From Curtobacterium sp. MCPF17_052 (lineage in GTDB: Bacteria > Actinomycetota > Actinomycetes > Actinomycetales > Microbacteriaceae): a stretch of 64,000 bases of DNA. Positions 1-64,000 of the stretch are shown one piece after another. The stretch lies in the NCBI RefSeq assembly GCF_003234085.1, contig NZ_QKSD01000009.1:124001-188000 (forward strand), read 5' to 3'. Under the pieces are notes generated by a model. That model was not told the DNA's origin. It worked only from the letters and a program-made list of their open reading frames with translations, and made no database searches. A program made the position numbers and the translations under genes. Every line of letters begins with the position of its first letter. Positions within the stretch are counted from its first letter, which is position 1.

Positions 1-1637
1 GGGTCCGGGATCACGGCGCAGTCGCCGTAGACCAGGACCCGGTCGGCCAGTGCCATCAAGAACACGCTCGACACGATGGAGGTGTCCGGCCGCGTCTTGA
101 TGATCTCGAACGACGGCCGGATGGTGTGCGCGGTGGTGTGCTTCGCCCCGGACACCATGCCGTCGGCCAGGCCGAGCTGCACCATGAGCGTGCCGAAGTA
201 CGACACGTCGGTCACGGTGTCGCGGGCGAGCTCGACGCTCATGCCCTTGTGGGCACGGAGGGCCGTGTACTCCTGCGCGAAGCGCTCCCGGAGGTCGGGG
301 TCGAACGGGGAGAGCAGCTGCGCCGCGTCGAGGTCGAGCCCGAGCTCGGTCGCCCGTGCCCGGATGGCGGCCGGGTCCCCGAGGATCGTCAGGTCGCACA
401 CCTGCCGCTGCAGCAGCGTGGCGGCTGCCCGGAGGATGCGGTCGTCGTCACCTTCGGGCAGGACGATGTGCTTCCGGTGCTCACGCGCCCGGTCGATCAG
501 GCCGTGCTCGAACATCAGCGGCGTCACCACTCCGGACGGCGTCAGCTGGAGTCGGGCGAGCAGCGCCTCGGCGTCCACGTTCCGTTCGAACAGTGCCAGC
601 GCCAGCTCGGCCTTCCGTGGCGAGTCCGCGGCGAGGCGGCCGCGCGTCTGGGTGATGCGGAGCGCCGTGTCGTACGTGCCGAGGTCGCTCTGCGCGATCG
701 GCAGGGAACTCGACAGCCCCTCGAGCAGGCGGGAGATCTGCGGCGCCGTCTCGAAACCGCCGTTGAGGATGACACCGGCGATGCTCGGGAACGTCTCCGA
801 CTCGTTGGCGAGCAGCGTGGCGATGAGGACGTCGTTGCGGTCGCCGGGGACGACGACGATGCCGCCCTCGATGAGGCGCGGCAGGACGTTCTCCATGCTC
901 ATGCCGGCGACCACGGTGCCCAGGGCCTCCCGGTCCAACAGCGCGTCGTCACCGCGGACCAGGGTGGCCCCGGTCGCCGCGAGGAGTGCTCGGACGGTCG
1001 GGGCGACGAGGACCGCGTCCTCCGGGATCGCCCAGACCGGGGCGTCGGGGTGGTGGTCGTGCACCGCTGCGGTGACGCTCGCGACGATCGGGCCGAGCGC
1101 ATCCGGGTCGGCTCGGTTCACCACGACACCGAGGAGCTGGGCGTGCTCGGCGCGGAGTTCGCTCGTGGTGACGTCGGCGACCTGGGCCATGTCGTCCGCG
1201 GTGCGGGGCGCGCGCTCGGCCGAGTCACGGCCGCCGAGCACCAGGAGCACCGGGGCCCCGAGGTTCGCGGCGACCTTCGCGTTGAAGGACAGCTCGGTCG
1301 GGCTGCCGACGTCGGTGTAGTCCGAGCCGAGGACGACGACAGCGTCGCAGCGTCGCTCGACCTGGCCGAAGCGCGTGATGATGGTCGCCAGGGCCGCGTC
1401 CGGGTCGGCGTGCACGTCGTCGTAGGTCACCCCGACGGCGTCGTCGTACGGGATCTCGACGGCGGTGTGCTGGAGCAGGAGCTCGAGGACGTAGTCGGGT
1501 TCGGCGACGGACCGCGCGACCGGTCGGAAGACGCCGACGCGTCCGACGGTGCGGGCGAGCGTCTCGAGCACCCCGAGGGCGACGGTGCTCTTCCCGGTGT
1601 GTCCTTCTGCTGACGTGATGTAGATGCGGGTCGACAC
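1..1637 (-). CDS. pta: Phosphate acetyltransferase (partial, C-terminus outside window)
   Basis: Interconverts acetyl-CoA plus phosphate and acetyl phosphate plus CoA, normally paired with acetate kinase. The 545 visible codons begin with a P-loop (SAEGHTGKST, residues 9-18) of the dethiobiotin-synthetase-like regulatory domain. A DRTGG-type middle region follows, and the catalytic domain starts near residue 386 (HRKHIVLPEGDDDR). This is the long three-domain Pta of about 700 residues, so roughly the last 150 are missing beyond the left edge; ackA would be expected there. The GTG start was chosen because TACCCT ends 7 nt upstream, which suggests a leaderless transcript. A GGGGAGG touches the start codon but sits too close to act as a normal ribosome binding site. 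Confidence 0.93.
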   Translation of the reverse strand, partial: MSTRIYITSAEGHTGKSTVALGVLETLARTVGRVGVFRPVARSVAEPDYVLELLLQHTAVEIPYDDAVGVTYDDVHADPDAALATIITRFGQVERRCDAVVVLGSDYTDVGSPTELSFNAKVAANLGAPVLLVLGGRDSAERAPRTADDMAQVADVTTSELRAEHAQLLGVVVNRADPDALGPIVASVTAAVHDHHPDAPVWAIPEDAVLVAPTVRALLAATGATLVRGDDALLDREALGTVVAGMSMENVLPRLIEGGIVVVPGDRNDVLIATLLANESETFPSIAGVILNGGFETAPQISRLLEGLSSSLPIAQSDLGTYDTALRITQTRGRLAADSPRKAELALALFERNVDAEALLARLQLTPSGVVTPLMFEHGLIDRAREHRKHIVLPEGDDDRILRAAATLLQRQVCDLTILGDPAAIRARATELGLDLDAAQLLSPFDPDLRERFAQEYTALRAHKGMSVELARDTVTDVSYFGTLMVQLGLADGMVSGAKHTTAHTIRPSFEIIKTRPDTSIVSSVFLMALADRVLVYGDCAVIPD

Positions 1638-1644
1638 CCTCCCC

Positions 1645-1650
1645 AGGGTA
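1645..1650 (-). promoter_or_regulatory. Candidate leaderless -10 box of pta
   Basis: TACCCT on the minus strand, with 7 nt between it and the GTG start of pta. No clear -35 box is visible. Confidence 0.4.
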
Positions 1651-1794
1651 GACCTCGCGTCGACTCGGACCTCCGGGGCGCCCGTGAGCGGCGGCGCTCG
1701 CGGCGGGTGGTCGGACGGGCGGTCGGACGAGTGGTCGGGCGCGTGGTCTCGACGGGCGGTCGGACGGGTGGTCGTGAGCACCCCCTCGGACCTG

Positions 1795-1800
1795 TACCAT
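1795..1800 (+). promoter_or_regulatory. Candidate -10 box for tRNA-Ser
   Basis: TACCAT 29 nt before the mature tRNA 5' end. A weak -35 candidate (TCGTGA) lies 17 nt upstream. Confidence 0.4.
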
Positions 1801-1829
1801 GGGGTGTCGTCACCGCGAGGTGGTGGCAC

Positions 1830-1914
1830 GGAGGATTCGCCTAGTGGCCTATGGCGCACGCTTGGAAAGCGTGTTGGGTGCAAGCCCTCGGGGGTTCGAA
1901 TCCCCCATCCTCCG
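1830..1914 (+). tRNA. tRNA-Ser(GGA)
   Basis: Class II cloverleaf of 85 nt. The acceptor arms GGAGGAT and ATCCTCC pair, with discriminator G. The anticodon stem CACGC/GCGTG encloses loop TTGGAAA, giving anticodon GGA. A long variable arm precedes the T-arm (GGGGGTTCGAATCCCCC). The 3' CCA is not encoded. Confidence 0.97.
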
Positions 1915-1926
1915 CAGAGCGATACC

Positions 1927-1958
1927 GGAACCCCCGCAGCATCAGCTGTGGGGGTTCC
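1927..1958 (+). terminator. Hairpin terminator after tRNA-Ser
   Basis: A 14-bp stem (GGAACCCCCGCAGC pairing with GCTGTGGGGGTTCC, one G-U) around loop ATCA, 12 nt after the tRNA. There is no clear T-run, as is usual in high-GC actinobacteria. Confidence 0.75.
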
Positions 1959-2040
1959 GTCGTCCGGGCCGTGCCGTCGTCCGGCAGTGCCGTCGTCCGG
2001 GCCGTGTTGTCGTCCGGGCAGTGCCGTCGTCCGGGCCGCG
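1957..2040 (+). repeat. Imperfect 16-17 bp tandem repeat, five copies
   Basis: Five consecutive units based on CCGTCGTCCGGGCCGTG. Unit 2 is 1 bp shorter, unit 4 starts TTG, and the last ends GCG. The array starts on the last bases of the tRNA terminator stem. Non-coding. Confidence 0.85.
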
Positions 2041-2380
2041 GCACCGATCCGCTCGCGTCGTTGATCCGCTCGCGTCCGTCCGGCCGGGAGGCGCGCCCAC
2101 CGCCGGTCCCCCAGGCGACGGACCGCCACGCACCCCGTCCGCTGGGCACCGTCCGCAAAGCGGCATCCGGCCTGTTCCGAGGGCCGCCTCTCCCCTATGC
2201 TGACCGGACCGAGCACGCCGGAGGGACCCGGTCGGCTCACCAGCATCGGACGGCACAGGCGCCGTCACGGGACCGGCGACCAGTCGTGCCCGGCGCGATC
2301 GTCGCTCGCGCAGTCGAGCCCCGGCATCCGGGGTCGGCCGCCGGGCGATCCGGCGCAGTTCGGGGACGAGGAGGCCTGCC
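2041..2380. other. Gene-free stretch upstream of the PH-like membrane protein gene
   Basis: About 340 bp with no convincing gene. It holds a copy of the GGGAGGC motif near 2086 and a possible -10 box (TATGCT, 2196-2201) pointing to the downstream gene. The overlapping open frames here lack coding character. Confidence 0.5.
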
Positions 2381-3022
2381 GTGGGGGCAACGACGGCGCG
2401 AGCGACACCGCTCGGCACCAGCACCGCAGACGTGGTCATACGACCGCGCGCCGCGCTGGTGCGCTCGACGGCGCTGAGCATGGGGTTCTCGGCCGTCCCG
2501 ATCGCCGTCGCCGTCGTCTGGGTGGCCGTGCCGAACGGTCCCTGGCTCGTCGTCAGCGCGGTGGTCGGCATCTTCACCGTCGCCGTCCTCACCGTGTTCC
2601 TGCGCCTCCGGTCGTCGTTCGTGGCCGTCGACCCGGAGCGGGTCGCGATCCGGGGCGTCCTCAGCCCGCGGCGCTCCTGGTTCCGCTCGCAGGTGCACGA
2701 GGTGGTGCTGGCCGCCACCCACGGACCCGCGGTCGACCGCACCAGCCGGGAACTCGTCGCCTTCGACGCGAACGGCGACACCCTCTTCCGGATGCGCGGT
2801 GAGGTCTGGGGCGACGACGGCATCGACCGCCTGGTCGACACCCTCGACGTCCGCACGACCCAGCTCGCCCGACCGATGTCGACGCGGGAGTTCACCCGGC
2901 GCTGGCCCGGCATCCGCGCCTGGTACGAGCAGCCCCGCGCGTACGTGTTCGTCGGGGGTGTGACCGCGCTCGCGGTCGGCGGTCTGCTGGTGGCCGAAGC
3001 CGTGGGCCTCGCGCGCCGCTGA
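2381..3022 (+). CDS. PH-like domain membrane protein, function unknown
   Basis: 213 residues. A hydrophobic hairpin at about residues 34-76 is followed by a soluble domain (SSFVAVDPERVAIRGVL onwards) that resembles bacterial PH-like domains, then a C-terminal membrane segment at about 188-210. Proteins of this build are usually cell-envelope associated, but no specific role can be assigned. The GTG start is backed by GAGGAG 7 nt upstream; an internal ATG near 2480 would remove about 33 residues and part of the first membrane segment. The gene stands alone between the tRNA-Ser repeat region and a small tandem repeat. Confidence 0.75.
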   Translation: MGATTARATPLGTSTADVVIRPRAALVRSTALSMGFSAVPIAVAVVWVAVPNGPWLVVSAVVGIFTVAVLTVFLRLRSSFVAVDPERVAIRGVLSPRRSWFRSQVHEVVLAATHGPAVDRTSRELVAFDANGDTLFRMRGEVWGDDGIDRLVDTLDVRTTQLARPMSTREFTRRWPGIRAWYEQPRAYVFVGGVTALAVGGLLVAEAVGLARR

Positions 3023-3040
3023 ACAGCACGGCGTCAGAAG

Positions 3041-3096
3041 AACCGGTGTCGGACGAACCAGTGTCGGACGAACCGGTGTCGGACGAACGGTTGTCG
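3041..3096 (+). repeat. 15-bp tandem repeat, about four copies
   Basis: Units based on AACCGGTGTCGGACG follow the preceding gene closely, with a few substitutions (CCAG, CGGT). Non-coding on either strand as far as I can see. A GCCTCCCGTC motif lies downstream near 3131. Confidence 0.8.
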
Positions 3097-3207
3097 GAGA
3101 CCGCACGCGGCGCGTCGGAGGCGGGCGGAGCCTCCCGTCCGGGCGAAGCACTGCCGTGAGCGCCCGCGTCTCCGCGCCACCCACCGCGGACCCGGCGGAC
3201 GACCGGG

Positions 3208-4464
3208 TCAGTGCGTCAGCGCCGGCACGGTCCTCGGCCGCACCACGAACCACAGCACCAGGATCGCGACGGCCGCGGTGCACCCCATCACCAGCGCCAT
3301 CGGCGTGGCGGTCGCGATGCCGAGCAGCCCCACGACCGGGGAGATGATCCCGGCCACGCCGAAGTTCAGGGCGCCGAGCAGCGAGGCGGCGGTCCCCGCC
3401 TCCTTCCCGTGGGACGCGAGACCGATCACCTGCACGAGCGGGAACGAGAACCCGCAGGCGGCGATGTAGAACCACAGCGGGATGAGGACGCCGATGAGCC
3501 CGGCCCCGAGCTGGTCCAGGACGACGATGGCCACGGCAGCCAGGAACAGCGTCGCCGTCGAGCAGGCCAGGATCCACTGCGGGCCGACCCGCTGCGCCAA
3601 CCGCGACGAGATCTGCACGCCCAGGACGACGCCGACCGAGTTCACCGCGAACAGCAGCCCGTACTGCTGCGGATCGAGCCCGAACACCCCCTGGAACAGG
3701 AACGGGGACGCACTGAGGTACGAGAACAACCCGCTGAACACCATGGCGCCGATCAGGGCGACGCCGACGAAGATCCGGTCCGAGAAGAGCGCTCGGTACC
3801 GCTGCCCGATGGTGGAGTGCCCGGCCTCCTGGCGACGCTCCTTCGGCAGGGTCTCGACGATGAGCAGGATCGACGCGATCACGACGGCGGTGCCGTAGCA
3901 GGCGAGGAACACGAAGATGCCGCGCCAGGAGACGAACCGCAGCATCTGCGACCCGATGAGCGGCGCCAGGATCGGGGCCAGACCGTTCACCATCGCCAGG
4001 CGCGAGAGCATCCGGACGAGCGGCTTGCCGCCGAACAGGTCGCGGACGGTCGCCATCGCGACGACACCGCCGGCCGCCGCCCCCATGCCCTGCAGGACGC
4101 GGAACACGGCGAGGACCTCGACGTTCGGCGCGAGGGCGGCGCAGATCGAGGCGGCGACGTGCACGCTGGTCGCGATGATGAGCGGCAGTCGGCGGCCGAC
4201 CTTGTCACTCCAGGGCCCGACGAGCAGCTGCCCGATCGCGAAGCCGATGGTCGTCGCCGTCAGGGTGAGTTGGACGGCCCCCTCGGAGATGCCGAGGTCA
4301 CGCTCGAGCGACGGGAACGCCGGCAGGTACAGGTCGATGGTGAACGGCCCGAGCGCGGTGAGCGCGCCGAGCACGAAGACGTAGACCAGGCGCTGGGCAC
4401 GGGTCAGGGAATCGCCGGGATGCAGGATGGTCTTGTGCGAACCGGTGGTCGCGGGCGCGGACAC
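3208..4464 (-). CDS. Bcr/CflA-family MFS multidrug exporter
   Basis: Twelve-helix proton antiporter of the inner membrane, expected to export drugs such as bicyclomycin- or chloramphenicol-like compounds; the substrate is not readable from sequence. At 418 residues it has the family length. TM1 carries FTIDLYLPAFP (41-51), the Bcr/CflA hallmark, and the loop 2-3 motif A is GPWSDKVGRR (83-92). The GTG start at 4464 was chosen because GGAGG lies 8 nt upstream; a longer frame to 4617 adds only a non-conserved basic tail. It is divergent from a TetR-family gene, and a palindrome lies in its own leader, so repression by that regulator is likely (inferred). Confidence 0.93.
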   Translation of the reverse strand: MSAPATTGSHKTILHPGDSLTRAQRLVYVFVLGALTALGPFTIDLYLPAFPSLERDLGISEGAVQLTLTATTIGFAIGQLLVGPWSDKVGRRLPLIIATSVHVAASICAALAPNVEVLAVFRVLQGMGAAAGGVVAMATVRDLFGGKPLVRMLSRLAMVNGLAPILAPLIGSQMLRFVSWRGIFVFLACYGTAVVIASILLIVETLPKERRQEAGHSTIGQRYRALFSDRIFVGVALIGAMVFSGLFSYLSASPFLFQGVFGLDPQQYGLLFAVNSVGVVLGVQISSRLAQRVGPQWILACSTATLFLAAVAIVVLDQLGAGLIGVLIPLWFYIAACGFSFPLVQVIGLASHGKEAGTAASLLGALNFGVAGIISPVVGLLGIATATPMALVMGCTAAVAILVLWFVVRPRTVPALTH

Positions 4465-4507
4465 GAGGGGATCCTCCGAGGGGGACGAGAGAGTGGGATC
4501 GGCCGCT

Positions 4508-4519
4508 CGAATCGATTCG
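4508..4519. promoter_or_regulatory. Candidate TetR operator (12-bp palindrome)
   Basis: CGAATCGATTCG is a perfect palindrome in the leader of the exporter gene, just downstream of its predicted transcription start and between the two divergent genes. The operator role is inferred. Confidence 0.45.
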
Positions 4520-4531
4520 GTCCGTTCCACC

Positions 4532-4561
4532 ATGGTACGGGTTGGTCCGGACGGCGGACAA
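4532..4561 (-). promoter_or_regulatory. Promoter of the Bcr/CflA exporter
   Basis: On the minus strand TTGTCC (-35) and TACCAT (-10) are separated by 18 nt. The predicted start lies about 60 nt before the GTG. Confidence 0.5.
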
Positions 4562-4745
4562 CCGTCGATCGGACGCTCCGCGCTCCTCGTACCGGCTCCG
4601 CGTGGTCCCACCGCCACACCGCCGGGAGGCCCGCCCTCCGTCCCCGACGCCGGTGCGGCGGACGCGTGCTCGGGCCGGACGGTGCGGTACCGTCGGACTC
4701 CCGACCGCGCACCGTCGCGGGACAGATCGAGATGGGAGGGGCGTC

Positions 4746-5327
4746 ATGGTCGACGCTCGGATCCTGCACACCACGGCCGCGCTCCGCGAAGCCGTCCTGC
4801 GCCTCGCCGCCGCCCGTCCGGTCTCGCAGATCACGGTCGCCGACGTCACCCGCGCCGCCGGCATCAACCGCGCGACGTTCTACTCGCACGCCGTCTCCCC
4901 CGGCTCGTTGCTCGCCGACGTCCTGACCCCGGAACTCGACCGGATCCGCGAGGACGACGCCGCCGCCCGTCGGGTCGCCGTCGAGCACGGTGCCGGACCG
5001 GACGACCTCGCCGCCATCACCCGTCGCGGCATCGACGCCGTCGTCGACCACGTGACGGCACATCGCGACATCTACGCGCTCGCGCTCCCCGACCCCGCGG
5101 ACGCCTCGCTGCACCGCCTGCTCGTTGACCACTTCACGGTGTCGAGCACGATGCACATCCGAGAGCTCGACCCGCGTGCGAAGCCGGAGATCATCGACGA
5201 GGTCGCCGCGGGCTTCGTGGCGCAGGGCTTCGTCGGCGCCATCGAAGCGTGGCTCGGCGGCCCGCGGCGGTCCCGGAAGGCGCTGGTCGAGACGATCACC
5301 CGGTCGTTCCCGGCCTGGTGGAGCTGA
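4746..5327 (+). CDS. TetR/AcrR-family transcriptional regulator
   Basis: 193 residues. The N-terminal helix-turn-helix occupies about residues 29-50 (ITVADVTRAAGINRATFY), the classic TetR recognition region, and an all-helical ligand-sensing domain follows. The ATG is preceded by GGGAGGGG at a good distance, so the longer upstream frame is rejected. It is divergently transcribed from the Bcr/CflA exporter, the standard arrangement for a local drug-efflux repressor. The inducer is unknown. Confidence 0.92.
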   Translation: MVDARILHTTAALREAVLRLAAARPVSQITVADVTRAAGINRATFYSHAVSPGSLLADVLTPELDRIREDDAAARRVAVEHGAGPDDLAAITRRGIDAVVDHVTAHRDIYALALPDPADASLHRLLVDHFTVSSTMHIRELDPRAKPEIIDEVAAGFVAQGFVGAIEAWLGGPRRSRKALVETITRSFPAWWS

Positions 5328-5333
5328 CGACCC

Positions 5334-5909
5334 CTACTTCGTCGTCGGTTCCTCGCCGCGCTGCAGTGACGTCACCATGTCCACTGTCCGGCTGACCAGC
5401 TGCGCGTCCGAGTCGCCGCCGTCGACGCGGTAGTCCGACGACAGTCCGTCGTTGCCGCCACCGGAGGACGGCAGCGCTCCGTCCAGCGCGACCACGACCA
5501 CGCCCGCGTCGTGCGCGGTGCGGAGCTCGGTCCGGAGCGAGGACGGGTCCGCGGCGCGGACGAGCAGCGCCTTCGCCCCGGTCCGCACCAGGTCACGGAC
5601 GGCCGAACGTTGGCGCGCCGCCTGGTCAGCTCCCGCGACGCGGACGTCCGGCCGGAACCCGGCCTCGGTCAGTTCCTCGCGGAAGCGGGTCGCGAGCGAG
5701 CGACCGTCCTCGGAGTCACCGGGCGTCGCCGCGTCGGCGGTCAGCACCACACCGATCACCGCGTTCTTCGCGAAACCACCGTCGGAACTCGTCAGGTCGG
5801 TGCTCCGGACCGGGGTCGGTGCAGCAGTGGTCGTGCCCGTGCAGCCGGCGAGCACGACCGTCGTCGCCGCGAGTGCGGCGATCAGGACGGCAGCGGCGGT
5901 GCGGCGCAC
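5334..5909 (-). CDS. Lipoprotein with short sugar-binding-protein-like domain
   Basis: 191 residues. A signal peptide ends in lipobox LAGC (Cys23), so the protein should be anchored to the outer face of the membrane. The mature part (AVIGVVLTADA onwards, then GAKALLVRAADPSSL and GVVVVALDGALP) resembles the first lobe of periplasmic sugar-binding proteins of the ribose/galactose type. It is far shorter than their usual 300 or so residues, with no second lobe. Start GTG has GAGGAGGAACC directly upstream. It begins 28 bp after the MFS gene on the same strand, so the two are probably co-transcribed. What it binds, if anything, is unknown. Confidence 0.75.
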   Translation of the reverse strand: MRRTAAAVLIAALAATTVVLAGCTGTTTAAPTPVRSTDLTSSDGGFAKNAVIGVVLTADAATPGDSEDGRSLATRFREELTEAGFRPDVRVAGADQAARQRSAVRDLVRTGAKALLVRAADPSSLRTELRTAHDAGVVVVALDGALPSSGGGNDGLSSDYRVDGGDSDAQLVSRTVDMVTSLQRGEEPTTK

Positions 5910-5937
5910 GGTTCCTCCTCGTTCCGGGTCTGCCACG

Positions 5938-7323
5938 CTACCCGCCCGACCCCGGCGGCGGCGGGACCGCTCCGAGTCGTCGGACGGCGACGAGCCCCAC
6001 GAGGGCGATCAGGGTCATCGCCACGAACACCAGCGTGAACGCGAGGGGCTCGTCCCGACCGCCGGCGCCCGTGAACAGCAGCCCGGCCACCGCGAGTCCG
6101 ACGACACTCCCCGAGGCATCCGCGATCGTCAGGGCGGAACTCGCGAAACCGTCATCGCCCTCGCGCGAGAACCGGAGCGTGAGCATCGAGGTCCGCGGAT
6201 AGGCGACGCCCATCCCCGCGCCGCCGACGAACCACCCGGCGACGAGCACCCATGTGGGCAGGTCGAACAGCGCCACCGCGAGCGCCGACAGCAGGCTGAC
6301 CAGGACCAGCCCGAGACCGGCGCCGAATGCACGGGCGGCGGGCAGCCGGCCCTCGCCGAGACGGCCGTGCGCCCAACTCGCCGACGCCCAGCTCAGTGCC
6401 GCCACGGTGAGGGCGAGTCCGGCGGCCGAGGCGCTCAGCCCGTGCTGCGCCTGGAGCAGGAACGGGACGTACGCCTCGCTGCCGAAGAACCCGGCGGCCA
6501 GGACCCCGCGGAGCAGGACCACCGACGGCAGGCCGGGCCCACCGGTGAAGGTGCCCCTGGGCAGCAGCGGGCGGAGCGCCGACCAGGCGCCGACGAGCCC
6601 GACCAGCACCGCCGCGACCCGGACCGGGACGGGCAGGTCCGGGGCCAGGTTGAGCAGCAGCACCGCGGCAGCGGCGGCGACCGACCACCCGATGCGCCCG
6701 CGGTGCCGAGGAGGGCGGGCCTCCAGGACGGGTGGGTGCAGGCGCCGGAGCGTCGGGACCAGGCACGCGAACGCGACCACCGCGATGCCGAGGGCACCCG
6801 CGAAGACCCAGTGCCAGCCGAACGCGTCGGTGACGATGCCCGCGAGCGCCGGACCGATCAGTGCCGGCACGACCCACGCTGCCGCGAACCCGGCGAACAC
6901 CGCCCCGTGCAGTTCCGCGGGGAAGACCCGCGCGACCAGCACGTAGAGGACGACGTCGATCGCGCCTGCACCGAAGCCCTCGACCAGACGTCCGGCGAGG
7001 AACACCGGCATCGTCGGGGCGAGCATCACGATCGCGGTGCCGAGCGCGAACAGCGCGGCGGACACCCATGCGACGACCCGGCCGCCGGCCCGGTCGGTCC
7101 AGTTGCCCGCCAGGACCATGCCCGGCACGCCGGCCGCGAGCGGTGCGGCGAAGCTCAGCGAGTACAGCGCCTCGCCGTCCAGGTCGGCGGCGATCACCGG
7201 CATGATCGTCGTCATCGCCAGGTTCTGGAACGCCGAGACCGCCACGATCGCGACCATGCCCACGGTGGCGACGAGGTGCCGGCGCTCGAAGAGGCTCGGC
7301 CGCGTCGCCGTCGTGGAGGTCAC
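5938..7323 (-). CDS. MFS transporter
   Basis: 461-residue inner-membrane major facilitator protein. The first helix region (VGMVAIVAVSAFQNLAMTTIMPVI) is typical of drug:proton antiporters of the EmrB/LmrS type, and the motif A equivalent is GNWTDRAGGR after TM2. The substrate cannot be told. The GTG start lies 6 nt after TACGAT, with no Shine-Dalgarno site, suggesting a leaderless message. The gene lies between metB and the lipoprotein gene, all on the minus strand. Confidence 0.88.
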   Translation of the reverse strand: MTSTTATRPSLFERRHLVATVGMVAIVAVSAFQNLAMTTIMPVIAADLDGEALYSLSFAAPLAAGVPGMVLAGNWTDRAGGRVVAWVSAALFALGTAIVMLAPTMPVFLAGRLVEGFGAGAIDVVLYVLVARVFPAELHGAVFAGFAAAWVVPALIGPALAGIVTDAFGWHWVFAGALGIAVVAFACLVPTLRRLHPPVLEARPPRHRGRIGWSVAAAAAVLLLNLAPDLPVPVRVAAVLVGLVGAWSALRPLLPRGTFTGGPGLPSVVLLRGVLAAGFFGSEAYVPFLLQAQHGLSASAAGLALTVAALSWASASWAHGRLGEGRLPAARAFGAGLGLVLVSLLSALAVALFDLPTWVLVAGWFVGGAGMGVAYPRTSMLTLRFSREGDDGFASSALTIADASGSVVGLAVAGLLFTGAGGRDEPLAFTLVFVAMTLIALVGLVAVRRLGAVPPPPGSGG

Positions 7324-7329
7324 CCGTTC

Positions 7330-7335
7330 ATCGTA
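7330..7335 (-). promoter_or_regulatory. Leaderless -10 box of the MFS gene
   Basis: TACGAT ends 6 nt before the GTG start on the minus strand. Confidence 0.5.
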
Positions 7336-7343
7336 GGACGGGG

Positions 7344-8489
7344 TCAGCGCTCGAGTGCCTGCTGCACGTCGGCGACCAGGTCGCCGGCGTCCTCGATGCC
7401 GACCGACAGGCGGACGACGTTCTCCGGGACGGCGAGCTCGGTGCCCTTGACCGAGGCGTGCGTCATCTCGCTCGGGTACCCGATGAGCGACTCCACGCCG
7501 CCGAGCGACTCCGCCAGCGCGAACAGCTCGGTCGACTCGGCGAACCGCTTCGCCGCCTCGGGACCACCGGCGAGTGCCACCGACAGCATGCCGCCGAAGC
7601 CGCGCATCTGCTTGGCCGCGACGTCGTGTCCCTGGTGCTCCGGCAGGCCCGGGTAGTAGACGTGCTCGACGGCCGGGTGGGCGAGCAGCGCCTCGGCCAC
7701 GGTCTGGGCGTTCTGGGAGTGCCGTTCCATGCGGACGCTGAGGGTCTTGATGCCCCGGATCGTCAGCCAGGCGTCGAACGGGGACGAGATCGCGCCGCCG
7801 CCGAACTGCACGAACTGCACCTTGTCCGCGAGCTCCTGGTCACGCAGCACGACAGCCCCGCCGACGACGTCGGAGTGCCCGCCGAGGTACTTCGTCGTCG
7901 AGTACACGACGACGTCGGCACCGAGCGACAGCGGCTGCTGCAGGGCCGGCGACGCGAAGGTGTTGTCGACGACGACGAGTGCACCGGCCTCGTGTCCGAT
8001 GGCGGCGAGGACCTCGATGTCCGCGATCTTCATGAGCGGGTTCGTCGGCGTCTCCACCCACAGCACGGTCTTCGCCGGGCTGTCGGCGAGCGCGGCACGG
8101 ACACGGTCCGGCTCGCTCATCTCCACCGTGACGAGGTCGATGCCCCACGGCACGTGCAGGCGGTTCGCCAGACGGTGGGTGCCGCCGTAGACGTCGTTGC
8201 CCATCACGATCCGGGCGCCCGGCTCCAGGTAGGCACGGAGCAGGGCGTCCTCCCCCGCCAGGCCGGACGAGAACGAGTACGCCGCGACGCCGCCGTCCAG
8301 GTCGGCGAGCAGGGTCTGCAGCGAGTCCCGCGTCGGGTTGCCGGAGCGGGAGTACTCGTAGCCGCCCCGCAGCCCGCCGATGCCGTCCTGCACGTAGGTC
8401 GACGTCAGGTACAGGGGCGGGATGACGGCGCCGGTGGGGCCGTCGGGCTCCTGGCCGGCGTGGATGGCGCGGGTGCTGAACTCGGTCAT
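7344..8489 (-). CDS. metB: Cystathionine gamma-synthase (or gamma-lyase)
   Basis: PLP enzyme of the Cys/Met metabolism family, 381 residues. It joins O-acyl-homoserine and cysteine to cystathionine, or cleaves cystathionine. Visible motifs are the substrate-site YEYSRSGNPTR (45-55), SSGLAGEDALL (74-84), the aspartate in VVVDNTFASP, and the PLP lysine K200 in STTKYLGGHSD. Sequence alone does not separate synthase from lyase, and because cbs is the neighbour on the same strand it may serve reverse transsulfuration. ATG start with AGGAAGGGG upstream. The 225-bp gap to cbs contains a 15-bp tandem repeat. Confidence 0.93.
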   Translation of the reverse strand: MTEFSTRAIHAGQEPDGPTGAVIPPLYLTSTYVQDGIGGLRGGYEYSRSGNPTRDSLQTLLADLDGGVAAYSFSSGLAGEDALLRAYLEPGARIVMGNDVYGGTHRLANRLHVPWGIDLVTVEMSEPDRVRAALADSPAKTVLWVETPTNPLMKIADIEVLAAIGHEAGALVVVDNTFASPALQQPLSLGADVVVYSTTKYLGGHSDVVGGAVVLRDQELADKVQFVQFGGGAISSPFDAWLTIRGIKTLSVRMERHSQNAQTVAEALLAHPAVEHVYYPGLPEHQGHDVAAKQMRGFGGMLSVALAGGPEAAKRFAESTELFALAESLGGVESLIGYPSEMTHASVKGTELAVPENVVRLSVGIEDAGDLVADVQQALER

Positions 8490-8580
8490 GTCGTGGGTGC
8501 CCCTTCCTGGAGGCTCGGTGCGGTCTGGGTGGGGCGGTGCGGGTGGGCAGCGTGGTGCGGTGCTGCGGCCCTGCGGGCGG

Positions 8581-8680
8581 CTGTCGTGCGGGCTGCGGTC
8601 GTGCTTGCTGCGGTCGTGCTTGCTGCGGTCGTGCTTGCTGCTGTCGCGCGGGCTGCCGTCGTCCTTGCTGCCGTCATGCC
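8581..8680. repeat. 15-bp tandem repeat between cbs and metB
   Basis: Nearly seven units of 15 bp; three consecutive copies of CGGTCGTGCTTGCTG (8596-8640) are identical, with diverged units on both sides. A minus-strand open frame through it only encodes TTAAS-like repeats and is not believed to be a gene. Confidence 0.9.
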
Positions 8681-8714
8681 GTCGCCGTCTGGGCGGCGTT
8701 CGCGGCGGCGGCCG

Positions 8715-10079
8715 TCACTCGGACAGGTAGGTGAGGAGGTCGTGGCGGGTGAGGACCGTGACCGGCTTGCCGTCGCCGACGACGAGCAGGGCGTCGGCCC
8801 CTTCGAGAGCGCGACGGGCTGCGGACACGGACTCGCCGATGCCGATCAGGGGCAGCGGGTCGCCGACGAACGGGGACAGGGCGTCGGCCATGGCCGCGGC
8901 TCCGGTGAAGACCTGCTCGAGCAGGGCCTTCTCCTCGATCGCGCCGACGACCTCGCCCATCACGACGGGCGGTTCGGCGTTGAGGACCGGCATCTGCGAG
9001 ACGCCGTACTTCGTCATGATGTCGACCACGTCGCGGATGGTGTCTGACGGGTGCGCGTGCACCAGGTCGGGCAGGCGGCCGTCCTTGCCGGCGATGAGGT
9101 CCCCGACGGAGCGTTCGTCGTCGGTCTCGGCGAAGCCGTAGGAGCGCATCCACCGGTCGTTGAAGATCTTGCCGAGGTAGCCGCGTCCCCCGTCGGGCAG
9201 CAGGACCACGACGACGTCGTCCTCGGACAGCGACTCGGCGGCACGGAGCGCGGCGACCACGGCCATGCCGCTCGACCCGCCGACGAGCAGGCCCTCTTCA
9301 CGGGCGAGGCGCCGCGTCATGGCGAACGAGTCTGCGTCCGAGACGGCGATGATCTCGTCCGGCACACCGGCGTCGTACGCGGGCGGCCAGAAGTCCTCGC
9401 CGACGCCCTCGACGAGGTACGGACGGCCGGTGCCCCCGGAGTAGACGGAGCCCTCGGGGTCGGCGCCGACGATCCGGACCCGTCCGTCGGAGGCTTCCTT
9501 GAGGAACCGACCGGTGCCGGAGATCGTGCCACCGGTACCGACACCCGCGACGAAGTGGGTGAGCTGCCCCTCGGTGTCGCGCCAGATCTCCGGACCCGTG
9601 GTCTCGTAGTGGCTGCGGGGGCCGTTCGGGTTGGCGTACTGGTTCGGCTTGTAGGCGCCGGGGATCTCACGCACCAGGCGATCGGACACGGAGTAGTAGG
9701 ACTCCGGGTCCTCGGGAGCGACGGCGGTCGGGGTGACGACGATCTCGGCGCCGTAGGCGGTCAGGACGTTCCGCTTGTCCTCGCCGACCTTGTCGGGGAG
9801 CACGAACACGCAGCGGTACCCGCGCTGCTGGGCGACCAGGGCGAGGCCGACACCGGTGTTGCCCGAGGTCGGTTCGACGATCGTGCCGCCGGGGCGCAGG
9901 TCACCCGACGCTTCGGCAGCGTCGATGATCCGCGTCGCGATGCGGTCCTTCGCGGAGCCGCCCGGGTTGAAGTACTCGACCTTGACCAGGACGGTCGCCC
10001 GGAGCCCGGCGGTGACCCGGTTCAGCTTGACCAGCGGGGTGTCGCCGACGAGGTCGACGACGGAGTTCGCGTAACGCAC
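8715..10079 (-). CDS. cbs: Cystathionine beta-synthase
   Basis: Condenses homocysteine with serine to cystathionine, the first step of reverse transsulfuration. 454 residues. The fold-type II PLP catalytic core has the Schiff-base lysine K44 (NPGGSAKDR), the phosphate loop GTGGTISGTG and the substrate loop TSGNTGVGLA. A pair of regulatory CBS domains fills about residues 335-454, which separates it from a plain cysteine synthase. There is no N-terminal haem domain. The GTG start lies 6 nt after TAGACT, predicting a leaderless transcript. metB follows on the same strand. Confidence 0.93.
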   Translation of the reverse strand: MRYANSVVDLVGDTPLVKLNRVTAGLRATVLVKVEYFNPGGSAKDRIATRIIDAAEASGDLRPGGTIVEPTSGNTGVGLALVAQQRGYRCVFVLPDKVGEDKRNVLTAYGAEIVVTPTAVAPEDPESYYSVSDRLVREIPGAYKPNQYANPNGPRSHYETTGPEIWRDTEGQLTHFVAGVGTGGTISGTGRFLKEASDGRVRIVGADPEGSVYSGGTGRPYLVEGVGEDFWPPAYDAGVPDEIIAVSDADSFAMTRRLAREEGLLVGGSSGMAVVAALRAAESLSEDDVVVVLLPDGGRGYLGKIFNDRWMRSYGFAETDDERSVGDLIAGKDGRLPDLVHAHPSDTIRDVVDIMTKYGVSQMPVLNAEPPVVMGEVVGAIEEKALLEQVFTGAAAMADALSPFVGDPLPLIGIGESVSAARRALEGADALLVVGDGKPVTVLTRHDLLTYLSE

Positions 10080-10085
10080 CCGACG

Positions 10086-10091
10086 AGTCTA
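10086..10091 (-). promoter_or_regulatory. Leaderless -10 box of cbs
   Basis: TAGACT ends 6 nt before the GTG start; no ribosome binding site is present. Confidence 0.55.
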
Positions 10092-10253
10092 GGCGGCCGG
10101 TTCCGCTGTGCGTCCTCCGGCGACGGATGCTCAGCAGGGCACACCTGGTGCCGCTTCGACCGGGCACCGGTGGTCTGCCGGCGGTCCGCCCGAGATCTGC
10201 CCGCGGGCTGCACGCGGTCTGCACGCCAGGTCCGTCGCCGGTCGGCCGCCGCG

Positions 10254-12161
10254 TCAGCTCCGCGCGGTCACGACCGGGTCGCTCTGCTGCTCGTGCAGCG
10301 TCGCGTACGTGCCGCCGAGCGCGAGGAGTTCGTCGTGCGTCCCCTGCTCGATGATCTGACCGTGGTCCAGGACGAAGACGACGTCGGCATCACGGATGGT
10401 CGACAGCCGGTGCGCGATCGAGATGGTCGTCCGCCCGCGGGCCGCGGTGTCCAGCGCCGCCTGTACGACGCGCTCCGAGATCGAGTCGAGCGCACTCGTC
10501 GCCTCGTCGAGCACGAGGACCGGCGGGTCCTTGAGCAGCACACGGGCGATCGCGATCCGCTGCTTCTCGCCGCCGGAGAGCCGGTACCCCCGCTCCCCGA
10601 CGATCGTGTCGTAGCCGTCCGGGAACGACGCGATCGTCTCGTGGATGTTCGCCGCCCGCGCCGCCCGCTCCAGCTCGGCGTCCGTCGCGTCGGGCTTGGC
10701 GTACCGCAGGTTGTCGCCGATCGAGGAGTGGAACAGGTAGGTCTCCTGGCTGACGATGCCGATGTGCGCCATGAGGTCCTCGTGCACGATGTCCCGCACG
10801 TCCTGCCCGGCGAACCGGACGGAGCCCGCCGTTGCCTCGTACAGCCGTGGAACCAGGTACGAGATCGTGGTCTTGCCCGCACCTGAGGGTCCGACGAAGG
10901 CAGCGAACTGCCCCGGCTGCAACTCGAACGAGACGCCGCGCAGGGTGGGCTTGTCCGGCTCGCCGTCCGGGTAGGCGAACGAGACGTCGTCGAAGGCCAC
11001 GTGCCCGACCCGACGCTCGTCGACGGGCTTCGCCGTGGGGGCGTCCGTGATCGCGGGCTCGAGGTCGAAGTACTCGAAGATGCGGGCGAACAGCGCGCCG
11101 GATGTCTGCAGGTCGAGGACGACCCGGAGCAGGCCCACCGTCGGGAACAGCAGCCGGGACTGCACGGTCGTGAACGCCACGATCGTGCCGGCGGTGATCG
11201 GGATGCCGCCCTCGATGAGGTACGCGGCCACCAGGTAGATCACCGCGGGGATGATGGACAGGAAGATCTGCACGATCGCGAAGAACCACTGACCGGACAT
11301 CTGCTGGCGGACCTGCAGCCCGATCTGGTTGCGGTTCTCGTCGCCGTAGCGGTGGATCTCGCTGCGCTGCTGGTTGAAGCTCTTCGCGAGCAGGATCCCC
11401 GACACGCTCAGGGTCTCCTGCGTGATCGCCGTCATGTCCGACAGCGACTCCTGGGTCTGCGCGGCGATGCGTGCACGGACCTTGCCCACCTTGCGCTGCG
11501 CGATCACGAGCAGCGGGAGGAGCACGACGGCCACGAGGGTCATCTGCCAGCTCAGAAGCAGCATCGCGACGACGGCCGCGATGACCGTGACGGTGTTGCC
11601 GAGCACCGACGAGATCGTGTTGTTCAGCACGCTCGCGACGCCGCCGACGTCGTTCTGCAACCGGCTCTGGATCACGCCGGTCTTGGTCCGGGTGAAGAAC
11701 GCCAGCTCCATGCGCTGCAGGTGCCCGAACAGCCGCATCCGCATGGCGCCCATGACCTTGTTGCCGACCGTCGCGGTCAGGTAGGTCTGCCAGACGCCGA
11801 TGCCGGCGCTGAGGATCCACAGCCCGATCATGCCGCCGACCAGTTCGGCGAGGACCGGCACGTCCGGACGTCCGCCGGGCGGGAACAGCCCGCGGTCGAA
11901 GGCCTGCTGGGTCAGGAGGGGCGGGATCACCGAGACCGCGGCCCCGACGAGGACGAGGACGACGGTCAGGCTGATCGAGCGACGGTGCGGGACGAAGAGC
12001 CCCGCGATGCGTCGGAGCAGGTGCGGGATCTGGGGCGCTTCCGCGTTCGCGGCGCGCTGCGCGTCCGGGTCCCCACTGGAGATCCGGCTGCGGCCGTGCC
12101 CGCCGCCGGGCCCACCACCACGCATCCCGCCACCACCGGCGACGGAGCCCATCTGACTCAT
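10254..12161 (-). CDS. ABC exporter, fused permease and ATPase
   Basis: 635-residue half-transporter of the MsbA/multidrug type. A Gly-rich cytosolic N-terminus (about 60 residues) leads into six membrane helices (about 60-360). The nucleotide-binding domain has Walker A GPSGAGKTT (near 425), signature LSGGEKQ (near 528) and Walker B LVLDEATSALD. It probably works as a homodimer, since no partner gene is adjacent. The ATG start was chosen for GGAGAGGG 5 nt upstream, five codons inside the longest frame. The substrate is unknown. Confidence 0.92.
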   Translation of the reverse strand: MSQMGSVAGGGGMRGGGPGGGHGRSRISSGDPDAQRAANAEAPQIPHLLRRIAGLFVPHRRSISLTVVLVLVGAAVSVIPPLLTQQAFDRGLFPPGGRPDVPVLAELVGGMIGLWILSAGIGVWQTYLTATVGNKVMGAMRMRLFGHLQRMELAFFTRTKTGVIQSRLQNDVGGVASVLNNTISSVLGNTVTVIAAVVAMLLLSWQMTLVAVVLLPLLVIAQRKVGKVRARIAAQTQESLSDMTAITQETLSVSGILLAKSFNQQRSEIHRYGDENRNQIGLQVRQQMSGQWFFAIVQIFLSIIPAVIYLVAAYLIEGGIPITAGTIVAFTTVQSRLLFPTVGLLRVVLDLQTSGALFARIFEYFDLEPAITDAPTAKPVDERRVGHVAFDDVSFAYPDGEPDKPTLRGVSFELQPGQFAAFVGPSGAGKTTISYLVPRLYEATAGSVRFAGQDVRDIVHEDLMAHIGIVSQETYLFHSSIGDNLRYAKPDATDAELERAARAANIHETIASFPDGYDTIVGERGYRLSGGEKQRIAIARVLLKDPPVLVLDEATSALDSISERVVQAALDTAARGRTTISIAHRLSTIRDADVVFVLDHGQIIEQGTHDELLALGGTYATLHEQQSDPVVTARS

Positions 12162-12282
12162 CGACACCCTCTCCACGCCTCGCGGCGTCGTCCTCGCATG
12201 AATGTACGCCCGCGCACCGACCCGGCCCGACGCGTTCGCCGAGGGCTGTGGACGGAGGTGATCCGGGCCTCCCGTGTGGAGG

Positions 12283-12298
12283 ACCGGACGCGTCCGGT
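12283..12298. promoter_or_regulatory. 16-bp perfect palindrome, possible operator
   Basis: ACCGGACGCGTCCGGT lies between the divergent ABC exporter and amino acid permease genes, 65 bp before the permease start. It could bind a dimeric regulator; no regulator gene is adjacent. Confidence 0.35.
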
Positions 12299-12362
12299 TT
12301 GGACCCCGTCCGGGGGCCGTGGGACGATGACCCGTCCCCCGCCAGCGCTCCCGTGAGGTCCC

Positions 12363-13775
12363 ATGTCGTCCGCGCCGTCACTCGCCCGTCAGCTCCTCCG
12401 GCGGAAGCCCGTGGACCAGCTCCGCGCAGAGGCGGCAGAGGGGGTCGACGGACAGCCACTCCGCCGGACCCTGGGGGTGTGGCACCTGACCATGATCAGC
12501 GTCGGTGCGACCCTCGGCACCGGCATCCTGGTCGTCCTCGGCACCGCCGTGCCACTCGCCGGGCCCGCCGTGTGGATCTCCTTCGTCCTCGCCGGCGTCG
12601 CTGCGCTGCTCTCGGCACTGTCCTACGCGGAGATGGCCGGTGCTGTCCCCACCTCCGGGTCGAGCTACTCCTACACGTACGCGACGATGGGCGAGGGCAT
12701 CGCCTGGGTCTGCGGGTGGTGCCTGGTCCTCGAGTACGCGGTGTCCGTCGCCGCCGTCGCCGTCGGTGCCAGCGAGTACGTCGACGAGACCCTGCGCGTC
12801 TTCGGACTGCACCTGCCGACCGCGCTGTCCGCGCCTCCGGGTGACGGTGGGGTGGTCAACCTGCCGGCGGCCGCGCTCGTCCTCGTCGCGATGCTGATCC
12901 TGCTGCCCGGGGCGAAGGAGAGCGCCTGGGTGAACACGCTCATGGTGCTCGTGAAGATCGCGTTGCTGGTGTTCTTCGTCATCGTGGCGTTCTCGGCGTT
13001 CCGGGTCGGGAACTTCGAACCGCTCGCCCCGATGGGCGCGGCGGGCGTGAGCGCGGCGGCCTCTCGGCTGTTCTTCTCGTACATCGGGTTCGACGCCGCC
13101 TCGACCGCCGGCGAAGAGGCGAAGGACCCCCGCCGCGACCTGCCGCGCGCCATCATCGGGTCGATCGCGCTCATCACCGCGCTGTACATCCTGGTGGCCG
13201 TCGCGGCGATCGGCGCGCGGTCGTGGACGTCGTTCTCGGCCGACGAGGCCTCGCTCGTCCGCATCGTCGTCGACGTCACCGGGCTGCCTGTCGTCGCGCT
13301 CGTGTTCTCGGTCGGTGCCGTCATCGCGATCGCCAGTGTCGTCCTCACCGTGCTCTACGGCCAGACCCGCATCCTGCTCACGATGGCGCGTGACGGTCTC
13401 GTGCCGAAGGTGTTCGGCCGGGTGTCCCCGCGCACCGGGACCCCGATCGCGAACACGCTCATCGTCGGCATCGTGGTCACGATCGTGTCGGCACTCGTCC
13501 CCCTCGGGGAGCTCGCCGACGCGACGAGCATCGGCACCCTCATCGCGTTCGCCCTCGTGAACGTCTCGGTGATCGTGCTCCGCCGGACCCAGCCGGATCT
13601 GGAACGGTCGTACCGCGTGCCGTTCTTCCCCGTGGTGCCGGTGCTCGGCGTCCTGTTCTGCCTGTTCCTGGCGGTGACGCTCGGCGCGGGGACGTGGATC
13701 GCGTTCGGCATCTGGATGGTCGCCGGCGCCGTGCTCTACGTGGCCTACGGCCGCCGCCACAGCACGCTCGCGTAG
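12363..13775 (+). CDS. APC-superfamily amino acid permease
   Basis: 470 residues with about 12 membrane helices. The N-terminal region (residues 36-75, ending GATLGTGILVVLG) carries the glycine-rich unwound TM1 motif that binds the substrate backbone in the APC fold. Then follows SYAEMAGAVPTSGSSYSY, characteristic of the cationic amino acid transporter (CAT/YfnA) branch. The substrate is likely an amino acid; specificity is not determinable. ATG start with GTGAGG upstream. A perfect palindrome sits in its promoter region. Confidence 0.9.
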   Translation: MSSAPSLARQLLRRKPVDQLRAEAAEGVDGQPLRRTLGVWHLTMISVGATLGTGILVVLGTAVPLAGPAVWISFVLAGVAALLSALSYAEMAGAVPTSGSSYSYTYATMGEGIAWVCGWCLVLEYAVSVAAVAVGASEYVDETLRVFGLHLPTALSAPPGDGGVVNLPAAALVLVAMLILLPGAKESAWVNTLMVLVKIALLVFFVIVAFSAFRVGNFEPLAPMGAAGVSAAASRLFFSYIGFDAASTAGEEAKDPRRDLPRAIIGSIALITALYILVAVAAIGARSWTSFSADEASLVRIVVDVTGLPVVALVFSVGAVIAIASVVLTVLYGQTRILLTMARDGLVPKVFGRVSPRTGTPIANTLIVGIVVTIVSALVPLGELADATSIGTLIAFALVNVSVIVLRRTQPDLERSYRVPFFPVVPVLGVLFCLFLAVTLGAGTWIAFGIWMVAGAVLYVAYGRRHSTLA

Positions 13776-13807
13776 GCCGGCCCTGGCCCGCGGCCGCCCT
13801 GGCCCGA

Positions 13808-13869
13808 GTTTCGCGCCCAGCGACACCACTCGCGCTCAGGAGCCCGAACGGTGTCGCTGGGCGCGAAAC
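13808..13869. repeat. Palindromic element A, 20-bp perfect arms
   Basis: GTTTCGCGCCCAGCGACACC at 13808-13827 is an exact inverted copy of 13850-13869, with a 22-nt spacer. The arm shares TTTCGCGC, then C or T, then CAGCGACAC with palindrome B on the other side of the next gene. It may also terminate the permease transcript. Confidence 0.9.
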
Positions 13870-13921
13870 GTACTCGTCCTCCACAGTGGCGCCACCACGG
13901 GCCGCCGTCCACAGCGCGAGC

Positions 13922-14886
13922 ATGGCGAGACCGACGGAGCGATCCGGAGCCACACGATGGGACATGGAGCACCACCGGAAGCGACCGCACCTCCTCCGAA
14001 CCGACATGGCCGATCGCAGTGCCGCGAGAGCAACGCAGCGAGCGCACCGGTCTGGCGACCTCGTCCTGATCCGGCAGGGCGTGTACATGCCCCGCGGAGA
14101 GTGGGAGGCGCTCGAGGAGACCGGACGGCACCTCGCCCGGGCTCGTGCGGTGGCTCCCGAGCTGGAGGAGGGAACGGGTTTCTCGCACGTCACGGCTGCT
14201 CTCGCTCTTGGCTGGCCGTTGATCGGGCCAGCGCCAGAACGCGTGCACGTCATCGATGACCGCCGCACCACGACCGTGCACCGAGCCGGCCTGGTGCGGC
14301 ACGCGGGTCCGCTCCCCGCAGTGGACCCCGTGCGACTCGACGGCGTGCCGGTGACGGCTCCGGTCCCCACGGCTGTCGCGCTCATCGTCAGTGCGCCGGT
14401 GCACGTCGCAGCAGTCGCCGTCGACGCCGCGGTCCGAGCACGGGTCATCGAGCCATCCCGTCTCGCCGAGGAGCTCCCCCTCGGTCCGGCCCGCGGCTCA
14501 GCCCGTGCTCAGCTCGTCCTGTCCGCGCTCGACGAGCGACACGAGTCACCCGGGGAGTCGTTCACGGCGATCCGTCTGGTCGAGATCGGAGCGCCGGAGA
14601 CGATCCCGCAGCACGAGTTCGTCCTGCCTGACGGGCGACGTGATCGCGTCGACTTCTGGCTCCCGAGCCGGGGAGTCGTGGTCGAGTTCGACGGGAAGCA
14701 GAAGTACCGCGATCCGACGATGATCGGCACGTCGGACCCGGCGGAGGTGCTCTGGCGCGAGAAAGTCCGGGAAGACCGGATCCGGTCTCGGCCGGAGGTT
14801 CGAGCGGTCATCGCGTGACCTGGTGGCATCTCGTCGAGCCAGACCGCCTGCGAGCACTCTTCCGGGCGCACGGTGTCCGGCTGTGA
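13922..14886 (+). pseudogene. AbiEi-antitoxin-like/DUF559 endonuclease-like gene, frameshifted at the 3' end
   Basis: The intact frame runs to a TGA at 14818. It resembles solitary actinobacterial proteins that fuse an AbiEi-type N-terminal region (GVYMPRG motif) to a C-terminal DUF559, Vsr-like PD-(D/E)xK nuclease domain (RVDFWLPSRGVVVEFDGKQK, then LWREKVREDR). The family normally ends with a strand containing RVTW. That ending is present in another frame: from 14812 the codons read RVTWWHLVEPDRLRALFRAH and so on to a TGA at 14884-14886. Loss of one C near 14811 explains this. No AbiEii-like toxin partner is adjacent. The start is uncertain: ATG 13922 or 13964, neither with a strong ribosome binding site. 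Related palindromes flank the gene. Confidence 0.75.
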
Positions 14887-14897
14887 GCGGTTGGACG

Positions 14898-14957
14898 TTT
14901 CGCGCTCAGCGACACGGTTCGCGGGTCCGGCCGCGAACCGTGTCGCTGAGCGCGAAA
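14898..14957. repeat. Palindromic element B, 27-bp perfect arms
   Basis: Positions 14898-14924 and 14931-14957 are exact inverted copies around a 6-nt loop (GTCCGG). The outer part of each arm (TTTCGCGCTCAGCGACAC) differs by one base from palindrome A. It begins 12 bp after the frameshifted stop of the gene it flanks. Confidence 0.92.
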
Positions 14958-14994
14958 AGCCGCCGCCCCCGGCCCGCCCGCGCCCCGCACACGA

Positions 14995-15028
14995 CGAAGG
15001 CCGCCGCCCCGAGGGGCAGCGGCCTTCG
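14995..15028 (-). terminator. Terminator of the rplJ-rplL operon
   Basis: A 16-bp stem (14995-15010 with 15013-15028, one mismatch) of the CGAAGGCCGC...GCGGCCTTCG type, 17 bp after the rplL stop. Confidence 0.8.
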
Positions 15029-15045
15029 TGACCAGAAGGTCGGAC

Positions 15046-15429
15046 TCAGACGAGCTCGACGGTGGCGCCGACGGCCTCGAGGGCAGCCTTCGCCTTGTCG
15101 GCAGCTTCCTTGTTCGCACCTTCGAGGATCTTCGCGTCAGCGGTCTCGACGAGCGCCTTGGCCTCGCCCAGGCCGAGCGACGTGAGGCCACGGACCTCCT
15201 TGATGACCTGGATCTTCTTGTCACCGGCCGACTTGAGCACGACGTCGAACTCGGTCTTCTCCTCGACCTCCTCGGCGGGGGCAGCAGCGCCACCGGCCGC
15301 GGCGACCGCGACGGGGGCAGCAGCGGTGACCTCGAAGACCTCTTCAAACTTCTTCACGAAGTCCGAGAGCTCGATGAGCGTGAGCTCCTTGAAGGCCTCG
15401 ATGAGCTCGTCCTGCGAAAGCTTCGCCAT
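15046..15429 (-). CDS. rplL: 50S ribosomal protein L7/L12
   Basis: 127-residue stalk protein that recruits translation factors to the ribosome, present as dimers on L10. The N-terminal dimerisation helices ([21 protein letters not shown]) lead to an Ala/Pro-rich hinge ([13 protein letters not shown]). The C-terminal globular domain has the conserved [20 protein letters not shown] and the factor-binding helix. Full family length. It follows rplJ by 51 bp and ends at a strong hairpin. The start has AGGAG upstream. Confidence 0.98.
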
Positions 15430-15480
15430 GATTTTCTCCTACTACTCAGTACGTGATGTGGTTGTGGAACGCGTGCCTGG

Positions 15481-15996
15481 TCAGGCCGCGGACTCCTGCT
15501 TCTCGCGGAGGGCGTCCACCGTGCGGACGGCCTGCGAGAGGGGTGCGTTGAACAGGTACGCAGCACCGAACAGCGAGGCCTTGAAGGCGCCGGCGAGCTT
15601 GCCGAGCAGCACTTCGCGGGACTCGAGGTCGGCGAGCTTGTCCACCTCGGTCGCGGAGAGCGGATTACCGTCGAAGTAACCACCCTTCACCACGAGCTCG
15701 GGGTTCGCCTTGGCGAATGCACGCAGCGACTTCGCGACGGCGACGGTGTCACCGTGGACGAAGGCGAGAGCGGACGGACCGGCGAGCTCGTCGTCGAACG
15801 ACGTGATGCCTGCCTCGTTGGCCGCGATCTTGGTCAGCGTGTTCTTCACCACGGCGTACGTGGCGTGCTCACGGATCGAGTTGCGGAGCTCCTTGAGCTG
15901 CGCGACCGTGAGACCGCGGTACTCGGTGAGCAGAACGGCGTTCGAGCTACGGAAGGACTCCGTGAGCTCGGCGACCGCAGCTTCCTTGTTCGCCAT
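15481..15996 (-). CDS. rplJ: 50S ribosomal protein L10
   Basis: 171-residue stalk base protein. It binds 23S rRNA with its N-terminal domain ([21 protein letters not shown]) and L7/L12 dimers with its C-terminal helix ([20 protein letters not shown]). In many bacteria it also represses its own operon by binding the mRNA leader. The ATG at 15996 was chosen for AAGGAGAACC directly upstream; a longer frame to 16128 would cover the leader hairpins. It is the first gene of rplJ-rplL, separated here from rplK-rplA, which lie at 31 kb. Confidence 0.97.
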
Positions 15997-16210
15997 GGTT
16001 CTCCTTGGGGTTCTTGCTGGCAGCCCCGGGTCCCATGGCTGTGGTGAACACAACCCGCACACGAAAAAAGCTCCGGCGCAGAGGCTCGGAGCTGCTCCCG
16101 CACGATGTGTGGGAGTGGTTCTGAACACCTGCGCGGGTTGCCTCGTGACGAGGACCTTCGGTCACTGTCCACGCGTGAGCACGGCAGCGACGACCAGCGG
16201 TCTTTGGCTG
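15997..16210 (-). ncRNA. L10-type mRNA leader
   Basis: About 215 nt of untranslated RNA between the predicted promoter and rplJ. A stem around CTCCCACACATCGTGCGGGAG is followed by a U-tailed hairpin (16064-16093). The position matches the ribosomal L10 leader, which binds the L10(L12)4 complex. I have not checked it against a covariance model. Confidence 0.6.
16064..16093 (-). terminator. Intrinsic terminator inside the rplJ leader (attenuator)
   Basis: On the minus strand AGCTCCG and CGGAGCT pair around an 11-nt loop and are followed by TTTTTT. This is the only canonical hairpin-plus-U-tract terminator I noticed in the window, and it sits upstream of rplJ rather than at a gene end. Confidence 0.7.
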
Positions 16211-16216
16211 AACAAA

Positions 16217-16222
16217 ACGGTA
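16217..16222 (-). promoter_or_regulatory. -10 box of the rplJ-rplL promoter
   Basis: TACCGT on the minus strand with a -35-like TTCCGG 18 nt upstream. The predicted transcript starts near 16210. Confidence 0.45.
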
Positions 16223-16294
16223 CCACAGCCCGGGCGCGTTCCGGAACCTCGGATCCGGCCTGGAGGACCGACCACCTCCGCCCCGCCGGTCCGG

Positions 16295-17881
16295 TCAGGA
16301 ACGCCCCGGCACCTCGGCCCACGCGTCCGACGCGCCCGACGCGTCCGACGCGCCCGGCGCCCCCGACGCCGCGGAGTCCGATCCGTCCGACGTCGCGGAG
16401 TCGACCGCTGCACCGGCCGTACCCGCATCGGCCACACCCGCGCCAGCACCAGCACCAGCACCAGCCGTCTCCCCGCCGCGCTCCGGCAGGTGCACCGTGA
16501 ACACCGTCTCCCCCGGCTCGCTCGCCACACTGACCCGCCCGCCGTGCGCCTGCACGACGGCGTCGACGATCGCGAGTCCGAGTCCCGTCGACCCCGCGGT
16601 CCGCGAGCGCGAACTGTCGGCGCGGGCGAACCGCTCGAAGAGCTTCGGCAGGAACCCGGGGTCGATCCCCTGCCCGTCGTCGCGGACGGTGAGGTCGACA
16701 CCGCCGTCCGGCGCCGCCGCGATGCCCACCGTGATTCGCGTGCCGTCGGGCGTGTGGGTCCGGGCGTTGGTGACGAGGTTGACGATCACCTGGTGCAGGC
16801 GTGCGGCGTCGCCGACGACCTCGACGGGCTCGGACGGCAGGTCGACCTCGATCGGGTGGTCCGGCGAGGCAGCGTGCGCGTCGTTCACGGCGTCGAGCAC
16901 GAGACCGGTCAGGTCGACGTCCGCGAACTGGATCTCGCGACCCTCGTCGAGGCGGGCGAGCAGCAGCAGGTCCTCGACCATCGAGGTCATCCGCACGGAC
17001 TCCGACTCGACCCGGCTCATCGCGTAGACGACGTCCGGCGGCAGGTCGGCACCCATCCGTCGGGTGAGTTCGGCGTACCCGCGGATCGATGCCAGGGGCG
17101 TCCGGAGCTCGTGGGAGGCATCCGCGACGAACTGCCGGACCTTCTGCTCGGAGCGCTCCCGGGCCTGCATGGCGTTGCCGATGTGCCCGAGCATCCGGTT
17201 GAACGCGGTGCCGACCCGGCCGACCTCGGTCGCGGGGTCGGCGTCGGGGACACGGACGCCGTCCAGGGCGTCGCTGCGGTCGAGCGGCATCCGAGCGACG
17301 GTCGAGGCGGTCTCGGCGACGCGGTCGAGTGGCCGCAGGGCGCGTCGGACGGCGGCGGTGGCGACTGCCGAGGCGACGAGGAGTGCGAGGACGGTGACCA
17401 CGAGCACGACTCCGAGCAGCTTCCACACGCTCTCGTAGACCGGGGCGAGCGGCAACCCGACGACGAGCACCGCGGGTCCGACGTTCGCGGCCGTGACCCG
17501 GTAGCGCCCGAGGTCGGAACCGAGGTCGACGGTGTGCGGCGCACCGTCCACGGCCAGTCCGCTGAGGGGCCGCACCACGGCGGACGACAGGCGTTCGGCC
17601 TGCCCCGAGTTGTCGAGCAGGCTGCCGACGACGGCGTTCCCGTCGAGGACGTACACGGTCAGGGTGCCGGCCGACTGCGCGGACGGACGGCCGAACTCCG
17701 GCCCGTTCGGCCCCTGCTGCTCGACCGACCGCTGCGCTCGGTTCGTCGCGTACTGCAGCTGTTCGTCGATCGCCGAGCGTTGGATGGAGAACAGCGCGAC
17801 GATGCTGCCGCCCCCGATCACCGCACTGACGGCGACGACCAGGGCGACGATGCTCAGGACGAGCCGGCGACGGAGGGTCAT
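16295..17881 (-). CDS. Two-component sensor histidine kinase
   Basis: 528 residues. A first membrane helix (LVLSIVALVVAVSAVIGGGS, 6-25) is followed by an extracytoplasmic sensor of about 130 residues, a second helix, and a HAMP linker. The HisKA region has the phosphorylated His in DASHELRTPLASIRGY (near residue 255). The ATPase domain carries N-box NLVTNARTHTPDG, G1 DDGQGID and G2 GSTGLGLAIV. The last 50 or so residues are Ala/Gly/Ser/Asp repeats (AGAGAGAG, GASDASGASDA) encoded by tandem DNA repeats at about 16320-16465. The ATG at 17881 lies 14 bp after the response regulator stop, so the pair is one operon. Confidence 0.94.
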   Translation of the reverse strand: MTLRRRLVLSIVALVVAVSAVIGGGSIVALFSIQRSAIDEQLQYATNRAQRSVEQQGPNGPEFGRPSAQSAGTLTVYVLDGNAVVGSLLDNSGQAERLSSAVVRPLSGLAVDGAPHTVDLGSDLGRYRVTAANVGPAVLVVGLPLAPVYESVWKLLGVVLVVTVLALLVASAVATAAVRRALRPLDRVAETASTVARMPLDRSDALDGVRVPDADPATEVGRVGTAFNRMLGHIGNAMQARERSEQKVRQFVADASHELRTPLASIRGYAELTRRMGADLPPDVVYAMSRVESESVRMTSMVEDLLLLARLDEGREIQFADVDLTGLVLDAVNDAHAASPDHPIEVDLPSEPVEVVGDAARLHQVIVNLVTNARTHTPDGTRITVGIAAAPDGGVDLTVRDDGQGIDPGFLPKLFERFARADSSRSRTAGSTGLGLAIVDAVVQAHGGRVSVASEPGETVFTVHLPERGGETAGAGAGAGAGVADAGTAGAAVDSATSDGSDSAASGAPGASDASGASDAWAEVPGRS

Positions 17882-17895
17882 GAGGGCGCCCGGCG

Positions 17896-18636
17896 TCAGG
17901 CGGTGGGCTTGATGACGTAGCCGACGCCACGCACGGTGTGGATCATCGGCTCCTCGCCGACGTCGATCTTCTTGCGCAGGTACGAGATGTAGATCTCGAC
18001 GACGGAGGACTTGCCACCGAAGTCGTACGACCACACCCGGTCGAGGATCTGCGCCTTCGACAGGACGCGGCGGGGGTTGCGCATGAGGAAGCGGAGCAGC
18101 TCGAACTCGGTGGCGGTCAGCTCGACGGCGCGGCCGGCGCGGGTCACCTCGTACGACTCTTCGTCGAGCACCAGGTCGCCGACGACGATGCGGGAGTCCC
18201 CGGCCTCGCTGACGGAGATCTGCGAGCGACGGATGAGCCCTCGGAGGCGCGCGACGACCTCTTCGAGGGAGAACGGCTTGGTGACGTAGTCGTCGCCGCC
18301 GGCGGTGAGCCCGGTGACGCGGTCCTCGACGGAGTCCTTGGCGGTGAGGAACAGCACCGGGGTGTCGTCGTTGTTCTGCCGGAGTCGGCTGAGGACCTGC
18401 AGCCCGTCGAGGTCCGGCATCATCACGTCGAGCACCATCGCGTCGGGGTGGAACTCCCGGGCCTTGGCGAGGGCGTCCTGACCACCGTTCGCACTGCGGA
18501 CGTCCCAGCCCTCGTAGCGGAGCGCCATCGAGAGCAGGTCGGTCAGGCTGGCTTCGTCGTCGACGACCAGGATGCGCAACGGGGAACCGTCGGCACGCGT
18601 GAGACGCGGGGGTGCGGAGGGCTGGGAGATGGTCAC
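17896..18636 (-). CDS. OmpR/PhoB-family response regulator
   Basis: 246 residues. The receiver domain (21-130) has acidic residues in LVVDDE, phospho-acceptor D70 (VLDVMMPDLDG), T in FLTAKD and K in VTKPF. The C-terminal winged helix (ELTATEFELLRFLMRNP, SVVEIYISYLRKKID, TVRGVGYVIKP) binds DNA. It closely resembles the MprA/TcrX type. It is co-transcribed with the kinase and divergent from a MacB-like ABC exporter, a likely target (inferred). The GTG start is only 7 nt from GATACT, with no good Shine-Dalgarno site. Confidence 0.94.
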   Translation of the reverse strand: MTISQPSAPPRLTRADGSPLRILVVDDEASLTDLLSMALRYEGWDVRSANGGQDALAKAREFHPDAMVLDVMMPDLDGLQVLSRLRQNNDDTPVLFLTAKDSVEDRVTGLTAGGDDYVTKPFSLEEVVARLRGLIRRSQISVSEAGDSRIVVGDLVLDEESYEVTRAGRAVELTATEFELLRFLMRNPRRVLSKAQILDRVWSYDFGGKSSVVEIYISYLRKKIDVGEEPMIHTVRGVGYVIKPTA

Positions 18637-18954
18637 GTCTTCGAGTATCGAGAGATTCCTATGAGCCGTCTGTGGCCGGCCCCAGTGCGCCCTGTGCATC
18701 GAACTCGCAGTGAGAGGGGTCGTGATCAGCCAGCGCACGGCGCGAGCACGAGCGGCCGGTTCCACGGCCGGACGCCCGGCGGGTGCGCGGAACACCTCCG
18801 GCGGACCTACGGCGACGCGTCCTGACCTCCATGGCGTCCTCATAGCGGACCGAAGGGGTGCCCTTGGCGGCGCTTCCTAGGTTCTCCTCGTCGGCCCCCG
18901 CCGCGCGATCCGCGCGACCGGTGCTCCCCGAGCCGGCCCCCACCGAGGAGAACC
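18637..18954. promoter_or_regulatory. Divergent promoter region between the response regulator and the ABC exporter
   Basis: 318 bp without a gene. GATACT at 18644-18649 (minus strand) lies 7 nt before the regulator's GTG. Toward the exporter a TAGGTT at about 18879 is a weak -10 candidate. I could not find a clear repeat that would serve as the regulator's binding site. Confidence 0.4.
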
Positions 18955-20481
18955 ATGTTCCTGACCTACCTCAGGCGCGAACTGACGAACCGCAAGAAGC
19001 AGACGGTGATCATCGCCGTCGGGATGGCACTGGCCATCGCGCTCGTCGTCATCGTGTCGTCGATCGCGAGCGGCGTGCAGTCCGCCCAGTCCAGCGTCCT
19101 GCAGTCCGTGTACGGCGTCGGCACCGACATCACGGTCACGAAGACCGAGACCCCGTCGTCGAGCAGCACCGGTCGTCCGTCGTTCGACTTCGGCGACCAG
19201 GGCTCGTCGGACAGCAGCAGCGGGTCGACGGACCTGTCCCAGTCCCGCCTCGCGGTGTCCCGCGGGTCGAGCACCCTGAGCGCGGCGGACGTCGCGACGG
19301 TCACCGGCACGGACGGGGTCGAGGCCGCGACCGGGGTCTTGACGCTCGAGAACAGCACGTTCTCGGGGCAGGTTCAGCAGAGCGACGGCAGCAGCAGCAG
19401 CAGCGACAACGCAGCACAGGGCGGGCCGCCGAGCGGCACCGACCAGGGCGGCGGCGGCTTCGGCGGCGGCTCGTTCAGCGTCGACTCGTTCACCGTGACC
19501 GGCATCCCGGTGTCCGGCGACACGGTCGGCCCGCTCACCAGCACCGAGACCACGAAGGGCCGGACCTTCACCACGGCGGACGCCGGCAAGGACGTCGTCG
19601 TGCTCGACTCCGCGTACGCGAAGAGCGAGTCGAAGGCCGTCGGTGACACCGTCTCGATCGGCGGGAAGACGTTCGACGTGATCGGGATCGTCGCCTCGAC
19701 CGGGTCGGCGTCCACCACCGGATCGAACACGTACATCCCGCTCGACACCGCGCAGACGCTCGCCGACCTGTCCGGGAAGGTGACCTCGATCTACGTGTCC
19801 GCGGAGTCGTCCTCGGACGTCGCGACGATCAAGACCGCGCTGCAGAAGGCGTTGTCGAGCGCGACCGTCTCCACCGAGTCCGATCTCGCCTCGAGCGTGT
19901 CCGGCTCCCTCGCGACGGCGTCGACGCTCGTGTCGAACCTCGGCCGGTGGCTGTCGATCGTCGTCCTGGCGGCGGCGTTCCTCATCGCGATCCTGTTCAC
20001 CATCTCGGGCGTCACCCGACGGACCCGTGAGTTCGGCACGCTGAAGGCCATCGGCTGGTCGAACGGCCGCATCACCCGGCAGGTCGCGGGCGAGTCGCTC
20101 GTGCAGGGCCTGATCGGCGGCGTGATCGGCGCCGCGGCCGGACTCGTCGGCATCCTCGTCGTGAACGTGATCGCCCCCACGGTCTCGGCGAGCGCCGCCA
20201 CCAGCACCCGGACCGGGCCCGGCGCGGGCGGTGCCGTGCCCGGAGCGGCCGCGACGGCAGCGGCCGGCAGCGGCACGACCGGCGGCGCCCCCGCTGGCGG
20301 CTTCGGCGGCGGCGGGCACACGGCGGCGACCACGGACATCGTCCTGCACGCCCCGGTCACGGTCGAGGTGATCCTGCTCGCGATCGGGCTCGCGGTCCTC
20401 GGCGGACTGCTCGCCGGTGCGCTCGGCGGGTGGCGGGCCTCCCGTCTCCGCCCCGCGGAAGCGCTGCGGAGCGTGGCGTGA
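18955..20481 (+). CDS. MacB/FtsX-type ABC transporter permease
   Basis: 508 residues. An N-terminal helix (18-39, IIAVGMALAIALVVIVSSIA) is followed by a large extracytoplasmic domain rich in Ser, Gly and Thr, then three C-terminal helices with the FtsX motif region TRRTREFGTLKAIGWSNGRI. The external domain includes low-complexity stretches (SDGSSSSSD, GGGGFGGGSF) and a Gly/Ala/Thr insert (GAGGAVPGAAATAAAGS) between the second and third C-terminal helices. Such permeases export peptides or lipids, or transmit force to envelope enzymes, and work with a separate ATPase, here the next gene. Start ATG with GAGGAGAACC. Confidence 0.9.
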   Translation: MFLTYLRRELTNRKKQTVIIAVGMALAIALVVIVSSIASGVQSAQSSVLQSVYGVGTDITVTKTETPSSSSTGRPSFDFGDQGSSDSSSGSTDLSQSRLAVSRGSSTLSAADVATVTGTDGVEAATGVLTLENSTFSGQVQQSDGSSSSSDNAAQGGPPSGTDQGGGGFGGGSFSVDSFTVTGIPVSGDTVGPLTSTETTKGRTFTTADAGKDVVVLDSAYAKSESKAVGDTVSIGGKTFDVIGIVASTGSASTTGSNTYIPLDTAQTLADLSGKVTSIYVSAESSSDVATIKTALQKALSSATVSTESDLASSVSGSLATASTLVSNLGRWLSIVVLAAAFLIAILFTISGVTRRTREFGTLKAIGWSNGRITRQVAGESLVQGLIGGVIGAAAGLVGILVVNVIAPTVSASAATSTRTGPGAGGAVPGAAATAAAGSGTTGGAPAGGFGGGGHTAATTDIVLHAPVTVEVILLAIGLAVLGGLLAGALGGWRASRLRPAEALRSVA

Positions 20482-20546
20482 TGCGGGCGACGAACCGCGA
20501 ACACCCGGCAGTACCAACCACCCAGACGACCGATCCAGGAGCCATC

Positions 20547-21278
20547 GTGACCACCACCGAGACCGCAGCCGCCACCGGTGGCGTGCCCACCGCCTCCCGG
20601 CCCGCGTACCGACTTTCGGGCGTGACGAAGACGTACCGACAGAAGAACCGCACCGTCACCGCGCTGGCCGGGGTGGACCTCGAGATCCCGCAGGGGCAGC
20701 TCGTCGCCGTCCAGGGGCCGACCGGCGGCGGCAAGTCGACGCTGCTGCAGATGCTCGGTGCGCTCGACCGGCCGAGCAGTGGCTCGGTGCACCTGGGCGA
20801 CCGGGACGTCGCCTCCCTCGGCGACCGTGCCCTCACCGACGTCCGGGCCACCGAGATCGGCTTCGTGTTCCAGAGCTTCAACCTCATCCCGACCCTGACC
20901 GCGCTGGAGAACGTCGAGACCGCGTTCGCGGGCAGCCTGGCCAACCGGTCCCGTGCCGAGGTCCGGGGACGTGCCACGACCGCGCTGCGTGAGGTCGGCC
21001 TCGAGGAACGCCTCGACCACCTGCCCGCCGAGCTCTCCGGCGGCCAGCAGCAGCGCGTCGCGATCGCCCGCGCACTGGTGAAGGACCCGACCGTCCTGCT
21101 GGCGGACGAGCCGACCGGTGCGCTGGACGAGGGCACCCGTGACGAGATCATGGGCCTCATCGAACGGCAGTGGCAGGACCGCGGGCTGACGGTCGTCATC
21201 GTGACGCACGACTCGTGGGTGGCGCGGCGGGCGGAGCGCCGGCTGCACATCAAGCAGGGGCAGGTGCGCGACGTGTGA
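20547..21278 (+). CDS. ABC transporter ATP-binding protein, MacB/LolD type
   Basis: ATPase partner of the preceding permease, about 243 residues. Walker A is GPTGGGKST (GPSGSGKST is more usual), Q-loop in FVFQSFNLIPTLTALENV, signature LSGGQQQR, Walker B VLLADEPTGALDE, H-loop VTHD. The NLIPTLTALENVE region is typical of the LolD/MacB family. The GTG at 20547 was preferred for AGGAG 7 nt upstream. An ATG at 20481 overlaps the permease stop (ATGA) and would add 22 polar residues; translational coupling makes it a real alternative. Confidence 0.9.
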   Translation: MTTTETAAATGGVPTASRPAYRLSGVTKTYRQKNRTVTALAGVDLEIPQGQLVAVQGPTGGGKSTLLQMLGALDRPSSGSVHLGDRDVASLGDRALTDVRATEIGFVFQSFNLIPTLTALENVETAFAGSLANRSRAEVRGRATTALREVGLEERLDHLPAELSGGQQQRVAIARALVKDPTVLLADEPTGALDEGTRDEIMGLIERQWQDRGLTVVIVTHDSWVARRAERRLHIKQGQVRDV

Positions 21279-21320
21279 TCGCGGCTGATCGGCCGGGGAG
21301 GACCGATCAGCGGCGGGACA

Positions 21321-21374
21321 CCGGCGTTCGTGCGTCACACCGCGGAATGCCGCGGCGCGGCGCACGAACGCCGG
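21321..21374. terminator. Bidirectional terminator between convergent genes
   Basis: Perfect 14-bp arms CCGGCGTTCGTGCG and CGCACGAACGCCGG enclose an inner CCGCGG-AATG-CCGCGG hairpin, between the ABC ATPase and the beta-propeller gene. Confidence 0.8.
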
Positions 21375-21384
21375 CGCTCCCGAG

Positions 21385-22323
21385 TCAGCCCGCCGTCGCG
21401 ACCGGGTAGTCGCAGTACGCGAACCACGACGAGTCCGGCGCCCACGGCGGGACGTTCACGGTCCCCTGCCCGCCGTCGAGGGCGACCAGGGTCTCGGGCA
21501 CCACCGCGATCCGCGCACCCCGTGCCAGGACCCCGGGCAGCAGCCGGAGCTCCACGCGGTGGTCGGCGGGGTGCCCCTGCACGCCCGGCTCGTACGACAG
21601 GTACAGCAGGTGTATGCCGTCCGGGGAGACGTGCGGGAACCAGTTCACCCGCTCGTCGCCGGTGATCTGCACGGGCTCGGTCGACCCGTCCCGCAGCGCG
21701 GCGAGCTGTGCGGTGCCGGGGGTGAACCGCTCGGTGTTGAACAGCAGCACGTCTCCGGCGTACGAGCATCCGTCCGTCGGGTGCTCGTCCCGGGTGAGGA
21801 ACGTCGGCTCCCCGGTGACGGGGTCGACGAGCGCGACGTCGGTCGTCCAGACGCCGTCCTCGGACAGGTCGCCGACGATGGCGGCCAGCGCCGACCCGTC
21901 CGGGGCGATGCCGTGCAGGTAGTACTTCCGCACCACGGGCAGGGCGCGTGCGGTGTCCGTGATCCGGACGCCCGCTCCCCCGGCGGGCAGCGGCACGCGG
22001 TACAGCTCGCCGTCGCGGGCGCTCACGACGACGGACTCCCCCGACGGGTCGAGCACGTGGTCGTTGTTGATCTCGGGCACGCCGTCCATCGGCACCGGCA
22101 CGAGGGCGGTCTCGTCGAGGACGATCCCGGCCTCCGGTAGTGGCAACAGCCAGAGGTCCCCGTCGCCGTTCAGGACGAGCGTGTCGGCGTCCAGGACGTT
22201 CGGCGCCTCGACGAGCACCGTGTCCGAGGCGAACACCAGCCGCGCGGTCCTCGTCTCGACGTCGTACACGTGCACGCGGCTGGTCTGGCCGGGCAGCAGC
22301 TGCCGCCCACGGGTCTCGGTCAT
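21385..22323 (-). CDS. TolB-like beta-propeller protein
   Basis: 312 residues without a signal peptide or membrane segment, so cytosolic. Repeated WD40/PD40-like blades are visible: HVLDPSGESVVVSARDGELYRV, then YLHGIAPDGSALAAIVG, WFPHVSPDGIHLLYLSY and VNVPPWAPDSSWFAYCDY. The family covers TolB-type and oligogalacturonate-lyase-like propellers; no catalytic set can be recognised. It lies downstream of the sugar ABC operon on the same strand but behind that operon's terminator, so it is probably expressed on its own. Confidence 0.75.
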   Translation of the reverse strand: MTETRGRQLLPGQTSRVHVYDVETRTARLVFASDTVLVEAPNVLDADTLVLNGDGDLWLLPLPEAGIVLDETALVPVPMDGVPEINNDHVLDPSGESVVVSARDGELYRVPLPAGGAGVRITDTARALPVVRKYYLHGIAPDGSALAAIVGDLSEDGVWTTDVALVDPVTGEPTFLTRDEHPTDGCSYAGDVLLFNTERFTPGTAQLAALRDGSTEPVQITGDERVNWFPHVSPDGIHLLYLSYEPGVQGHPADHRVELRLLPGVLARGARIAVVPETLVALDGGQGTVNVPPWAPDSSWFAYCDYPVATAG

Positions 22324-22376
22324 GTGTCCATCCTGTCGTGCGTCGTCGGTCGAGCGGCGGCTGGGGCCGCATGACG

Positions 22377-22421
22377 GACGGGAGGCGCGGTGCGGGACGG
22401 ACCCGCACCGCGCCTCCCGTC
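22377..22421 (-). terminator. Terminator of the sugar ABC operon
   Basis: Perfect 20-bp arms (GACGGGAGGCGCGGTGCGGG with its exact inverse) around a 5-nt loop, immediately after the second permease gene. Confidence 0.88.
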
Positions 22422-22433
22422 AGTGGGGTACGG

Positions 22434-23273
22434 CTACTTCACCGCACCGGCGGTCAGACCGGCGACGAACTGGCGCTGCACCACGAGGAACGCGATGACG
22501 ACCGGGATCGACACGACCAGCGACGCGGCCATGATCTGGTTCCAGTACACGTTCGTCTGCGTCGAGTACTGCTGCAGACCGACCGCGAGCGTGGAGCCGA
22601 GACCGTTCGTCATGACGGAGGCGAAGAGCACCTCGCCCCAGGCCGTCATGAACGAGTAGATGCCGACCGCCACGAGACCCGGGCGGGCCGACGGCAGGAT
22701 GATGCGGAACAGCGCGCCCATCGGGCCGGACCCGTCGACCATCGCGGCCTCGTCGAGCTCCCGCGGGATCGTCTCGAAGTAGCCTGCGAGCATCCAGATC
22801 GAGAACGGCAGCGTGAACGTCAGGTACGTGATGATCAGACCGAGCCAGCTGCCGACGAGCTGGATGCCGAGCGAGTTGCCGAGGTTCGTGAAGATCAGGA
22901 ACAGCGGCAGCAGGAACAGCACGCCGGGGAACATCTGGGTCGAGAGCACCGTCGTGGTGAAGGCGCTCTTGCCCTTGAAGTTCCACCGCGACACCGCGTA
23001 GGCGGCGAACGTGGCGATGATCAGCGAGAACACCGTCGCGACCGTGCAGACCACGAGCGAGTTGACGAAGTACCGCGCCAGCGGGACCGTCGACCACATG
23101 TCGATGAACGGCTGGAAGGTGATGTTCGACGGGATCCACGTGAAGTCGTTCTGCACGTCACCGAGCGGCTTGATCGCCGTGGTGACCATCACGTAGAGCG
23201 GCACCACCGTGAAGACGGTGAGCAGGACGAGGACGATGACCTTGAAGGACTTTGCGCCCACTGTTTCACGCAC
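22434..23273 (-). CDS. Sugar ABC transporter permease, MalG type
   Basis: 279 residues, six membrane helices. The EAA loop that docks the ATPase is ELDEAAMVDGSGPMGALFRI. It completes the carbohydrate uptake 1 (CUT1) transporter together with the preceding permease, overlapping it by 8 bp, and the upstream lipoprotein. No ATPase gene is in the operon; CUT1 systems of actinobacteria commonly share one MsiK-type ATPase, which would lie elsewhere. A strong terminator follows. Confidence 0.93.
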   Translation of the reverse strand: MRETVGAKSFKVIVLVLLTVFTVVPLYVMVTTAIKPLGDVQNDFTWIPSNITFQPFIDMWSTVPLARYFVNSLVVCTVATVFSLIIATFAAYAVSRWNFKGKSAFTTTVLSTQMFPGVLFLLPLFLIFTNLGNSLGIQLVGSWLGLIITYLTFTLPFSIWMLAGYFETIPRELDEAAMVDGSGPMGALFRIILPSARPGLVAVGIYSFMTAWGEVLFASVMTNGLGSTLAVGLQQYSTQTNVYWNQIMAASLVVSIPVVIAFLVVQRQFVAGLTAGAVK

Positions 23274-24258
23274 GGACGGACCTCCGGTTGGTGACGGCCA
23301 GGTAGATGCCGGTGACGACGAGCAGGAAGAGGAGGAGCAGCACGCTCATCGCGGCCCCGGAGCCGAAGTTCCAGGTGATGAACGACGCGTTGTAGATGTG
23401 GAAGCTCAACAGGTCGGCGGCCGGGGGCTGTGCGGTCGAACCGAACAACACGAACGGTGTGTTGAAGTCGTTGAACGTCCAGAGGAACATCACGAGCACC
23501 AGGGTGACGTTCACCGGGCGGACCATCGGCAGGGTGATGGAGCGCCACTGGCGGAAGGGCTTGGCACCGTCGACCGACGCCGCCTCGTACACGTCGGCCG
23601 GCACGGACTGCAGACCCGCCATGAGCATGAGGAACGCGAACGGCCAGGTCTTCCAGATGGCGACGACCACGACGGCCACGAAGGCGTTGTTGCCGATCAG
23701 CCAGAACGGCGGGTTGGCACCGAACAGGTGCAACTGGTCCACGAGGATGTGGTTCAGGGCCCCGGAGTCACGCTGGAACATGAACTTCCAGGTGATGACA
23801 CCGGCGTACATCGGCAGCGCGTAGGGGATCAGGAAGAGCGTGCGGAACAGGCCTCGGCCGAGGAACGGCTTCTGCAGCGCGACGGCGGCGGCCATGCCGA
23901 AGCCCCAGGAGAGCCCGACCACGAGGATCGTGAACGCGCAGGTGATGAGGAACGAGTTGAGCAGCCCACGACCGATGGCCTGGTCGAAGTCAACCGCGAC
24001 GGAGTAGTTGCGCAGCCCGGCGAACGGGGCGGCGCCCCAGTTCGCGATGAAGTACTTGGTGAGCTGGACGAAGCTGATCCAGATGCCGACGAGCATCGGC
24101 ACGATGTGGATGAGCAGTTCGAAGAGGATCGCGGGACCGACGAGCGCGTACGGGAGCCACGGGACGCGGCGCTTCCCACGGGGCGGACCCGACAGGGTCG
24201 GCGCCTTCGTGTGCGTCAGGTCGATGGCCTCGGAGTCTGGCAGGACCGTCGTGGACAT
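23266..24258 (-). CDS. Sugar ABC transporter permease, MalF type
   Basis: 330 residues. A cytosolic tail (about 32 residues) precedes six helices; the EAA loop is VYEAASVDGAKPFRQWRSI. It forms a heterodimer with the MalG-type protein encoded next. ATG start with GGAAGG 7 nt upstream. A hairpin in the 95-bp gap after the binding-protein gene probably lowers its expression relative to the binding protein. Confidence 0.93.
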   Translation of the reverse strand: MSTTVLPDSEAIDLTHTKAPTLSGPPRGKRRVPWLPYALVGPAILFELLIHIVPMLVGIWISFVQLTKYFIANWGAAPFAGLRNYSVAVDFDQAIGRGLLNSFLITCAFTILVVGLSWGFGMAAAVALQKPFLGRGLFRTLFLIPYALPMYAGVITWKFMFQRDSGALNHILVDQLHLFGANPPFWLIGNNAFVAVVVVAIWKTWPFAFLMLMAGLQSVPADVYEAASVDGAKPFRQWRSITLPMVRPVNVTLVLVMFLWTFNDFNTPFVLFGSTAQPPAADLLSFHIYNASFITWNFGSGAAMSVLLLLFLLVVTGIYLAVTNRRSVRA

Positions 24259-24302
24259 GGGCAGGCCTTCCGGCTGGGGTGGAGGTGGTTCGAGAGGTGG
24301 GG

Positions 24303-24348
24303 CGGGAGGCCCGGACGGCGACCTCGCGGTCGCGATCCGGGCCTCCCG
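24303..24348 (-). terminator. Partial terminator between binding-protein and permease genes
   Basis: 13-bp arms CGGGAGGCCCGGA and TCCGGGCCTCCCG around 20 nt. It is placed inside the operon just after the binding-protein stop, typical of elements that give more binding protein than permease. Confidence 0.65.
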
Positions 24349-24353
24349 TCAGA

Positions 24354-25655
24354 TCAACCTGCGGCCTGGGAGACCTGGTCCTGGGCCGTCTGCAGCGCTT
24401 CCTTGATGTCCTTGTCGGACACCTTCGAACCCGTTGCGATCTTGGCGAACATGTCGTTCATCGCCTTGCCGACCGTGGACTCGAACTGGTCCTCGGCGGG
24501 CACCAGCGGGAGCGGCTTCGCCTTGTTGTTGTAGATGTCGAGGAACGTCTTCGTCTGCTCGTCCGTGACGGAGTCGGCCGCGGCAGCGAGCACCGGCAGC
24601 GCCGCGTACGGCTTGTCGAGCGTGGTCTGCGTGTCGGGGCTCGTCATGTACTTGACGAACTTCAGCGCGCCCTCCTTGTTCTTCGTGTTCTTGAAGATCG
24701 AGAGGTTGATGCCGGCCGGGAAGCTGGCGATCTGCTCGCCGCCGCTCGGTGCCGGCAGCGGCACCACACCGAACTCGTCGGACTTCATGCCGAGCGATTC
24801 GATCGTGGTGTTCGCGTTGTTCTGGTTGAGGATCATCGCGGCCTTCTTGTTCGCGAAGTCCGCGACCGACTGGTTCGCGTTGTCGTACTGCGCGTTCGAC
24901 GGGTTCGCCGCCTTGGTCTCCTGCATCAGGTCGATGTAGCGCTTGATGCCGTCGACGTTCTCGGCCGACGCGAAGGTCGGCTTGCCGTCCTTGTCGAACC
25001 ACTCGCCGCCGTTCTGCGCCGAGTTGATGAACGCGAAGTGCGCGTTCTCGGTGTAGGAGCCACCGGCGAGGCTGAAGCCGTACTTGCCACCGGTGGTGAG
25101 CTTCTTCGCCGCGGCGGTCAGCTCCTCCCAGGTGGTGGGGGCTTCGACGCCGGCGTCGGCGAGCATCTGCTTGTTGTAGAACAGGCCGTAGGCGAGGCCG
25201 TAGAGCGGGACGCTCGTGACGGTCTTGCCGGGGGCACCACCCGTGGAGAGCGCGACCTTGCCGAACTTGTCGGCACCGCCGATCGACTTCATCTCCGAGT
25301 CACCGAACTCCTGGAAGGCGCCGGTGGCCTGGAGCGAGGTCGCCCAGGTGTTGCCGATGTTCACCACGTCCGGGCCCTGGCCCGAGGTGACGGCGGTCTG
25401 GATCTTCGTCTGGAGGTCGTTCCAGCCGATGACCTGGAGGTCGACCTTGATCCCGGTCTCCTTGGTGAACTTCTTCAGGACGGGGGTCAGCACCTCCTTG
25501 TCGTTCTGCAGGGAGGTGCCCTGGTTCGACGCCCAGTAGGTGAGCGTCTTCGAGTCGCCGGCGGAACCGGATGACCCGGAGGAGCAGGCTGCGAGGCCGG
25601 ACACGGTGAGTGCCGCGGCCGCGGTGATGGCCAGTGCGCGGATGGCAGTGCGCAT
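24354..25655 (-). CDS. Sugar ABC transporter substrate-binding lipoprotein
   Basis: 433 residues. Signal peptide with lipobox LAAC (Cys at about 24), so tethered outside the membrane. It is a family 1 solute-binding protein: TLTYWASNQG start, GPDVVNIGNTWATSL, LYGLAYGLFYNKQMLADAG, and a C-terminal lobe with FPAGINLSIFKNTKNKEGALKF. It captures an oligosaccharide or sugar for the two permeases. The neighbouring dehydrogenase and isomerase hint at a cyclitol or modified sugar, but the ligand is unknown. The ribosome binding site is modest (AGAGAG). Confidence 0.93.
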   Translation of the reverse strand: MRTAIRALAITAAAALTVSGLAACSSGSSGSAGDSKTLTYWASNQGTSLQNDKEVLTPVLKKFTKETGIKVDLQVIGWNDLQTKIQTAVTSGQGPDVVNIGNTWATSLQATGAFQEFGDSEMKSIGGADKFGKVALSTGGAPGKTVTSVPLYGLAYGLFYNKQMLADAGVEAPTTWEELTAAAKKLTTGGKYGFSLAGGSYTENAHFAFINSAQNGGEWFDKDGKPTFASAENVDGIKRYIDLMQETKAANPSNAQYDNANQSVADFANKKAAMILNQNNANTTIESLGMKSDEFGVVPLPAPSGGEQIASFPAGINLSIFKNTKNKEGALKFVKYMTSPDTQTTLDKPYAALPVLAAAADSVTDEQTKTFLDIYNNKAKPLPLVPAEDQFESTVGKAMNDMFAKIATGSKVSDKDIKEALQTAQDQVSQAAG

Positions 25656-25777
25656 GACTCTCTACTTTCTCGTCGTTGAGATGGTGCAGGAGGGTGGTGC
25701 TCGGTGGTGGTGCTGGGTGCTGCTGTGTGCGACGGGGCAGGGCCGGGTCGGACCAGGGTCCGGTCGGCTGGACCTGG

Positions 25778-26887
25778 TCAGGCCAGGGTCTGCTCCGCGG
25801 GGTCCCAACCCTCGGGGAGGGTCGGGGAGGGTGCGACCGTGCTCTCGACGAGCACGGTCTCACCACGTTCGGCGGCCTCGGCGATGGAGACCATCACGTC
25901 GAGGACGTGGAAGGCGAGGGCACCGGGGACCCGGTTCTCCTCACCCGCGCGGAGGGAGCGGGCCAGGTCGACCACGCCCGTCCCCCGCGAGTAGGTGGAC
26001 CCGACGGCGGGGATCGTCTCGGGCTCGTCGGCGCCGAGCGCGTACAGCTCGGTGTCGCCGTCGAAGTTGTTCGGGTCGGGGAACACGACCGTGCCGGTCT
26101 CGCCCGCGATCTCGACGAAGCCGGTGCGGCCGCGGTCGGACTCGAACGAGAAGACGCTCTGGGCACTGCCGCCGTTCTCGAACTGGATCAGTGCCGAGTG
26201 GTTCGTCGGGACGTCGACCGGGAACTCGGTGCCGGCCTTCGGGCCCGAGCCGATCGTGCGGGTCGCGCGGGACTTCGACGCGGTGGCGGTGACCTTCGCG
26301 ACGGGTCCGAACGCCTGCACGAGGGTCGTGATGTAGTACGGGCCGATGTCGAACAGCGGGCCGGCGCCGTAGGCGAAGAGGAACTCGGGGCTCGGGTGCC
26401 AGGACTCCGGGCCGGGGCTCTGGAAGAGGGTGAGCCCGTTCAGCGGCTTCCCGATGCGACCGTCCCGGATGGTCCGGAGCGCGGTCTGCAGTCCGGCACC
26501 GAGGAACGTGTCGGGGGCGACGCTGACCGTCTTGCCAGCGGCGACCGCGGCGTCGCGGAGCTGCGCCGCGCTCTGTCGGTCGAGCGCGTAGGGCTTCTCG
26601 CCCCACACGTGCTTGCCGGCGGCCAGGGACTGCAGGGCGACCTCGACGTGCGCGGCCGGGATCGTGAGGTTCACGACGATCTCGATGTCGTCGATCGCCA
26701 GCAGCTCGTCGACCGTGCCGGAGCCAGCCACGCCCCACTTCTCGGCCTGCGACGCTGCGCGGGGCAGGTCGATGTCGGCGATGAAGAGGACCTCGACGTC
26801 GGGGAAGACCGTCAGGTTGGACAGGTACTGGTCCGAGATGACGCCGGCACCGATCACGCCGACGCCGACACGTCCCGCGGCGCTCAT
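25778..26887 (-). CDS. Gfo/Idh/MocA-family oxidoreductase
   Basis: NAD(P)-dependent sugar or inositol dehydrogenase type, 369 residues. The Rossmann fold opens with VGVIGAGVISDQYL, and the catalytic-region motif is GKHVWGEKPYAL (EKP, conserved lysine). The C-terminal alpha/beta domain holds FDIGPYYITTLVQAFGPV. It overlaps the upstream isomerase gene by 4 bp and is followed 122 bp later by the sugar-binding protein, so it belongs to the same operon and probably oxidises or epimerises the imported sugar. Confidence 0.92.
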   Translation of the reverse strand: MSAAGRVGVGVIGAGVISDQYLSNLTVFPDVEVLFIADIDLPRAASQAEKWGVAGSGTVDELLAIDDIEIVVNLTIPAAHVEVALQSLAAGKHVWGEKPYALDRQSAAQLRDAAVAAGKTVSVAPDTFLGAGLQTALRTIRDGRIGKPLNGLTLFQSPGPESWHPSPEFLFAYGAGPLFDIGPYYITTLVQAFGPVAKVTATASKSRATRTIGSGPKAGTEFPVDVPTNHSALIQFENGGSAQSVFSFESDRGRTGFVEIAGETGTVVFPDPNNFDGDTELYALGADEPETIPAVGSTYSRGTGVVDLARSLRAGEENRVPGALAFHVLDVMVSIAEAAERGETVLVESTVAPSPTLPEGWDPAEQTLA

Positions 26888-27630
26888 GCGTGTGCTCCGG
26901 CGAGGAAGGCGTACGAGTCGCGGACGGCCTGCACGACGTCGCCGTCGTGGTCGTCGAGCTCGATGACCTGCTGGGCGTCGGGTGCGGCGGCGACGATGTC
27001 GCGCACCGGCATGATCCCCTTGCCGACCGCCACCTGCTGCTTGTCGTCGTGCGAGCCGTCGCCGTCCTTGACGTGCAGGAAGCGGACCTGGTCGCCGAGC
27101 CGGCCGAGGACGGCCACGGGGTCGTCACCGCCGACCTTCGCCCAGTAGGTGTCGAGCTCGAGGACGACGGCGTCGGAGAGTGCCCCGGCGAATACCTCGA
27201 AGGCGCTCGTGCCGTCGATGCGGTTCGAGAACTCGAACGCGTGGTTGTGGTACCCGAGCGCCAGGCCGTGGTCGGCGGCGCGCGGGGCGAGGTCGTTGAA
27301 CTGTCGGGCAATGGCTTCGACGTCCTCGCGGGTGGTCCAGCGGGCTTCGTCGACGTGCGGGTCGATCAGGGTGCCGAGCCCGACGGTGACGCTCGCGCCG
27401 AGGATGCGCTCGAGTTCCTGCTCGTCTGCGTCGACCAGACGTGCGTGCCCGCTGGGCGCGGTCAGACCGGCCTGCTGCAGAGCGGCCGCGTACTCGTCGG
27501 CACGGTCGACGAAGCCGAAGAGTTCGACGTTCGTGAAACCGATGTCGGCGATCGTCGCCAGGGTTCCGGGGAGGTCCGTCGTCAGTGCGTCGCGCACCGT
27601 GTAGAGCTGGACCGAGAGCGGTTGGGGCAC
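26884..27630 (-). CDS. Sugar phosphate isomerase/epimerase (IolE-like TIM barrel)
   Basis: 248 residues, an AP-endonuclease-2-type TIM barrel. It begins LSVQLYTVRDAL, has the metal-site motifs GYHNHAFEF, VVLELDTYW and VRFLHVKDGDG (His, Glu/Asp pattern), and ends near VIELDDHDGD. Enzymes of this family dehydrate or isomerise inositol-derived or keto sugars; the substrate here is not readable. It is the first gene of the sugar operon. GTG start with AGGAG 8 nt upstream, behind a good promoter. Confidence 0.9.
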   Translation of the reverse strand: MPQPLSVQLYTVRDALTTDLPGTLATIADIGFTNVELFGFVDRADEYAAALQQAGLTAPSGHARLVDADEQELERILGASVTVGLGTLIDPHVDEARWTTREDVEAIARQFNDLAPRAADHGLALGYHNHAFEFSNRIDGTSAFEVFAGALSDAVVLELDTYWAKVGGDDPVAVLGRLGDQVRFLHVKDGDGSHDDKQQVAVGKGIMPVRDIVAAAPDAQQVIELDDHDGDVVQAVRDSYAFLAGAHA

Positions 27631-27675
27631 CAGGTGTTCTCCTCATCGAGATGTGGTCTTCGCTGACCGCTCGTC

Positions 27676-27704
27676 ACACTATGGGCGCTTCTGTCGGCGG
27701 TCAA
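27676..27704 (-). promoter_or_regulatory. Promoter of the sugar operon
   Basis: TTGACC (-35, 27704-27699) and TAGTGT (-10, 27681-27676) with a 17-nt spacer on the minus strand. It predicts a leader of about 39 nt. Confidence 0.75.
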
Positions 27705-27708
27705 GCAA

Positions 27709-27728
27709 AAGTTCGGAGAAGTTCGACG
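27709..27728. promoter_or_regulatory. Candidate ROK operator, tandem 10-bp repeat
   Basis: AAGTTCGGAG followed directly by AAGTTCGACG, just upstream of the -35 box of the sugar operon and before the divergent ROK gene. The operator role is inferred from position only. Confidence 0.35.
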
Positions 27729-27771
27729 ACCTTCGTTGCGTGGCTCGGAGGATGTGTGGTTCACTCCGAGC

Positions 27772-29022
27772 ATGGTCGACTTGACTCGGACGGCAACGAC
27801 GCCGCCGGTCGGGGCCAGTGAGCTCTTCCAGATCCTGCGAGACGGCGTCCCGCGGACCCGTGGTGAACTCGCTGCCCTCACCGGGATGGCGCGCTCGACC
27901 ATCGGCGTGCGCATCGACGCCCTCGTCGACGTCGGACTCGTCGGCGCCGTCGACACCGCCGCCTCCACCGGCGGACGTCCCCCCGCACAGATCGCCCTGC
28001 GCCCCGCCGCCCGGCTCGTCGTGGCCGCGGACCTCGGTGCCTCGCACGGTCGCGTCGCCGTGACCGACCTCGTCGGCACGCAGCTCGCCAGCCGTGACGC
28101 TCGGATCGACATCGCCGCCGGTCCCGTCCCCACCCTCGAGTGGCTGGTCGGCGTCGTGGACGAGCTCCTCGACTCGGTCGGCCGCGTCCGCGACGACGTC
28201 ATCGCGTTCGGCATCGGCCTGCCCGGCCCCGTCGAGTTCTCCACCGGACGTCCCGCGAACCCGCCGATCATGCCCGGCTGGGACGGGTTCGACGTCCCCG
28301 GATGGCTCCGTCAGCACGTCCGTGCCCACGTGCTCGTCGACAACGACGTGAACATCGCCGCGCTGGGGGAACGCGCGCACGGCTGGCCGGACCTCGACCA
28401 CCTGCTCTTCGTCAAGGTCGCCACCGGCATCGGCTCCGGCATCGTGTCGGAGGGCCGGCTCCAGCGTGGCGCACAGGGCACCGCAGGTGACATCGGGCAC
28501 GTCCGTGTCTCCCGTGCGGGTGACGTCCCGTGCCACTGCGGCAACACCGGTTGCCTGGAGGCCGTCGCCTCCGGCCCGGCGATCGCCCGGTCACTCCGTG
28601 CGAAGGGGCACGACGTCCACACCAGCGCGGACGTCGTCGACCTGGTCGCGCGGTCCGACCTCGACGCGATCGGGGCGGTCCGCCAGGCCGGCCGCGACAT
28701 CGGCGAGGTCCTCGCCACCTGCGTCTCGCTGATCAACCCGTCCGTCATCGCCCTCGGCGGCTCGATCACCCAGGCCGGGGAGCACCTGCTCGCCGGCGTC
28801 CGGGAGGTCGTCTACTCCCGCTCGATGCCGCTCGCCACCGAACACCTCGTGATCGCACAGTCCCGCGCCGGGTCGATCGCCGCGCTGCAGGGCGCCGCAG
28901 CCCTCGCCATCGCGTACGCGCTCTCCCCCGCGGGCGTCGACGAGTTGGTCACCCTGGCCGAGGGGCGACAGCAACTGACCGAAGGTCGGCACCTCACCGA
29001 GGGGCGGCAGCTGGTCTCCTGA
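27772..29022 (+). CDS. ROK-family transcriptional regulator
   Basis: 416 residues. The N-terminal winged helix (ELFQILRDGVPRTRGELAALTGMARSTI) is followed by a sugar-kinase-like ROK domain: VVAADLGASHGR, VDNDVNIAALGE, GTAGDIGHVR and the zinc motif CHCGNTGCLEAVAS. It lacks nothing obvious for sugar sensing and most likely represses the divergent sugar operon. The C-terminus ends in three repeats of an (L)TEGR-Q/H-L unit encoded by 18-21 bp tandem DNA repeats (about 28954-29014). ATG chosen over the longer TTG frame. Confidence 0.92.
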   Translation: MVDLTRTATTPPVGASELFQILRDGVPRTRGELAALTGMARSTIGVRIDALVDVGLVGAVDTAASTGGRPPAQIALRPAARLVVAADLGASHGRVAVTDLVGTQLASRDARIDIAAGPVPTLEWLVGVVDELLDSVGRVRDDVIAFGIGLPGPVEFSTGRPANPPIMPGWDGFDVPGWLRQHVRAHVLVDNDVNIAALGERAHGWPDLDHLLFVKVATGIGSGIVSEGRLQRGAQGTAGDIGHVRVSRAGDVPCHCGNTGCLEAVASGPAIARSLRAKGHDVHTSADVVDLVARSDLDAIGAVRQAGRDIGEVLATCVSLINPSVIALGGSITQAGEHLLAGVREVVYSRSMPLATEHLVIAQSRAGSIAALQGAAALAIAYALSPAGVDELVTLAEGRQQLTEGRHLTEGRQLVS

Positions 29023-29072
29023 CCGGCACCGTCCGGCCGCGTGCCGGTTTCGTCCCTGCCGGTGGTCGGGTG

Positions 29073-29078
29073 GACAAT
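29073..29078 (+). promoter_or_regulatory. Leaderless -10 box of the YqaJ-like gene
   Basis: GACAAT ends 6 nt before GTG at 29085; no ribosome binding site. Confidence 0.4.
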
Positions 29079-29084
29079 CGTGGG

Positions 29085-29849
29085 GTGACGATCGTGCAGC
29101 CCACTCTCTGGGGCGACCTGGATGACGGGTGGGAGGCCCAGCCCGGCTCCGGCACGTCGGCAGCGTCCGGCACGTCGGCAGCGTCCGGCACGTCGTCCGG
29201 CCCCGGCACGTCGACCGGCGGTCGGTCCACCGGCGCTGTTCGAGCCGCCCGCGCGCACGACACCTTCACGGCCCTCCGCGGACACACCGAGCGGATCGTC
29301 GCGCACTCCTCGGACCGGGTCGCCTGGCTCCGCGCCCGCGCGATGGGCATCACGGCGACCGACGTCGCCCGCCTCGCCTCGCTCCGTGCCGTCGACGCGG
29401 TCGTCGCCGACAAGCGGTACGGCTCCCGGTTCGCCGGCAACGTCTACACCGAGCACGGCAAGGAACGCGAACCCGTGATCGCCTCGTGGGTGGCCGCGAC
29501 GCACGGCATCCAGCCCTCCGCACACCTGTTCCACGCGGCGACGAACCGAGCACACCTGGCGACGCCGGACGGCGTCGGTCTGGACCGCGACGGACGCCTG
29601 CTCCTCGCCGAGATCAAGACGACCGCGAACGGGTTCACCCGGGTCCCCCGGCACTACATGCGGCAGGTCTGGTGGCAGCAGTACGTGCTCGGCGCGGACC
29701 GGACGCTGTTCGTGTGGGAGAAGCACGACGACTTCGTGCCCGTCGCCGACGAGCCCGAGTGCCGGTGGATCGACCGCGACGACGACGCGATCCGGGGTCT
29801 CATCGCCCTCGCGGACCTGGTGCTCGACCGACTGCGGGACGCTCGCTGA
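29085..29849 (+). CDS. YqaJ-type (viral recombinase family) exonuclease-like protein
   Basis: 254 residues. After a disordered N-terminus with three SGTSAA-like repeats, the domain shows AWLRARAMGITATDVARLAS, then GKEREPVIASW, then LATPDGVGLDRDGRLLLAEIKTT. The D-ExK triad (Asp in TPDG, EIK) is the PD-(D/E)xK active site of lambda-exonuclease-like YqaJ proteins. In phages these pair with a recombinase; no recombinase or phage gene is near, so it is an orphan chromosomal copy. The last 50 bp overlap the convergent Pr6Pr gene. Confidence 0.82.
   Translation: MTIVQPTLWGDLDDGWEAQPGSGTSAASGTSAASGTSSGPGTSTGGRSTGAVRAARAHDTFTALRGHTERIVAHSSDRVAWLRARAMGITATDVARLASLRAVDAVVADKRYGSRFAGNVYTEHGKEREPVIASWVAATHGIQPSAHLFHAATNRAHLATPDGVGLDRDGRLLLAEIKTTANGFTRVPRHYMRQVWWQQYVLGADRTLFVWEKHDDFVPVADEPECRWIDRDDDAIRGLIALADLVLDRLRDAR
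29148..29219 (+). repeat. 18-bp in-frame tandem repeat
   Basis: TCCGGCACGTCGGCAGCG is repeated exactly (29148-29165, 29166-29183), followed by two degenerate units. It encodes SGTSAA in the disordered N-terminus of the YqaJ-like protein. Confidence 0.85.
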
Positions 29850-30450
29850 CCGGGATCAGCCGCAGTCGGGACAGCGCGACGACGATCAGTCCCATCAGGC
29901 CGATGAACACCGCGACACCCAGGCAGTACAGCGCGACCACGCCGTAGCCGGACTCCGGGTCGAGGAACGGGTACGGCACCCAGCCGTCGGTCGCACCGCG
30001 GACGACGACCACGACCAGCCAGACCGCCGGGTAGACCAGGAACCACCAGACGTCGCGGAAGGCCAGGCGGCTGCGGTCGGAGAACAGCAGCCAGTCCAGC
30101 ACGACGTACAGCGGGATCCACCGGTGCAGGACGTCGTTCGACCAGGACTCCCCCACGGCCTGTCCGACCTGCACCAGCAGGGTGTTGTAGACCAGGCCCG
30201 TCGTCGCGATGTACACCGTGGCCGCACCCCGGAAGAGGTCCAGGCGGCGGCCTGACTCGCGGCGGCGCAACGCTGCGACGACGGTGAGGACCAGGACGAC
30301 GGCGACCAGGATGTTCGACTGGTTCGTGAAGTACCCGAAGAAGTTCCAGAACACGAACCCGTTCTGGAGCGCCCGCTGCAGGTCGTCCACGACGGCGGCG
30401 ACGATGGCGATCGCCGCAGCGAGCCGCAGGGTGTTCACGAGGATCCGCAC
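29800..30450 (-). CDS. Pr6Pr-family membrane protein
   Basis: 216 residues with six membrane helices (FAR-17a/AIG1-like arrangement). Conserved pieces include FVFWNFFGYFTNQSNILV near residue 33 and LHRWIPLYVVLDWLLF. The NQSN motif and following helix are typical of the Pr6Pr family, whose function is not established in bacteria. GTG start, 6 nt after TACCGT, so probably leaderless. Its 3' end overlaps the convergent YqaJ-like gene by 50 bp. Confidence 0.8.
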   Translation of the reverse strand: MRILVNTLRLAAAIAIVAAVVDDLQRALQNGFVFWNFFGYFTNQSNILVAVVLVLTVVAALRRRESGRRLDLFRGAATVYIATTGLVYNTLLVQVGQAVGESWSNDVLHRWIPLYVVLDWLLFSDRSRLAFRDVWWFLVYPAVWLVVVVVRGATDGWVPYPFLDPESGYGVVALYCLGVAVFIGLMGLIVVALSRLRLIPVSERPAVGRAPGPRGR

Positions 30451-30456
30451 GGGCCC

Positions 30457-30462
30457 ACGGTA
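30457..30462 (-). promoter_or_regulatory. Leaderless -10 box of the Pr6Pr gene
   Basis: TACCGT ends 6 nt before the GTG start on the minus strand. Confidence 0.45.
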
Positions 30463-30490
30463 CTGGTCCGCCGACTCGTCCGGGAACGAG

Positions 30491-30520
30491 GAACGGCCCG
30501 CACCGGAGTGCGGGCCGTTC
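30491..30520 (-). terminator. Terminator of the secE-rplA operon
   Basis: Perfect 13-bp arms GAACGGCCCGCAC and GTGCGGGCCGTTC around a 4-nt loop, about 58 bp after the rplA stop. Confidence 0.85.
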
Positions 30521-30577
30521 GTGTGGTGCTGTTCTGCTGTTCTGCTGCGGATCAGGACGATCCGCCGCTGATCAGGA

Positions 30578-31267
30578 TCAGAAGACGTTGACGTCCAGCG
30601 GGATGCCCGGGCCGAAGGTCGTCGAGACGGCGCCCTTCATGATGTAACGGCCCTTCGCGGCGCTCGGCTTGAGACGGACGATCTCGTCGAGCGCGGTGCT
30701 GATGTTCTCGTCGAGCTGCTCCGGCGTGAACGAGGCCTTGCCGACGACGAAGTGCACGTTGGAGTGCTTGTCGACGCGGAACTCGATCTTGCCGCCCTTG
30801 ATGTCGTTCACGGCCTGGGCCACGTTCGGCGTCACGGTACCGGTCTTCGGGTTCGGCATGAGACCACGCGGGCCGAGCACCTTGCCGAGACGACCGACCT
30901 TGCCCATGAGCTCCGGGGTGGAGACCGCGGAGTCGAACGAGGTGTAGCCCTCGGCGACCTTCGCGATGAGCTCGTCGCCACCGACCTCGTCGGCGCCGGC
31001 GGCGATGGCAGCCTCAGCGGCTGCACCCGTCGCGAAGACGATGACGCGGGCGGTCTTGCCGGTGCCGTGCGGGAGGATGACGGTGCCACGCACCATCTGG
31101 TCCGCCTTGCGGGGGTCCACGCCGAGCTTCAGTGCGACCTCGACGGTGGAGTCGGTCTTCGCAGAGCCGGTCTCCTTCGCCAGGGCGACTGCCTCGGTCG
31201 GGGTGTAGAACTTGTCGGCCTCGATCTTCGCGGCCGCGGCGCGGTACGCCTTGGACTTCTTCGCCAT
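30578..31267 (-). CDS. rplA: 50S ribosomal protein L1
   Basis: 229 residues, full length. It binds 23S rRNA at the mobile L1 stalk near the E site and can repress its own mRNA. Recognisable are the N-terminal [20 protein letters not shown], the [24 protein letters not shown] motif, and the signature region [14 protein letters not shown]. The ATG at 31267 has AAGGAG upstream. A longer frame that runs back through the intergenic gap into rplK sequence is an artefact. Last gene of tRNA-Trp-secE-nusG-rplK-rplA. Confidence 0.98.
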
Positions 31268-31347
31268 GGTGGTCTCCTTGCGAGATACGTGGTTGGCGAG
31301 CCGGCGCGGCTCTCCCACGGTGAGTACTGGGGTGTGGAGGGTGAGGC

Positions 31348-31779
31348 TCAGGCCTCGACCGTGATGCCCATCGAACGAGCGGTACCGGCGATGATCTTCG
31401 TCGCCTGCTCGATGTCGTTGGCGTTCAGGTCGGCCTGCTTGGTCTCGGCGATCTGACGGATCTGGTCCGCCGTGATGCGTCCGGCCTTCACCGTGTGCGG
31501 CGTCGCGGAACCCTTGTTCACACCCGCAGCCTTCTTGATGAGCTCGGCGGCCGGCGGGGTCTTGAGGATGAACGTGAACGAACGGTCCTCGTAGACGGTG
31601 ATCTCCACCGGGATGACGTTGCCGCGCTGCGACTCGGTCTGGGCGTTGTACGCCTTGCAGAACTCCATGATGTTCACGCCGTGCTGACCGAGCGCCGGAC
31701 CGATCGGCGGTGCCGGGTTGGCGGCGCCCGCGTTGATCTGCAGCTTGATCAGGCCCGTGACCTTCTTCTTCGGTGCCAT
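31348..31779 (-). CDS. rplK: 50S ribosomal protein L11
   Basis: 143 residues, the expected length. It forms the GTPase-associated centre with 23S rRNA. The sequence starts [20 protein letters not shown] and has [20 protein letters not shown] (target of thiopeptide antibiotics), with a C-terminal rRNA-binding region ending [15 protein letters not shown] at 31779 with AGGAGG upstream. It lies between nusG and rplA in the universal order. Confidence 0.98.
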
Positions 31780-31899
31780 GTTTCGCTTTCCTCCTGGGAT
31801 CGAACGCACGGGGATCCGTGCACTCTCCCGCGTCTCCGGCGGTTCCGGATCGCGGTGACGGACCCGCAGCGCACGAGGCGCGCGGACCCAAACTCGAAC

Positions 31900-31905
31900 A
31901 GTCTA
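31900..31905 (-). promoter_or_regulatory. Possible internal promoter for rplK-rplA
   Basis: TAGACT in the 143-bp nusG-rplK gap on the minus strand; no convincing -35 box. Confidence 0.3.
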
Positions 31906-31922
31906 GTGGATGGCGTCCAGCT

Positions 31923-33038
31923 CTAGAGCTTGGTCACCTGGTCGAAGCTGAGCTCGACCGGCGTCTCGCGCTCGAAGAGCGAGACGAGCACGGTGAGCTT
32001 GCCGCTCTCCGGCTTGATCTCGGAGATCGACCCCGGCAGACCCGCGAACGAGCCCTCCTTGATGGTGATCGTCTCGCCGACCTCGAAGTCGACCTCGGCC
32101 TGGGGCTGCGCCTGTGCGGCGCCGCCACCCTTCGCGCCACCCTTGGTCGGGGCGGTCTCCGCGACCTGGACGAGGGACTTCAGCATGCCGAAGGCCTCGT
32201 CGAAGCGGAGCGGGGTCGGGTTGTGCGCGTTGCCCACGAAGCCGGTCACACCGGGGGTGTGACGGACGACCGACCACGAGTCCTCGTCGAGGTCCATGCG
32301 GACCAGCACGTAGCCGGGGATCCGGACGCGGGTGACCAGCTTGCGCTGCCCGTTCTTGATCTCGACGACGTCCTCCATCGGGACCTCGGCCTGGTAGATG
32401 TAGTCCTCCATGGACATCGAGACCATGCGGTTCTCGATGTTCGCCTTCACGCGGCGCTCGAAGCCCGCGTAGGAGTGGATGACGTACCACTTGCCCGGCT
32501 TCATCCGCAGTTCGGCCTTGAACGCCTCGTACGGGTCGACCTCGGACTCTTCTTCGTCGTCCTCGGCCGTGATCGTGACCTCGGTGTCGGGGGCGAGGTC
32601 GACCTCGGACTCCGGGGCGATCGCTCCGAGGGCGTCCGCGGACTCCTCGGCAGCGATGGTCTCGTTCGCCTCGGCGGCGGTCTCGTCCTCGAGCTCGGAC
32701 TCTTCTTCGTCCTCGACGGCCTCGACGGCGGCTTCGGCCTCGTCGGCGGTGTCGATCTCGAGCGCGTCGTCGACGACCGCGTCGGCCTCGGGGTCACGCG
32801 ACTCGGCGAGGGCGGCGAGCGTCTCGTCGAGCTCGGCGGCTACCGTGCCGTCGTCCGGCTCGTCACTCAGACCGAGGGACTCGTCGTCCTCGTCCTCGAC
32901 GGAGATCGCGCGCTCCTCGGCGGAGTCGGTCGAACGGAGTTCGCTCGTCTCGACGTCGCCTTCCTGGTTCTCCTCGACCTCGGAAGACTGCTCGGCAGCG
33001 GTCGCGAGGTCGATGTCGTCGCGGGAGTAGTCAGACAC
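31923..33038 (-). CDS. nusG: Transcription termination/antitermination factor NusG with acidic extension
   Basis: 371 residues, about twice the usual 180. The C-terminal half is canonical: NGN domain from [20 protein letters not shown] (near 182), [23 protein letters not shown], and the KOW motif [19 protein letters not shown] Lys/Gly/Gln-rich linker ([15 protein letters not shown]) precedes the KOW domain. The first 180 residues are Glu/Asp-rich and probably disordered ([22 protein letters not shown]). It couples RNA polymerase to ribosomes and Rho. GTG start with GGAAAG upstream. Acidic extensions are known in actinobacterial NusG; the role is unclear. Confidence 0.95.
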
Positions 33039-33208
33039 AGTCGGTTCTTTCCGTTCGATGGTGCGGATCGGGTTGGCGCTCGCGTCCCGGGCGGGGAACG
33101 GGTCGCCGTCTCCGGGAGACCGTACCCCGAGGAGGACCGGAGCGGTCGGACCTGCGGTCAGGCCGGGCGCGCCAGGAGTGCAGCGCGCCGGGGTTCATGC
33201 CGGCTGGG

Positions 33209-33484
33209 TCAGGCCGTGGGGCCGTTGCCGAACACGTAGCCGACGCCGAGACCGAACACGAAGTCGAGGACCGACACGAGGATCATCATCACGACGACGA
33301 ACACGAGCACGACGCCCGTGTAGCTGAAGAGTTCCTTGCGGGTCGGTGTGACGACCTTGCGCAGTTCGCCGAAGACCTGGCGGATGAACAGTGCGATCGC
33401 GGCGAACGGGCCGCGGCGCTGTGCGCGGTCGACCTTTGCCTGGGCGACGACGTCGTCAGTCGTCTCCACGTCTTTGCTCGCCAC
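33209..33484 (-). CDS. secE: Preprotein translocase subunit SecE
   Basis: 91 residues. A basic amphipathic stretch (IALFIRQVFGELRKVVTPTRKEL) precedes a single C-terminal membrane helix (SYTGVVLVFVVVMMILVSVLDFVFGLGVGYVF), the minimal SecE architecture that clamps SecY. GTG at 33484 with GGGAAGGG upstream; the longer frame would read through tRNA-Trp. It sits 20 bp behind tRNA-Trp and ahead of nusG. Confidence 0.96.
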   Translation of the reverse strand: MASKDVETTDDVVAQAKVDRAQRRGPFAAIALFIRQVFGELRKVVTPTRKELFSYTGVVLVFVVVMMILVSVLDFVFGLGVGYVFGNGPTA

Positions 33485-33503
33485 TTCAACCCTTCCCGAT
33501 GTG

Positions 33504-33576
33504 CAGGGCGGACAGGACTTGAACCTGCAACCTGCGGTTTTGGAGACCGCTGCTCTACCAATTGAGCCACCGCCCT
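33504..33576 (-). tRNA. tRNA-Trp(CCA)
   Basis: 73-nt cloverleaf. The acceptor arms AGGGCGG and CCGCCCT pair, with discriminator G. Anticodon loop CTCCAAA gives anticodon CCA; T-arm CAGGTTCAAGTCCTG. It is upstream of secE in the usual actinobacterial arrangement and read from the same promoter. Confidence 0.97.
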
Positions 33577-33656
33577 TCGGAACGTCCACCCGTACGGGAT
33601 CCGGTCGTTCCAGGGAGAAGAAGTCTGATTCCGACAGACTTCAACCGCCGCAGAAC

Positions 33657-33686
33657 AGTGTACGGGAGTCCCGACGGCGGTGTCCA
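33657..33686 (-). promoter_or_regulatory. Promoter of tRNA-Trp-secE-nusG-rplK-rplA
   Basis: TGGACA (-35) and TACACT (-10) with an 18-nt spacer on the minus strand, about 80 nt before the tRNA. An 8-bp leader hairpin (GAAGTCTG/CAGACTTC, 33620-33642) lies just downstream of the predicted start. Confidence 0.75.
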
Positions 33687-33716
33687 CTTGACGGATGCTC
33701 CGGCGCGGCGCGTCGG

Positions 33717-33722
33717 TAGGCT
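33717..33722 (+). promoter_or_regulatory. Leaderless -10 box of aspC
   Basis: TAGGCT ends 6 nt before the GTG start; no ribosome binding site. It is back to back with the tRNA-Trp promoter. Confidence 0.55.
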
Positions 33723-33728
33723 GACCCC

Positions 33729-34973
33729 GTGAGCACCGACGCCGCCAGCCCTCAGCCCACCGACAGCCCCGACACCAGTACACGGCCCCGCATCGCCTCC
33801 CGGATCGCCGCCATCGCCGAGTCCGCCACCCTCAAGGTCGATGCCAAGGCCAAGGCACTGAAGGCCTCCGGTCGTCCGGTGATCTCCTTCGCCGCCGGCG
33901 AGCCCGACTTCGCCACCCCGGCACACGTCGTCGACGCGGCCGTCGTGGCGGCGCAGGACCCGGCGAACCACCGGTACACGCCGGCCACGGGCCTCCCGGA
34001 CCTCAAGCGCGCCGTCGCCGACAAGACCGCGCGGGAGTCCGGCATCGCCGTCGAACCGTCGCAGGTCATCGTGACGAACGGCGGCAAGCAGGCCGTCTAC
34101 CAGGCGTTCCAGACCGTGGTCGACGCCGGCGACGAGGTCCTGCTGCCGGCGCCGTACTGGACCACCTACCCCGAGGCCGTGCGGCTCGCCGGCGGTGTCC
34201 CGGTCGACGTCTTCGCCGGCAGCGAGCAGGGCTACCTGGTGACCGTCGAGCAGCTCGAGGCGGCGCGGACCCCGCGCACCAAGGCGCTGCTCTTCTGCTC
34301 CCCCTCGAACCCGACCGGCGCCGTCTACTCGGCCGAGCAGACCCGCGCCATCGGCGAGTGGGCGCTGGAGCACGGCATCTGGGTGATCAGCGACGAGATC
34401 TACCAGGACCTCGTCTACGACGGCATCACGTTCTCCGGGGTGCTCGAGGAGGTCCCGGCCCTCGCGGACACGACCATCCTGGTCAACGGCGTCGCCAAGA
34501 CGTACGCCATGACCGGCTGGCGGGTCGGGTGGATGATCGGCCCGGCTGACGCGATCAAGGCCGCGTCGAACCTCCAGTCCCACCTGTCGTCGAACGTCTC
34601 GAACGTCTCGCAGCGGGCCGCGATCGCGGCGTTGAACGGCCCGCAGGAGCCCGTCATCGCGATGCGCGACGCCTTCGACCGACGGCGGAAGGCGATCGTC
34701 GCGGGTCTCAACGCGATCCCGGGCTTCGTGACGCCGGAACCGCAGGGCGCCTTCTACGTCTACCCCGACGTCACCGCGCTCCTCGGTCGCGAGTGGGCCG
34801 GCAGCACGCCGACCACGACCCTCGAACTCGCCGACCTGATCCTCGAGCACGCCGAGGTCGCGGTCGTCCCCGGTGAGGCGTTCGGACCCTCCGGCTACCT
34901 GCGGCTGTCCTACGCACTGGGCGACGACGACATCGCCGAGGGCGTCGCGCGGCTGGGTCGCTTCTTCGGCTGA
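33729..34973 (+). CDS. aspC: Pyridoxal-phosphate aminotransferase, aspartate aminotransferase type
   Basis: Transfers amino groups between aspartate (or related amino acids) and 2-oxoglutarate. 414 residues, fold type I, class I gamma subgroup: [25 protein letters not shown], the conserved [23 protein letters not shown], and the PLP lysine in [17 protein letters not shown]-terminal arginine region (YLRLSYALG) binds the substrate carboxylate. GTG start is leaderless (TAGGCT 6 nt upstream). The next gene is convergent across a long hairpin. Confidence 0.92.
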
Positions 34974-34996
34974 CCTCGGCGCGATCACACCCCGCA

Positions 34997-35064
34997 CACC
35001 GCGCCCCGCTCCGCGCATCGCTCCCCGTCGAGACGGGGCGCGATGCACGGAGCGGGGCGCGGTG
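34997..35064. terminator. Long imperfect palindrome between aspC and murB
   Basis: 33-nt arms (34997-35029 and 35032-35064) match with two mismatches, built on CACCGCGCCCCGCTCCG. It is probably a two-way terminator for the convergent genes, although the stem is unusually long. Related GGCGCGATCAC fragments recur on both sides. Confidence 0.7.
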
Positions 35065-35159
35065 TCGTCCACGGAACGAGACCACCGAGCGTGGTGCGCG
35101 GTCGTCGGGTACGACGGGGCGCGATCACCGGACGCGGTGCGACCTCGGCGCGCCGGACG

Positions 35160-36191
35160 TCAGCCGGACAGGTCGCCGACCACGACCGGCTCCGGGACGA
35201 GCGTCACCCCGAAGCGGTTCGCCACGGTCAGCTGCACGTACCGCGCGAGCTCGGCGACCTGGGCGGCCGTCGCTCCCCCACGGTTCGTCAGCGCCAGGGT
35301 GTGCTTCGAGGAGATCGCCGCTCGTGACCCCGGCACGCCGTACCCACGGTGGATCCCGGCGTGCTCGATGAGCCACGCTGCGCTGAGCTTCACGTCGTCG
35401 CCGGCCGGCCAGCGCGGTGCGTCGGCGGGCATCGTCTCGGCGAACCCGGCCGACACGATCGGGTTGGTGAAGAAGGACCCGGCGCTCCAGGTGTCCGGGT
35501 CGGCGTCGTCGAGCACCATGCCCTTCGACCCGCGGAGCCGCAACACCTCGGCGCGGACCTCGGCGGGGGCGACGCGGGTGCCGAGCTCGACGCCCAGGGA
35601 CCCGGCGAGCTGGGCGTACCGCACGGGCACGCCGTCGTCGGTCGCCGTGCCGAGCCGGAACTCGACCGTCAGGACGACGCCGCGGCGCCCGTGCTTCAAC
35701 GTGCTCGTGCGGTAGCCGAGCGCCAGCTCGGACGCAGGGACCCAGGAACGCTCCCCGGTCTCGGCGTCCAGGAAGTCGACCGCGGTGAGCACGTCGGACA
35801 GCTCGACCCCGTAGGCGCCGATGTTCTGCACGGGGGCGGCGCCGACCGTGCCCGGGATGCCGCTGAGGGCCTCCAGGCCGGTCCACCCGCGCTCGACGGT
35901 CGTCGCGATGAACGCGTCCCACGGCTCTCCCGCCGCGACGCGGACGGTGACCCCGTCGTCGTCGGACTCGGCGCTGACCCCGCGGGTGCGGACCACGACG
36001 ACGGTGCCGGGGAAGCCCTGGTCGGCGACCAGCAGGTTGCTGCCGCCGCCGAGGACCAGCCAGTCGTCCTCGTCCGACCACGCCTCGACGACGTGGGCGA
36101 CGAGGTCGTCGGTCGTGTCCGCGACCAGGAGGCGGCCGGCCGGGCCGCCGACGCGGAGGGTGGTGAGCTCGGCGAGCGTCGTGTCCGTCAC
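35160..36191 (-). CDS. murB: UDP-N-acetylenolpyruvoylglucosamine reductase
   Basis: Reduces UDP-GlcNAc-enolpyruvate to UDP-MurNAc with NADPH in the cytosol, the second committed step of peptidoglycan synthesis. 343 residues. FAD-binding motifs LGGGSNLLVAD and SGIPGTVGAAPVQNIGAYG; catalytic serine in WSAGSFFTNP; C-terminal glutamate region ending VVVGDL. It belongs to the longer type I MurB with the YRTSTLK loop. The GTG start lies 2 bp after the stop of the HadB-like gene, so it is the last gene of a three-gene operon. Confidence 0.95.
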   Translation of the reverse strand: MTDTTLAELTTLRVGGPAGRLLVADTTDDLVAHVVEAWSDEDDWLVLGGGSNLLVADQGFPGTVVVVRTRGVSAESDDDGVTVRVAAGEPWDAFIATTVERGWTGLEALSGIPGTVGAAPVQNIGAYGVELSDVLTAVDFLDAETGERSWVPASELALGYRTSTLKHGRRGVVLTVEFRLGTATDDGVPVRYAQLAGSLGVELGTRVAPAEVRAEVLRLRGSKGMVLDDADPDTWSAGSFFTNPIVSAGFAETMPADAPRWPAGDDVKLSAAWLIEHAGIHRGYGVPGSRAAISSKHTLALTNRGGATAAQVAELARYVQLTVANRFGVTLVPEPVVVGDLSG

Positions 36192-36193
36192 GG

Positions 36194-36616
36194 TCAGTGG
36201 AACGCCACCGTGACCTGTGCCTTGCCGAGCACGGTCTGCCCGGCGGCGGTCACGGTGAGGTCGATGCGCAGCGGTCGGCCCTGCTCGTCGAGTGTGCCGA
36301 CCTTGGCGACGACACCGACGTCGGCCCCGTCGATCGGGTCGACGACGACGGGACGGGTGAAGCGGACGCCGTACGATGCGACCCAGCCGCGGTCGCCGAG
36401 CCACTCGGCGACCGGCTGGACAGCCAGACCCATCGTGAGCATGCCGTGCGCCAGGACACCGGGCAGGCCGACCGACGCGGCGACGTCGTCTCGGTAGTGG
36501 ATCGGGTTGAAGTCGCCGGAGGCGCCGGCGTACCGGACGAGCGAGTCGCGCGTGAGGTGCACCTGTCGCTCCGCGACGACGGTGCCGACCTGCAGGTCGG
36601 AGGCGGTGTCGGTCAT
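36194..36616 (-). CDS. MaoC-like (R)-hydroxyacyl dehydratase, HadB type
   Basis: 140 residues, a single hot-dog domain. The hydratase-2 motif is YAGASGDFNPIHYRDDVA (catalytic Asp and His of the D-x(4)-H signature), followed by GLPGVLAHGMLTMGL. In mycobacteria the equivalent HadB pairs with a HadA subunit to dehydrate 3-hydroxyacyl-ACP in fatty acid elongation. Here a HadA-like gene lies directly upstream with a 4-bp overlap. The substrate in this non-mycolic organism is unknown. Confidence 0.9.
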   Translation of the reverse strand: MTDTASDLQVGTVVAERQVHLTRDSLVRYAGASGDFNPIHYRDDVAASVGLPGVLAHGMLTMGLAVQPVAEWLGDRGWVASYGVRFTRPVVVDPIDGADVGVVAKVGTLDEQGRPLRIDLTVTAAGQTVLGKAQVTVAFH

Positions 36617-37062
36617 GCGTCATCTCCTCGGACGACGAGGGTGGACGTGGCGGTGACGACGTGCTCACCGTCGGCGTCGACGACCGTCGACTCGGCGGTG
36701 ACCATCGCGTTGCCGCCGAGGGTCTTGACGCTCGTCACGGCCAGGGTGGCGATCAGCTCGTCACCGGCGACGATCGGGCGCGCGTAGGCGAACCGCTGCT
36801 CGCCGTGCACGACGCGGGAGAAGTCGATGCCGGCGTCCGGCTCGGCGAGGAGCTGCGCGAGCGTGGCTTCCTGCACGACGACCGCGAAGGTCGCCGGTGC
36901 GACGACGTCGGCGTGCCCGGCGGCTCGGGCGGCCGCGGGGTCGGAGTGGATCGGGTTCGTCGCGAACACGGCGCGGGAGAACTCGCGCACCTTCTCGCGA
37001 CCGACCAGGTACGGCGGGGCCGGCGGGAACGTCCTGCCGACGAGCTCGGGGTTCACTGACAC
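36613..37062 (-). CDS. FAS1-type dehydratase, HadA-like subunit
   Basis: 149 residues, a MaoC-type N-terminal hot-dog fold (formerly UPF0336): GRTFPPAPPYLVGREKVREF start, then NPIHSDPAAARAAGHADVVAPATFAVVV and VVHGEQRFAYARPIVAGDEL. It carries the structural elements but an incomplete catalytic signature, consistent with a scaffold subunit beside the HadB-like protein. GTG start 6 nt after TAGACT, so probably a leaderless operon start; murB is the third gene. Confidence 0.88.
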   Translation of the reverse strand: MSVNPELVGRTFPPAPPYLVGREKVREFSRAVFATNPIHSDPAAARAAGHADVVAPATFAVVVQEATLAQLLAEPDAGIDFSRVVHGEQRFAYARPIVAGDELIATLAVTSVKTLGGNAMVTAESTVVDADGEHVVTATSTLVVRGDDA

Positions 37063-37068
37063 CGCAGC

Positions 37069-37074
37069 AGTCTA
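37069..37074 (-). promoter_or_regulatory. Leaderless -10 box of the hadA-like/hadB-like/murB operon
   Basis: TAGACT ends 6 nt before the GTG start on the minus strand. Confidence 0.55.
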
Positions 37075-37172
37075 CCGAGGCCCTCGGACGCCCGGACATA
37101 CATGAGTTTGCATCGGTTAGGCTGACGAGGCGTTGGTCGGGGGACGACCGAGCGGGCCCGCGGGGAGTGGCG

Positions 37173-37580
37173 ATGGAGACGACGACCGAGTACACGGTGC
37201 TCGAACACCACCGGTGCACCGCGGTGGAACTGGTCGACGCCGCCCTGCGCGCGCACGGGCACCACGTCGTCACCGAGAGCGGACGCCTCGTCGTCGTCGC
37301 CGGCGACCGGATCGCGACGGCGTTGTTCGGCGCGTTCGTCCGTCCCGCACGGCAGTACCGGCGGTACGAGGTCGCCCTGTCCGCGACGCCGGGCCACGCG
37401 GTGCTCACGCTGCGCCACGCGGGCCACGGAGCCGCCGTCGCGGGCGGCATGATCGGCGCGAAGCGGCGTCGGGAGGCCTGGCACCACGTCACGGCCCTCG
37501 TCGAGACGACCCTGCACGGCGGAGGGGTCCTGCTGCACCGGACGGACCGCGTCGACGTGCCGGGCACCTCGCTGCGCTGA
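37173..37580 (+). CDS. Hypothetical protein, 135 residues
   Basis: I do not recognise a family. Mixed alpha/beta composition without membrane segments: VLEHHRCTAVELVDAALRAH, VVVAGDRIATALFGAFVRP, YRRYEVALSATPGHAVLTLR, then a Gly/Ala stretch (GHGAAVAGGMIGAKRRREAW) that might pack as a short hydrophobic hairpin. ATG with GGGGAG 7 nt upstream. A TAGGCT (-10-like, 37118-37123) is 49 nt upstream. It is divergent from the hadA-like gene and followed by a repeat-rich gap. Confidence 0.7.
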   Translation: METTTEYTVLEHHRCTAVELVDAALRAHGHHVVTESGRLVVVAGDRIATALFGAFVRPARQYRRYEVALSATPGHAVLTLRHAGHGAAVAGGMIGAKRRREAWHHVTALVETTLHGGGVLLHRTDRVDVPGTSLR

Positions 37581-37643
37581 GGCGAGCCGCGCCTCGAGCC
37601 GCGCCGAGCCGTACGGAGCCGCTCGGCGCTGTGCGCAGACGCG

Positions 37644-37688
37644 AAAGCGACAGATGTGCGCGGTCGTCCGGGGCAGATCTGTCGGTTT
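37644..37688. repeat. Inverted repeat element C
   Basis: AAAGCGACAGATGTGC (37644-37659) pairs with 37673-37688 at 14 of 16 positions. The core GCGACAGATGTGCG recurs at 37780-37793 in element D. Confidence 0.75.
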
Positions 37689-37770
37689 GGCGCCCCGATC
37701 CCACCCGACCGTGGCCGGGCTCCCCGCCGATGGCCGGTGGCGGCGCCGCCCAGACGCGCACGCGGACGCG

Positions 37771-37830
37771 GGCGCAAGAGCGACAGATGTGCGGGGCCGG
37801 ACGGCGCGTACCTGTCGGTTTCGCGTCCCG
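37771..37830. repeat. Inverted repeat element D, diverged copy of C
   Basis: GAGCGACAGATGTGCGGGG on one side and a CTGTCGGTTTCGCG arm on the other form a degenerate stem. The arrangement and arm sequences match element C, about 130 bp away. Confidence 0.65.
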
Positions 37831-37975
37831 GTTACGGTCGTTCCCCGGCGCCGGTCCCGGTCGCCCCCGGCGCCGGCCCGGGTTCGGCGTCGGCTCAGCA
37901 GACAGCGGCCGGACGGGAGGCGCGGGACGGGTGTTCGGGGAGCGACCGACCCCGCAGGACCGGCCGGGAACGACG
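37831..37975. other. Rest of the gap between the hypothetical gene and the tRNA cluster
   Basis: No gene seen. It contains a GGACGGGAGGCGCGG motif near 37911 without an obvious pairing arm. Confidence 0.5.
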
Positions 37976-38003
37976 AAGGCCCGGCGCTGATGCGCCGGGC
38001 CTT
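37976..38003 (-). terminator. Terminator of the tRNA-Thr/tRNA-Met unit
   Basis: Perfect 12-bp arms AAGGCCCGGCGC and GCGCCGGGCCTT around a 4-nt loop, 48 bp after tRNA-Met. Confidence 0.85.
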
Positions 38004-38050
38004 GCCGTCTTCACGTCGTTCCCGCTGGCGAAACTGTTCGACCAGCACGG

Positions 38051-38124
38051 TAGCGAGGGCGGGACTTGAACCCGCGACACCACGATTATGAGCCGTGTGC
38101 TCTAACCAACTGAGCTACCCCGCC
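38051..38124 (-). tRNA. tRNA-Met(CAT), elongator type
   Basis: 74 nt. Acceptor GGCGGGG with CCTCGCT (two G-U pairs), discriminator A; anticodon loop CTCATAA gives CAT; T-arm GCGGGTTCAAGTCCCGC. The first acceptor pair is G-U rather than the C-A mismatch of initiator tRNAs. A CAT anticodon modified to read Ile cannot be fully excluded. Confidence 0.93.
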
Positions 38125-38169
38125 ATGGATCCGCAGTGATCACCGCGAAGTGACGACACTGCGAGTCAG

Positions 38170-38241
<72 letters not shown>

Positions 38242-38265
38242 GAGTACCGCGAGCGGCACCACACG

Positions 38266-38271
38266 AGGATA
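38266..38271 (-). promoter_or_regulatory. -10 box of the tRNA-Thr/tRNA-Met unit
   Basis: TATCCT on the minus strand 24 nt before tRNA-Thr; the -35 region is weak. Confidence 0.4.
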
Positions 38272-38331
38272 GCAGACCCGCGACGGTGGTCCGGAACCGA
38301 CCGTGACGCCCGGGCGTGCCGTCCGTGCGGG

Positions 38332-39549
38332 CTAGTTCGCGTTGGCCTGGAGCCACGCCAGCGGGTCCACCGGGACGCCGTCGATGCGGATCTCGAGGTG
38401 CAGGTGCGGGCCGGTCGAGTTGCCAGTGCTGCCGACCAGGCCGAGGGTCTGGCCGACCTTCACCTGCTCGCCCTGCACGACCTGGAACGAGTTGTCGAGC
38501 ATGTGCCCGTAGACGCTGACGAACTGCTTGCCGTCGACGTCGTGCTCGATCCAGACGTCGTTGCCGAAGCCGCCGTCGTTCGCCTGCACCTTGATGACGG
38601 TCCCGTCGGCCACGGCTCCGATCGCGGTGCCGGCGCCGGGGGCGAAGTCGACGCCCTGGTGGAACGTCGAGCAGAACGAGCACCCGGCGACCTGCCGTCC
38701 ACCGAAGCCCGAGGAGATCGGCACGCCGACCGGGAACGGCCACTGGATCGTGCCGTTCGCGTCATTCGTGAACGTCGAGGAATCGGTCGCCGTACCGGCG
38801 GCCGGGGTGACGCTCCGCTGTGCTTCGGACACGGTGTACGCGTCGCGGTCCACGGGACCCTCGACGGCGTCACCGACGGACAGCGACTGCGCGTCCTGCA
38901 CCGAGGCACGGACGGTCGCGGCGCCCGGCTGTGGGACGTAGAGGGCCTGTGCCGGCAGCGAGGTCGAGACCACGAGACCAGCGGTGAAGAGCAGCGCGCC
39001 GACGACCGTGACGCGGGACGCCGTCCGACGGAAGGACGCCCCGGAGGCCCGGGTCGCACGACCGGGAGCGGGAACGGTGCGCGCGATGTGCCGCGTGGCA
39101 CGGTCCACCCGAGGGCCGTCGGCGATCATCGGAACGGTCGGGGCGGCGGCGCGGGCGGCCTTCGGGGTCGCGGTGCGTGTGGCCCGCTTCGTCGAAGGGG
39201 CCCGTCGTGCAGCGGCGGGACGAGTGGCAGCCGGCGCCGGAGTGGTCTCGGCGAGCGGCGCGACGACCGGCGACGACGGTGCCGGCGGCGTCAGCGGTGC
39301 CGCGCTCGAGGCGGGGAGGACCGGCGACGAGGGGGCCGGCGGCGTCGCGGGGCCGGAGCCGACGGGCGCCGGACGAGCCGCGTCACGGGAGGTCCCGGCA
39401 GCCGAGCGGTCCACGGCGGACCGACGGCGGGACGTCTTCGCGGCGGCACGTTCGGCTTCGATCCGAGCTCGTCTCGTCAGGTGCACGGACGGCACCGCCC
39501 CGGGGGCGGTGCGGTCGATGGTCGTGGGCGTCTGCGAGGAGTCGAGCAT
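38332..39549 (-). CDS. M23-family peptidoglycan endopeptidase, membrane anchored
   Basis: 405 residues. A long Ala/Pro/Thr-rich basic N-terminus (about 180 residues, with repeats of PPAPSSPV) precedes one membrane segment (VTVVGALLFTAGLVVSTSLPAQA). The extracellular LytM domain has the zinc motifs HQGVDFAPG (HxxxD) and GPHLHLEIRIDG (HxH). The catalytic set is complete, so it should cut peptidoglycan cross-links. ATG at 39549 lacks a strong ribosome binding site. A GGTAAC direct repeat in the leader suggests regulation by an MtrA-like regulator. Confidence 0.9.
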   Translation of the reverse strand: MLDSSQTPTTIDRTAPGAVPSVHLTRRARIEAERAAAKTSRRRSAVDRSAAGTSRDAARPAPVGSGPATPPAPSSPVLPASSAAPLTPPAPSSPVVAPLAETTPAPAATRPAAARRAPSTKRATRTATPKAARAAAPTVPMIADGPRVDRATRHIARTVPAPGRATRASGASFRRTASRVTVVGALLFTAGLVVSTSLPAQALYVPQPGAATVRASVQDAQSLSVGDAVEGPVDRDAYTVSEAQRSVTPAAGTATDSSTFTNDANGTIQWPFPVGVPISSGFGGRQVAGCSFCSTFHQGVDFAPGAGTAIGAVADGTVIKVQANDGGFGNDVWIEHDVDGKQFVSVYGHMLDNSFQVVQGEQVKVGQTLGLVGSTGNSTGPHLHLEIRIDGVPVDPLAWLQANAN

Positions 39550-39591
39550 GCGTTCGGTGATGATCCTGAGTTCGAGGCACGGGCGCTCGTC

Positions 39592-39608
39592 GGTAACGAG
39601 CAGGTAAC
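39592..39608. promoter_or_regulatory. Direct repeat GGTAAC-N5-GGTAAC in the peptidase leader
   Basis: Two identical hexamers one helical turn apart (39592-39597 and 39603-39608). They lie between a probable -10 box (TAGCGT on the minus strand, 39625-39620) and the peptidase start. Paired GTAAC-type repeats resemble sites of the MtrA response regulator, which in corynebacteria controls an M23 peptidase gene. Confidence 0.5.
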
Positions 39609-39730
39609 GGGACTCATGAACGCTAGCAAAGGACCCCGGTCCTCGCCAGTCGCCTGCACGCCTGTGCACGCCCCCCAGAGCGGGTGTCGAGCACGGGGAC
39701 GTCCGCGGGAGCGTCAGCGCGTGGCCGGAC

Positions 39731-40564
39731 TCAGGACCCCAGGACGTCGTCCTCGAGCGTGCGGACGAGGGTGGCGAGGTCCTCGACGATGCTCGGCGCG
39801 GCGAAGAGGAAGGACCGCGTGTCGCCGACCTCCCACGTTCGGACGTCCGCCCCGGCAGCGGCCGCCACGATCGAACCGGCTGCCATGTCCCACGGGTTGA
39901 TGCCCCGCTCGTAGTAGGCGTCGACCGTGCCGGACGCCACGGCGCAGCAGTCCAGCGCGGCTGCTCCGGCGCGGCGCACGTCCCGCACCTCGGTGATGAG
40001 TCCGGCGAGGACGGCCGCCTGCTCCCACCGACGCTCGGCCGTGTAGCCGAAGCCCGTGGCGACGAGCGTCTCGGCCAGGGACTCCGGCGTGGCGACCGCG
40101 ATCGGCCGCCCGTCCAGGCTCGCCGCTCCCCCGGCGACCGCGCGGTACACCTGCCCGGTGGCCGGGGCGATGACGACACCGGCGACGGGCTCCCACATCG
40201 CCGGGTCGGGCACGCCGCGGACGACGCCGATGCTCACCGCGTAGACGGGGCTGCCGTAGAGGTAGTTGACGGTGCCGTCGATGGGGTCGACCACCCAGGT
40301 GAGGCCGGAGGTGCCGGAGGCGGCGCCGGACTCCTCGCCGAAGAAGGCGTCGTCGGGGCGTGCTTCGACGATGCGTCGGCGGATCAGCGCCTCGACCTCG
40401 CGGTCGGCAGCGGTCACGACGTCCGCGATGCTCGACTTGCGGTCCGCGACCTCGACCCCTTCGGCGCGGCGCTGCGCGGCGAGCGTGGCGGCTTCGCGGG
40501 CGATCGCCTCCGCCAGGTCGGCGAGGGCATCAGGAGCAGCGGACACGACCGAGGGGTTCGACAT
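39731..40564 (-). CDS. Inositol monophosphatase-family phosphatase
   Basis: 277 residues, lithium-sensitive Mg-dependent phosphatase fold. Metal-binding motifs: GEESG (EE), VVDPIDGTVNYLYG (WxDPxDGT) and INPWDMAAGSIV (WD). It could act on inositol phosphate, histidinol phosphate, 3'-phosphoadenosine phosphate or fructose-1,6-bisphosphate; motifs do not decide. The ATG at 40564 lies behind CAGGATCGGGGT. This can be read either as a Shine-Dalgarno site (AGGA) or as a -10-like box 6 nt before the start. Confidence 0.9.
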   Translation of the reverse strand: MSNPSVVSAAPDALADLAEAIAREAATLAAQRRAEGVEVADRKSSIADVVTAADREVEALIRRRIVEARPDDAFFGEESGAASGTSGLTWVVDPIDGTVNYLYGSPVYAVSIGVVRGVPDPAMWEPVAGVVIAPATGQVYRAVAGGAASLDGRPIAVATPESLAETLVATGFGYTAERRWEQAAVLAGLITEVRDVRRAGAAALDCCAVASGTVDAYYERGINPWDMAAGSIVAAAAGADVRTWEVGDTRSFLFAAPSIVEDLATLVRTLEDDVLGS

Positions 40565-40630
40565 ACCCCGATCCTGCCCCACCGCAGCTCTGCCGCAGCC
40601 CCGGCTCCGCGGGAGCACCGGCAGCAACGC

Positions 40631-40660
40631 GAATGGCCCCGTCCGGAGACGGGGCCATTC
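40631..40660 (-). terminator. Terminator after tRNA-Tyr
   Basis: Perfect 13-bp arms GAATGGCCCCGTC and GACGGGGCCATTC around a 4-nt loop. Confidence 0.88.
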
Positions 40661-40692
40661 CGACGAGCCGACAGAGGACTGCGGCTGACACG

Positions 40693-40775
40693 TGGCGAGT
40701 GAGGGATTCGAACCCCCGGAGGCATACGCCGGCTGATTTACAGTCAGATCCCTTTGGCCGCTTGGGTAACTCGCC
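40693..40775 (-). tRNA. tRNA-Tyr(GTA)
   Basis: 83-nt class II tRNA. Acceptor GGCGAGT with ACTCGCC, discriminator A; anticodon stem CTGA/TCAG region with loop CTGTAAA gives GTA; long variable arm; T-arm GGGGGTTCGAATCCCTC. A possible -10 (TATGCT, minus strand, 40828-40823) lies upstream. Confidence 0.96.
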
Positions 40776-40922
40776 ATGTGCGCACCCGGCCCGTGTCGTC
40801 ACCGACCGAAGGCGCGGTGAAGAGCATAGCCGATGTTCGGAGGTGGTCGCGACCACGGCCGGACGGGAGGTCCTCGCACCGGGCCGGGTCGGGCCTCCGG
40901 TACGGGGCGGCGTGGCGCCCGA

Positions 40923-40928
40923 TAGGCT
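40923..40928 (+). promoter_or_regulatory. Leaderless -10 box of yajQ
   Basis: TAGGCT ends 7 nt before the ATG; no ribosome binding site. Confidence 0.55.
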
Positions 40929-40935
40929 GGCCGGT

Positions 40936-41424
40936 ATGGCAGACAGCTCCTTCGACGTGGTCAGCAAGGTCGACAAGATGGAGGCGGAGAACGCCCTCAA
41001 CCAGGCGGCGAAGGAGATCGAGCAGCGGTACGACTTCAAGGGTGTCGGTGCGTCCGTCGCGTTCAGTGGCGAGGACGTCCTCATCAAGGCCTCGACCGAG
41101 GAGCGTGCCCTGGCCGTCCTCGACGTGCTGCAGACGAAGGCAATCAAGCGCGGCATCAGCCTGAAGAGCCTGGACGCCGGCGAGCCGTTCCCCTCGGGCA
41201 AGGAGTTCCGCATCGAGGTGAAGTTCAAGAACGGCATCGAGCAGGACATCGCGAAGAAGATCGGTGCGGTGATCCGTGCCGAGGCGCCGAAGACCGTGAA
41301 GAGCCAGGTGCAGGGCGACGAGCTGCGCGTCTCCTCGAAGAGCCGCGACGACCTGCAACAGACCATCCAGCTGCTCAAGGGCCAGGAGTTCGACGTCCCC
41401 CTGCAGTTCATCAACTTCCGCTGA
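40936..41424 (+). CDS. yajQ: YajQ-family nucleotide-binding protein
   Basis: 162 residues, two ferredoxin-like repeats typical of YajQ: MADSSFDVVSKVDKMEAENA start, IEQRYDFKG, LIKASTEERALAVLDVLQTK, then KRGISLKSL and ending VPLQFINFR. Members bind nucleic acids or, in some bacteria, cyclic di-GMP; the role in actinobacteria is not settled. It follows tRNA-Tyr divergently with a leaderless promoter, and the cardiolipin synthase gene starts 34 bp later on the same strand. Confidence 0.95.
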   Translation: MADSSFDVVSKVDKMEAENALNQAAKEIEQRYDFKGVGASVAFSGEDVLIKASTEERALAVLDVLQTKAIKRGISLKSLDAGEPFPSGKEFRIEVKFKNGIEQDIAKKIGAVIRAEAPKTVKSQVQGDELRVSSKSRDDLQQTIQLLKGQEFDVPLQFINFR

Positions 41425-41458
41425 CCGCGCTCCCCCGCGCAGAGACAGGCCCGACACC

Positions 41459-42919
41459 GTGGAGCACTGGCTCGTCGTTGCGCTGATCATCGTCCTGGTC
41501 CTGTTGGACCTGGCGATCCGCGCCTTCTCACTCGTCATCGTCCCGATCAACCGGAAGCCGCAGACGGCGACGGGCTGGTTGCTGGCGATCTTCCTCATCC
41601 CCTACATCGGGTTCGTCCTGTTCCTCCTGCTCGGGTCCACGAAGCTCCCCCGGGCCCGCCGCGAGAAGCAGACCGAGATCAACCGTTACATCCTCGAGCA
41701 GACCGAGGGCATCGAGCGGGTGCGCCGCGACCACCCGTGGCCGACGTGGCTCGAGAGCATCACGAAGTTGAACCGGCAGCTCGGGTCGATGCCGCTGGTC
41801 GGCGGCAACCAGGCCGAGCTGTACCCCCACTACGACGACGCCTTCGCGGAGATGACGCACGCCGTCGACGCCGCGCGCCGGTTCGTGCACGTGGAGTTCT
41901 ACATCGCGTCCCTCGACGACACCACACGGCCGTTCTTCGAGTCGCTGGCACGTGCGCAGGCACGTGGCGTGACGGTCCGGTTCCTCATGGACCACTGGGC
42001 GAGCAAGAGCTACCCGTACTTCAAGGACACCCTGGCGTTCCTCGACGCGGCGGGCATCGAGTGGCACCTGATGCTGCCGCTGCTGCCGCTGGAGGGGAAG
42101 TTCCAGCGTCCGGACCTCCGGAACCACCGGAAGATCCTGGTGGTCGACGGGTCGGTGGCGTTCACGGGGTCGCAGAACCTCATCGACCGTTCGTACGACA
42201 CCAAGGCCAACATCGAGCGCGGGCTGCGGTGGCGCGACCTGTTCGCCCGGTTCGAGGGCCCCGTCGTCGCGGGCATCAACGCCCTGTTCGTCACCGACTG
42301 GTACAGCGAGACCGACGAGCTGCTGCTCCGCGAGAGCGACCCCGTGCACCGGGCGGACCGGCAGGACTCCCTGGACTGCCAGGTCGTGCCGTCCGGGCCG
42401 GGCTTCGACGGTGAGAACAACCTGCGGCTGTTCAACGCCCTGCTGTACTCGGCGCAGAAGCGGGTGTCGATCACGTCGCCGTACTTCGTTCCCGACGACT
42501 CGATGCTCTACGCGATCACGACGACCGCGCAGCGCGGGGTCGAGGTCGAGCTGTTCGTCGGCGAGATCGGCGACCACGCGATGACGTGGCACGCCCAGCG
42601 CTCCTACTACGAGGGGCTGCTCCGGGCGGGCGTGCGGATCTGGCTGTACCGTGCGCCGACCGTGCTGCACGCCAAGCACTTCACGATCGACGACGACGTC
42701 GCGGTGATCGGGTCGAGCAACATGGACATGCGCTCGTTCACCCTGAACCTCGAGATCTCGGTGATGGTGCGCGGGAAGTCCTTCGTGGACGCGCTGCGGG
42801 ACGTCCAGGACGACTACCGCGCCGCCAGCCGCGAGCTGACGCTCGACGAGTGGCTCACCCGACCGCGTCGGTCGCGGGTGTTCGACAACGTGGCGCGGTT
42901 GACGGCAGCGTTGCAGTAG
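41459..42919 (+). CDS. cls: Cardiolipin synthase
   Basis: 486 residues. Two N-terminal membrane helices of the PLDc_N type (LVVALIIVLVLLDLAIRAF and the next) are followed by two phospholipase D domains with HKD motifs HRKILVVDGSVAFTGSQN (near 222) and HAKHFTIDDDVAVIGSSNMD (near 404). It makes cardiolipin from phosphatidylglycerol at the inner membrane. GTG start 34 bp after yajQ, so possibly co-transcribed. A weak AGAGACAGG lies upstream. Confidence 0.93.
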   Translation: MEHWLVVALIIVLVLLDLAIRAFSLVIVPINRKPQTATGWLLAIFLIPYIGFVLFLLLGSTKLPRARREKQTEINRYILEQTEGIERVRRDHPWPTWLESITKLNRQLGSMPLVGGNQAELYPHYDDAFAEMTHAVDAARRFVHVEFYIASLDDTTRPFFESLARAQARGVTVRFLMDHWASKSYPYFKDTLAFLDAAGIEWHLMLPLLPLEGKFQRPDLRNHRKILVVDGSVAFTGSQNLIDRSYDTKANIERGLRWRDLFARFEGPVVAGINALFVTDWYSETDELLLRESDPVHRADRQDSLDCQVVPSGPGFDGENNLRLFNALLYSAQKRVSITSPYFVPDDSMLYAITTTAQRGVEVELFVGEIGDHAMTWHAQRSYYEGLLRAGVRIWLYRAPTVLHAKHFTIDDDVAVIGSSNMDMRSFTLNLEISVMVRGKSFVDALRDVQDDYRAASRELTLDEWLTRPRRSRVFDNVARLTAALQ

Positions 42920-42964
42920 CGGTCGGCCGGGAGGCCCGCCCCACGCTCGCCCCGTCGCCACGGG

Positions 42965-44143
42965 TCAGGTGGTGGGCGCGGGCACCGCCGCGGCGATCCT
43001 CGCGGTCAGTCGTTCGAGCGGCCCGCGTCCGAGGAACCGTCGCCACACCATCGCGAACAGCACCGCGCCGACCACGAACCCCCACCAGGTGGAGGGTCCC
43101 TGCGGCATGTCGGGCCACAGGGCGATGACGACCAGGTGCAGCGCGTAGACGGTCAGCGGCATCGACCCCACCGCCGCCAGGGGGAACGCGATCCGGGTGA
43201 CGAGCGGCCCGTGTCCGTCGACGAGCAGCCGGCACAGGGCGATCACGGCGACGGCGACGGCAGCGGTGCCGGCCACGTCCACGATCGACGACGAATGGTC
43301 ACGCGGTGAGAGGAACACCTGCGCGAACGTCTGACCGGCGTCGGAGCCGGACGGCACGAACGGCACGCCGGGGAAGGCGTACGTCGTGTCGAACGGGATC
43401 GGCGCAGCGGCGTTCCCGACGACGTACGCAGCGGCCGCGACCACGATGCCGGACACGAGGAGCAGGACCTGCCGCATCGAGCCTCCCCCCACCAGCACAA
43501 CCCAGGCGCCGCCGGCGTGTCGCCCGGGAGCCGGCGGTGTGGACCCGGGTCGGGACCGCGCGACGGCGAGCCCGACCAGCACGTACGCGGCGAAGGTGAC
43601 GACGGGGTAGACCAGCCCGAGCTGGACGCCGAACATGCCCGCCTCGGCGTAGAGCGGCAGGATCGCCAGCGCGACCGGTGCCGCTGCGACCGCGCAGGCC
43701 ACGGCGAGCAGGAACAGTGCCCACGGCCGCCAGCGGAGCACGGGCAGGGCCAACAGGAACAGGGCGCCGTAGGTGGGCAGCACCACGTAGACCGGCGTCT
43801 GCAGGGCCATCAGCAGCAGCCCGACGACGACCACCACGACCGCGCGGAGTGCCAGGCGGGCCCGGACCCGACCGATGTCGGGCGGCCCGGGCGGTCGGTC
43901 CCGGCCGCTGACGAGTCCGATCGACACCCCGGCGAGCACCGCGAAGAGCGCGGCGGACCGGCCGTTCACGACGGCGCCGAAGCTCGTCGGGTCCGCCCAG
44001 TCGACGTTCTCGGCGACGTCACCGACGTGCGCGGCCATCATCCCGAAGAGGGCGAGGGACCGGGCCACGTCGACCCCGACGAGCCGGCCGGACGACGCAA
44101 CGCCCGGCACCCCACGTCGGGGTACCGGGCGCAGCGTCGTCAT
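42965..44143 (-). CDS. Multispanning membrane protein, HGSNAT/DUF1624-DUF418-like
   Basis: 392 residues with about ten membrane helices. The N-terminal motif GRLVGVDVARSLALFGMMAA followed by a His (AHVGD) is typical of the heparan-alpha-glucosaminide N-acetyltransferase-like/YeiB superfamily, whose members transfer acyl groups across membranes. The C-terminal MPLTVYALHLVVIALW fits as well. Substrate unknown. It is just upstream of fprA on the same strand, with only 19 bp between the fprA stop and its start. Confidence 0.8.
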   Translation of the reverse strand: MTTLRPVPRRGVPGVASSGRLVGVDVARSLALFGMMAAHVGDVAENVDWADPTSFGAVVNGRSAALFAVLAGVSIGLVSGRDRPPGPPDIGRVRARLALRAVVVVVVGLLLMALQTPVYVVLPTYGALFLLALPVLRWRPWALFLLAVACAVAAAPVALAILPLYAEAGMFGVQLGLVYPVVTFAAYVLVGLAVARSRPGSTPPAPGRHAGGAWVVLVGGGSMRQVLLLVSGIVVAAAAYVVGNAAAPIPFDTTYAFPGVPFVPSGSDAGQTFAQVFLSPRDHSSSIVDVAGTAAVAVAVIALCRLLVDGHGPLVTRIAFPLAAVGSMPLTVYALHLVVIALWPDMPQGPSTWWGFVVGAVLFAMVWRRFLGRGPLERLTARIAAAVPAPTT

Positions 44144-44162
44144 GCTCGGACCTGCGAGGCGC

Positions 44163-45539
44163 TCAGGCTTGCGAGTCGGCGCGGGAGCGGCGCAGCGAGA
44201 CGTCGATCATCTCGTCGCGGGGCACGACCTTGACGCGCGCACGGCCCTCGGGCTCGCCGAGTGCGATCTCGTGCTGGTCGAGGGCATGCCACCCGTCCAG
44301 GTCGGTGAAGTCGACGCCGCGTTCGCGGAGCAGTGCCGGGATCGCCTCTTCCGAGGGGTCCTCCGGGCTCCACCAGGTGCCCTGGTCGGTGACCACGTGC
44401 TGCACGGTCTCCATCGCGTCGGACTTGGTGTGCCCGATCAGGCCGACCGGTCCGCGCTTGATCCACCCGGTGGCGTAGACGCCCGGGAGGCGGTTGCCGT
44501 CGGTGTCGAGGACCTGACCCTCGTGGTTCGGGATGACCCCGTAGCGCTCGTCGAACGGCACGCCGGGCAGGGGTGACCCGACGTAACCGACCGCGCGGTA
44601 GAGGGCCTGGATCGGGATCTCGCGGATCTCGCCCGTTCCCTCGACGCCGCCCTGGCCGTCCGGACGGGTGCGCTCGTACCGGATGGCGCGGAGCGCACCG
44701 TCGTCGTCGCCGAGCAGTTCGAGCGGCTTGGCGTAGAAGTGCAGGTGCAGGCGACGGCTGGCGGTGCCGACCTCGCGCGTGCGCCACTGCTGCAGCACGC
44801 GGTCGATGACGGTGACCTGCTTGTTCGTCGCGATCGCGAGCTTCGAGGCCTCGTCGTGGTCGAAGTCCTCGTCGTACACGACCATGTCGACGTCGCGCAG
44901 TTCGCCGAGTTCACGCAGCTCCAGCGGCGTGAACTTCACCTGCGCCGGTCCACGACGTCCGAAGACGTGGACGTCGGTGACCGGCGAAGCCTTGAGGCCC
45001 TCGTACACGTTGGCCGGGATCTCGGTCGGCAGCAGGTCGTCGGCGTGCTTCGCCAGGATGCGGGACACGTCGAGCGCGACGTTGCCGTTGCCGATGACCG
45101 CGACGCTCTCGGCCGTGAGCGGCCAGGTGCGGGGGACGTCGGGGTGCCCGTCGAACCAGCTGACGAAGTCGGCGGCGCCGTAGGACCCGTCGAGGTCGAT
45201 GCCGGGGATGTCCAGGTCGGCGTCCTTGATCGCGCCGGTCGAGAAGACGACCGCGTTGTAGTGACGCTTCAGGTCCTCGAGCGTGATGTCCTCGCCGAAG
45301 CGGACGTTGCCGAAGATCCGGATGTCGCCGCGGTCCAGGACGTCGCGGAGGGCGTTGATGATCCCCTTGATGCGGGGGTGGTCGGGCGCGACGCCGTAGC
45401 GCACCAGACCGTACGGGGCCGGGAGCTGCTCGAACAGGTCGATCGAGACGTCGAAGCCGCGCGCCTCCCGCAGGAGGATGTCCGCGGCGTAGATGCCGGC
45501 CGGACCGGCGCCGACGATGGCGAGTCGGAGGGTGGGCAC
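44163..45539 (-). CDS. fprA: FprA-type ferredoxin/adrenodoxin-NADP+ reductase
   Basis: 458 residues, glutathione-reductase-like fold with FAD and NADPH. FAD site VGAGPAGIYAADILLRE at the N-terminus, PYGLVRYGVAPDHPRIKG, NADPH site VAVIGNGNVALDVSRIL, second dinucleotide region GWIKRGPVGLIGHTKSDA. It passes electrons from NADPH to ferredoxins, for example for cytochrome P450s. Start GTG chosen with GGAG upstream; the longest frame would run back through the polyprenyl synthase region and is an artefact. Confidence 0.93.
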   Translation of the reverse strand: MPTLRLAIVGAGPAGIYAADILLREARGFDVSIDLFEQLPAPYGLVRYGVAPDHPRIKGIINALRDVLDRGDIRIFGNVRFGEDITLEDLKRHYNAVVFSTGAIKDADLDIPGIDLDGSYGAADFVSWFDGHPDVPRTWPLTAESVAVIGNGNVALDVSRILAKHADDLLPTEIPANVYEGLKASPVTDVHVFGRRGPAQVKFTPLELRELGELRDVDMVVYDEDFDHDEASKLAIATNKQVTVIDRVLQQWRTREVGTASRRLHLHFYAKPLELLGDDDGALRAIRYERTRPDGQGGVEGTGEIREIPIQALYRAVGYVGSPLPGVPFDERYGVIPNHEGQVLDTDGNRLPGVYATGWIKRGPVGLIGHTKSDAMETVQHVVTDQGTWWSPEDPSEEAIPALLRERGVDFTDLDGWHALDQHEIALGEPEGRARVKVVPRDEMIDVSLRRSRADSQA

Positions 45540-45564
45540 TGATCGGTCTCCAGTTTCGTTCGGG

Positions 45565-46641
45565 TCAGCGGCTGCGGTCGACGACCGTCTCCGCGAACCG
45601 GGTGAGGGCTCGTTTGACGGTGCCGTCCGGCAGGGGCGCCAGGGCGGCGACCGCTTCGTCGGCCCAGCTCGCGGCGAGGGCACGGGTCGCCAGGGTCGCA
45701 TCGTGCGCGCGGAGCTCGGCGACGGCGCTCTGGTACGCGTCCGAGTGGACGGCGTCGTCGGGTGCGTCCCGGACGTTGCGCTCGATGCGGGCGAGGAGGG
45801 CCGCGGCACCCTCGTCGGTGGCGGCACGACGACGGAGCTGCAGCAGGGGCAGCGTGTCCACGCCGGCACGGAGGTCGTTGCCGGCGATCTTGCCGGTCTT
45901 GTCCTTCGCCGGTGCCAGGTCGATGACGTCGTCGACGAGCTGGAAGGCGACGCCGACCTTCTCACCGAAGGTGCCGACGGCCTCGAGCAGGGACCGGTCG
46001 GCGCCGGAGAACAAGACGCCGGCGCGGGCGGCGGTCGCGATGAGGGACCCGGTCTTGTCGCTGAGCACCTGGATGTAGTGCTCGACCGGGTCGTCCTCCG
46101 GCTGCGGGCCGGTCGTCTCGTGGAGCTGGCCCATGCAGAGGCGCTGGAAGGTCTCCGCCTGCATCCGGATGCCCTCGGGCCCCAGGTCCGCGGTGATGAG
46201 CGAGGCACGGGCGAAGAGCAGGTCCCCCGTGAGGATCGCGATGTTGTTGCCGTAGGTGACGTGGGCGGCCGGGACACCGCGGCGAACCGGCGCCTCGTCC
46301 ATCACGTCGTCGTGGTACAGCGACGCCAGGTGCGTCATCTCGACGCTGACCGCGGCCTTGACCACGTGGTCGGTCACGCCGTCGCCGAGCTGCGCGATGA
46401 GCAGCGTCAGGGTCGGACGGATGCGCTTGCCACCCGCGGCGAGCAGGTACCGGCTGGTGGTGTCGGCCAGGGTGTCGGCGGAGCGCATGGCGTCCTCGAG
46501 CCCCTGCTCGACGTGTTCGAGCCCGTCGTCGACGGCGGCGATGAAACGACGGTCGGCCGGGGTGGCGAACAGACGCTCGCCGATGCCCAGGGACGCTCGG
46601 AGACTCGGTGCGCGTCGGGCGACCGGGACACTCGGGTTCAA
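45565..46641 (-). CDS. Polyprenyl diphosphate synthase (menaquinone side chain)
   Basis: 358 residues, trans-isoprenyl diphosphate synthase: LAAGGKRIRPTLTLL (substrate lysine and arginines), first Asp-rich motif LYHDDVMDEAPVRRG, second FQLVDDVIDLAPAKDK. Placement between fprA and menG argues that it makes the long polyprenyl diphosphate used by MenA; chain length (hepta-, octa- or nonaprenyl) is not predictable with confidence. The start is a TTG with GGAG 6 nt upstream, an uncommon but well supported choice. Confidence 0.92.
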   Translation of the reverse strand: MNPSVPVARRAPSLRASLGIGERLFATPADRRFIAAVDDGLEHVEQGLEDAMRSADTLADTTSRYLLAAGGKRIRPTLTLLIAQLGDGVTDHVVKAAVSVEMTHLASLYHDDVMDEAPVRRGVPAAHVTYGNNIAILTGDLLFARASLITADLGPEGIRMQAETFQRLCMGQLHETTGPQPEDDPVEHYIQVLSDKTGSLIATAARAGVLFSGADRSLLEAVGTFGEKVGVAFQLVDDVIDLAPAKDKTGKIAGNDLRAGVDTLPLLQLRRRAATDEGAAALLARIERNVRDAPDDAVHSDAYQSAVAELRAHDATLATRALAASWADEAVAALAPLPDGTVKRALTRFAETVVDRSR

Positions 46642-46689
46642 CTGCTGCTCCGTACTCGCGGGGTGGCGGTGGGGACCTGGGCCGCGGGC

Positions 46690-47478
46690 CTAGGCCTCGG
46701 GCTCCACGCGGGGCTGCTCACCCGTGGGCTGGTGCTCGCGGCGTGCCTTCGCACGGCGGGCGGCGGACTCGCGCACGCTGCCCTCGACGGGCTTGCGACC
46801 GCGGTGCAGGGCGACGATGCCGGCGGTCAGGTTGCGGTGCGCGACCATCGTGAAGCCGACGCCGCGGAGCCACTGGCTGAGGACCTGCTGGTCCGGCCAG
46901 GCCTCGATGGACTCGGCGAGGTAGCGGTAGGCGGCCGGGTTGCTGCTCGAGAGCCTGGCGATGCCCGGCAGGACGCGCTTGAGGTACGTGTTGTAGCCGA
47001 AGCGCAGTGCGGCGAACGGCGGCGTGGAGAACTCGCAGATGACCAGACGACCGCCGGGCTTGAGGACCCGCAGCATCTCGGTCAGGGCCTGCATCGGGTC
47101 GTTGACGTTGCGCAGTCCGAACGAGATCGTGACCGCGTCGAACGACTCGTCCGAGAAGGGCAGGTGCTCGGCGTCGCCCTCGACGAAGGTGATCTCGGGG
47201 TGGCGTTCGCGGCCGACCGCGATCATGCCGGACGACAGGTCGAGGGCGGTGACCTCCGCGCCCTTCTTCGCCAGGGCCGCGGAACTGGTCCCGGTGCCGG
47301 CAGCGAGGTCGAGCACACGCTCGCCCGGCTGGGGGTCGACGGCCTTGACCGTCGCGACGCGCCACAGCGGTGCGTTGCCCGCCGACAGGATGTCGTTGGT
47401 CAGGTCGTACTTCGCTGCGACGTCGTCGAACATGGCCGCCACTTCGTCCGGCCGCTTCTGCATGTCCGCTCTGCTCAC
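46690..47478 (-). CDS. menG: Demethylmenaquinone methyltransferase
   Basis: SAM-dependent C-methyltransferase that finishes menaquinone. 262 residues. UbiE/MenG motifs: DVAAKYDLTNDILSAG, VLDLAAGTGTSS (SAM motif I), SFGLRNVNDPMQALTEM, and VCEF-like VICEFSTPPF. The C-terminus has a basic Arg/Lys extension (RAKARREHQPTGEQ). GTG start lies 6 nt after TAGGAT, a leaderless arrangement, back to back with menF on the other strand. Confidence 0.95.
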   Translation of the reverse strand: MSRADMQKRPDEVAAMFDDVAAKYDLTNDILSAGNAPLWRVATVKAVDPQPGERVLDLAAGTGTSSAALAKKGAEVTALDLSSGMIAVGRERHPEITFVEGDAEHLPFSDESFDAVTISFGLRNVNDPMQALTEMLRVLKPGGRLVICEFSTPPFAALRFGYNTYLKRVLPGIARLSSSNPAAYRYLAESIEAWPDQQVLSQWLRGVGFTMVAHRNLTAGIVALHRGRKPVEGSVRESAARRAKARREHQPTGEQPRVEPEA

Positions 47479-47484
47479 CCGGTC

Positions 47485-47490
47485 ATCCTA
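47485..47490 (-). promoter_or_regulatory. Leaderless -10 box of menG
   Basis: TAGGAT ends 6 nt before the GTG start on the minus strand. Confidence 0.55.
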
Positions 47491-47557
47491 GAGGCCGCGG
47501 CCCGACGCTTCCCGGTAGGCGTGCAGGAGCGCGACACCCCGGGCGCGCCCTGACGCG

Positions 47558-47563
47558 TAACAT
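47558..47563 (+). promoter_or_regulatory. Leaderless -10 box of menF
   Basis: TAACAT ends 6 nt before the GTG start; about 70 bp from the divergent menG box. Confidence 0.55.
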
Positions 47564-47569
47564 CGGTCC

Positions 47570-48829
47570 GTGACCCGTCCCACCACAGCGGTCCGGCCGC
47601 TCACGGTCTCGACCCGCATCCTCGACGACCCGGGCGCCGTGCTCCGCCACACCCTCGCCGGAGCGCCGTTGGCCTTCGTGCGGGGCGGTGACGGGATCGT
47701 CGGGATCGGCGAGGCCATGCGCTTCGAGTTCTCCGGCCCGACCCGGATGCGCGACGCCTCCGCCCGGTGGCGGCAGATCGTCGCCGCCGCGGTGGTCGAC
47801 GACCCGGTGCGGCTCCGTGGCAGCGGACTGGTGGCGTTCGGGACGTTCGCGTTCGCCGACGACTCGAGCGCGACGAGTGTCCTCATCGTGCCGCGGGTCG
47901 TGGTCGGCCGGCGGCGTGGTCGGGCGTGGATCACCGCGGTCGACACCACCGACGCCCCGGCTCCCCTGCCGTTCACGAGCACCTCGGTCCCGGTCCCCCG
48001 CGTCGGCCCGCACGTCTCCGTCGCACTCCGGCCCGGTGCGGTCGACGAGGACGCCTACGCCGCGTCGGTCGCCGCCGCGGTCACCGCGATCACGGCCGGA
48101 CGCGCGCAGAAGGTCGTCCTGGCCCGCGACCTGGTCGGCACCCTGCCGCCCGGCGCCGACCGCCGTGCCCTGCTGCTCGACCTGGCCGCCGCTTACCCGA
48201 CGTGCGTGACCTTCGCCGTCGACGGGCTCATCGGGGCGACCCCGGAGACACTCGCCCGCACCGAGGGACGCACCCTCACCGCCCGGGTCCTCGCCGGCAG
48301 TGCCGCCCGGGGGACGGACGCCGAGAGCGACCGGGTCGCCGCCGAGACCCTCGCCGCGAGCACGAAGGACCTCGAGGAGCACGCGTTCGCGATCTCGAGC
48401 CTGGTCGCCTCGCTGCGGCCGATCGCAGCCGACCTCCGGGTGGACCCCGAGCCGTTCCGCCTGCAGCTGCCGAACGTCTGGCACCTCGCCAGCGACGTCG
48501 AGGCCGTCCTGCCCGCCGGTGTGACCGCACTCGACGTCGCCGACGTGCTGCACCCGACCGCGGCCGTCGCCGGGACCCCCACCGACGTCGCGGTGCGGCT
48601 CGTCGCCGAGCTGGAGGGTGTGGACCGCGGACGCTACGCCGGTCCCGTCGGCTGGCTCGGCGCCTCCGGGGACGGTGAGTGGATGCTCGCACTCCGCAGC
48701 GCACAGATCGAGGACGACGGCACGGTCCGCGCGTGGGCCGGCGCCGGGATCGTCGCGGGCTCTGAGCCGGCTCGGGAGGTCGCGGAGACGCGGCTGAAGT
48801 TCCGACCGATCGTCGACGCCCTGGCCTGA
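47570..48829 (+). CDS. menF: Isochorismate synthase
   Basis: Converts chorismate to isochorismate, the entry to menaquinone (or salicylate siderophore) synthesis. 419 residues of the chorismate-binding fold: GRAQKVVLARDLVG (lysine base), TPETLARTEGRTLTARVLAG, DLEEHAFAISSLVASL, LPNVWHLASDVEAVL, PTAAVAGTPTDVA, and YAGPVGWLGASGDGEWMLAL. Clustering with menD, menA, menE, menB and menC favours the menaquinone role. Convergent with menD. Confidence 0.93.
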   Translation: MTRPTTAVRPLTVSTRILDDPGAVLRHTLAGAPLAFVRGGDGIVGIGEAMRFEFSGPTRMRDASARWRQIVAAAVVDDPVRLRGSGLVAFGTFAFADDSSATSVLIVPRVVVGRRRGRAWITAVDTTDAPAPLPFTSTSVPVPRVGPHVSVALRPGAVDEDAYAASVAAAVTAITAGRAQKVVLARDLVGTLPPGADRRALLLDLAAAYPTCVTFAVDGLIGATPETLARTEGRTLTARVLAGSAARGTDAESDRVAAETLAASTKDLEEHAFAISSLVASLRPIAADLRVDPEPFRLQLPNVWHLASDVEAVLPAGVTALDVADVLHPTAAVAGTPTDVAVRLVAELEGVDRGRYAGPVGWLGASGDGEWMLALRSAQIEDDGTVRAWAGAGIVAGSEPAREVAETRLKFRPIVDALA

Positions 48830-48869
48830 CAGCGGCACCGGTACCGGCACCGGCCGGAGCCGTCGCCGG

Positions 48870-50759
48870 TCAATCGGCCAGCGGCACCTCGATGACCACG
48901 CGCTCGGCGGGGTCGGTGAGGACCCGTTCCAGGTCGCCCCAGGTCTCGGCGCGGCGGTACTCCCAGCCGAGGCCGGTCACGACGCGTTCGACGTCGACGT
49001 GCTGCGGCGTCGTCATCATCCGCCGCATGTCCTCGGGTGCGGTCGTCGCCGCCACCTCGAGTCCGCGGAAGATCGCACCGCCACCGTCGTTGCCGACGAC
49101 GACCTGCAGCCGCGGGCGCGCCTCCTCGGTCCCGGTGACGAGTCCGCCGAGGTCGTGCAGGAAGGTGAGGTCCCCCACCACCACCCGGGTCGTACCGACG
49201 GCGCCGGACCCGGCCTCGAGCGCCGTCGCGATGCCGAGGGCGGTCGAGATCGTGCCGTCGATGCCCGCCAGCCCGCGGTTGGCGTGCACGCGGATCTTCT
49301 TGCCCGCGACGGTCGTGTCCGCGACCCGGATGATCTGCGAGGCACCGAACACCAGACGGTCGTGCGGCCAGGTGGCACCCCACACCGCCTCGGCGAGCAT
49401 CGCACGGTCGACGGGCCGACGGCGGAGCGCGACCTCGTCCTTCAGGAACCGGTTCCGCTCGGCGCGGTCCTCGGACCGCTTCGCGTCGAGGTCCGGTCCG
49501 GCGTCGCCCTCGCCGAGCAGCGAGCGGCTCGCCGCGACCCAGCGGCCGACCCACGCCCGGTGCGCCGGCCCGGTCCGCCCGGTGACGCGGACGTCCGAGA
49601 CGACCTGCGTCGCGGCGTCCGGCCGGGAGGCCCGTGCCGGGTCGTACACGTCGGCTCCGGCACCGCGGACCACGACCGTCTCGACGTCGGCGCGCTGCAG
49701 GAGCGCCGGGACCTCGCGACTGAGGGTCGGGTGGCCGAGGACGACCGCGCGCCGCACCCGGCCGCCGAAGTCGTCGTCCCGGAGCAACTCGCGGTAGGCG
49801 GCCGCCAGGTTCCGGCCGAACCGGGCACCGCTCGACACCTCGGCCAGGAGCGGCGCACCGAGTTCCCACGCGATCCGCTCGGCGTCTGCGCCGGCGTCGT
49901 GTCCGGCGATCACCACGGTCGCGGGGTCGTCGTCGGGGGCGAGCTCCGCGACCGGCAGCGGGGTGGTCGTCCGCCGGGTCGCGTACGCGCGGTCCACCTG
50001 GTCGTCGGGCACGCCGTCGACCCGGTCGAGACCGGCGCTGAGGGGCTCGCGGAAGGCGAGGTCGAGCTGCACCGGACCGGGTTGCCCGGTGTGCCCCGCA
50101 GCGGCGGCGACGGCTTCGCGCACCAGACCGCGGACGGTGGCGCGGACGTCGTCGTCGACACCGTGCGCGCTCGGTGCCTGGACGTCGCGGACGAACGACA
50201 CGGCCGGCCCGAAGACCCCGGGCTGCACGGTGGTCTGGTTGCTGCCGATGCCGCGCAGTTCGGCCGGGCGGTCGGCGGAGACGACGATCATCGGCACACC
50301 CGAGTGGTGCGCCTCGAGCACGGCGGGGTGGAGGTTCACGACCGCTGTCCCCGAGGTCGTGACGACCGCGGCGGGGCGACCGGACTCGACGGCCAGACCG
50401 AGCGCGAAGAACCCGGCGGTCCGCTCGTCGAGGCGCACGTGCACCGTGATGCCACCGGCGCGCTCGAGGGCGACCGCGGCGAGGGCCAGGGCCTGCGACC
50501 GCGACCCCGGACTGACCACGACGTCGGTCACACCGGCGCGGGCGAGTTCCTGCAGGAAGGCGAGGGCGAAGTCCGTCGCGGGGCTGCCGGAACTGCCCGA
50601 GCCCGGCTGCCCGTCAGCGGCAGCGCCGTCAGCGGCAGCGCCGTCAGCGACAGCGCCATCAGCGGCAGCGCCGTCAGCGATCGGGGCGGCCGTCGTCGTC
50701 GCCGTCGTGGAACTGTTCTTCGAGGGATCGGAGGGTCGCGTCGTCCTGGTCCTTGTCAT
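48870..50759 (-). CDS. menD: MenD, SEPHCHC synthase (thiamine diphosphate enzyme)
   Basis: Adds the succinyl semialdehyde unit from 2-oxoglutarate to isochorismate. 629 residues. FALAFLQELARAGVTDVVVSPGSRSQALALA start of the core, glutamate region VRLDERTAGFFALGLA, GTAVVNLHPAVLEAH, and the C-terminal ThDP site GIDGTISTALGIA with GDLTFLHDLGGL. Before the core lie about 60 residues with AADGA repeats from a 15-bp DNA repeat. The ATG at 50759 (GGAAGAGCG upstream) makes the gene overlap the preceding PLDc_N gene by 86 bp. No later in-frame ATG or GTG precedes the core. Confidence 0.9.
   Translation of the reverse strand: MTRTRTTRPSDPSKNSSTTATTTAAPIADGAAADGAVADGAAADGAAADGQPGSGSSGSPATDFALAFLQELARAGVTDVVVSPGSRSQALALAAVALERAGGITVHVRLDERTAGFFALGLAVESGRPAAVVTTSGTAVVNLHPAVLEAHHSGVPMIVVSADRPAELRGIGSNQTTVQPGVFGPAVSFVRDVQAPSAHGVDDDVRATVRGLVREAVAAAAGHTGQPGPVQLDLAFREPLSAGLDRVDGVPDDQVDRAYATRRTTTPLPVAELAPDDDPATVVIAGHDAGADAERIAWELGAPLLAEVSSGARFGRNLAAAYRELLRDDDFGGRVRRAVVLGHPTLSREVPALLQRADVETVVVRGAGADVYDPARASRPDAATQVVSDVRVTGRTGPAHRAWVGRWVAASRSLLGEGDAGPDLDAKRSEDRAERNRFLKDEVALRRRPVDRAMLAEAVWGATWPHDRLVFGASQIIRVADTTVAGKKIRVHANRGLAGIDGTISTALGIATALEAGSGAVGTTRVVVGDLTFLHDLGGLVTGTEEARPRLQVVVGNDGGGAIFRGLEVAATTAPEDMRRMMTTPQHVDVERVVTGLGWEYRRAETWGDLERVLTDPAERVVIEVPLAD
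50611..50680. repeat. 15-bp tandem repeat at the menD/PLDc_N overlap
   Basis: Four and a half units of CCGTCAGCGGCAGCG, 15 bp each. In the menD frame it encodes the AADGA repeats; the fifth unit contains the stop codon (50674-50676) of the PLDc_N-type gene. Confidence 0.9.
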
Positions 50760-51045
50760 CGCTCTTCCGCCCGGGAGGCGTCGTGCCACCGAGGAAGTCA
50801 GGGTCGTCTTCGGGACCACGGTACCCGGCACCACCGCCACCGTTGCCTCGCTGTCCCGCGGCGGGGGTCCGGCCGAGCAGGAACCACAGCACGCCGCCGA
50901 GGACGGGCAGGACGACGACCAACAGGACCCAGATGCCCTTGCGCAGGGAGCGGACGCGGGTCCGCGGCATGGTGGCGCAGTCGATCAGGGCGAACACCGT
51001 GAACGCCACGGCGGCGACGACGATGACGAGCCACAACCTGACCAT
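50674..51045 (-). CDS. PLDc_N-domain membrane protein
   Basis: 123 residues. The phospholipase-D-nuclease N-terminal (PLDc_N) domain has two membrane helices (LWLVIVVAAVAFTVFALIDC and GIWVLLVVVLPVLGGVLWFLLG) joined by a short basic loop. An acidic, Gly-rich, disordered tail follows (KSDDKDQDDATLRSLEEQF). No catalytic domain, so a small membrane protein of unknown role. ATG start with TAGACT 6 nt upstream. The 3' end overlaps menD. Confidence 0.85.
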   Translation of the reverse strand: MVRLWLVIVVAAVAFTVFALIDCATMPRTRVRSLRKGIWVLLVVVLPVLGGVLWFLLGRTPAAGQRGNGGGGAGYRGPEDDPDFLGGTTPPGRKSDDKDQDDATLRSLEEQFHDGDDDGRPDR

Positions 51046-51051
51046 CCTCGA

Positions 51052-51057
51052 AGTCTA
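51052..51057 (-). promoter_or_regulatory. Leaderless -10 box of the PLDc_N gene
   Basis: TAGACT ends 6 nt before the ATG on the minus strand. Confidence 0.55.
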
Positions 51058-51115
51058 GGTCGGGAGGCTGTGACCGCCCTGGCCTTCGTCCGGTCGCCGT
51101 GGAGACCGGCGTCCG

Positions 51116-51121
51116 TACACT
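51116..51121 (+). promoter_or_regulatory. Leaderless -10 box of the DUF4229 gene
   Basis: TACACT ends 6 nt before the GTG start; divergent to the PLDc_N box. Confidence 0.55.
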
Positions 51122-51127
51122 TGCAGG

Positions 51128-51424
51128 GTGAAAGCGTGGCTCGTCTACACCCTGGCTCGGCTCGGCATCTTCGTCGTCGCACTCGTCGTGCTGCTCGTGA
51201 TCGGGCTGCCCTGGTACTGGGCGGCGATCGGGGCGGCACTCATCGGCCTGCTCGTCTCGTACATCGCACTCCCGGGGTTGCGCGGCGCCGTGACGACCAC
51301 CATCGCCGAGCGCCGTGCCCGTCCCGAGCGCGATGCGGACAGCGACTTCGAGGACGATTTCGTCGACACCGCCGACGCGACCGACACCGACGTCACGCTC
51401 CGGAAGCACCCCGACGAGGCCTGA
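51128..51424 (+). CDS. DUF4229-type small membrane protein
   Basis: 98 residues. Two membrane helices (LARLGIFVVALVVLLVIG and AAIGAALIGLLVSYIAL) are followed by a loop LPGLRGAVTTTIAERR and an acidic C-terminal tail. The length and the YTLARLG start match DUF4229 proteins, frequent beside menA/menD in actinobacteria but of unknown function. Leaderless GTG start. Confidence 0.85.
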   Translation: MKAWLVYTLARLGIFVVALVVLLVIGLPWYWAAIGAALIGLLVSYIALPGLRGAVTTTIAERRARPERDADSDFEDDFVDTADATDTDVTLRKHPDEA

Positions 51425-51486
51425 CCGACAGCGACCGGCCGACAGCACCCGGCCGACGGTTCCCGTCGGACGGCGCCCGCCCGCAG

Positions 51487-52482
51487 CTACGGCTGGACGG
51501 CGAGCGTGACGCCGAGCACCACGCCGTACGCCAGCGCCGAGAACGACGACAGCTGCAGGGCCGTGATGAGCTCGCGCGGCTTCCGCGACGTCACCCCGAT
51601 CAGCAGCGCCGGCAGCGCGAGCAGCAGCGAGAAGTACGTGAAGCCGGACCGGAAGTACAGCAGCACGAACCAGACCAGCACGACGTAGGGCAGCAGCAGG
51701 AAGAGCGCGAAGAGCACCCGCGCCACCGGCCCGCCGACCACGACGGCGAGCGTGCGCTTGCCAGCCGCGGTGTCCTCGTCGATGTCGCGGATGTTGTTCA
51801 CCATGAGCACCGCGCACGCGAACAGGCCGGCAGCCACGGCCGCTGCCCACCCGCTGAGGGTCGCCTGCCCGATCAGCACGTGCTGGGTGCCGAGGACCGC
51901 GACGAGTCCGAAGAACACGAAGACGAAGACCTCGCCCAGGGCGTTGTACCCGTAGGGCTTCTTGCCGCCGGTGTAGAACCAGGCGGCGACGATCGCGGCC
52001 GCGCCCACGAGCAGGAGCCACCAGAGCTGGGTGAGCGCCACGATGATGATGCCGGCGACGGCGGCCAGCCCGAAGAACGTCAGCGCGACGGTGAGCACGG
52101 TGCGGGGCTTCGCGAGGCCCGCTCCGGTCAGCCGGGCGGGGCCGACGCGGAACTCGTCCGTGCCGCGCACCCCGTCGGAGTAGTCGTTGCTGTAGTTCAC
52201 ACCGATCTGCAGGAACAGCGCGACGGCGAGCGCGAGCAGGGCGATCGCCAGGTGTGCGTCCGTACCGAGGAAGGCGCCGAAGTCACCGGTCGCCTTGCTG
52301 TCGACGTAGGCCACTGCGGTGCCGAGCACCACGGGCACGACGCCGAGGGTCAGGGTCCGCAGACGCGCCCCGCCGATCCAGTCGCGTGCGGTCGCCCGCC
52401 GGACGGTGCGCTGCGGGGCAGCGGCCTTCGCCGGGTTGCCGGACCGGCCCTTCGGACGTGTCGTGTTCTTCGCTCGTGCCAC
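51487..52482 (-). CDS. menA: 1,4-dihydroxy-2-naphthoate polyprenyltransferase
   Basis: Attaches the polyprenyl chain to the naphthoate ring at the membrane. 331 residues in the chosen frame, UbiA superfamily with about nine helices. First Asp-rich motif is in VNYSNDYSDGVRGTD (residues near 100), the second in NNIRDIDEDTAAGKRT. The N-terminus carries a basic tail (KNTTRPKGRSG). GTG at 52482 chosen because TACGAT lies 8 nt upstream; a TTG three codons earlier overlaps that box. Confidence 0.94.
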   Translation of the reverse strand: MARAKNTTRPKGRSGNPAKAAAPQRTVRRATARDWIGGARLRTLTLGVVPVVLGTAVAYVDSKATGDFGAFLGTDAHLAIALLALAVALFLQIGVNYSNDYSDGVRGTDEFRVGPARLTGAGLAKPRTVLTVALTFFGLAAVAGIIIVALTQLWWLLLVGAAAIVAAWFYTGGKKPYGYNALGEVFVFVFFGLVAVLGTQHVLIGQATLSGWAAAVAAGLFACAVLMVNNIRDIDEDTAAGKRTLAVVVGGPVARVLFALFLLLPYVVLVWFVLLYFRSGFTYFSLLLALPALLIGVTSRKPRELITALQLSSFSALAYGVVLGVTLAVQP

Positions 52483-52490
52483 GACCGCCA

Positions 52491-52496
52491 ATCGTA
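52491..52496 (-). promoter_or_regulatory. Leaderless -10 box of menA
   Basis: TACGAT ends 8 nt before the GTG start on the minus strand. Confidence 0.45.
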
Positions 52497-52545
52497 CCGG
52501 CGAGTGACGTGCCGCCCGTGCGGACCGGCCGCCGGGTGGGTGTCA

Positions 52546-52559
52546 GGGCCGGGAGGCCC
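52546..52559 (-). terminator. Short hairpin after menE
   Basis: GGGCC-GGGA-GGCCC stem just downstream of menE; short, but it carries the GGGAGGC motif seen in other terminators here. Confidence 0.4.
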
Positions 52560-52562
52560 GGT

Positions 52563-53699
52563 TCAGCCTCGCGGGTCGGCCAGCGTCCGCACCGCGCGCC
52601 GGTCGGGTTTGCCGGACGCCAGCATCGGCATCCGGTCCACGAGGATCACCTCGACCGGTCGGGCCGCCCGTCCGAGGGTGTCTCCGACGCGGGAGCGGAC
52701 GAGCTGGAGGTCGACGGGCTGCTCGGTCACGACGACCGGCACTTCGCCCCACTCCCCCGACGTCCGCCTGGTGACGACGGCACCGTGCTGCCCGGGGAGC
52801 TCCCGCACGATCCGCTCGACCGCGCCGAGCGGCACCTTCTCGCCCCCGGAGATGACGACGTCGTCGAGACGGCCGGTGACCCGGACCCGACCGTCGACGA
52901 TCGTCGCGGCGTCACCGGTGCGGTACCAGCGGTGCCCGTCGCGTTCGGTGAAGGTCGCTGCCGTCCGCGCCGGGTCGTCGAGGTACCCCTCGGCGAGCAT
53001 CGGACCGGTCAGCTGCAGTTCCCCGTCGACGAGCTCGGCGTGGACCGTGCCCAGCGGCGCACCGTCGTACACACAGCCGCCGCTGGTCTCGCTCGCGCCG
53101 TAGGTCGTCACCACGCGGATACCGGCGGCACGGGCACGCTCCCGCAGGGCCGTCGGCGTCGCCTGACCGCCCACCAGGACCGCGTCGAACCGGCCGAGCG
53201 CCGCCGTCGCCCGCGGGTCGTCGAGGACCCGGGCGAGCTGCACCGGCACCAGCGACGTGTACCGCCGAGGTGCCGCGGGTCCGACCACGAGCCGGTCGGC
53301 CGCGTCCGTGAACGCGCCCGCGTCGAAGTGCCCGGACGGCAGCACGACGGGGGTCGTCCCCGCGGCGATCGACCGCGTCAGGACGTTGAGCCCGGCGATG
53401 TAGTGCGTCGGCAGCGCGAGGACCCAGACGCCCGGTCCGCCGAGGGCGGCGTCCGCGGCAGCGGCCCCGGCGAGCAGCGCGTCCGCGGAGAGGGCGACAC
53501 GCTTGCCGGTCCCGGTGGAGCCGCTCGTCTCGACGACCAGGGCGACCCGCTGCGGGACGGCGGCCGGTGGCGGTGTCGGCAGCGCCGGAGCCCCCTCGGC
53601 GACCGGGGCCAGCGCGGGGCCGCCGGCGAGTGCCGCCTCCAGTCCGCGCAGCACCGCCATCGGGTCGGACGCACCCAGCGCGACGAGCGGACGGGCCAT
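52563..53699 (-). CDS. menE: o-Succinylbenzoate-CoA ligase, short form
   Basis: Activates o-succinylbenzoate with ATP and CoA. 378 residues, shorter than the usual 450-490 because the N-terminal subdomain is reduced. The core is intact: P-loop SGSTGTGKRV, TTYGASETSGGCVYDG, YRTGDAATI, GRLDDVVISGGEKV, and the C-terminal catalytic lysine in LASGKPDRRAV. The start overlaps the menB stop (TGATG), so the two are translationally coupled. Short MenE versions are common in actinobacteria, so it is probably functional. Confidence 0.92.
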   Translation of the reverse strand: MARPLVALGASDPMAVLRGLEAALAGGPALAPVAEGAPALPTPPPAAVPQRVALVVETSGSTGTGKRVALSADALLAGAAAADAALGGPGVWVLALPTHYIAGLNVLTRSIAAGTTPVVLPSGHFDAGAFTDAADRLVVGPAAPRRYTSLVPVQLARVLDDPRATAALGRFDAVLVGGQATPTALRERARAAGIRVVTTYGASETSGGCVYDGAPLGTVHAELVDGELQLTGPMLAEGYLDDPARTAATFTERDGHRWYRTGDAATIVDGRVRVTGRLDDVVISGGEKVPLGAVERIVRELPGQHGAVVTRRTSGEWGEVPVVVTEQPVDLQLVRSRVGDTLGRAARPVEVILVDRMPMLASGKPDRRAVRTLADPRG

Positions 53700-54628
53700 C
53701 AGTAGTGCCAGGGGAACGCGGTCCAGTCGGGCGAGCGCTTCTCGAGGAACGAGTCGCGGCCCTCGACGGCCTCGTCGGTGCCGTAGGCGAGGCGTGTGGC
53801 CTCACCGGCGAAGACCTGCTGGCCGACCATGCCGTCGTCCACCGCGTTGAAGGCGTACTTGAGCATCCGGATCGCCGTCGGGGACTTGCCGAGGATCGTG
53901 TCGCCCCAGCGGATCGCCTCGCGCTCCAGGTCCTCGTGCGGCACCACCCTGTTGACGGCACCCATCTCGTACGCACGCTGGGCGGAGTACTCCTCGGCGA
54001 GGAAGAAGACCTCGCGCGCGAGCTTCTGGCCGATCTGCTTCGCGTAGTAGGCGCTGCCGTAGCCGCCGTCGAACGACCCGACGTCGGCGTCCGTCTGCTT
54101 GAACCTGCCGTGCTCGGCGCTGGCGATCGTCAGGTCGCAGATCGCGTGGAGGGAGTGTCCACCGCCGGCGGCCCACCCGGGCACGACCGCGATGACGACC
54201 TTCGGCATCATCCGGATCAGCCGCTGGACCTCGAGGATGTGCAAGCGGCCCATCGAGGCCTGCGCGGCAGCGGGATCGACGCCCTCGGGCGGAGCACCCT
54301 CGTCGCCGACGTACTGGTAGCCGCTCCGTCCCCGGATGCGCTGGTCGCCCCCGGAGCAGAACGCCCACCCGCCGTCCTTCGGGCTCGGTCCGTTGCCGGT
54401 CAGCAGCACGACCCCGACGCGCGGGTCCTGGCGGGCGTCGTCGAGGGCGCGGTACAGCTCGTCGACGGTCCGCGGGCGGAAGGCGTTGCGCACCTCGGGG
54501 CGGTCGAAGGCGACGCGCACCATGCCGCCGGAGACGTGCTTGTGGTACGTGATGTCGGTGAACCGCTCGGCGATCGGAGCGGTGGTCCAGACGTCGGGGT
54601 CGAACAGGTCGGAGACGGCAGAGGGCAT
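53699..54628 (-). CDS. menB: 1,4-dihydroxy-2-naphthoyl-CoA synthase
   Basis: Crotonase-fold Dieckmann cyclase that closes the second ring. 309 residues. Oxyanion-hole segments FCSGGDQRIRG and VPGWAAGGGHSLHAICDLTIAS; active-site aspartate/serine region TDADVGSFDGGYGSAYYAK; C-terminal FLEKRSPDW, a MenB hallmark. ATG start lies 6 nt after TAGGTT, suggesting leaderless transcription of menB-menE. Confidence 0.96.
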   Translation of the reverse strand: MPSAVSDLFDPDVWTTAPIAERFTDITYHKHVSGGMVRVAFDRPEVRNAFRPRTVDELYRALDDARQDPRVGVVLLTGNGPSPKDGGWAFCSGGDQRIRGRSGYQYVGDEGAPPEGVDPAAAQASMGRLHILEVQRLIRMMPKVVIAVVPGWAAGGGHSLHAICDLTIASAEHGRFKQTDADVGSFDGGYGSAYYAKQIGQKLAREVFFLAEEYSAQRAYEMGAVNRVVPHEDLEREAIRWGDTILGKSPTAIRMLKYAFNAVDDGMVGQQVFAGEATRLAYGTDEAVEGRDSFLEKRSPDWTAFPWHY

Positions 54629-54634
54629 GCTCCG

Positions 54635-54640
54635 AACCTA
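54635..54640 (-). promoter_or_regulatory. Leaderless -10 box of menB
   Basis: TAGGTT ends 6 nt before the ATG on the minus strand. Confidence 0.5.
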
Positions 54641-54678
54641 CCGCTGGGCTCCTGCCCGGGCCGTCGCGTGCCGGCTGT

Positions 54679-55056
54679 CTAGTCGCCGCCCATGCCGGAG
54701 AGCATCTCGGGAGCGACGATGACGAGCAGGACGATGAGGATCACCGGGTTGGCGAAGAACGCCAGGACCACGCCGATGACGCCGTACCAGCGGCCGAACG
54801 ACCCGACCGCGGCGATGAAGCCCAGGACCGCGGCGACCAGGGTGAGGAACACCACGACGAAGCAGATGCCGAACGCGAAGGTCGTGTCACCGCCCACGAA
54901 CACCGCGAAGGCGCTGGCGTCCACCGCGGCGGCGACCACCGCGAGGCCGAGGGCGATCTTGCCGGTGATCGGGTTCTTCCGACGACGAGCTGCAGGCTGC
55001 CGGGTGACGTCGACGGTGCCCTGACGCATCAGTCGCGCGAACTCGTCCGTCGCCAC
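54679..55056 (-). CDS. Small membrane protein, hypothetical
   Basis: 125 residues. A basic N-terminus (TRQPAARRRKNPITGK) leads into three to four membrane helices (IALGLAVVAAAVDASAFAVF, then FAFGICFVVVFLTLVAAVLG and YGVIGVVLAFFANPVILIVLL). I do not recognise a named family. GTG at 55056 was chosen for GAGGAGG 5 nt upstream. It is followed by menB on the same strand, but menB has its own leaderless box. Confidence 0.75.
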   Translation of the reverse strand: MATDEFARLMRQGTVDVTRQPAARRRKNPITGKIALGLAVVAAAVDASAFAVFVGGDTTFAFGICFVVVFLTLVAAVLGFIAAVGSFGRWYGVIGVVLAFFANPVILIVLLVIVAPEMLSGMGGD

Positions 55057-55168
55057 CGAGCCTCCTCGTCCGTCCTGGCCGGCGATCCTGATCGGCACCG
55101 GCACCGCCGACCGGTGGTCGACCGCAGCGATGCTAGTGCGCTGCCCTGGCGGTCCCCTCGGAGGAACC

Positions 55169-56227
55169 GTGAGGCGCCCTGGACGCCCCTGCGAAGATGG
55201 CCGGGTGCCCGATGTGACCCCGCAGGACCCGTTCGTCCCCGCCGACGTGCCCGAGCTCCGCGACCTGCTTCCGACCGCCCGGGTCGTCGCCCTGCCGATG
55301 CGGGTCCGGTTCCGCGGCATCACCGTCCGCGAGGCGCTCGTGTTCCGCGGTCCCGAGGGCTGGACCGAGTTCTCCCCCTTCGTCGAGTACGACGACACCG
55401 AGTCGGCCGCCTGGCTCCGCGCCGCGGTCGACTTCGGTTGGACCCGGCACGAGCCCGGCGCCGACAGCGTCCCCGTCAACGCCACGGTGCCCGCGATCGC
55501 CGCCGCGGACGTCGCGGACCTGCTCCGTCGCTACCCCGGCTGCACCACCGCGAAGGTGAAGGTCGCCGAACCCGGCACGACGATCGAGGACGACGTCGCC
55601 CGGGTCGCCGCGGTCCGCCGCGTGATGGGCGACGACGCCGACGTGCGGATCGACGCGAACGGCCTGTGGTCCCTCGACCAGGCGACCACCGCCCTCGAGC
55701 AGCTGGCACCGTTCCGACTGCAGTACGCCGAGCAGCCCGTCGCCGCCGTCGCGGACCTCGCCGCGCTGCGCACCCGGGTCGCCGGTCTCGGAGTCCGGAT
55801 CGCCGCGGACGAGAGCGTCCGGAAGGCGTCCGACCCGCTCGCCGTCGCCCGTGCCGGCGCCGCGGACGTACTGATCGTCAAGGCGCAGCCCCTCGGCGGG
55901 ATCACCGCGGCGCAGGCCGTGATGGCCGAGGCCGGACTGCCCTGCGTGGTCTCCAGCGCGATCGACACCTCGGTCGGCCTGGGCATGGGGGCGTTCCTGG
56001 CGTCGCGGGCGATGGCCCCCGGCTACGCGGCCGGACTGGGCACCGCGGCGATGTTCACGGGAGACCTCACCGCCGAGCCGCTGCTGCCGGTCGGGGGCCG
56101 CGTCGCCGTGCGTCGGGTCGAGCCGGATCCCGACCTCCTCGACCAGTGGGCAGCCTCCCCCGAGCGGACCGGGTGGTGGCTGGCGCGGCTCCGGCGCGTG
56201 CACGCGCTGCTCGTGGCTCGTCCGTAG
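55169..56227 (+). CDS. menC: o-Succinylbenzoate synthase
   Basis: Dehydrates SHCHC to o-succinylbenzoate. Enolase superfamily with catalytic KxK (AKVKVAEPG), metal ligands in DANGLWS, AEQPV and AADESV, and the second lysine in VIVKAQPLGGI. The GTG at 55169 gives 352 residues and has GGAGG 4 nt upstream. A GTG at 55205 (340 residues) lies 6 nt behind GAAGAT and would fit the leaderless pattern seen nearby, so the start is open. It ends at a perfect palindromic terminator. Confidence 0.93.
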   Translation: MRRPGRPCEDGRVPDVTPQDPFVPADVPELRDLLPTARVVALPMRVRFRGITVREALVFRGPEGWTEFSPFVEYDDTESAAWLRAAVDFGWTRHEPGADSVPVNATVPAIAAADVADLLRRYPGCTTAKVKVAEPGTTIEDDVARVAAVRRVMGDDADVRIDANGLWSLDQATTALEQLAPFRLQYAEQPVAAVADLAALRTRVAGLGVRIAADESVRKASDPLAVARAGAADVLIVKAQPLGGITAAQAVMAEAGLPCVVSSAIDTSVGLGMGAFLASRAMAPGYAAGLGTAAMFTGDLTAEPLLPVGGRVAVRRVEPDPDLLDQWAASPERTGWWLARLRRVHALLVARP

Positions 56228-56242
56228 GCCCGCCGCACGGAC

Positions 56243-56284
56243 GGACGGGAGGCCCGACACCAGCTGGTGTCGGGCCTCCCGTCC
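56243..56284. terminator. Perfect palindromic terminator between menC and ccsB
   Basis: A 42-nt perfect palindrome. Each 21-nt arm begins GGACGGGAGGCCCGACACC, and the tip is CAG-CTG. It serves both convergent genes. Confidence 0.9.
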
Positions 56285-56318
56285 GCCTGCGACCCGTCTG
56301 GGGAGCCGGGCCGTCCGG

Positions 56319-57332
56319 TCACAGACCGGAGTAGCTGTGCAGCCCCTTGAAGAAGACGTTGACGACCGAGAAGTTGAACATCACAGCGGCGAAGCCGATG
56401 AGCGCGAGCCACGACGACCGGGCGCCACGCCAGCCGCGGGTCGCCCGCGCGTGGATGTAGCCGGCGTAGAGGACCCAGATGATGAACGTCCAGACCTCCT
56501 TCGTGTCCCACCCCCAGTAGCGACCCCAGGCCCGCTCGGCCCAGATGGCACCGGCGATGAGCGTGAAGGTCCAGAGCACGAAGCCGACGAGGATCACGCG
56601 GTAGCTGAGCACCTCGAGCCGGTCGGCGTCGGGCAGCGTCTCCATGAAACGGAGACCGCGCGAGACCGGACGGCCCTGGCGATACGTCTGGACCAGCTGG
56701 GACACCGCCAGGCCGGCGCCGAGGGCGAAGAACCCGGTGCCGGCGATGGCGACGAAGACGTGGATGACGAGCCAGTAGGACTCGAGCGCGGGCACCAGCG
56801 GGCGCACCGGCACGTAGTAGTTCACGGTCGCGATGCCGAGCAGGATGATCACCAGGCCGGTGATGAACACCCCGAGGAACTTGAGGTCCTGCCAGAACTG
56901 CACGAGCAGGAACACGGCGATGATCAGGCCCGTGCCCGTCAGCGAGAACTCGAACATGTTGCCCCACGGCACACGGTCGGCCGCGATGCCGCGGAGCACG
57001 ATCGCGCCGATGTGGACGACGAGGGCCAGGATCGTCATCGCCATGCCGACGCGCTCGAACTTCGAGCCACGCTGGCCACCGCCGCCGACGTCGTCACCGT
57101 CACGCTTCTGCTGGACACGTTCGAGGACGACGGTGCCGCCCTGGACGGTCGCGACCGTGGTGGCGGTCGCGTCGTCACGGTCCGAGGACGAACCACCGCG
57201 GGTGGTCTCGAGCCCGACGTCGCCGGCACGCTTCGCCATGTCGAGCGCGAAGGAGATGAACGCGATGACGTAGACCGCCATCGCGGAGTACGTCAGCACG
57301 ACCGAGTAGGTCGCAAGGGTCGTCGTGTTCAC
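56319..57332 (-). CDS. ccsB: Cytochrome c biogenesis protein CcsB (ResC)
   Basis: 337 residues, about eight membrane helices. The haem-handling WWD motif appears as AWGRYWGWDTKEVWTF, with conserved histidines in ALVVHIGAIVLRG and WLVIHVFVAIAG. With ResB it delivers and attaches haem to c-type cytochromes outside the membrane (system II). A polar, Gly/Asp-rich insert (about residues 40-90) separates the first helix from the rest. It overlaps resB by 4 bp and is the last gene of the operon. Confidence 0.95.
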   Translation of the reverse strand: MNTTTLATYSVVLTYSAMAVYVIAFISFALDMAKRAGDVGLETTRGGSSSDRDDATATTVATVQGGTVVLERVQQKRDGDDVGGGGQRGSKFERVGMAMTILALVVHIGAIVLRGIAADRVPWGNMFEFSLTGTGLIIAVFLLVQFWQDLKFLGVFITGLVIILLGIATVNYYVPVRPLVPALESYWLVIHVFVAIAGTGFFALGAGLAVSQLVQTYRQGRPVSRGLRFMETLPDADRLEVLSYRVILVGFVLWTFTLIAGAIWAERAWGRYWGWDTKEVWTFIIWVLYAGYIHARATRGWRGARSSWLALIGFAAVMFNFSVVNVFFKGLHSYSGL

Positions 57333-59068
57333 TTGCTGATCCTAACGCCGAGGTCCGACATGTGCTTCTGGGCGATGTCCGCGACCGCGCGTTCGAGGTT
57401 GGGGTCCTCGCCGCGGGCGAGCCCGGCGTACTCGAGGTCGAACCCGCCGTCCTCGGCCCCGGTCCGGCGCACCGCCTTGACCCACACGCGACGGCGCGGG
57501 ACGAACAGCGAGGTGAGCAGGCCGAGGACCGACAGGATCGCGAAGAAGGCGACCCAGAGCTGTGACGGGTCGTGGTGCACGTCGAGGGACACGTACCGCT
57601 TGACCCCGTCGAACGTGATCGAACCGGCGCCGTCCGGCAGCTGCTTCGTCTGACCGGGCTTCATCGCGATGCTCGCCGTGTCGGACTGCCGGCCCGCGAT
57701 CTGCTGCAGGCCCTTGGTCGAGAGCTGGTAGACGCTCTGCGGCACGCCGTCGTCGAGGCCGAGGTCGCCGGTGTACACCTGCAACGACAGCATCGGGTTC
57801 TTGACGTCCGGGTAGTTCGAGGTGAAGGCGCCGGCGTTGGTGCCGCTGGTCTGCTGCACGGCGGTCGGGTAGAAGAACCCGATCATGCCGAGCTGGTCGG
57901 GCGACGCGTCCGGCACCTTGATGACACCGGTGGAGGTGTAGTTCCCGTCCTCGGGCAGGAACGGCACGACGTCCTGGAACGCCACGTTGCCCTTGCCGTC
58001 GCGGACGGTGACCTGCATCGCGTACCCGTTGCCGAGCAGGTAGACGTTCGTCCCGCCGATCGCCAGCGGCTCGTTCACGCCGAGGCGGCTCGTCTTCGCG
58101 GTGCCGTCCTTCGTGCGTGCCGTGACGGTGGCCGAGTAGTCGGTCGCCTGGCCGAGGGCGTCGAGGTTCGTCTCCTCGTACTTCGTCGTGAACCGGTCGA
58201 GGGTCAGGTTGTAGCCCTTGAGGTCCGACTGCGAGAACCAGCGTCCGGGGTTGAACGAGTCGTACGAGCCGAGGACGTTGGTGAACGTCTGCCCCTCGAC
58301 CAGCAGCCGCTGCCCGGTGTAGCTGAACCCGCCGCCCAGGCCGACCGCGAGCAGCACGCCGACGAGCGCCGCGTGGAACACCAGGTTGCCGGTCTCGCGC
58401 AGGTACCCGCGTTCGGCGCTGACCGAGTCACCGAACCGCTCGACGCGGTAGCCCGACTTCCGCAGCTGCGTCATGGCCGTCGTGACCGCGTGGTCGACGG
58501 TCGGGAGGCCCGTGGTCGCGCCCGCATCGCCGTCGACGGTCTCGGGACTGATCGTCACGGACCGGTAGCCGGCCAGGCGGCCGAGTCGCGCCGGGGTCCT
58601 CGGCGGCCGGGTGCGGAGCGCCTGCCAGTGGTGCCGGGTGCGCGGCACGATGCAGCCGATGAGCGAGATGAAGAGGAGCAGGTAGATCGCCGAGAACCAC
58701 ACCGAGGTGTAGGTGTCGAAGACCTGCAGTTTCTCGAGCACCGGGGACAGTTGCGGGTGGCTGTTCTTGTACTGCACGACGCCGTTGGGGTCCGCCTGGG
58801 TCTGCGGCACGAGGGAACCCGGGATCGCCGCGAGGGCGAGGAGCATGAGCAGGAAGAGCGCCGTCCGCATGCTCGTCAGCTGCCGCCAGGCGAACCGGAG
58901 GGAGCCGACCAGACCGAGCTTCGGCTGCGTGACGCCGTCGGACTCGTCGACCACGACGGGCGTGCCGTCGACGTGGTCGGACGGGCGCTGCGGGTCGGAC
59001 GAGCTGTCGGCGCCGGTGGTGCCGGCGTCCGTCCGGCCGTCTTCGTCGATGTCAGACCGCGGGGACAT
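57329..59068 (-). CDS. resB: Cytochrome c biogenesis protein ResB
   Basis: 579 residues. An acidic cytosolic N-terminus (about 50) precedes helices at about 63-83 (MRTALFLLMLLALAAIPGSLVPQ), 122-142 and 224-244, a large extracytoplasmic domain, and a final helix near 525-545 (LWVAFFAILSVLGLLTSLF). The WRQLTSMRTALFLL and SLVPQ region is the ResB signature. It partners CcsB in haem ligation. It overlaps ccdA by 17 bp at its start. Confidence 0.95.
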   Translation of the reverse strand: MSPRSDIDEDGRTDAGTTGADSSSDPQRPSDHVDGTPVVVDESDGVTQPKLGLVGSLRFAWRQLTSMRTALFLLMLLALAAIPGSLVPQTQADPNGVVQYKNSHPQLSPVLEKLQVFDTYTSVWFSAIYLLLFISLIGCIVPRTRHHWQALRTRPPRTPARLGRLAGYRSVTISPETVDGDAGATTGLPTVDHAVTTAMTQLRKSGYRVERFGDSVSAERGYLRETGNLVFHAALVGVLLAVGLGGGFSYTGQRLLVEGQTFTNVLGSYDSFNPGRWFSQSDLKGYNLTLDRFTTKYEETNLDALGQATDYSATVTARTKDGTAKTSRLGVNEPLAIGGTNVYLLGNGYAMQVTVRDGKGNVAFQDVVPFLPEDGNYTSTGVIKVPDASPDQLGMIGFFYPTAVQQTSGTNAGAFTSNYPDVKNPMLSLQVYTGDLGLDDGVPQSVYQLSTKGLQQIAGRQSDTASIAMKPGQTKQLPDGAGSITFDGVKRYVSLDVHHDPSQLWVAFFAILSVLGLLTSLFVPRRRVWVKAVRRTGAEDGGFDLEYAGLARGEDPNLERAVADIAQKHMSDLGVRISK

Positions 59069-59798
59069 AGCTCTGGATCACCGCCCCGACGCTCGACATG
59101 ACGGCCGACCAGATGCCGGTGACCATGAGCAGACCGATGACGATCAGGATCGCTCCTCCGATGATGTTGACGGTGCGCATGTGCCGCTTGACGACACCGA
59201 TCGCGCCCGAGGCCCAGCCGGCGCCGAGGGCGACGAGCAGGAACGGGACGCCGAGTCCGATGCAGTACGCGATGCCGAGCACGACGCCCTGCCACGCGCT
59301 GCCGGACTGGAAGCTGATGAGGTTGATGGCCGCCAGGGTCGGACCGATGCAGGGCGTCCACCCGAGTGCGAAGACGATGCCGAGCAGCGGTGCGCCGAGC
59401 AGACCGGTGCGGGGGGTGAAGTTCGTCTTGACGGTCCGCTGCAGGAACGTGAACCGGCCGATGAACACCAGCCCCATCGCGATCACGACGATGCCCATGA
59501 GCTGGACGATGAGGTCACGCCAGCGCACCAGCCAGAAGCCGACGGCGCCGGCGGCCGCGGACCCGAGGACGAAGATGACCGTGAAGCCGAGCACGAAGAG
59601 GAGCACACCGAGCAGCACCCGTCCGCGGGAGTGGCGGCTGCCGTCCGCGATGCCGCTGACGTAACCGAGGTAGCCCGGCACGAGGGGAAGGACGCACGGC
59701 GACAGGAAGGACACCAGCCCGGCGAGCGCCGCCACCGGCAGGCCGACGAGGAGCTGCCCGCTGAAGATCGCGTCGGCGAAGGGGTTCCCGCTGGACAC
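59052..59798 (-). CDS. ccdA: CcdA/DsbD-type thiol-disulfide transporter
   Basis: 248 residues, six membrane helices. The two redox cysteines are in FLSPCVLPLVPGYLG and LGWTPCIGPTL, the CcdA pattern. It moves reducing equivalents across the membrane to ResA, which keeps apocytochrome c cysteines reduced. The ATG lies 3 bp after the resA stop, in the compact operon gpm-resA-ccdA-resB-ccsB. Confidence 0.95.
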   Translation of the reverse strand: MSSGNPFADAIFSGQLLVGLPVAALAGLVSFLSPCVLPLVPGYLGYVSGIADGSRHSRGRVLLGVLLFVLGFTVIFVLGSAAAGAVGFWLVRWRDLIVQLMGIVVIAMGLVFIGRFTFLQRTVKTNFTPRTGLLGAPLLGIVFALGWTPCIGPTLAAINLISFQSGSAWQGVVLGIAYCIGLGVPFLLVALGAGWASGAIGVVKRHMRTVNIIGGAILIVIGLLMVTGIWSAVMSSVGAVIQSYVPAV

Positions 59799-59801
59799 GG
59801 G

Positions 59802-60443
59802 TCAGGACGCCTTGCCGGTGAGCTCGTCGTCCACCAGGGTCTTCAGGATGCTCGGCCCGTCGACGGCTCCGAGCACGCGGGCCGCGACCCGGCCCCGCTT
59901 GTCGAGGACGATCGTGGTCGGCACGGCGTTCGGGGCGATCTCGCCGGAGAGCGCGAGCTGCATGGTGCCGGTGCGGGCGTCGAGCACGGTCGGGTAGTGG
60001 ACGCCGAACTTCCGCTCGAACGCCTTCGCGGTGCCGGCCTCGTCGCGGACGTTGACGCCGATGAAGTGGACGTCGTCGTCGGCGAACTCGTCCTGGACCG
60101 TGTTGAGGTGCCCGGCTTCGGCGCGGCAGGGCGGGCAGCCGGCGTACCAGAAGTTGATGACCACGACGTCGCCGCGCATGGCCTTCGCCGAGAGTTCGTC
60201 ACCGTCCATCGACTTCGCGGTGAAGTCGATCGGGTCGGTCCGCTTGTCGACCGCGACCTCGGTCACCGCTCCGGTGCCGGAGATGTAGTTCTGGGTGCTG
60301 CCCTTGCCGTACTGCTGGGCGAGTGAACCGTCGGCCGAGGTGCACCCGACCAGCACGAGTGCGGCGGCGAGGGCGATCGCGGCGGCCCCGGTGGTCCGGA
60401 GACGTGTGGTGCGGACACGGCTCGATCGGGTTGTGCGGGTCAC
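59802..60443 (-). CDS. resA: TlpA/ResA-like thioredoxin lipoprotein
   Basis: 213 residues. Signal peptide with lipobox LVGC, then a thioredoxin fold with redox motif INFWYAGCPPCRAEAGHL (CPPC) and the cis-Pro region NAVPTTIVLDKRGRVAARV. It reduces apocytochrome c thiols outside the membrane, fed by CcdA. The GTG start overlaps the gpm stop (GTGA) and has AAGGAG 4 nt upstream. Confidence 0.93.
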   Translation of the reverse strand: MTRTTRSSRVRTTRLRTTGAAAIALAAALVLVGCTSADGSLAQQYGKGSTQNYISGTGAVTEVAVDKRTDPIDFTAKSMDGDELSAKAMRGDVVVINFWYAGCPPCRAEAGHLNTVQDEFADDDVHFIGVNVRDEAGTAKAFERKFGVHYPTVLDARTGTMQLALSGEIAPNAVPTTIVLDKRGRVAARVLGAVDGPSILKTLVDDELTGKAS

Positions 60444-61096
60444 ACTGCTCCTTCGTCGACGGCTGACCCGCGGAGGTCGGCCGCCGGGTCCGCGTACCCG
60501 ACCTCGGTGAAGCGACCGGCGGCGGTGTCGGGTACCCGCTGGAGGCTCGTGATGCTGGACAGGTCGCAGCGGCGCTTGCGCGGGTCGTGCCAGAGCGGCT
60601 CCCCCGCCAGGCGTCGGTGCACCATCCAGATCGGCAGTTGGTGGCTGACGAGGACGACGTCCCCGCCGTCGACGCTCTCCCACGCGGTGGCGACGGCGGC
60701 GAGCATGCGGTTCGCGATCGACTCGTACGCCTCCCCCCAGCTCGGTCGCCAGGGGTTCGCGATCCACGGCCACTCCGCCGGGCGGCGGACGGAGCGCTTG
60801 GTGAACCCGGGGGGCTGACCCTCGTACCGGTTCGTCGGCTCGATCAGGCGTTCGTCGAGACGGACGTCCAGTCCGTACGCGGCTGCCCAGGGAGCGGCGG
60901 ACTCCTGCGTGCGCTGCAGCGGCGAGGCGACGATCGCGCGGACGTCGACCCCGGCGTCCTTCCAGGCGGCGGCGGACGCCCCGGCCATCCGGGTGCCGAG
61001 CTCGCTCAGACCGAAGCCCGGGAGCCGCCCGTAGAGCACACGGTCGGGGTTGTGGACCTCGCCGTGGCGCACGAGGTGGATCGTGTTCGCGGGCAT
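60440..61096 (-). CDS. Histidine phosphatase (phosphoglycerate mutase family)
   Basis: 218 residues. The catalytic motif is IHLVRHGEVHNPDRVLYGRL (RHG, phosphohistidine), with a second histidine in VVLVSHQLPIW and Arg in ASPLQRTQESA. Family members include cofactor-dependent mutases and many phosphatases; function is unassigned. It is the first gene of the cytochrome c operon, a linkage seen in other actinobacteria. ATG at 61096 chosen because TACACT lies 7 nt upstream. Confidence 0.9.
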   Translation of the reverse strand: MPANTIHLVRHGEVHNPDRVLYGRLPGFGLSELGTRMAGASAAAWKDAGVDVRAIVASPLQRTQESAAPWAAAYGLDVRLDERLIEPTNRYEGQPPGFTKRSVRRPAEWPWIANPWRPSWGEAYESIANRMLAAVATAWESVDGGDVVLVSHQLPIWMVHRRLAGEPLWHDPRKRRCDLSSITSLQRVPDTAAGRFTEVGYADPAADLRGSAVDEGAV

Positions 61097-61103
61097 GGGT
61101 TCC

Positions 61104-61109
61104 AGTGTA
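61104..61109 (-). promoter_or_regulatory. Leaderless -10 box of the cytochrome c maturation operon
   Basis: TACACT ends 7 nt before the ATG of the first gene on the minus strand. Confidence 0.55.
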
Positions 61110-61174
61110 GGTCGGTCCGGCTCACCCACCCGCCGCACAGCAGATCCACGGCTGCACGACCGTTCAGCGGGCCG

Positions 61175-62665
61175 TCACCCGAGGTGGCCGGAGAGCCGTC
61201 CGTGCAGGGCGATCGACGCGGTGTCCAGGTTGACGACCTCGACGCTCGAACCGTGCTTGGCGAACCGCTGCTCGACCCCGTCGAGGGCGGCCACGGTGCT
61301 GGCGTCGAAGACGTGCGCGTCGGTCATGTCGATGACCACGTGTTCCGGGTCCTCGGCGTACGAGAACCGCGTGACCAGGTCGTTCGACGACGCGAAGAAC
61401 AGGGCACCGCGGACCCGGTAGCGGACCGTGTGCTCGTCGACCGGCTCGCGGACGACCTCGACCACGTGCGCGACCCGGCGTGCGAAGACGAGCGCCGCGA
61501 CGACCACACCGGCCAGGACCCCGGTCGCCAGGTTGTTCGTCGCCAGGACCACCAGCACGGTGATGACCATCACGGCGGTCTCCCCCAGGGGCATCCGGCG
61601 GAGCGTGCGGGGGCGGACGCTGTGCCAGTCGAAGGTCGCGACGCAGACCATGAGCATGACGGCGGTCAGCGCGGCCATCGGGATCTCGGCGACCACGTCG
61701 TGCAGCACGATCGTGAGCACCAGGATCGCGGCCCCCGCGGTGAAGGTCGACACCCGCGTCCGGGCGCCGGCGGTCTTCACGTTGACGACGGTCTGGCCGA
61801 TCATCGCGCACCCGCCGGTGCCGCCGAAGAAGGCCGAGGCGATGTTCGCGATGCCCTGGCCCCACGACTCCCGCCAGGCGCTCGACCGGGTCTCGGTGAC
61901 GGCGTCGACGAGCTGGGCGGTGAGCAGGGTCTCGATGAGCCCGACGATCGCGACGCCGAACGCGTACGGCGCGATGAGCCGCAGGGTGTCGAGCGTGAAC
62001 GGCACCGTCACACCGTTGAACCCGGGCAGCGCGGTCGGCAGCGCGCCCTCGTCACCGACGGTCGGGACCGCGACACCGAACAGGATCGTGATGCCGGTGA
62101 TCACGATCACGGCGATGAGCGGTGCCGGGACCGCCCTGGTGAGGAACGGGACACCGATGATGAGCCCGATGCCGAGCGCGGTCAGCGGCCAGACGACGAA
62201 CGGGACGTCGTCACCGAACAGGTTGGGCAGCTGCGCGGTGAAGATCAGGATCGCGAGCGCGTTCACGAAGGCGACGTTCACGCTCCGCGGGATGAAGCGC
62301 ATCAGCCGGGCGACCCCGAGGAACCCGAGCACGAGCTGGAAGACGCCGCCGAGCACGATCGTCGGGACCAGGTAGGCGACGCCGTGGTCGCGCACGAGCG
62401 GGGCGATGACCAGCGCGACGGACCCCGCGGCGGCGGAGATCATCGCCGGACGCCCACCCACGATCGAGATGACGATCGCGAAGACCACGCTCGAGAAGAG
62501 CCCGACGGCCGGATCGACACCCGCGACGACCGAGAACGAGATCGCCTCGGGGATGAGGGCGAGCGCGGTGACGATCCCGGCCAGGACCTCGCGGGTCAGG
62601 AGGCGCGGCGAACGCAGGGCGGACAGGACGCTCGTCGCGCCGGGGACGGTGCTGGTCATCGACAT
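61175..62665 (-). CDS. SulP-family anion transporter with STAS domain
   Basis: 496 residues. About eleven membrane helices start at EVLAGIVTALALIPEAISFSVVAGVDP; the substrate region includes FGGTGGCAMIGQTVVNVKTAGARTR. A cytosolic STAS domain fills the last 110 or so residues (VRYRVRGALFFASSN to the end; DMTDAHVFDASTVAALD). The family moves sulfate, bicarbonate or dicarboxylates; the substrate here is open. The ATG at 62665 lies 8 nt after TAGAGT. Divergent from a MerR regulator. Confidence 0.92.
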   Translation of the reverse strand: MSMTSTVPGATSVLSALRSPRLLTREVLAGIVTALALIPEAISFSVVAGVDPAVGLFSSVVFAIVISIVGGRPAMISAAAGSVALVIAPLVRDHGVAYLVPTIVLGGVFQLVLGFLGVARLMRFIPRSVNVAFVNALAILIFTAQLPNLFGDDVPFVVWPLTALGIGLIIGVPFLTRAVPAPLIAVIVITGITILFGVAVPTVGDEGALPTALPGFNGVTVPFTLDTLRLIAPYAFGVAIVGLIETLLTAQLVDAVTETRSSAWRESWGQGIANIASAFFGGTGGCAMIGQTVVNVKTAGARTRVSTFTAGAAILVLTIVLHDVVAEIPMAALTAVMLMVCVATFDWHSVRPRTLRRMPLGETAVMVITVLVVLATNNLATGVLAGVVVAALVFARRVAHVVEVVREPVDEHTVRYRVRGALFFASSNDLVTRFSYAEDPEHVVIDMTDAHVFDASTVAALDGVEQRFAKHGSSVEVVNLDTASIALHGRLSGHLG

Positions 62666-62673
62666 CGGCGGCG

Positions 62674-62679
62674 ACTCTA
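62674..62679 (-). promoter_or_regulatory. Leaderless -10 box of the SulP gene
   Basis: TAGAGT ends 8 nt before the ATG on the minus strand. Confidence 0.45.
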
Positions 62680-62741
62680 CCGCCACGTGAGGGTTGCCGC
62701 GACCCGGGCACGCTCTCCACCGGCTCTGCCACGATGTCGAC

Positions 62742-63140
62742 ATGACCGCCCCCGACGCCCCCGCCACCATGCACATCGGCGAACTCGCCGAACGCACCGG
62801 GATGTCGCTCCGGTCGATCCGGCACTACGACGAGGTCGGGCTCCTGGTGCCGAGCGGTCGGACGTCCGGCGGGTTCCGGGTGTACACCGCCGGGGACCTC
62901 GAGCGCCTGCTCGTCATCCGTCGCATGAAACCCCTCGGGTTCACGCTCGAGGAGATGGCCGGACTGCTCAGGGTGGTCGACGGACTGGCCACGGCGGACC
63001 CCACCGAGGCACCGGCACTGGCAGGACGGCTCGACGAGTTCCTGGCCGACGCACGAGCCCGGCACGCCAGGTTGCTGGAGCGGGCCGCGATGGCCGAGGA
63101 GTTCATCGGCACCCTCGGACGACTGCGCTCCTCGGTCTGA
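62742..63140 (+). CDS. MerR-family transcriptional regulator
   Basis: 132 residues. The winged helix-turn-helix (HIGELAERTGMSLRSIRHYDEVGLL) and the SGGFRVYTAGDLERL wing are typical, followed by the dimerisation helix and a short C-terminal domain without obvious metal-binding cysteines. The next gene on the other strand, a SulP transporter, is its likely target. ATG is 6 nt after CACGAT with no Shine-Dalgarno site. Its stop codon lies in the first unit of a 19-bp tandem repeat. Confidence 0.88.
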   Translation: MTAPDAPATMHIGELAERTGMSLRSIRHYDEVGLLVPSGRTSGGFRVYTAGDLERLLVIRRMKPLGFTLEEMAGLLRVVDGLATADPTEAPALAGRLDEFLADARARHARLLERAAMAEEFIGTLGRLRSSV

Positions 63141-63179
63141 CCTGCGCTCCTCGGTCTGACCTGCGCTCCTCGGTCTGAT
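63123..63179 (+). repeat. 19-bp tandem repeat over the MerR stop codon
   Basis: Three units of CTGCGCTCCTCGGTCTGAC, the first two identical and the third differing only in the last base. The first contains the TGA of the MerR gene, so downstream copies repeat the last codons out of frame. Confidence 0.93.
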
Positions 63180-63438
63180 CCGTCCCGTCGGCGACTGCTG
63201 CCGGTGCGAGGTGGCCAGGCCGCAGCACCCGGGACCCTCCGTCATGGGTCCCTCCCCGTGTCGTTCCGCGACCTGGCCACGACGACGACGGTAGGAGCCT
63301 GGCGGAGCCGGGACGGGCCTCCCGTCCGTCCTTGTGGATGAGTGCTGCGACCCGTCCCGCTGTGCAGGAGAGGGCACCGACGAACCGCAGCACTCCCCGT
63401 CACCCCACGGGCGCGCCCGGCCGGTAGACTCGACGACC
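63180..63438. other. Gap upstream of aspS
   Basis: No gene. It holds a GACGGGCCTCCCGTC near-palindrome at about 63314 and the aspS leaderless box at 63425-63430. Confidence 0.5.
63425..63430 (+). promoter_or_regulatory. Leaderless -10 box of aspS
   Basis: TAGACT ends 8 nt before the GTG start; no ribosome binding site. Confidence 0.5.
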
Positions 63439-64000
63439 GTGATCGAACGCACCCGCATCGCCGACCTCGCAAGCCTCCCCGACGGCCCCGTCTCCGTGGC
63501 CGGATGGGTCGAGACCGTCCGCGATCAGAAGAAGGTGCAGTTCGTCGTCCTCCGCGACGAGAGCGGCGCCGTCCAGCTGGTCAACCCCGCCACCCGTGAA
63601 GCCGTCGAGGGGGACGACACCTCCGCCGCGGCCCTCGCCACCACCGAGTCCGTCTCGGGCCTGGCGCACGGGTCGTTCATCCACGTGACCGGCACCCTCA
63701 AGCACGACGAGCGCGTCAAGCTCGGCGGGCTCGAGGTCAAGGTCGGCACCCTGACCGTGGTGAGCGCCGCGATCCCGGAGACGCCGATCGCCGACGACTC
63801 CTCGCTCGACAAGCGCCTCGACTGGCGCTTCCTCGACCTGCGCAACCGCAAGCAGAACCTGATCTTCCGCATCCAGACCACGCTGGAGCACGCGTTCCGC
63901 ACGTACTGGGTCGAGCGGGACTACATCGAGATCCACACGCCGAAGCTGATGGCGTCGGCCTCGGAGTCCCGCGCCGAGCTCTTCCAGCTCGAGTACTTCG
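63439..64000 (+). CDS. aspS: Aspartate-tRNA synthetase, archaeal type (partial, C-terminus outside window)
   Basis: 187 codons visible. The N-terminal OB-fold anticodon-binding domain reads GWVETVRDQKKVQFVVLRDESGAVQLV, followed by the hinge and class II motif 1/2 approach (RLDWRFLDLRNRKQNLIF, IHTPKLMASASESRAELF). The SASESRAELF stretch and lack of the bacterial insertion mark the archaeal/eukaryotic AspRS class (about 430 residues), often non-discriminating and charging tRNA-Asn too. The GTG start is 8 nt after TAGACT. Confidence 0.9.
   Translation, partial: MIERTRIADLASLPDGPVSVAGWVETVRDQKKVQFVVLRDESGAVQLVNPATREAVEGDDTSAAALATTESVSGLAHGSFIHVTGTLKHDERVKLGGLEVKVGTLTVVSAAIPETPIADDSSLDKRLDWRFLDLRNRKQNLIFRIQTTLEHAFRTYWVERDYIEIHTPKLMASASESRAELFQLEYF

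Follow-up and report, generated by a model that had tools for sequence, protein, structure and literature searches.

A nuclease-like gene bracketed by matching palindromes in Actinomycetota, with copies of the palindromes dispersed in the same genomes

Introduction

The closest described systems are the REP and REPIN elements with their RAYT enzymes, and the AbiE toxin-antitoxin modules. In the sections of the REP literature on which we draw, RAYT genes are described as flanked by palindromes whose relatives lie dispersed outside genes, and the enzymes as single-copy, mostly vertically inherited and repeat-specific where a genome holds several families (PMC3116915, PMC3733652). REP elements are said there to favour unidirectional and convergent gene pairs, and TIRtrons, which are RAYT-like genes with long terminal inverted repeats, have a gene between repeats able to form repeated families (passages of PMC3733652). 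For the AbiE type IV toxin-antitoxin systems, represented by AbiEi and Rv2827c, inverted repeats of about 23 bp are reported upstream of the gene, and AbiEi-type operators are described as paired inverted repeats of 23 bp with 3 or 13 bp between them (passages of PMC7319586). Within the accessible parts of the open-access literature, we found nothing linking AbiEi-like nucleases to dispersed palindromes.

Here we analyzed a stretch of 64,000 nucleotides (64 kb) from Curtobacterium sp. MCPF17_052, hereafter the window, in which a first-pass annotation made from the sequence had described a frameshifted AbiEi/DUF559 gene between two related palindromes and had likened the arrangement loosely to REP palindromes and RAYT enzymes.

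Results

Palindromes A and B and the gene between them

Two related palindromes do bracket one gene, A lying upstream and B downstream; together they enclose this single gene and measure 1149 bp from end to end. The features are as follows.

13809..13868: palindrome A, bracket upstream of the gene; 60 bp, with a TTCGCG-like motif at the inner and outer arm positions; same family as B and the dispersed copies
13964..14818, forward strand: main open frame of the predicted AbiEi-like / Vsr-like nuclease gene, assigned from orthologue alignment, structure model and fold
14815..14886, forward strand: conserved C-terminal segment of the same gene in another frame, resembling orthologue C-termini
14898..14957: palindrome B, bracket downstream of the gene; 60 bp, 27 perfect arm pairs

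Each palindrome spans exactly 60 bp (A becomes 13808-13869 if one further pair is counted), with 26 of 30 pairs matching in A and 27 of 30 in B. The two are identical at 46 of 60 positions, and the 18-base arm core that they had been said to share, with one position different, was found as described. Spans of 60 bp with at least 21 of 24 outer pairs occur three times in the window (A, B and one at 35001) and never in 20 triplet-shuffled windows. Neither A nor B contains the GTAG or CGTC tag, and a search of Rfam at E ≤ 1 returned seven matches, all under the gathering score and taken as chance.

The open frame extends overall from 13694 to 14818; the ATG at 13964 is the likely start judging by similarity to orthologues, and starts further upstream, e.g., 13922, are possible. 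The frameshift was confirmed at the 3′ end, where the last two dozen residues continue in a different frame up to a stop (14884-14886) that lies 11 bp short of palindrome B, and the point of the frameshift is read through in all 29 orthologue loci examined (L093-L121). A sequencing error is a possible cause, because the assembly is a draft (3.54 Mb in 31 contigs, 76.6% estimated completeness); statistics given below for this genome rest on searches and individual stretches.

The closest named loci to the encoded protein are from Curtobacterium, with 50-58% identity (8 of 18 loci). The protein appears to combine, in one polypeptide, an AbiEi-like DNA-binding region and a Vsr/I-Bth0305I-like PD-(D/E)XK nuclease: the structure model of an orthologue (pLDDT 93) has an AbiEi-like fold at residues 17-201 and a Vsr-type PD-(D/E)XK fold, the nuclease residues are conserved in the orthologue alignment, Gly50 is nearly invariant, and PADLOC AbiEi-type models match homologues. 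At E ≤ 1 the window protein had no Pfam family, and Pfam together with NCBIfam gave none above cut-off for the protein and the homologues tested, AbiEi_4 appearing once with E 0.09; DUF559 had no Pfam match at E ≤ 1 for the window protein and nine other homologues. The AbiEi half of the original label is therefore kept on the strength of PADLOC and the structure model, with no backing from Pfam, and the DUF559 half is dropped.

In the window the gene lies between an amino-acid permease gene and rplL, names that we assigned by resemblance. Across the genus, it adjoins the permease gene in 57 of 89 loci, with rplL found on the other side in 51 of these, and 27 of the loci L093-L121 lie between the two, the remaining two, near contig ends, having the permease only. 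Thirty-one of the 57 point away from the permease gene as in the window and 26 are reversed; the reversed set holds most loci with a 53-55-bp palindrome type, described below. The two orientations reflect either inversion of the unit between its palindromes or replacement. The region is thus not invariant: the slot is conserved in the genus, yet palindromes and gene diverge together, and the gene occurs there in both orientations.

Bracketing in related genomes

Relatives of the protein were found in all 66 genus genomes. Profile searches, in which at most 5 candidates were scored per genome, matched 321 of 398 genomes of the family (72 of 85 genera) and 174 of 396 of the phylum (117 of 246 genera). 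Among the 29 orthologue loci, recognizable palindromes were present on both sides in 19, on one side in 1 and on neither in 9 at the mismatch limit used. For a wider comparison, flanks were scored by the best common stretch between 400 bp upstream and 400 bp downstream in either orientation, with palindromicity not required, and the same scoring on flanks moved outward by about 0.9-1.1 kb served as the control. A score of at least 20 was reached by 50 of 85 loci in the genus (control 0 of 58), 27 of 39 in the family (0 of 39) and 20 of 29 in the phylum sample (0 of 28), i.e., by none of the 125 shifted pairs overall; of the 20 in the phylum sample, 15 come from the 22 loci outside the family and 5 from the 7 inside it. 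By this score 35 of 85, 12 of 39 and 9 of 29 loci, respectively, are unbracketed. Loci with short flanks were dropped (7 of 92 in the genus, 1 of 40 in the family), and one homologue in the window's own genome, on contig C15, was excluded from scoring. Most of the common stretches printed are visibly palindromic; at least one, at L219 in the family, is presumably not, as it resembles tRNA sequence.

Direct palindrome detection was also applied to 60 loci. A strict detector (at least 20 of 24 pairs), which we judged too strict, found palindromes on both sides of 7 and on one side of 3. A looser one (at least 15 of 18 pairs) found 42 palindromes within 250 bp upstream of the genes and 20 within 250 bp downstream; elsewhere, upstream bins held 0-2, apart from those beginning at -1750 (22 palindromes) and -1500 (7), downstream bins held 0-10, and 12 lay inside genes. 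These data support well that the gene bracketed by matching palindromes recurs across Actinomycetota.

The window's own genome repeats this pattern with other sequences. Two further homologues (C31:42514-43350 and C1:3858-4562) are bracketed by two additional, unrelated palindromes of about 62 and 72 bp, the former having three more copies in the genome that match its two-arm pattern exactly. The homologue at C15:3842-4441 has no bracket and a divergent nuclease motif, and another distant homologue was observed at C7:402-989. Separately, we observed that in one group of homologues (L149-L163, L167, L170, L172, L178 and L180) inverted repeats tend to be upstream only, a layout resembling the promoter reported, in the portion of the source consulted, for Rv2827c. 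This group may reflect either a gain or a loss of bracketing.

Dispersed copies of the palindromes

A search with the arm core, allowing up to 3 mismatches, gave 46 matches in the own genome, where the reversed control gave 3, and a two-armed 60-bp pattern matched 30 of the 66 genus genomes with a control of 0; the arm core is thus dispersed in this genome and in relatives. On other contigs the two-armed copies are 60 bp long, the exception being one weak match of 55 bp, and some of them form arrays; the length of the palindrome is fixed and its centre variable. A related 53-bp type matched 47 of 66 genus genomes with up to 46 copies per genome (control 0). Its pattern matches 21 times in the own genome (reversed control 0), although the bracketed gene there carries the other palindrome type. 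Copy number of the 53-bp type was related to the type at the gene, with a median of 21.5 in 20 genomes assigned to the type by hand versus 1.0 in the 46 others (p 9e-8, kinship ignored); for the 60-bp type the difference was weak (p 0.02). Two solo copies lie in the window:

37640..37692: solo palindrome of the 53-55-bp type with the CGCGAAAGCGACAG arm, first copy of a pair; departs from the pattern at 2 positions
37773..37825: solo palindrome of the 53-bp type, second copy of the pair

Several side observations concern palindromes in this and other genomes. Contigs C4, C10 and C14 terminate in or near palindrome copies, and the palindromes may break short-read assemblies and hence be under-counted in drafts. 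Arrays with a 184-bp step occur in two species (G012:C1:893938-894363, L377, and the own genome at C4:131560-131927, L048), which we take to be reminiscent of BIME arrays. A second dispersed palindrome type, with GACGGGAGGC arms and a terminator-like appearance, is present in the window at 22373, 24299 and 56238 and at L061, L122 and L123, and no tie of this type to the nuclease gene family was seen. A near-perfect palindrome of about 70 bp at 34992-35069, beside which no nuclease homologue was found, may be a solo copy of another family, and a further palindrome, with GACGACGCAACGCC arms, lies at 44087-44145.

Private palindromes with a common geometry

The relationship between bracket and dispersed copies was examined with a joined query of 15 bracket palindromes (13 loci in other genomes and two in the own genome), hand-picked from clearly bracketed loci out of 32 palindromes from 30 genomes, and run against their 14 source genomes. 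All 14 were matched, with 7 to 81 matches per genome when both strands are counted. Among the 150 matches listed, 149 were to the genome's own palindrome and the last was a long alignment that includes it; 32 lay at bracketed genes, and the other 118 fell on 108 separate dispersed sites spread over 10 of the 14 genomes, with G142, G063, G206 and G721 having bracket copies only among the matches listed. The association of the gene with a palindrome that is private to it and dispersed in the same genome is well supported.

Locus by locus, both flanks tend toward the same variant ends. Across species, the outer and inner half-sites tend to change together, TTTCGCGC occurring with TTCGCG, TCACGCGC with TCACG, and ACTCGG or TCTCGC with TCTCGC, a comparison made on the 60-bp rows alone since the script placed the 53-55-bp type poorly. 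In G068 and G197, 20 and 17 copies, respectively, revealed sharp element borders and whole elements of 60-70 bp. The order of the G068 element is motif-spacer-motif-centre-motif′-spacer-motif′, the 12-bp motif being nearly invariant except at C/T positions.

This repetition within the arm is shared by many of the families. We compared 36 palindromes (the 32 collected and four typical Curtobacterium types) with shuffled arms at shifts of 9-26, and obtained significant direct repeats (p ≤ 0.05) in 27 arms, of which 25 have the repeat at shift 19 and the other 2 have it at shift 18; 16 of the 36 palindromes had no significant direct repeat inside their arms. Two motif copies 19 bp apart in each arm are thus a geometry common to many unrelated palindrome sequences. 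The arms, of about 24 bp, enclose 12 bp, and we infer from the comparison with the 23-bp repeats of AbiEi-type operators that this layout would fit one protein molecule per arm. Pairing of the spacers co-varies strongly at pairs 15-18 and 23 in the 53-bp type (36 hand-picked copies) and at one pair each in G068 and G197; because covariation is near absent in these two families, we do not claim a general hairpin.

Position of the copies and evidence on mobility

In the own genome, 10 of 11 dispersed sites examined are clear of predicted genes, and the eleventh overlaps a predicted ORF; among six copies with both neighbours called, two are between convergent and four between tandem genes. For 20 further copies (17 in G124 and 3 in G293), with genes called over 2.5 kb on each side by our own codon-position rule, 10 were convergent, 6 tandem and 1 divergent, and 3 lay inside predicted ORFs. 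This mostly convergent or tandem placement argues against a promoter regulon. The palindromes thus do occur at the ends of unrelated genes, but the link to the nuclease gene is not missing, as the copies correspond to the gene bracketed in their own genome.

The bracketed gene and its palindromes had also been proposed to form a small dispersed element. The palindromes are dispersed; the palindrome-gene-palindrome unit as a whole is not. The solo pair at 37640 and 37773 is absent from the orthologous spacer in six of seven relatives, compared out of 66 genomes matched, and is a degraded relic in the seventh. Presence is therefore patchy, and no precise insertion point was obtained because the spacer around the pair as a whole has changed in the relatives. 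Target-site duplications, sought in two families at k 2-9 and offsets 0-5, did not consistently exceed the level in shuffled flank pairs (3 of 96 tests at p 0.01-0.04). Mobility was thus not borne out by these two lines, i.e., a clean empty site in seven relatives and target-site duplication in two families. Homing into one common target was considered for the same two families and rejected, with the flanks of the 20 and 17 copies alike only in the 1-5 adjoining bases; in G197 these few bases extend the palindrome.

Discussion

Taking together the bracketing, the private dispersal, the 19-bp geometry found in many families and a predicted fold with conserved nuclease residues, we infer that the protein binds and cuts the palindromes and has a role in their spread. 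We consider it probable that the palindromes are dedicated multi-site targets of the nuclease encoded between them, which would help to spread the copies. Each palindrome would be a symmetric four-site array, i.e., motif, 19 bp, motif, and the mirror image, whose sites the AbiEi-like DNA-binding region would recognize and on which the Vsr/I-Bth0305I-like nuclease domain would act. The two copies beside the gene would be a resident pair, and the solo copies non-autonomous elements that have spread to intergenic DNA, mostly at gene 3′ ends, probably aided by the nuclease. As the specificity of the protein drifts, resident and dispersed palindromes would follow, giving palindrome families private to each lineage. 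The whole would work like the REP/REPIN-RAYT partnership with an unrelated enzyme.

Four other explanations were weighed. The protein could be a regulator or chromosome organizer that represses its own gene and binds many palindromes in the genome, which would form a regulon or mark the nucleoid; nuclease activity would then be secondary and nothing would be mobile. AbiEi and Rv2827c are indeed reported to autoregulate through 23-bp inverted repeats (passages of PMC7319586), one group of homologues tends to have upstream-only palindromes, and the repeated-motif geometry fits a protein-bound array. Such a system would be expected at promoters, whereas 1 of the 20 dispersed copies has divergent neighbours and 10 have convergent neighbours; it leaves a second copy downstream of the gene, and dozens of sharp-ended 60-70-bp elements would need parallel motif change at each shift of specificity. 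We regard this explanation as unlikely. Less likely again is a self-recognition or addiction module, in which palindromes of the host would guide or restrain the nuclease for defence or selfish maintenance and copies would be kept since their loss is costly. The conserved nuclease residues, the PADLOC AbiEi-type matches on homologues and the private palindrome of each lineage are compatible with such a module; the slot neighbours are the permease gene and rplL, so that no partner gene is adjacent, and one query found no homologue in phage and plasmid records at E ≤ 1e-5.

Two further explanations would account for where the copies lie, and to both we assign very little probability. If an ordinary tyrosine transposase of the REP-associated kind had spread the palindromes as REP elements, with the nuclease gene merely among them, their palindromic, mostly extragenic occurrence in arrays and at gene ends would follow; but Y1_Tnp (PF01797) had no match in the own draft genome in a search that was positive in 5 of 14 control genomes, and both the bracketing and the cognate matching track the nuclease gene. 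Ordinary terminators or RNA-processing hairpins resembling one another by chance would suit copies at gene 3′ ends and the co-varying spacer pairs of the 53-bp family. Against them stand the fixed length with a variable centre, the 19-bp internal repeat, the pairing in sequence of each genome's copies with its own bracketed gene, the presence of a copy on the upstream side, and the outward-shifted flank pairs, of which 0 of 125 reach the score.

The reading of the palindromes as targets of the nuclease can be extended, tentatively and with somewhat less than even confidence, to an undescribed, phylum-wide class of palindrome-spreading systems in Actinomycetota, in which a fused nuclease would read a four-site palindrome of 19-bp period and copy or move it, with fast-diversifying specificity giving each lineage its own palindrome alphabet. 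If this is true, the REP/RAYT way of life would have been invented a second time, independently, around a catalyst of the restriction-enzyme type. The association itself provides a candidate owner for the scattered palindromes of many high-GC genomes, and a natural set of matched proteins and DNA targets whose specificities differ within one geometry. If the nuclease does spread the palindromes, REP/RAYT-like elements arose twice and the question as to why bacteria keep them becomes directly testable; if the protein only binds them, the result is still a way of marking DNA that is specific to the lineage and tracks its gene.

Comparison with known systems

With the AbiE systems, the protein shares an AbiEi-like antitoxin fold, as modelled for residues 17-201 of the orthologue, and the gene shares the upstream inverted repeats of about 23 bp (passages of PMC7319586). 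It differs by the additional Vsr-like nuclease domain, by palindromes that lie on both sides and are dispersed, and, judging by the permease and rplL neighbours of the slot, by having no adjacent gene for an AbiEii nucleotidyltransferase toxin. Unlike the targets of Vsr and of I-Bth0305I, a Vsr-like homing endonuclease, the dispersed elements here have no common long target at their flanks, and unlike classical transposons and MITEs they lack target-site duplications in the two families analyzed. TIRtrons, as described in parts of PMC3733652, likewise have a gene between repeats able to form families; here a whole palindrome stands at either end, and the two enzymes are unrelated.

The likeness to REP/REPIN-RAYT, proposed at first as a loose analogy, was strengthened, as matching brackets recur phylum-wide and their copies are dispersed in their own genomes. 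The enzymes differ, AbiEi-like/PD-(D/E)XK here and a Y1 (HUH) tyrosine transposase there, as do the arms, which carry a motif repeated at 19 bp and, in A and B, no GTAG/CGTC. In common with the features reported in the consulted sections of PMC3116915 and PMC3733652 are a gene flanked by palindromes whose relatives are dispersed mostly outside genes (with bracket copies only in 4 of 14 genomes among the matches listed), single-copy enzymes of mostly vertical inheritance, enzymes specific to their repeat where several families share a genome, and a preference for unidirectional and convergent gene pairs. The association is best read as convergent with REP/RAYT, built around an unrelated enzyme.
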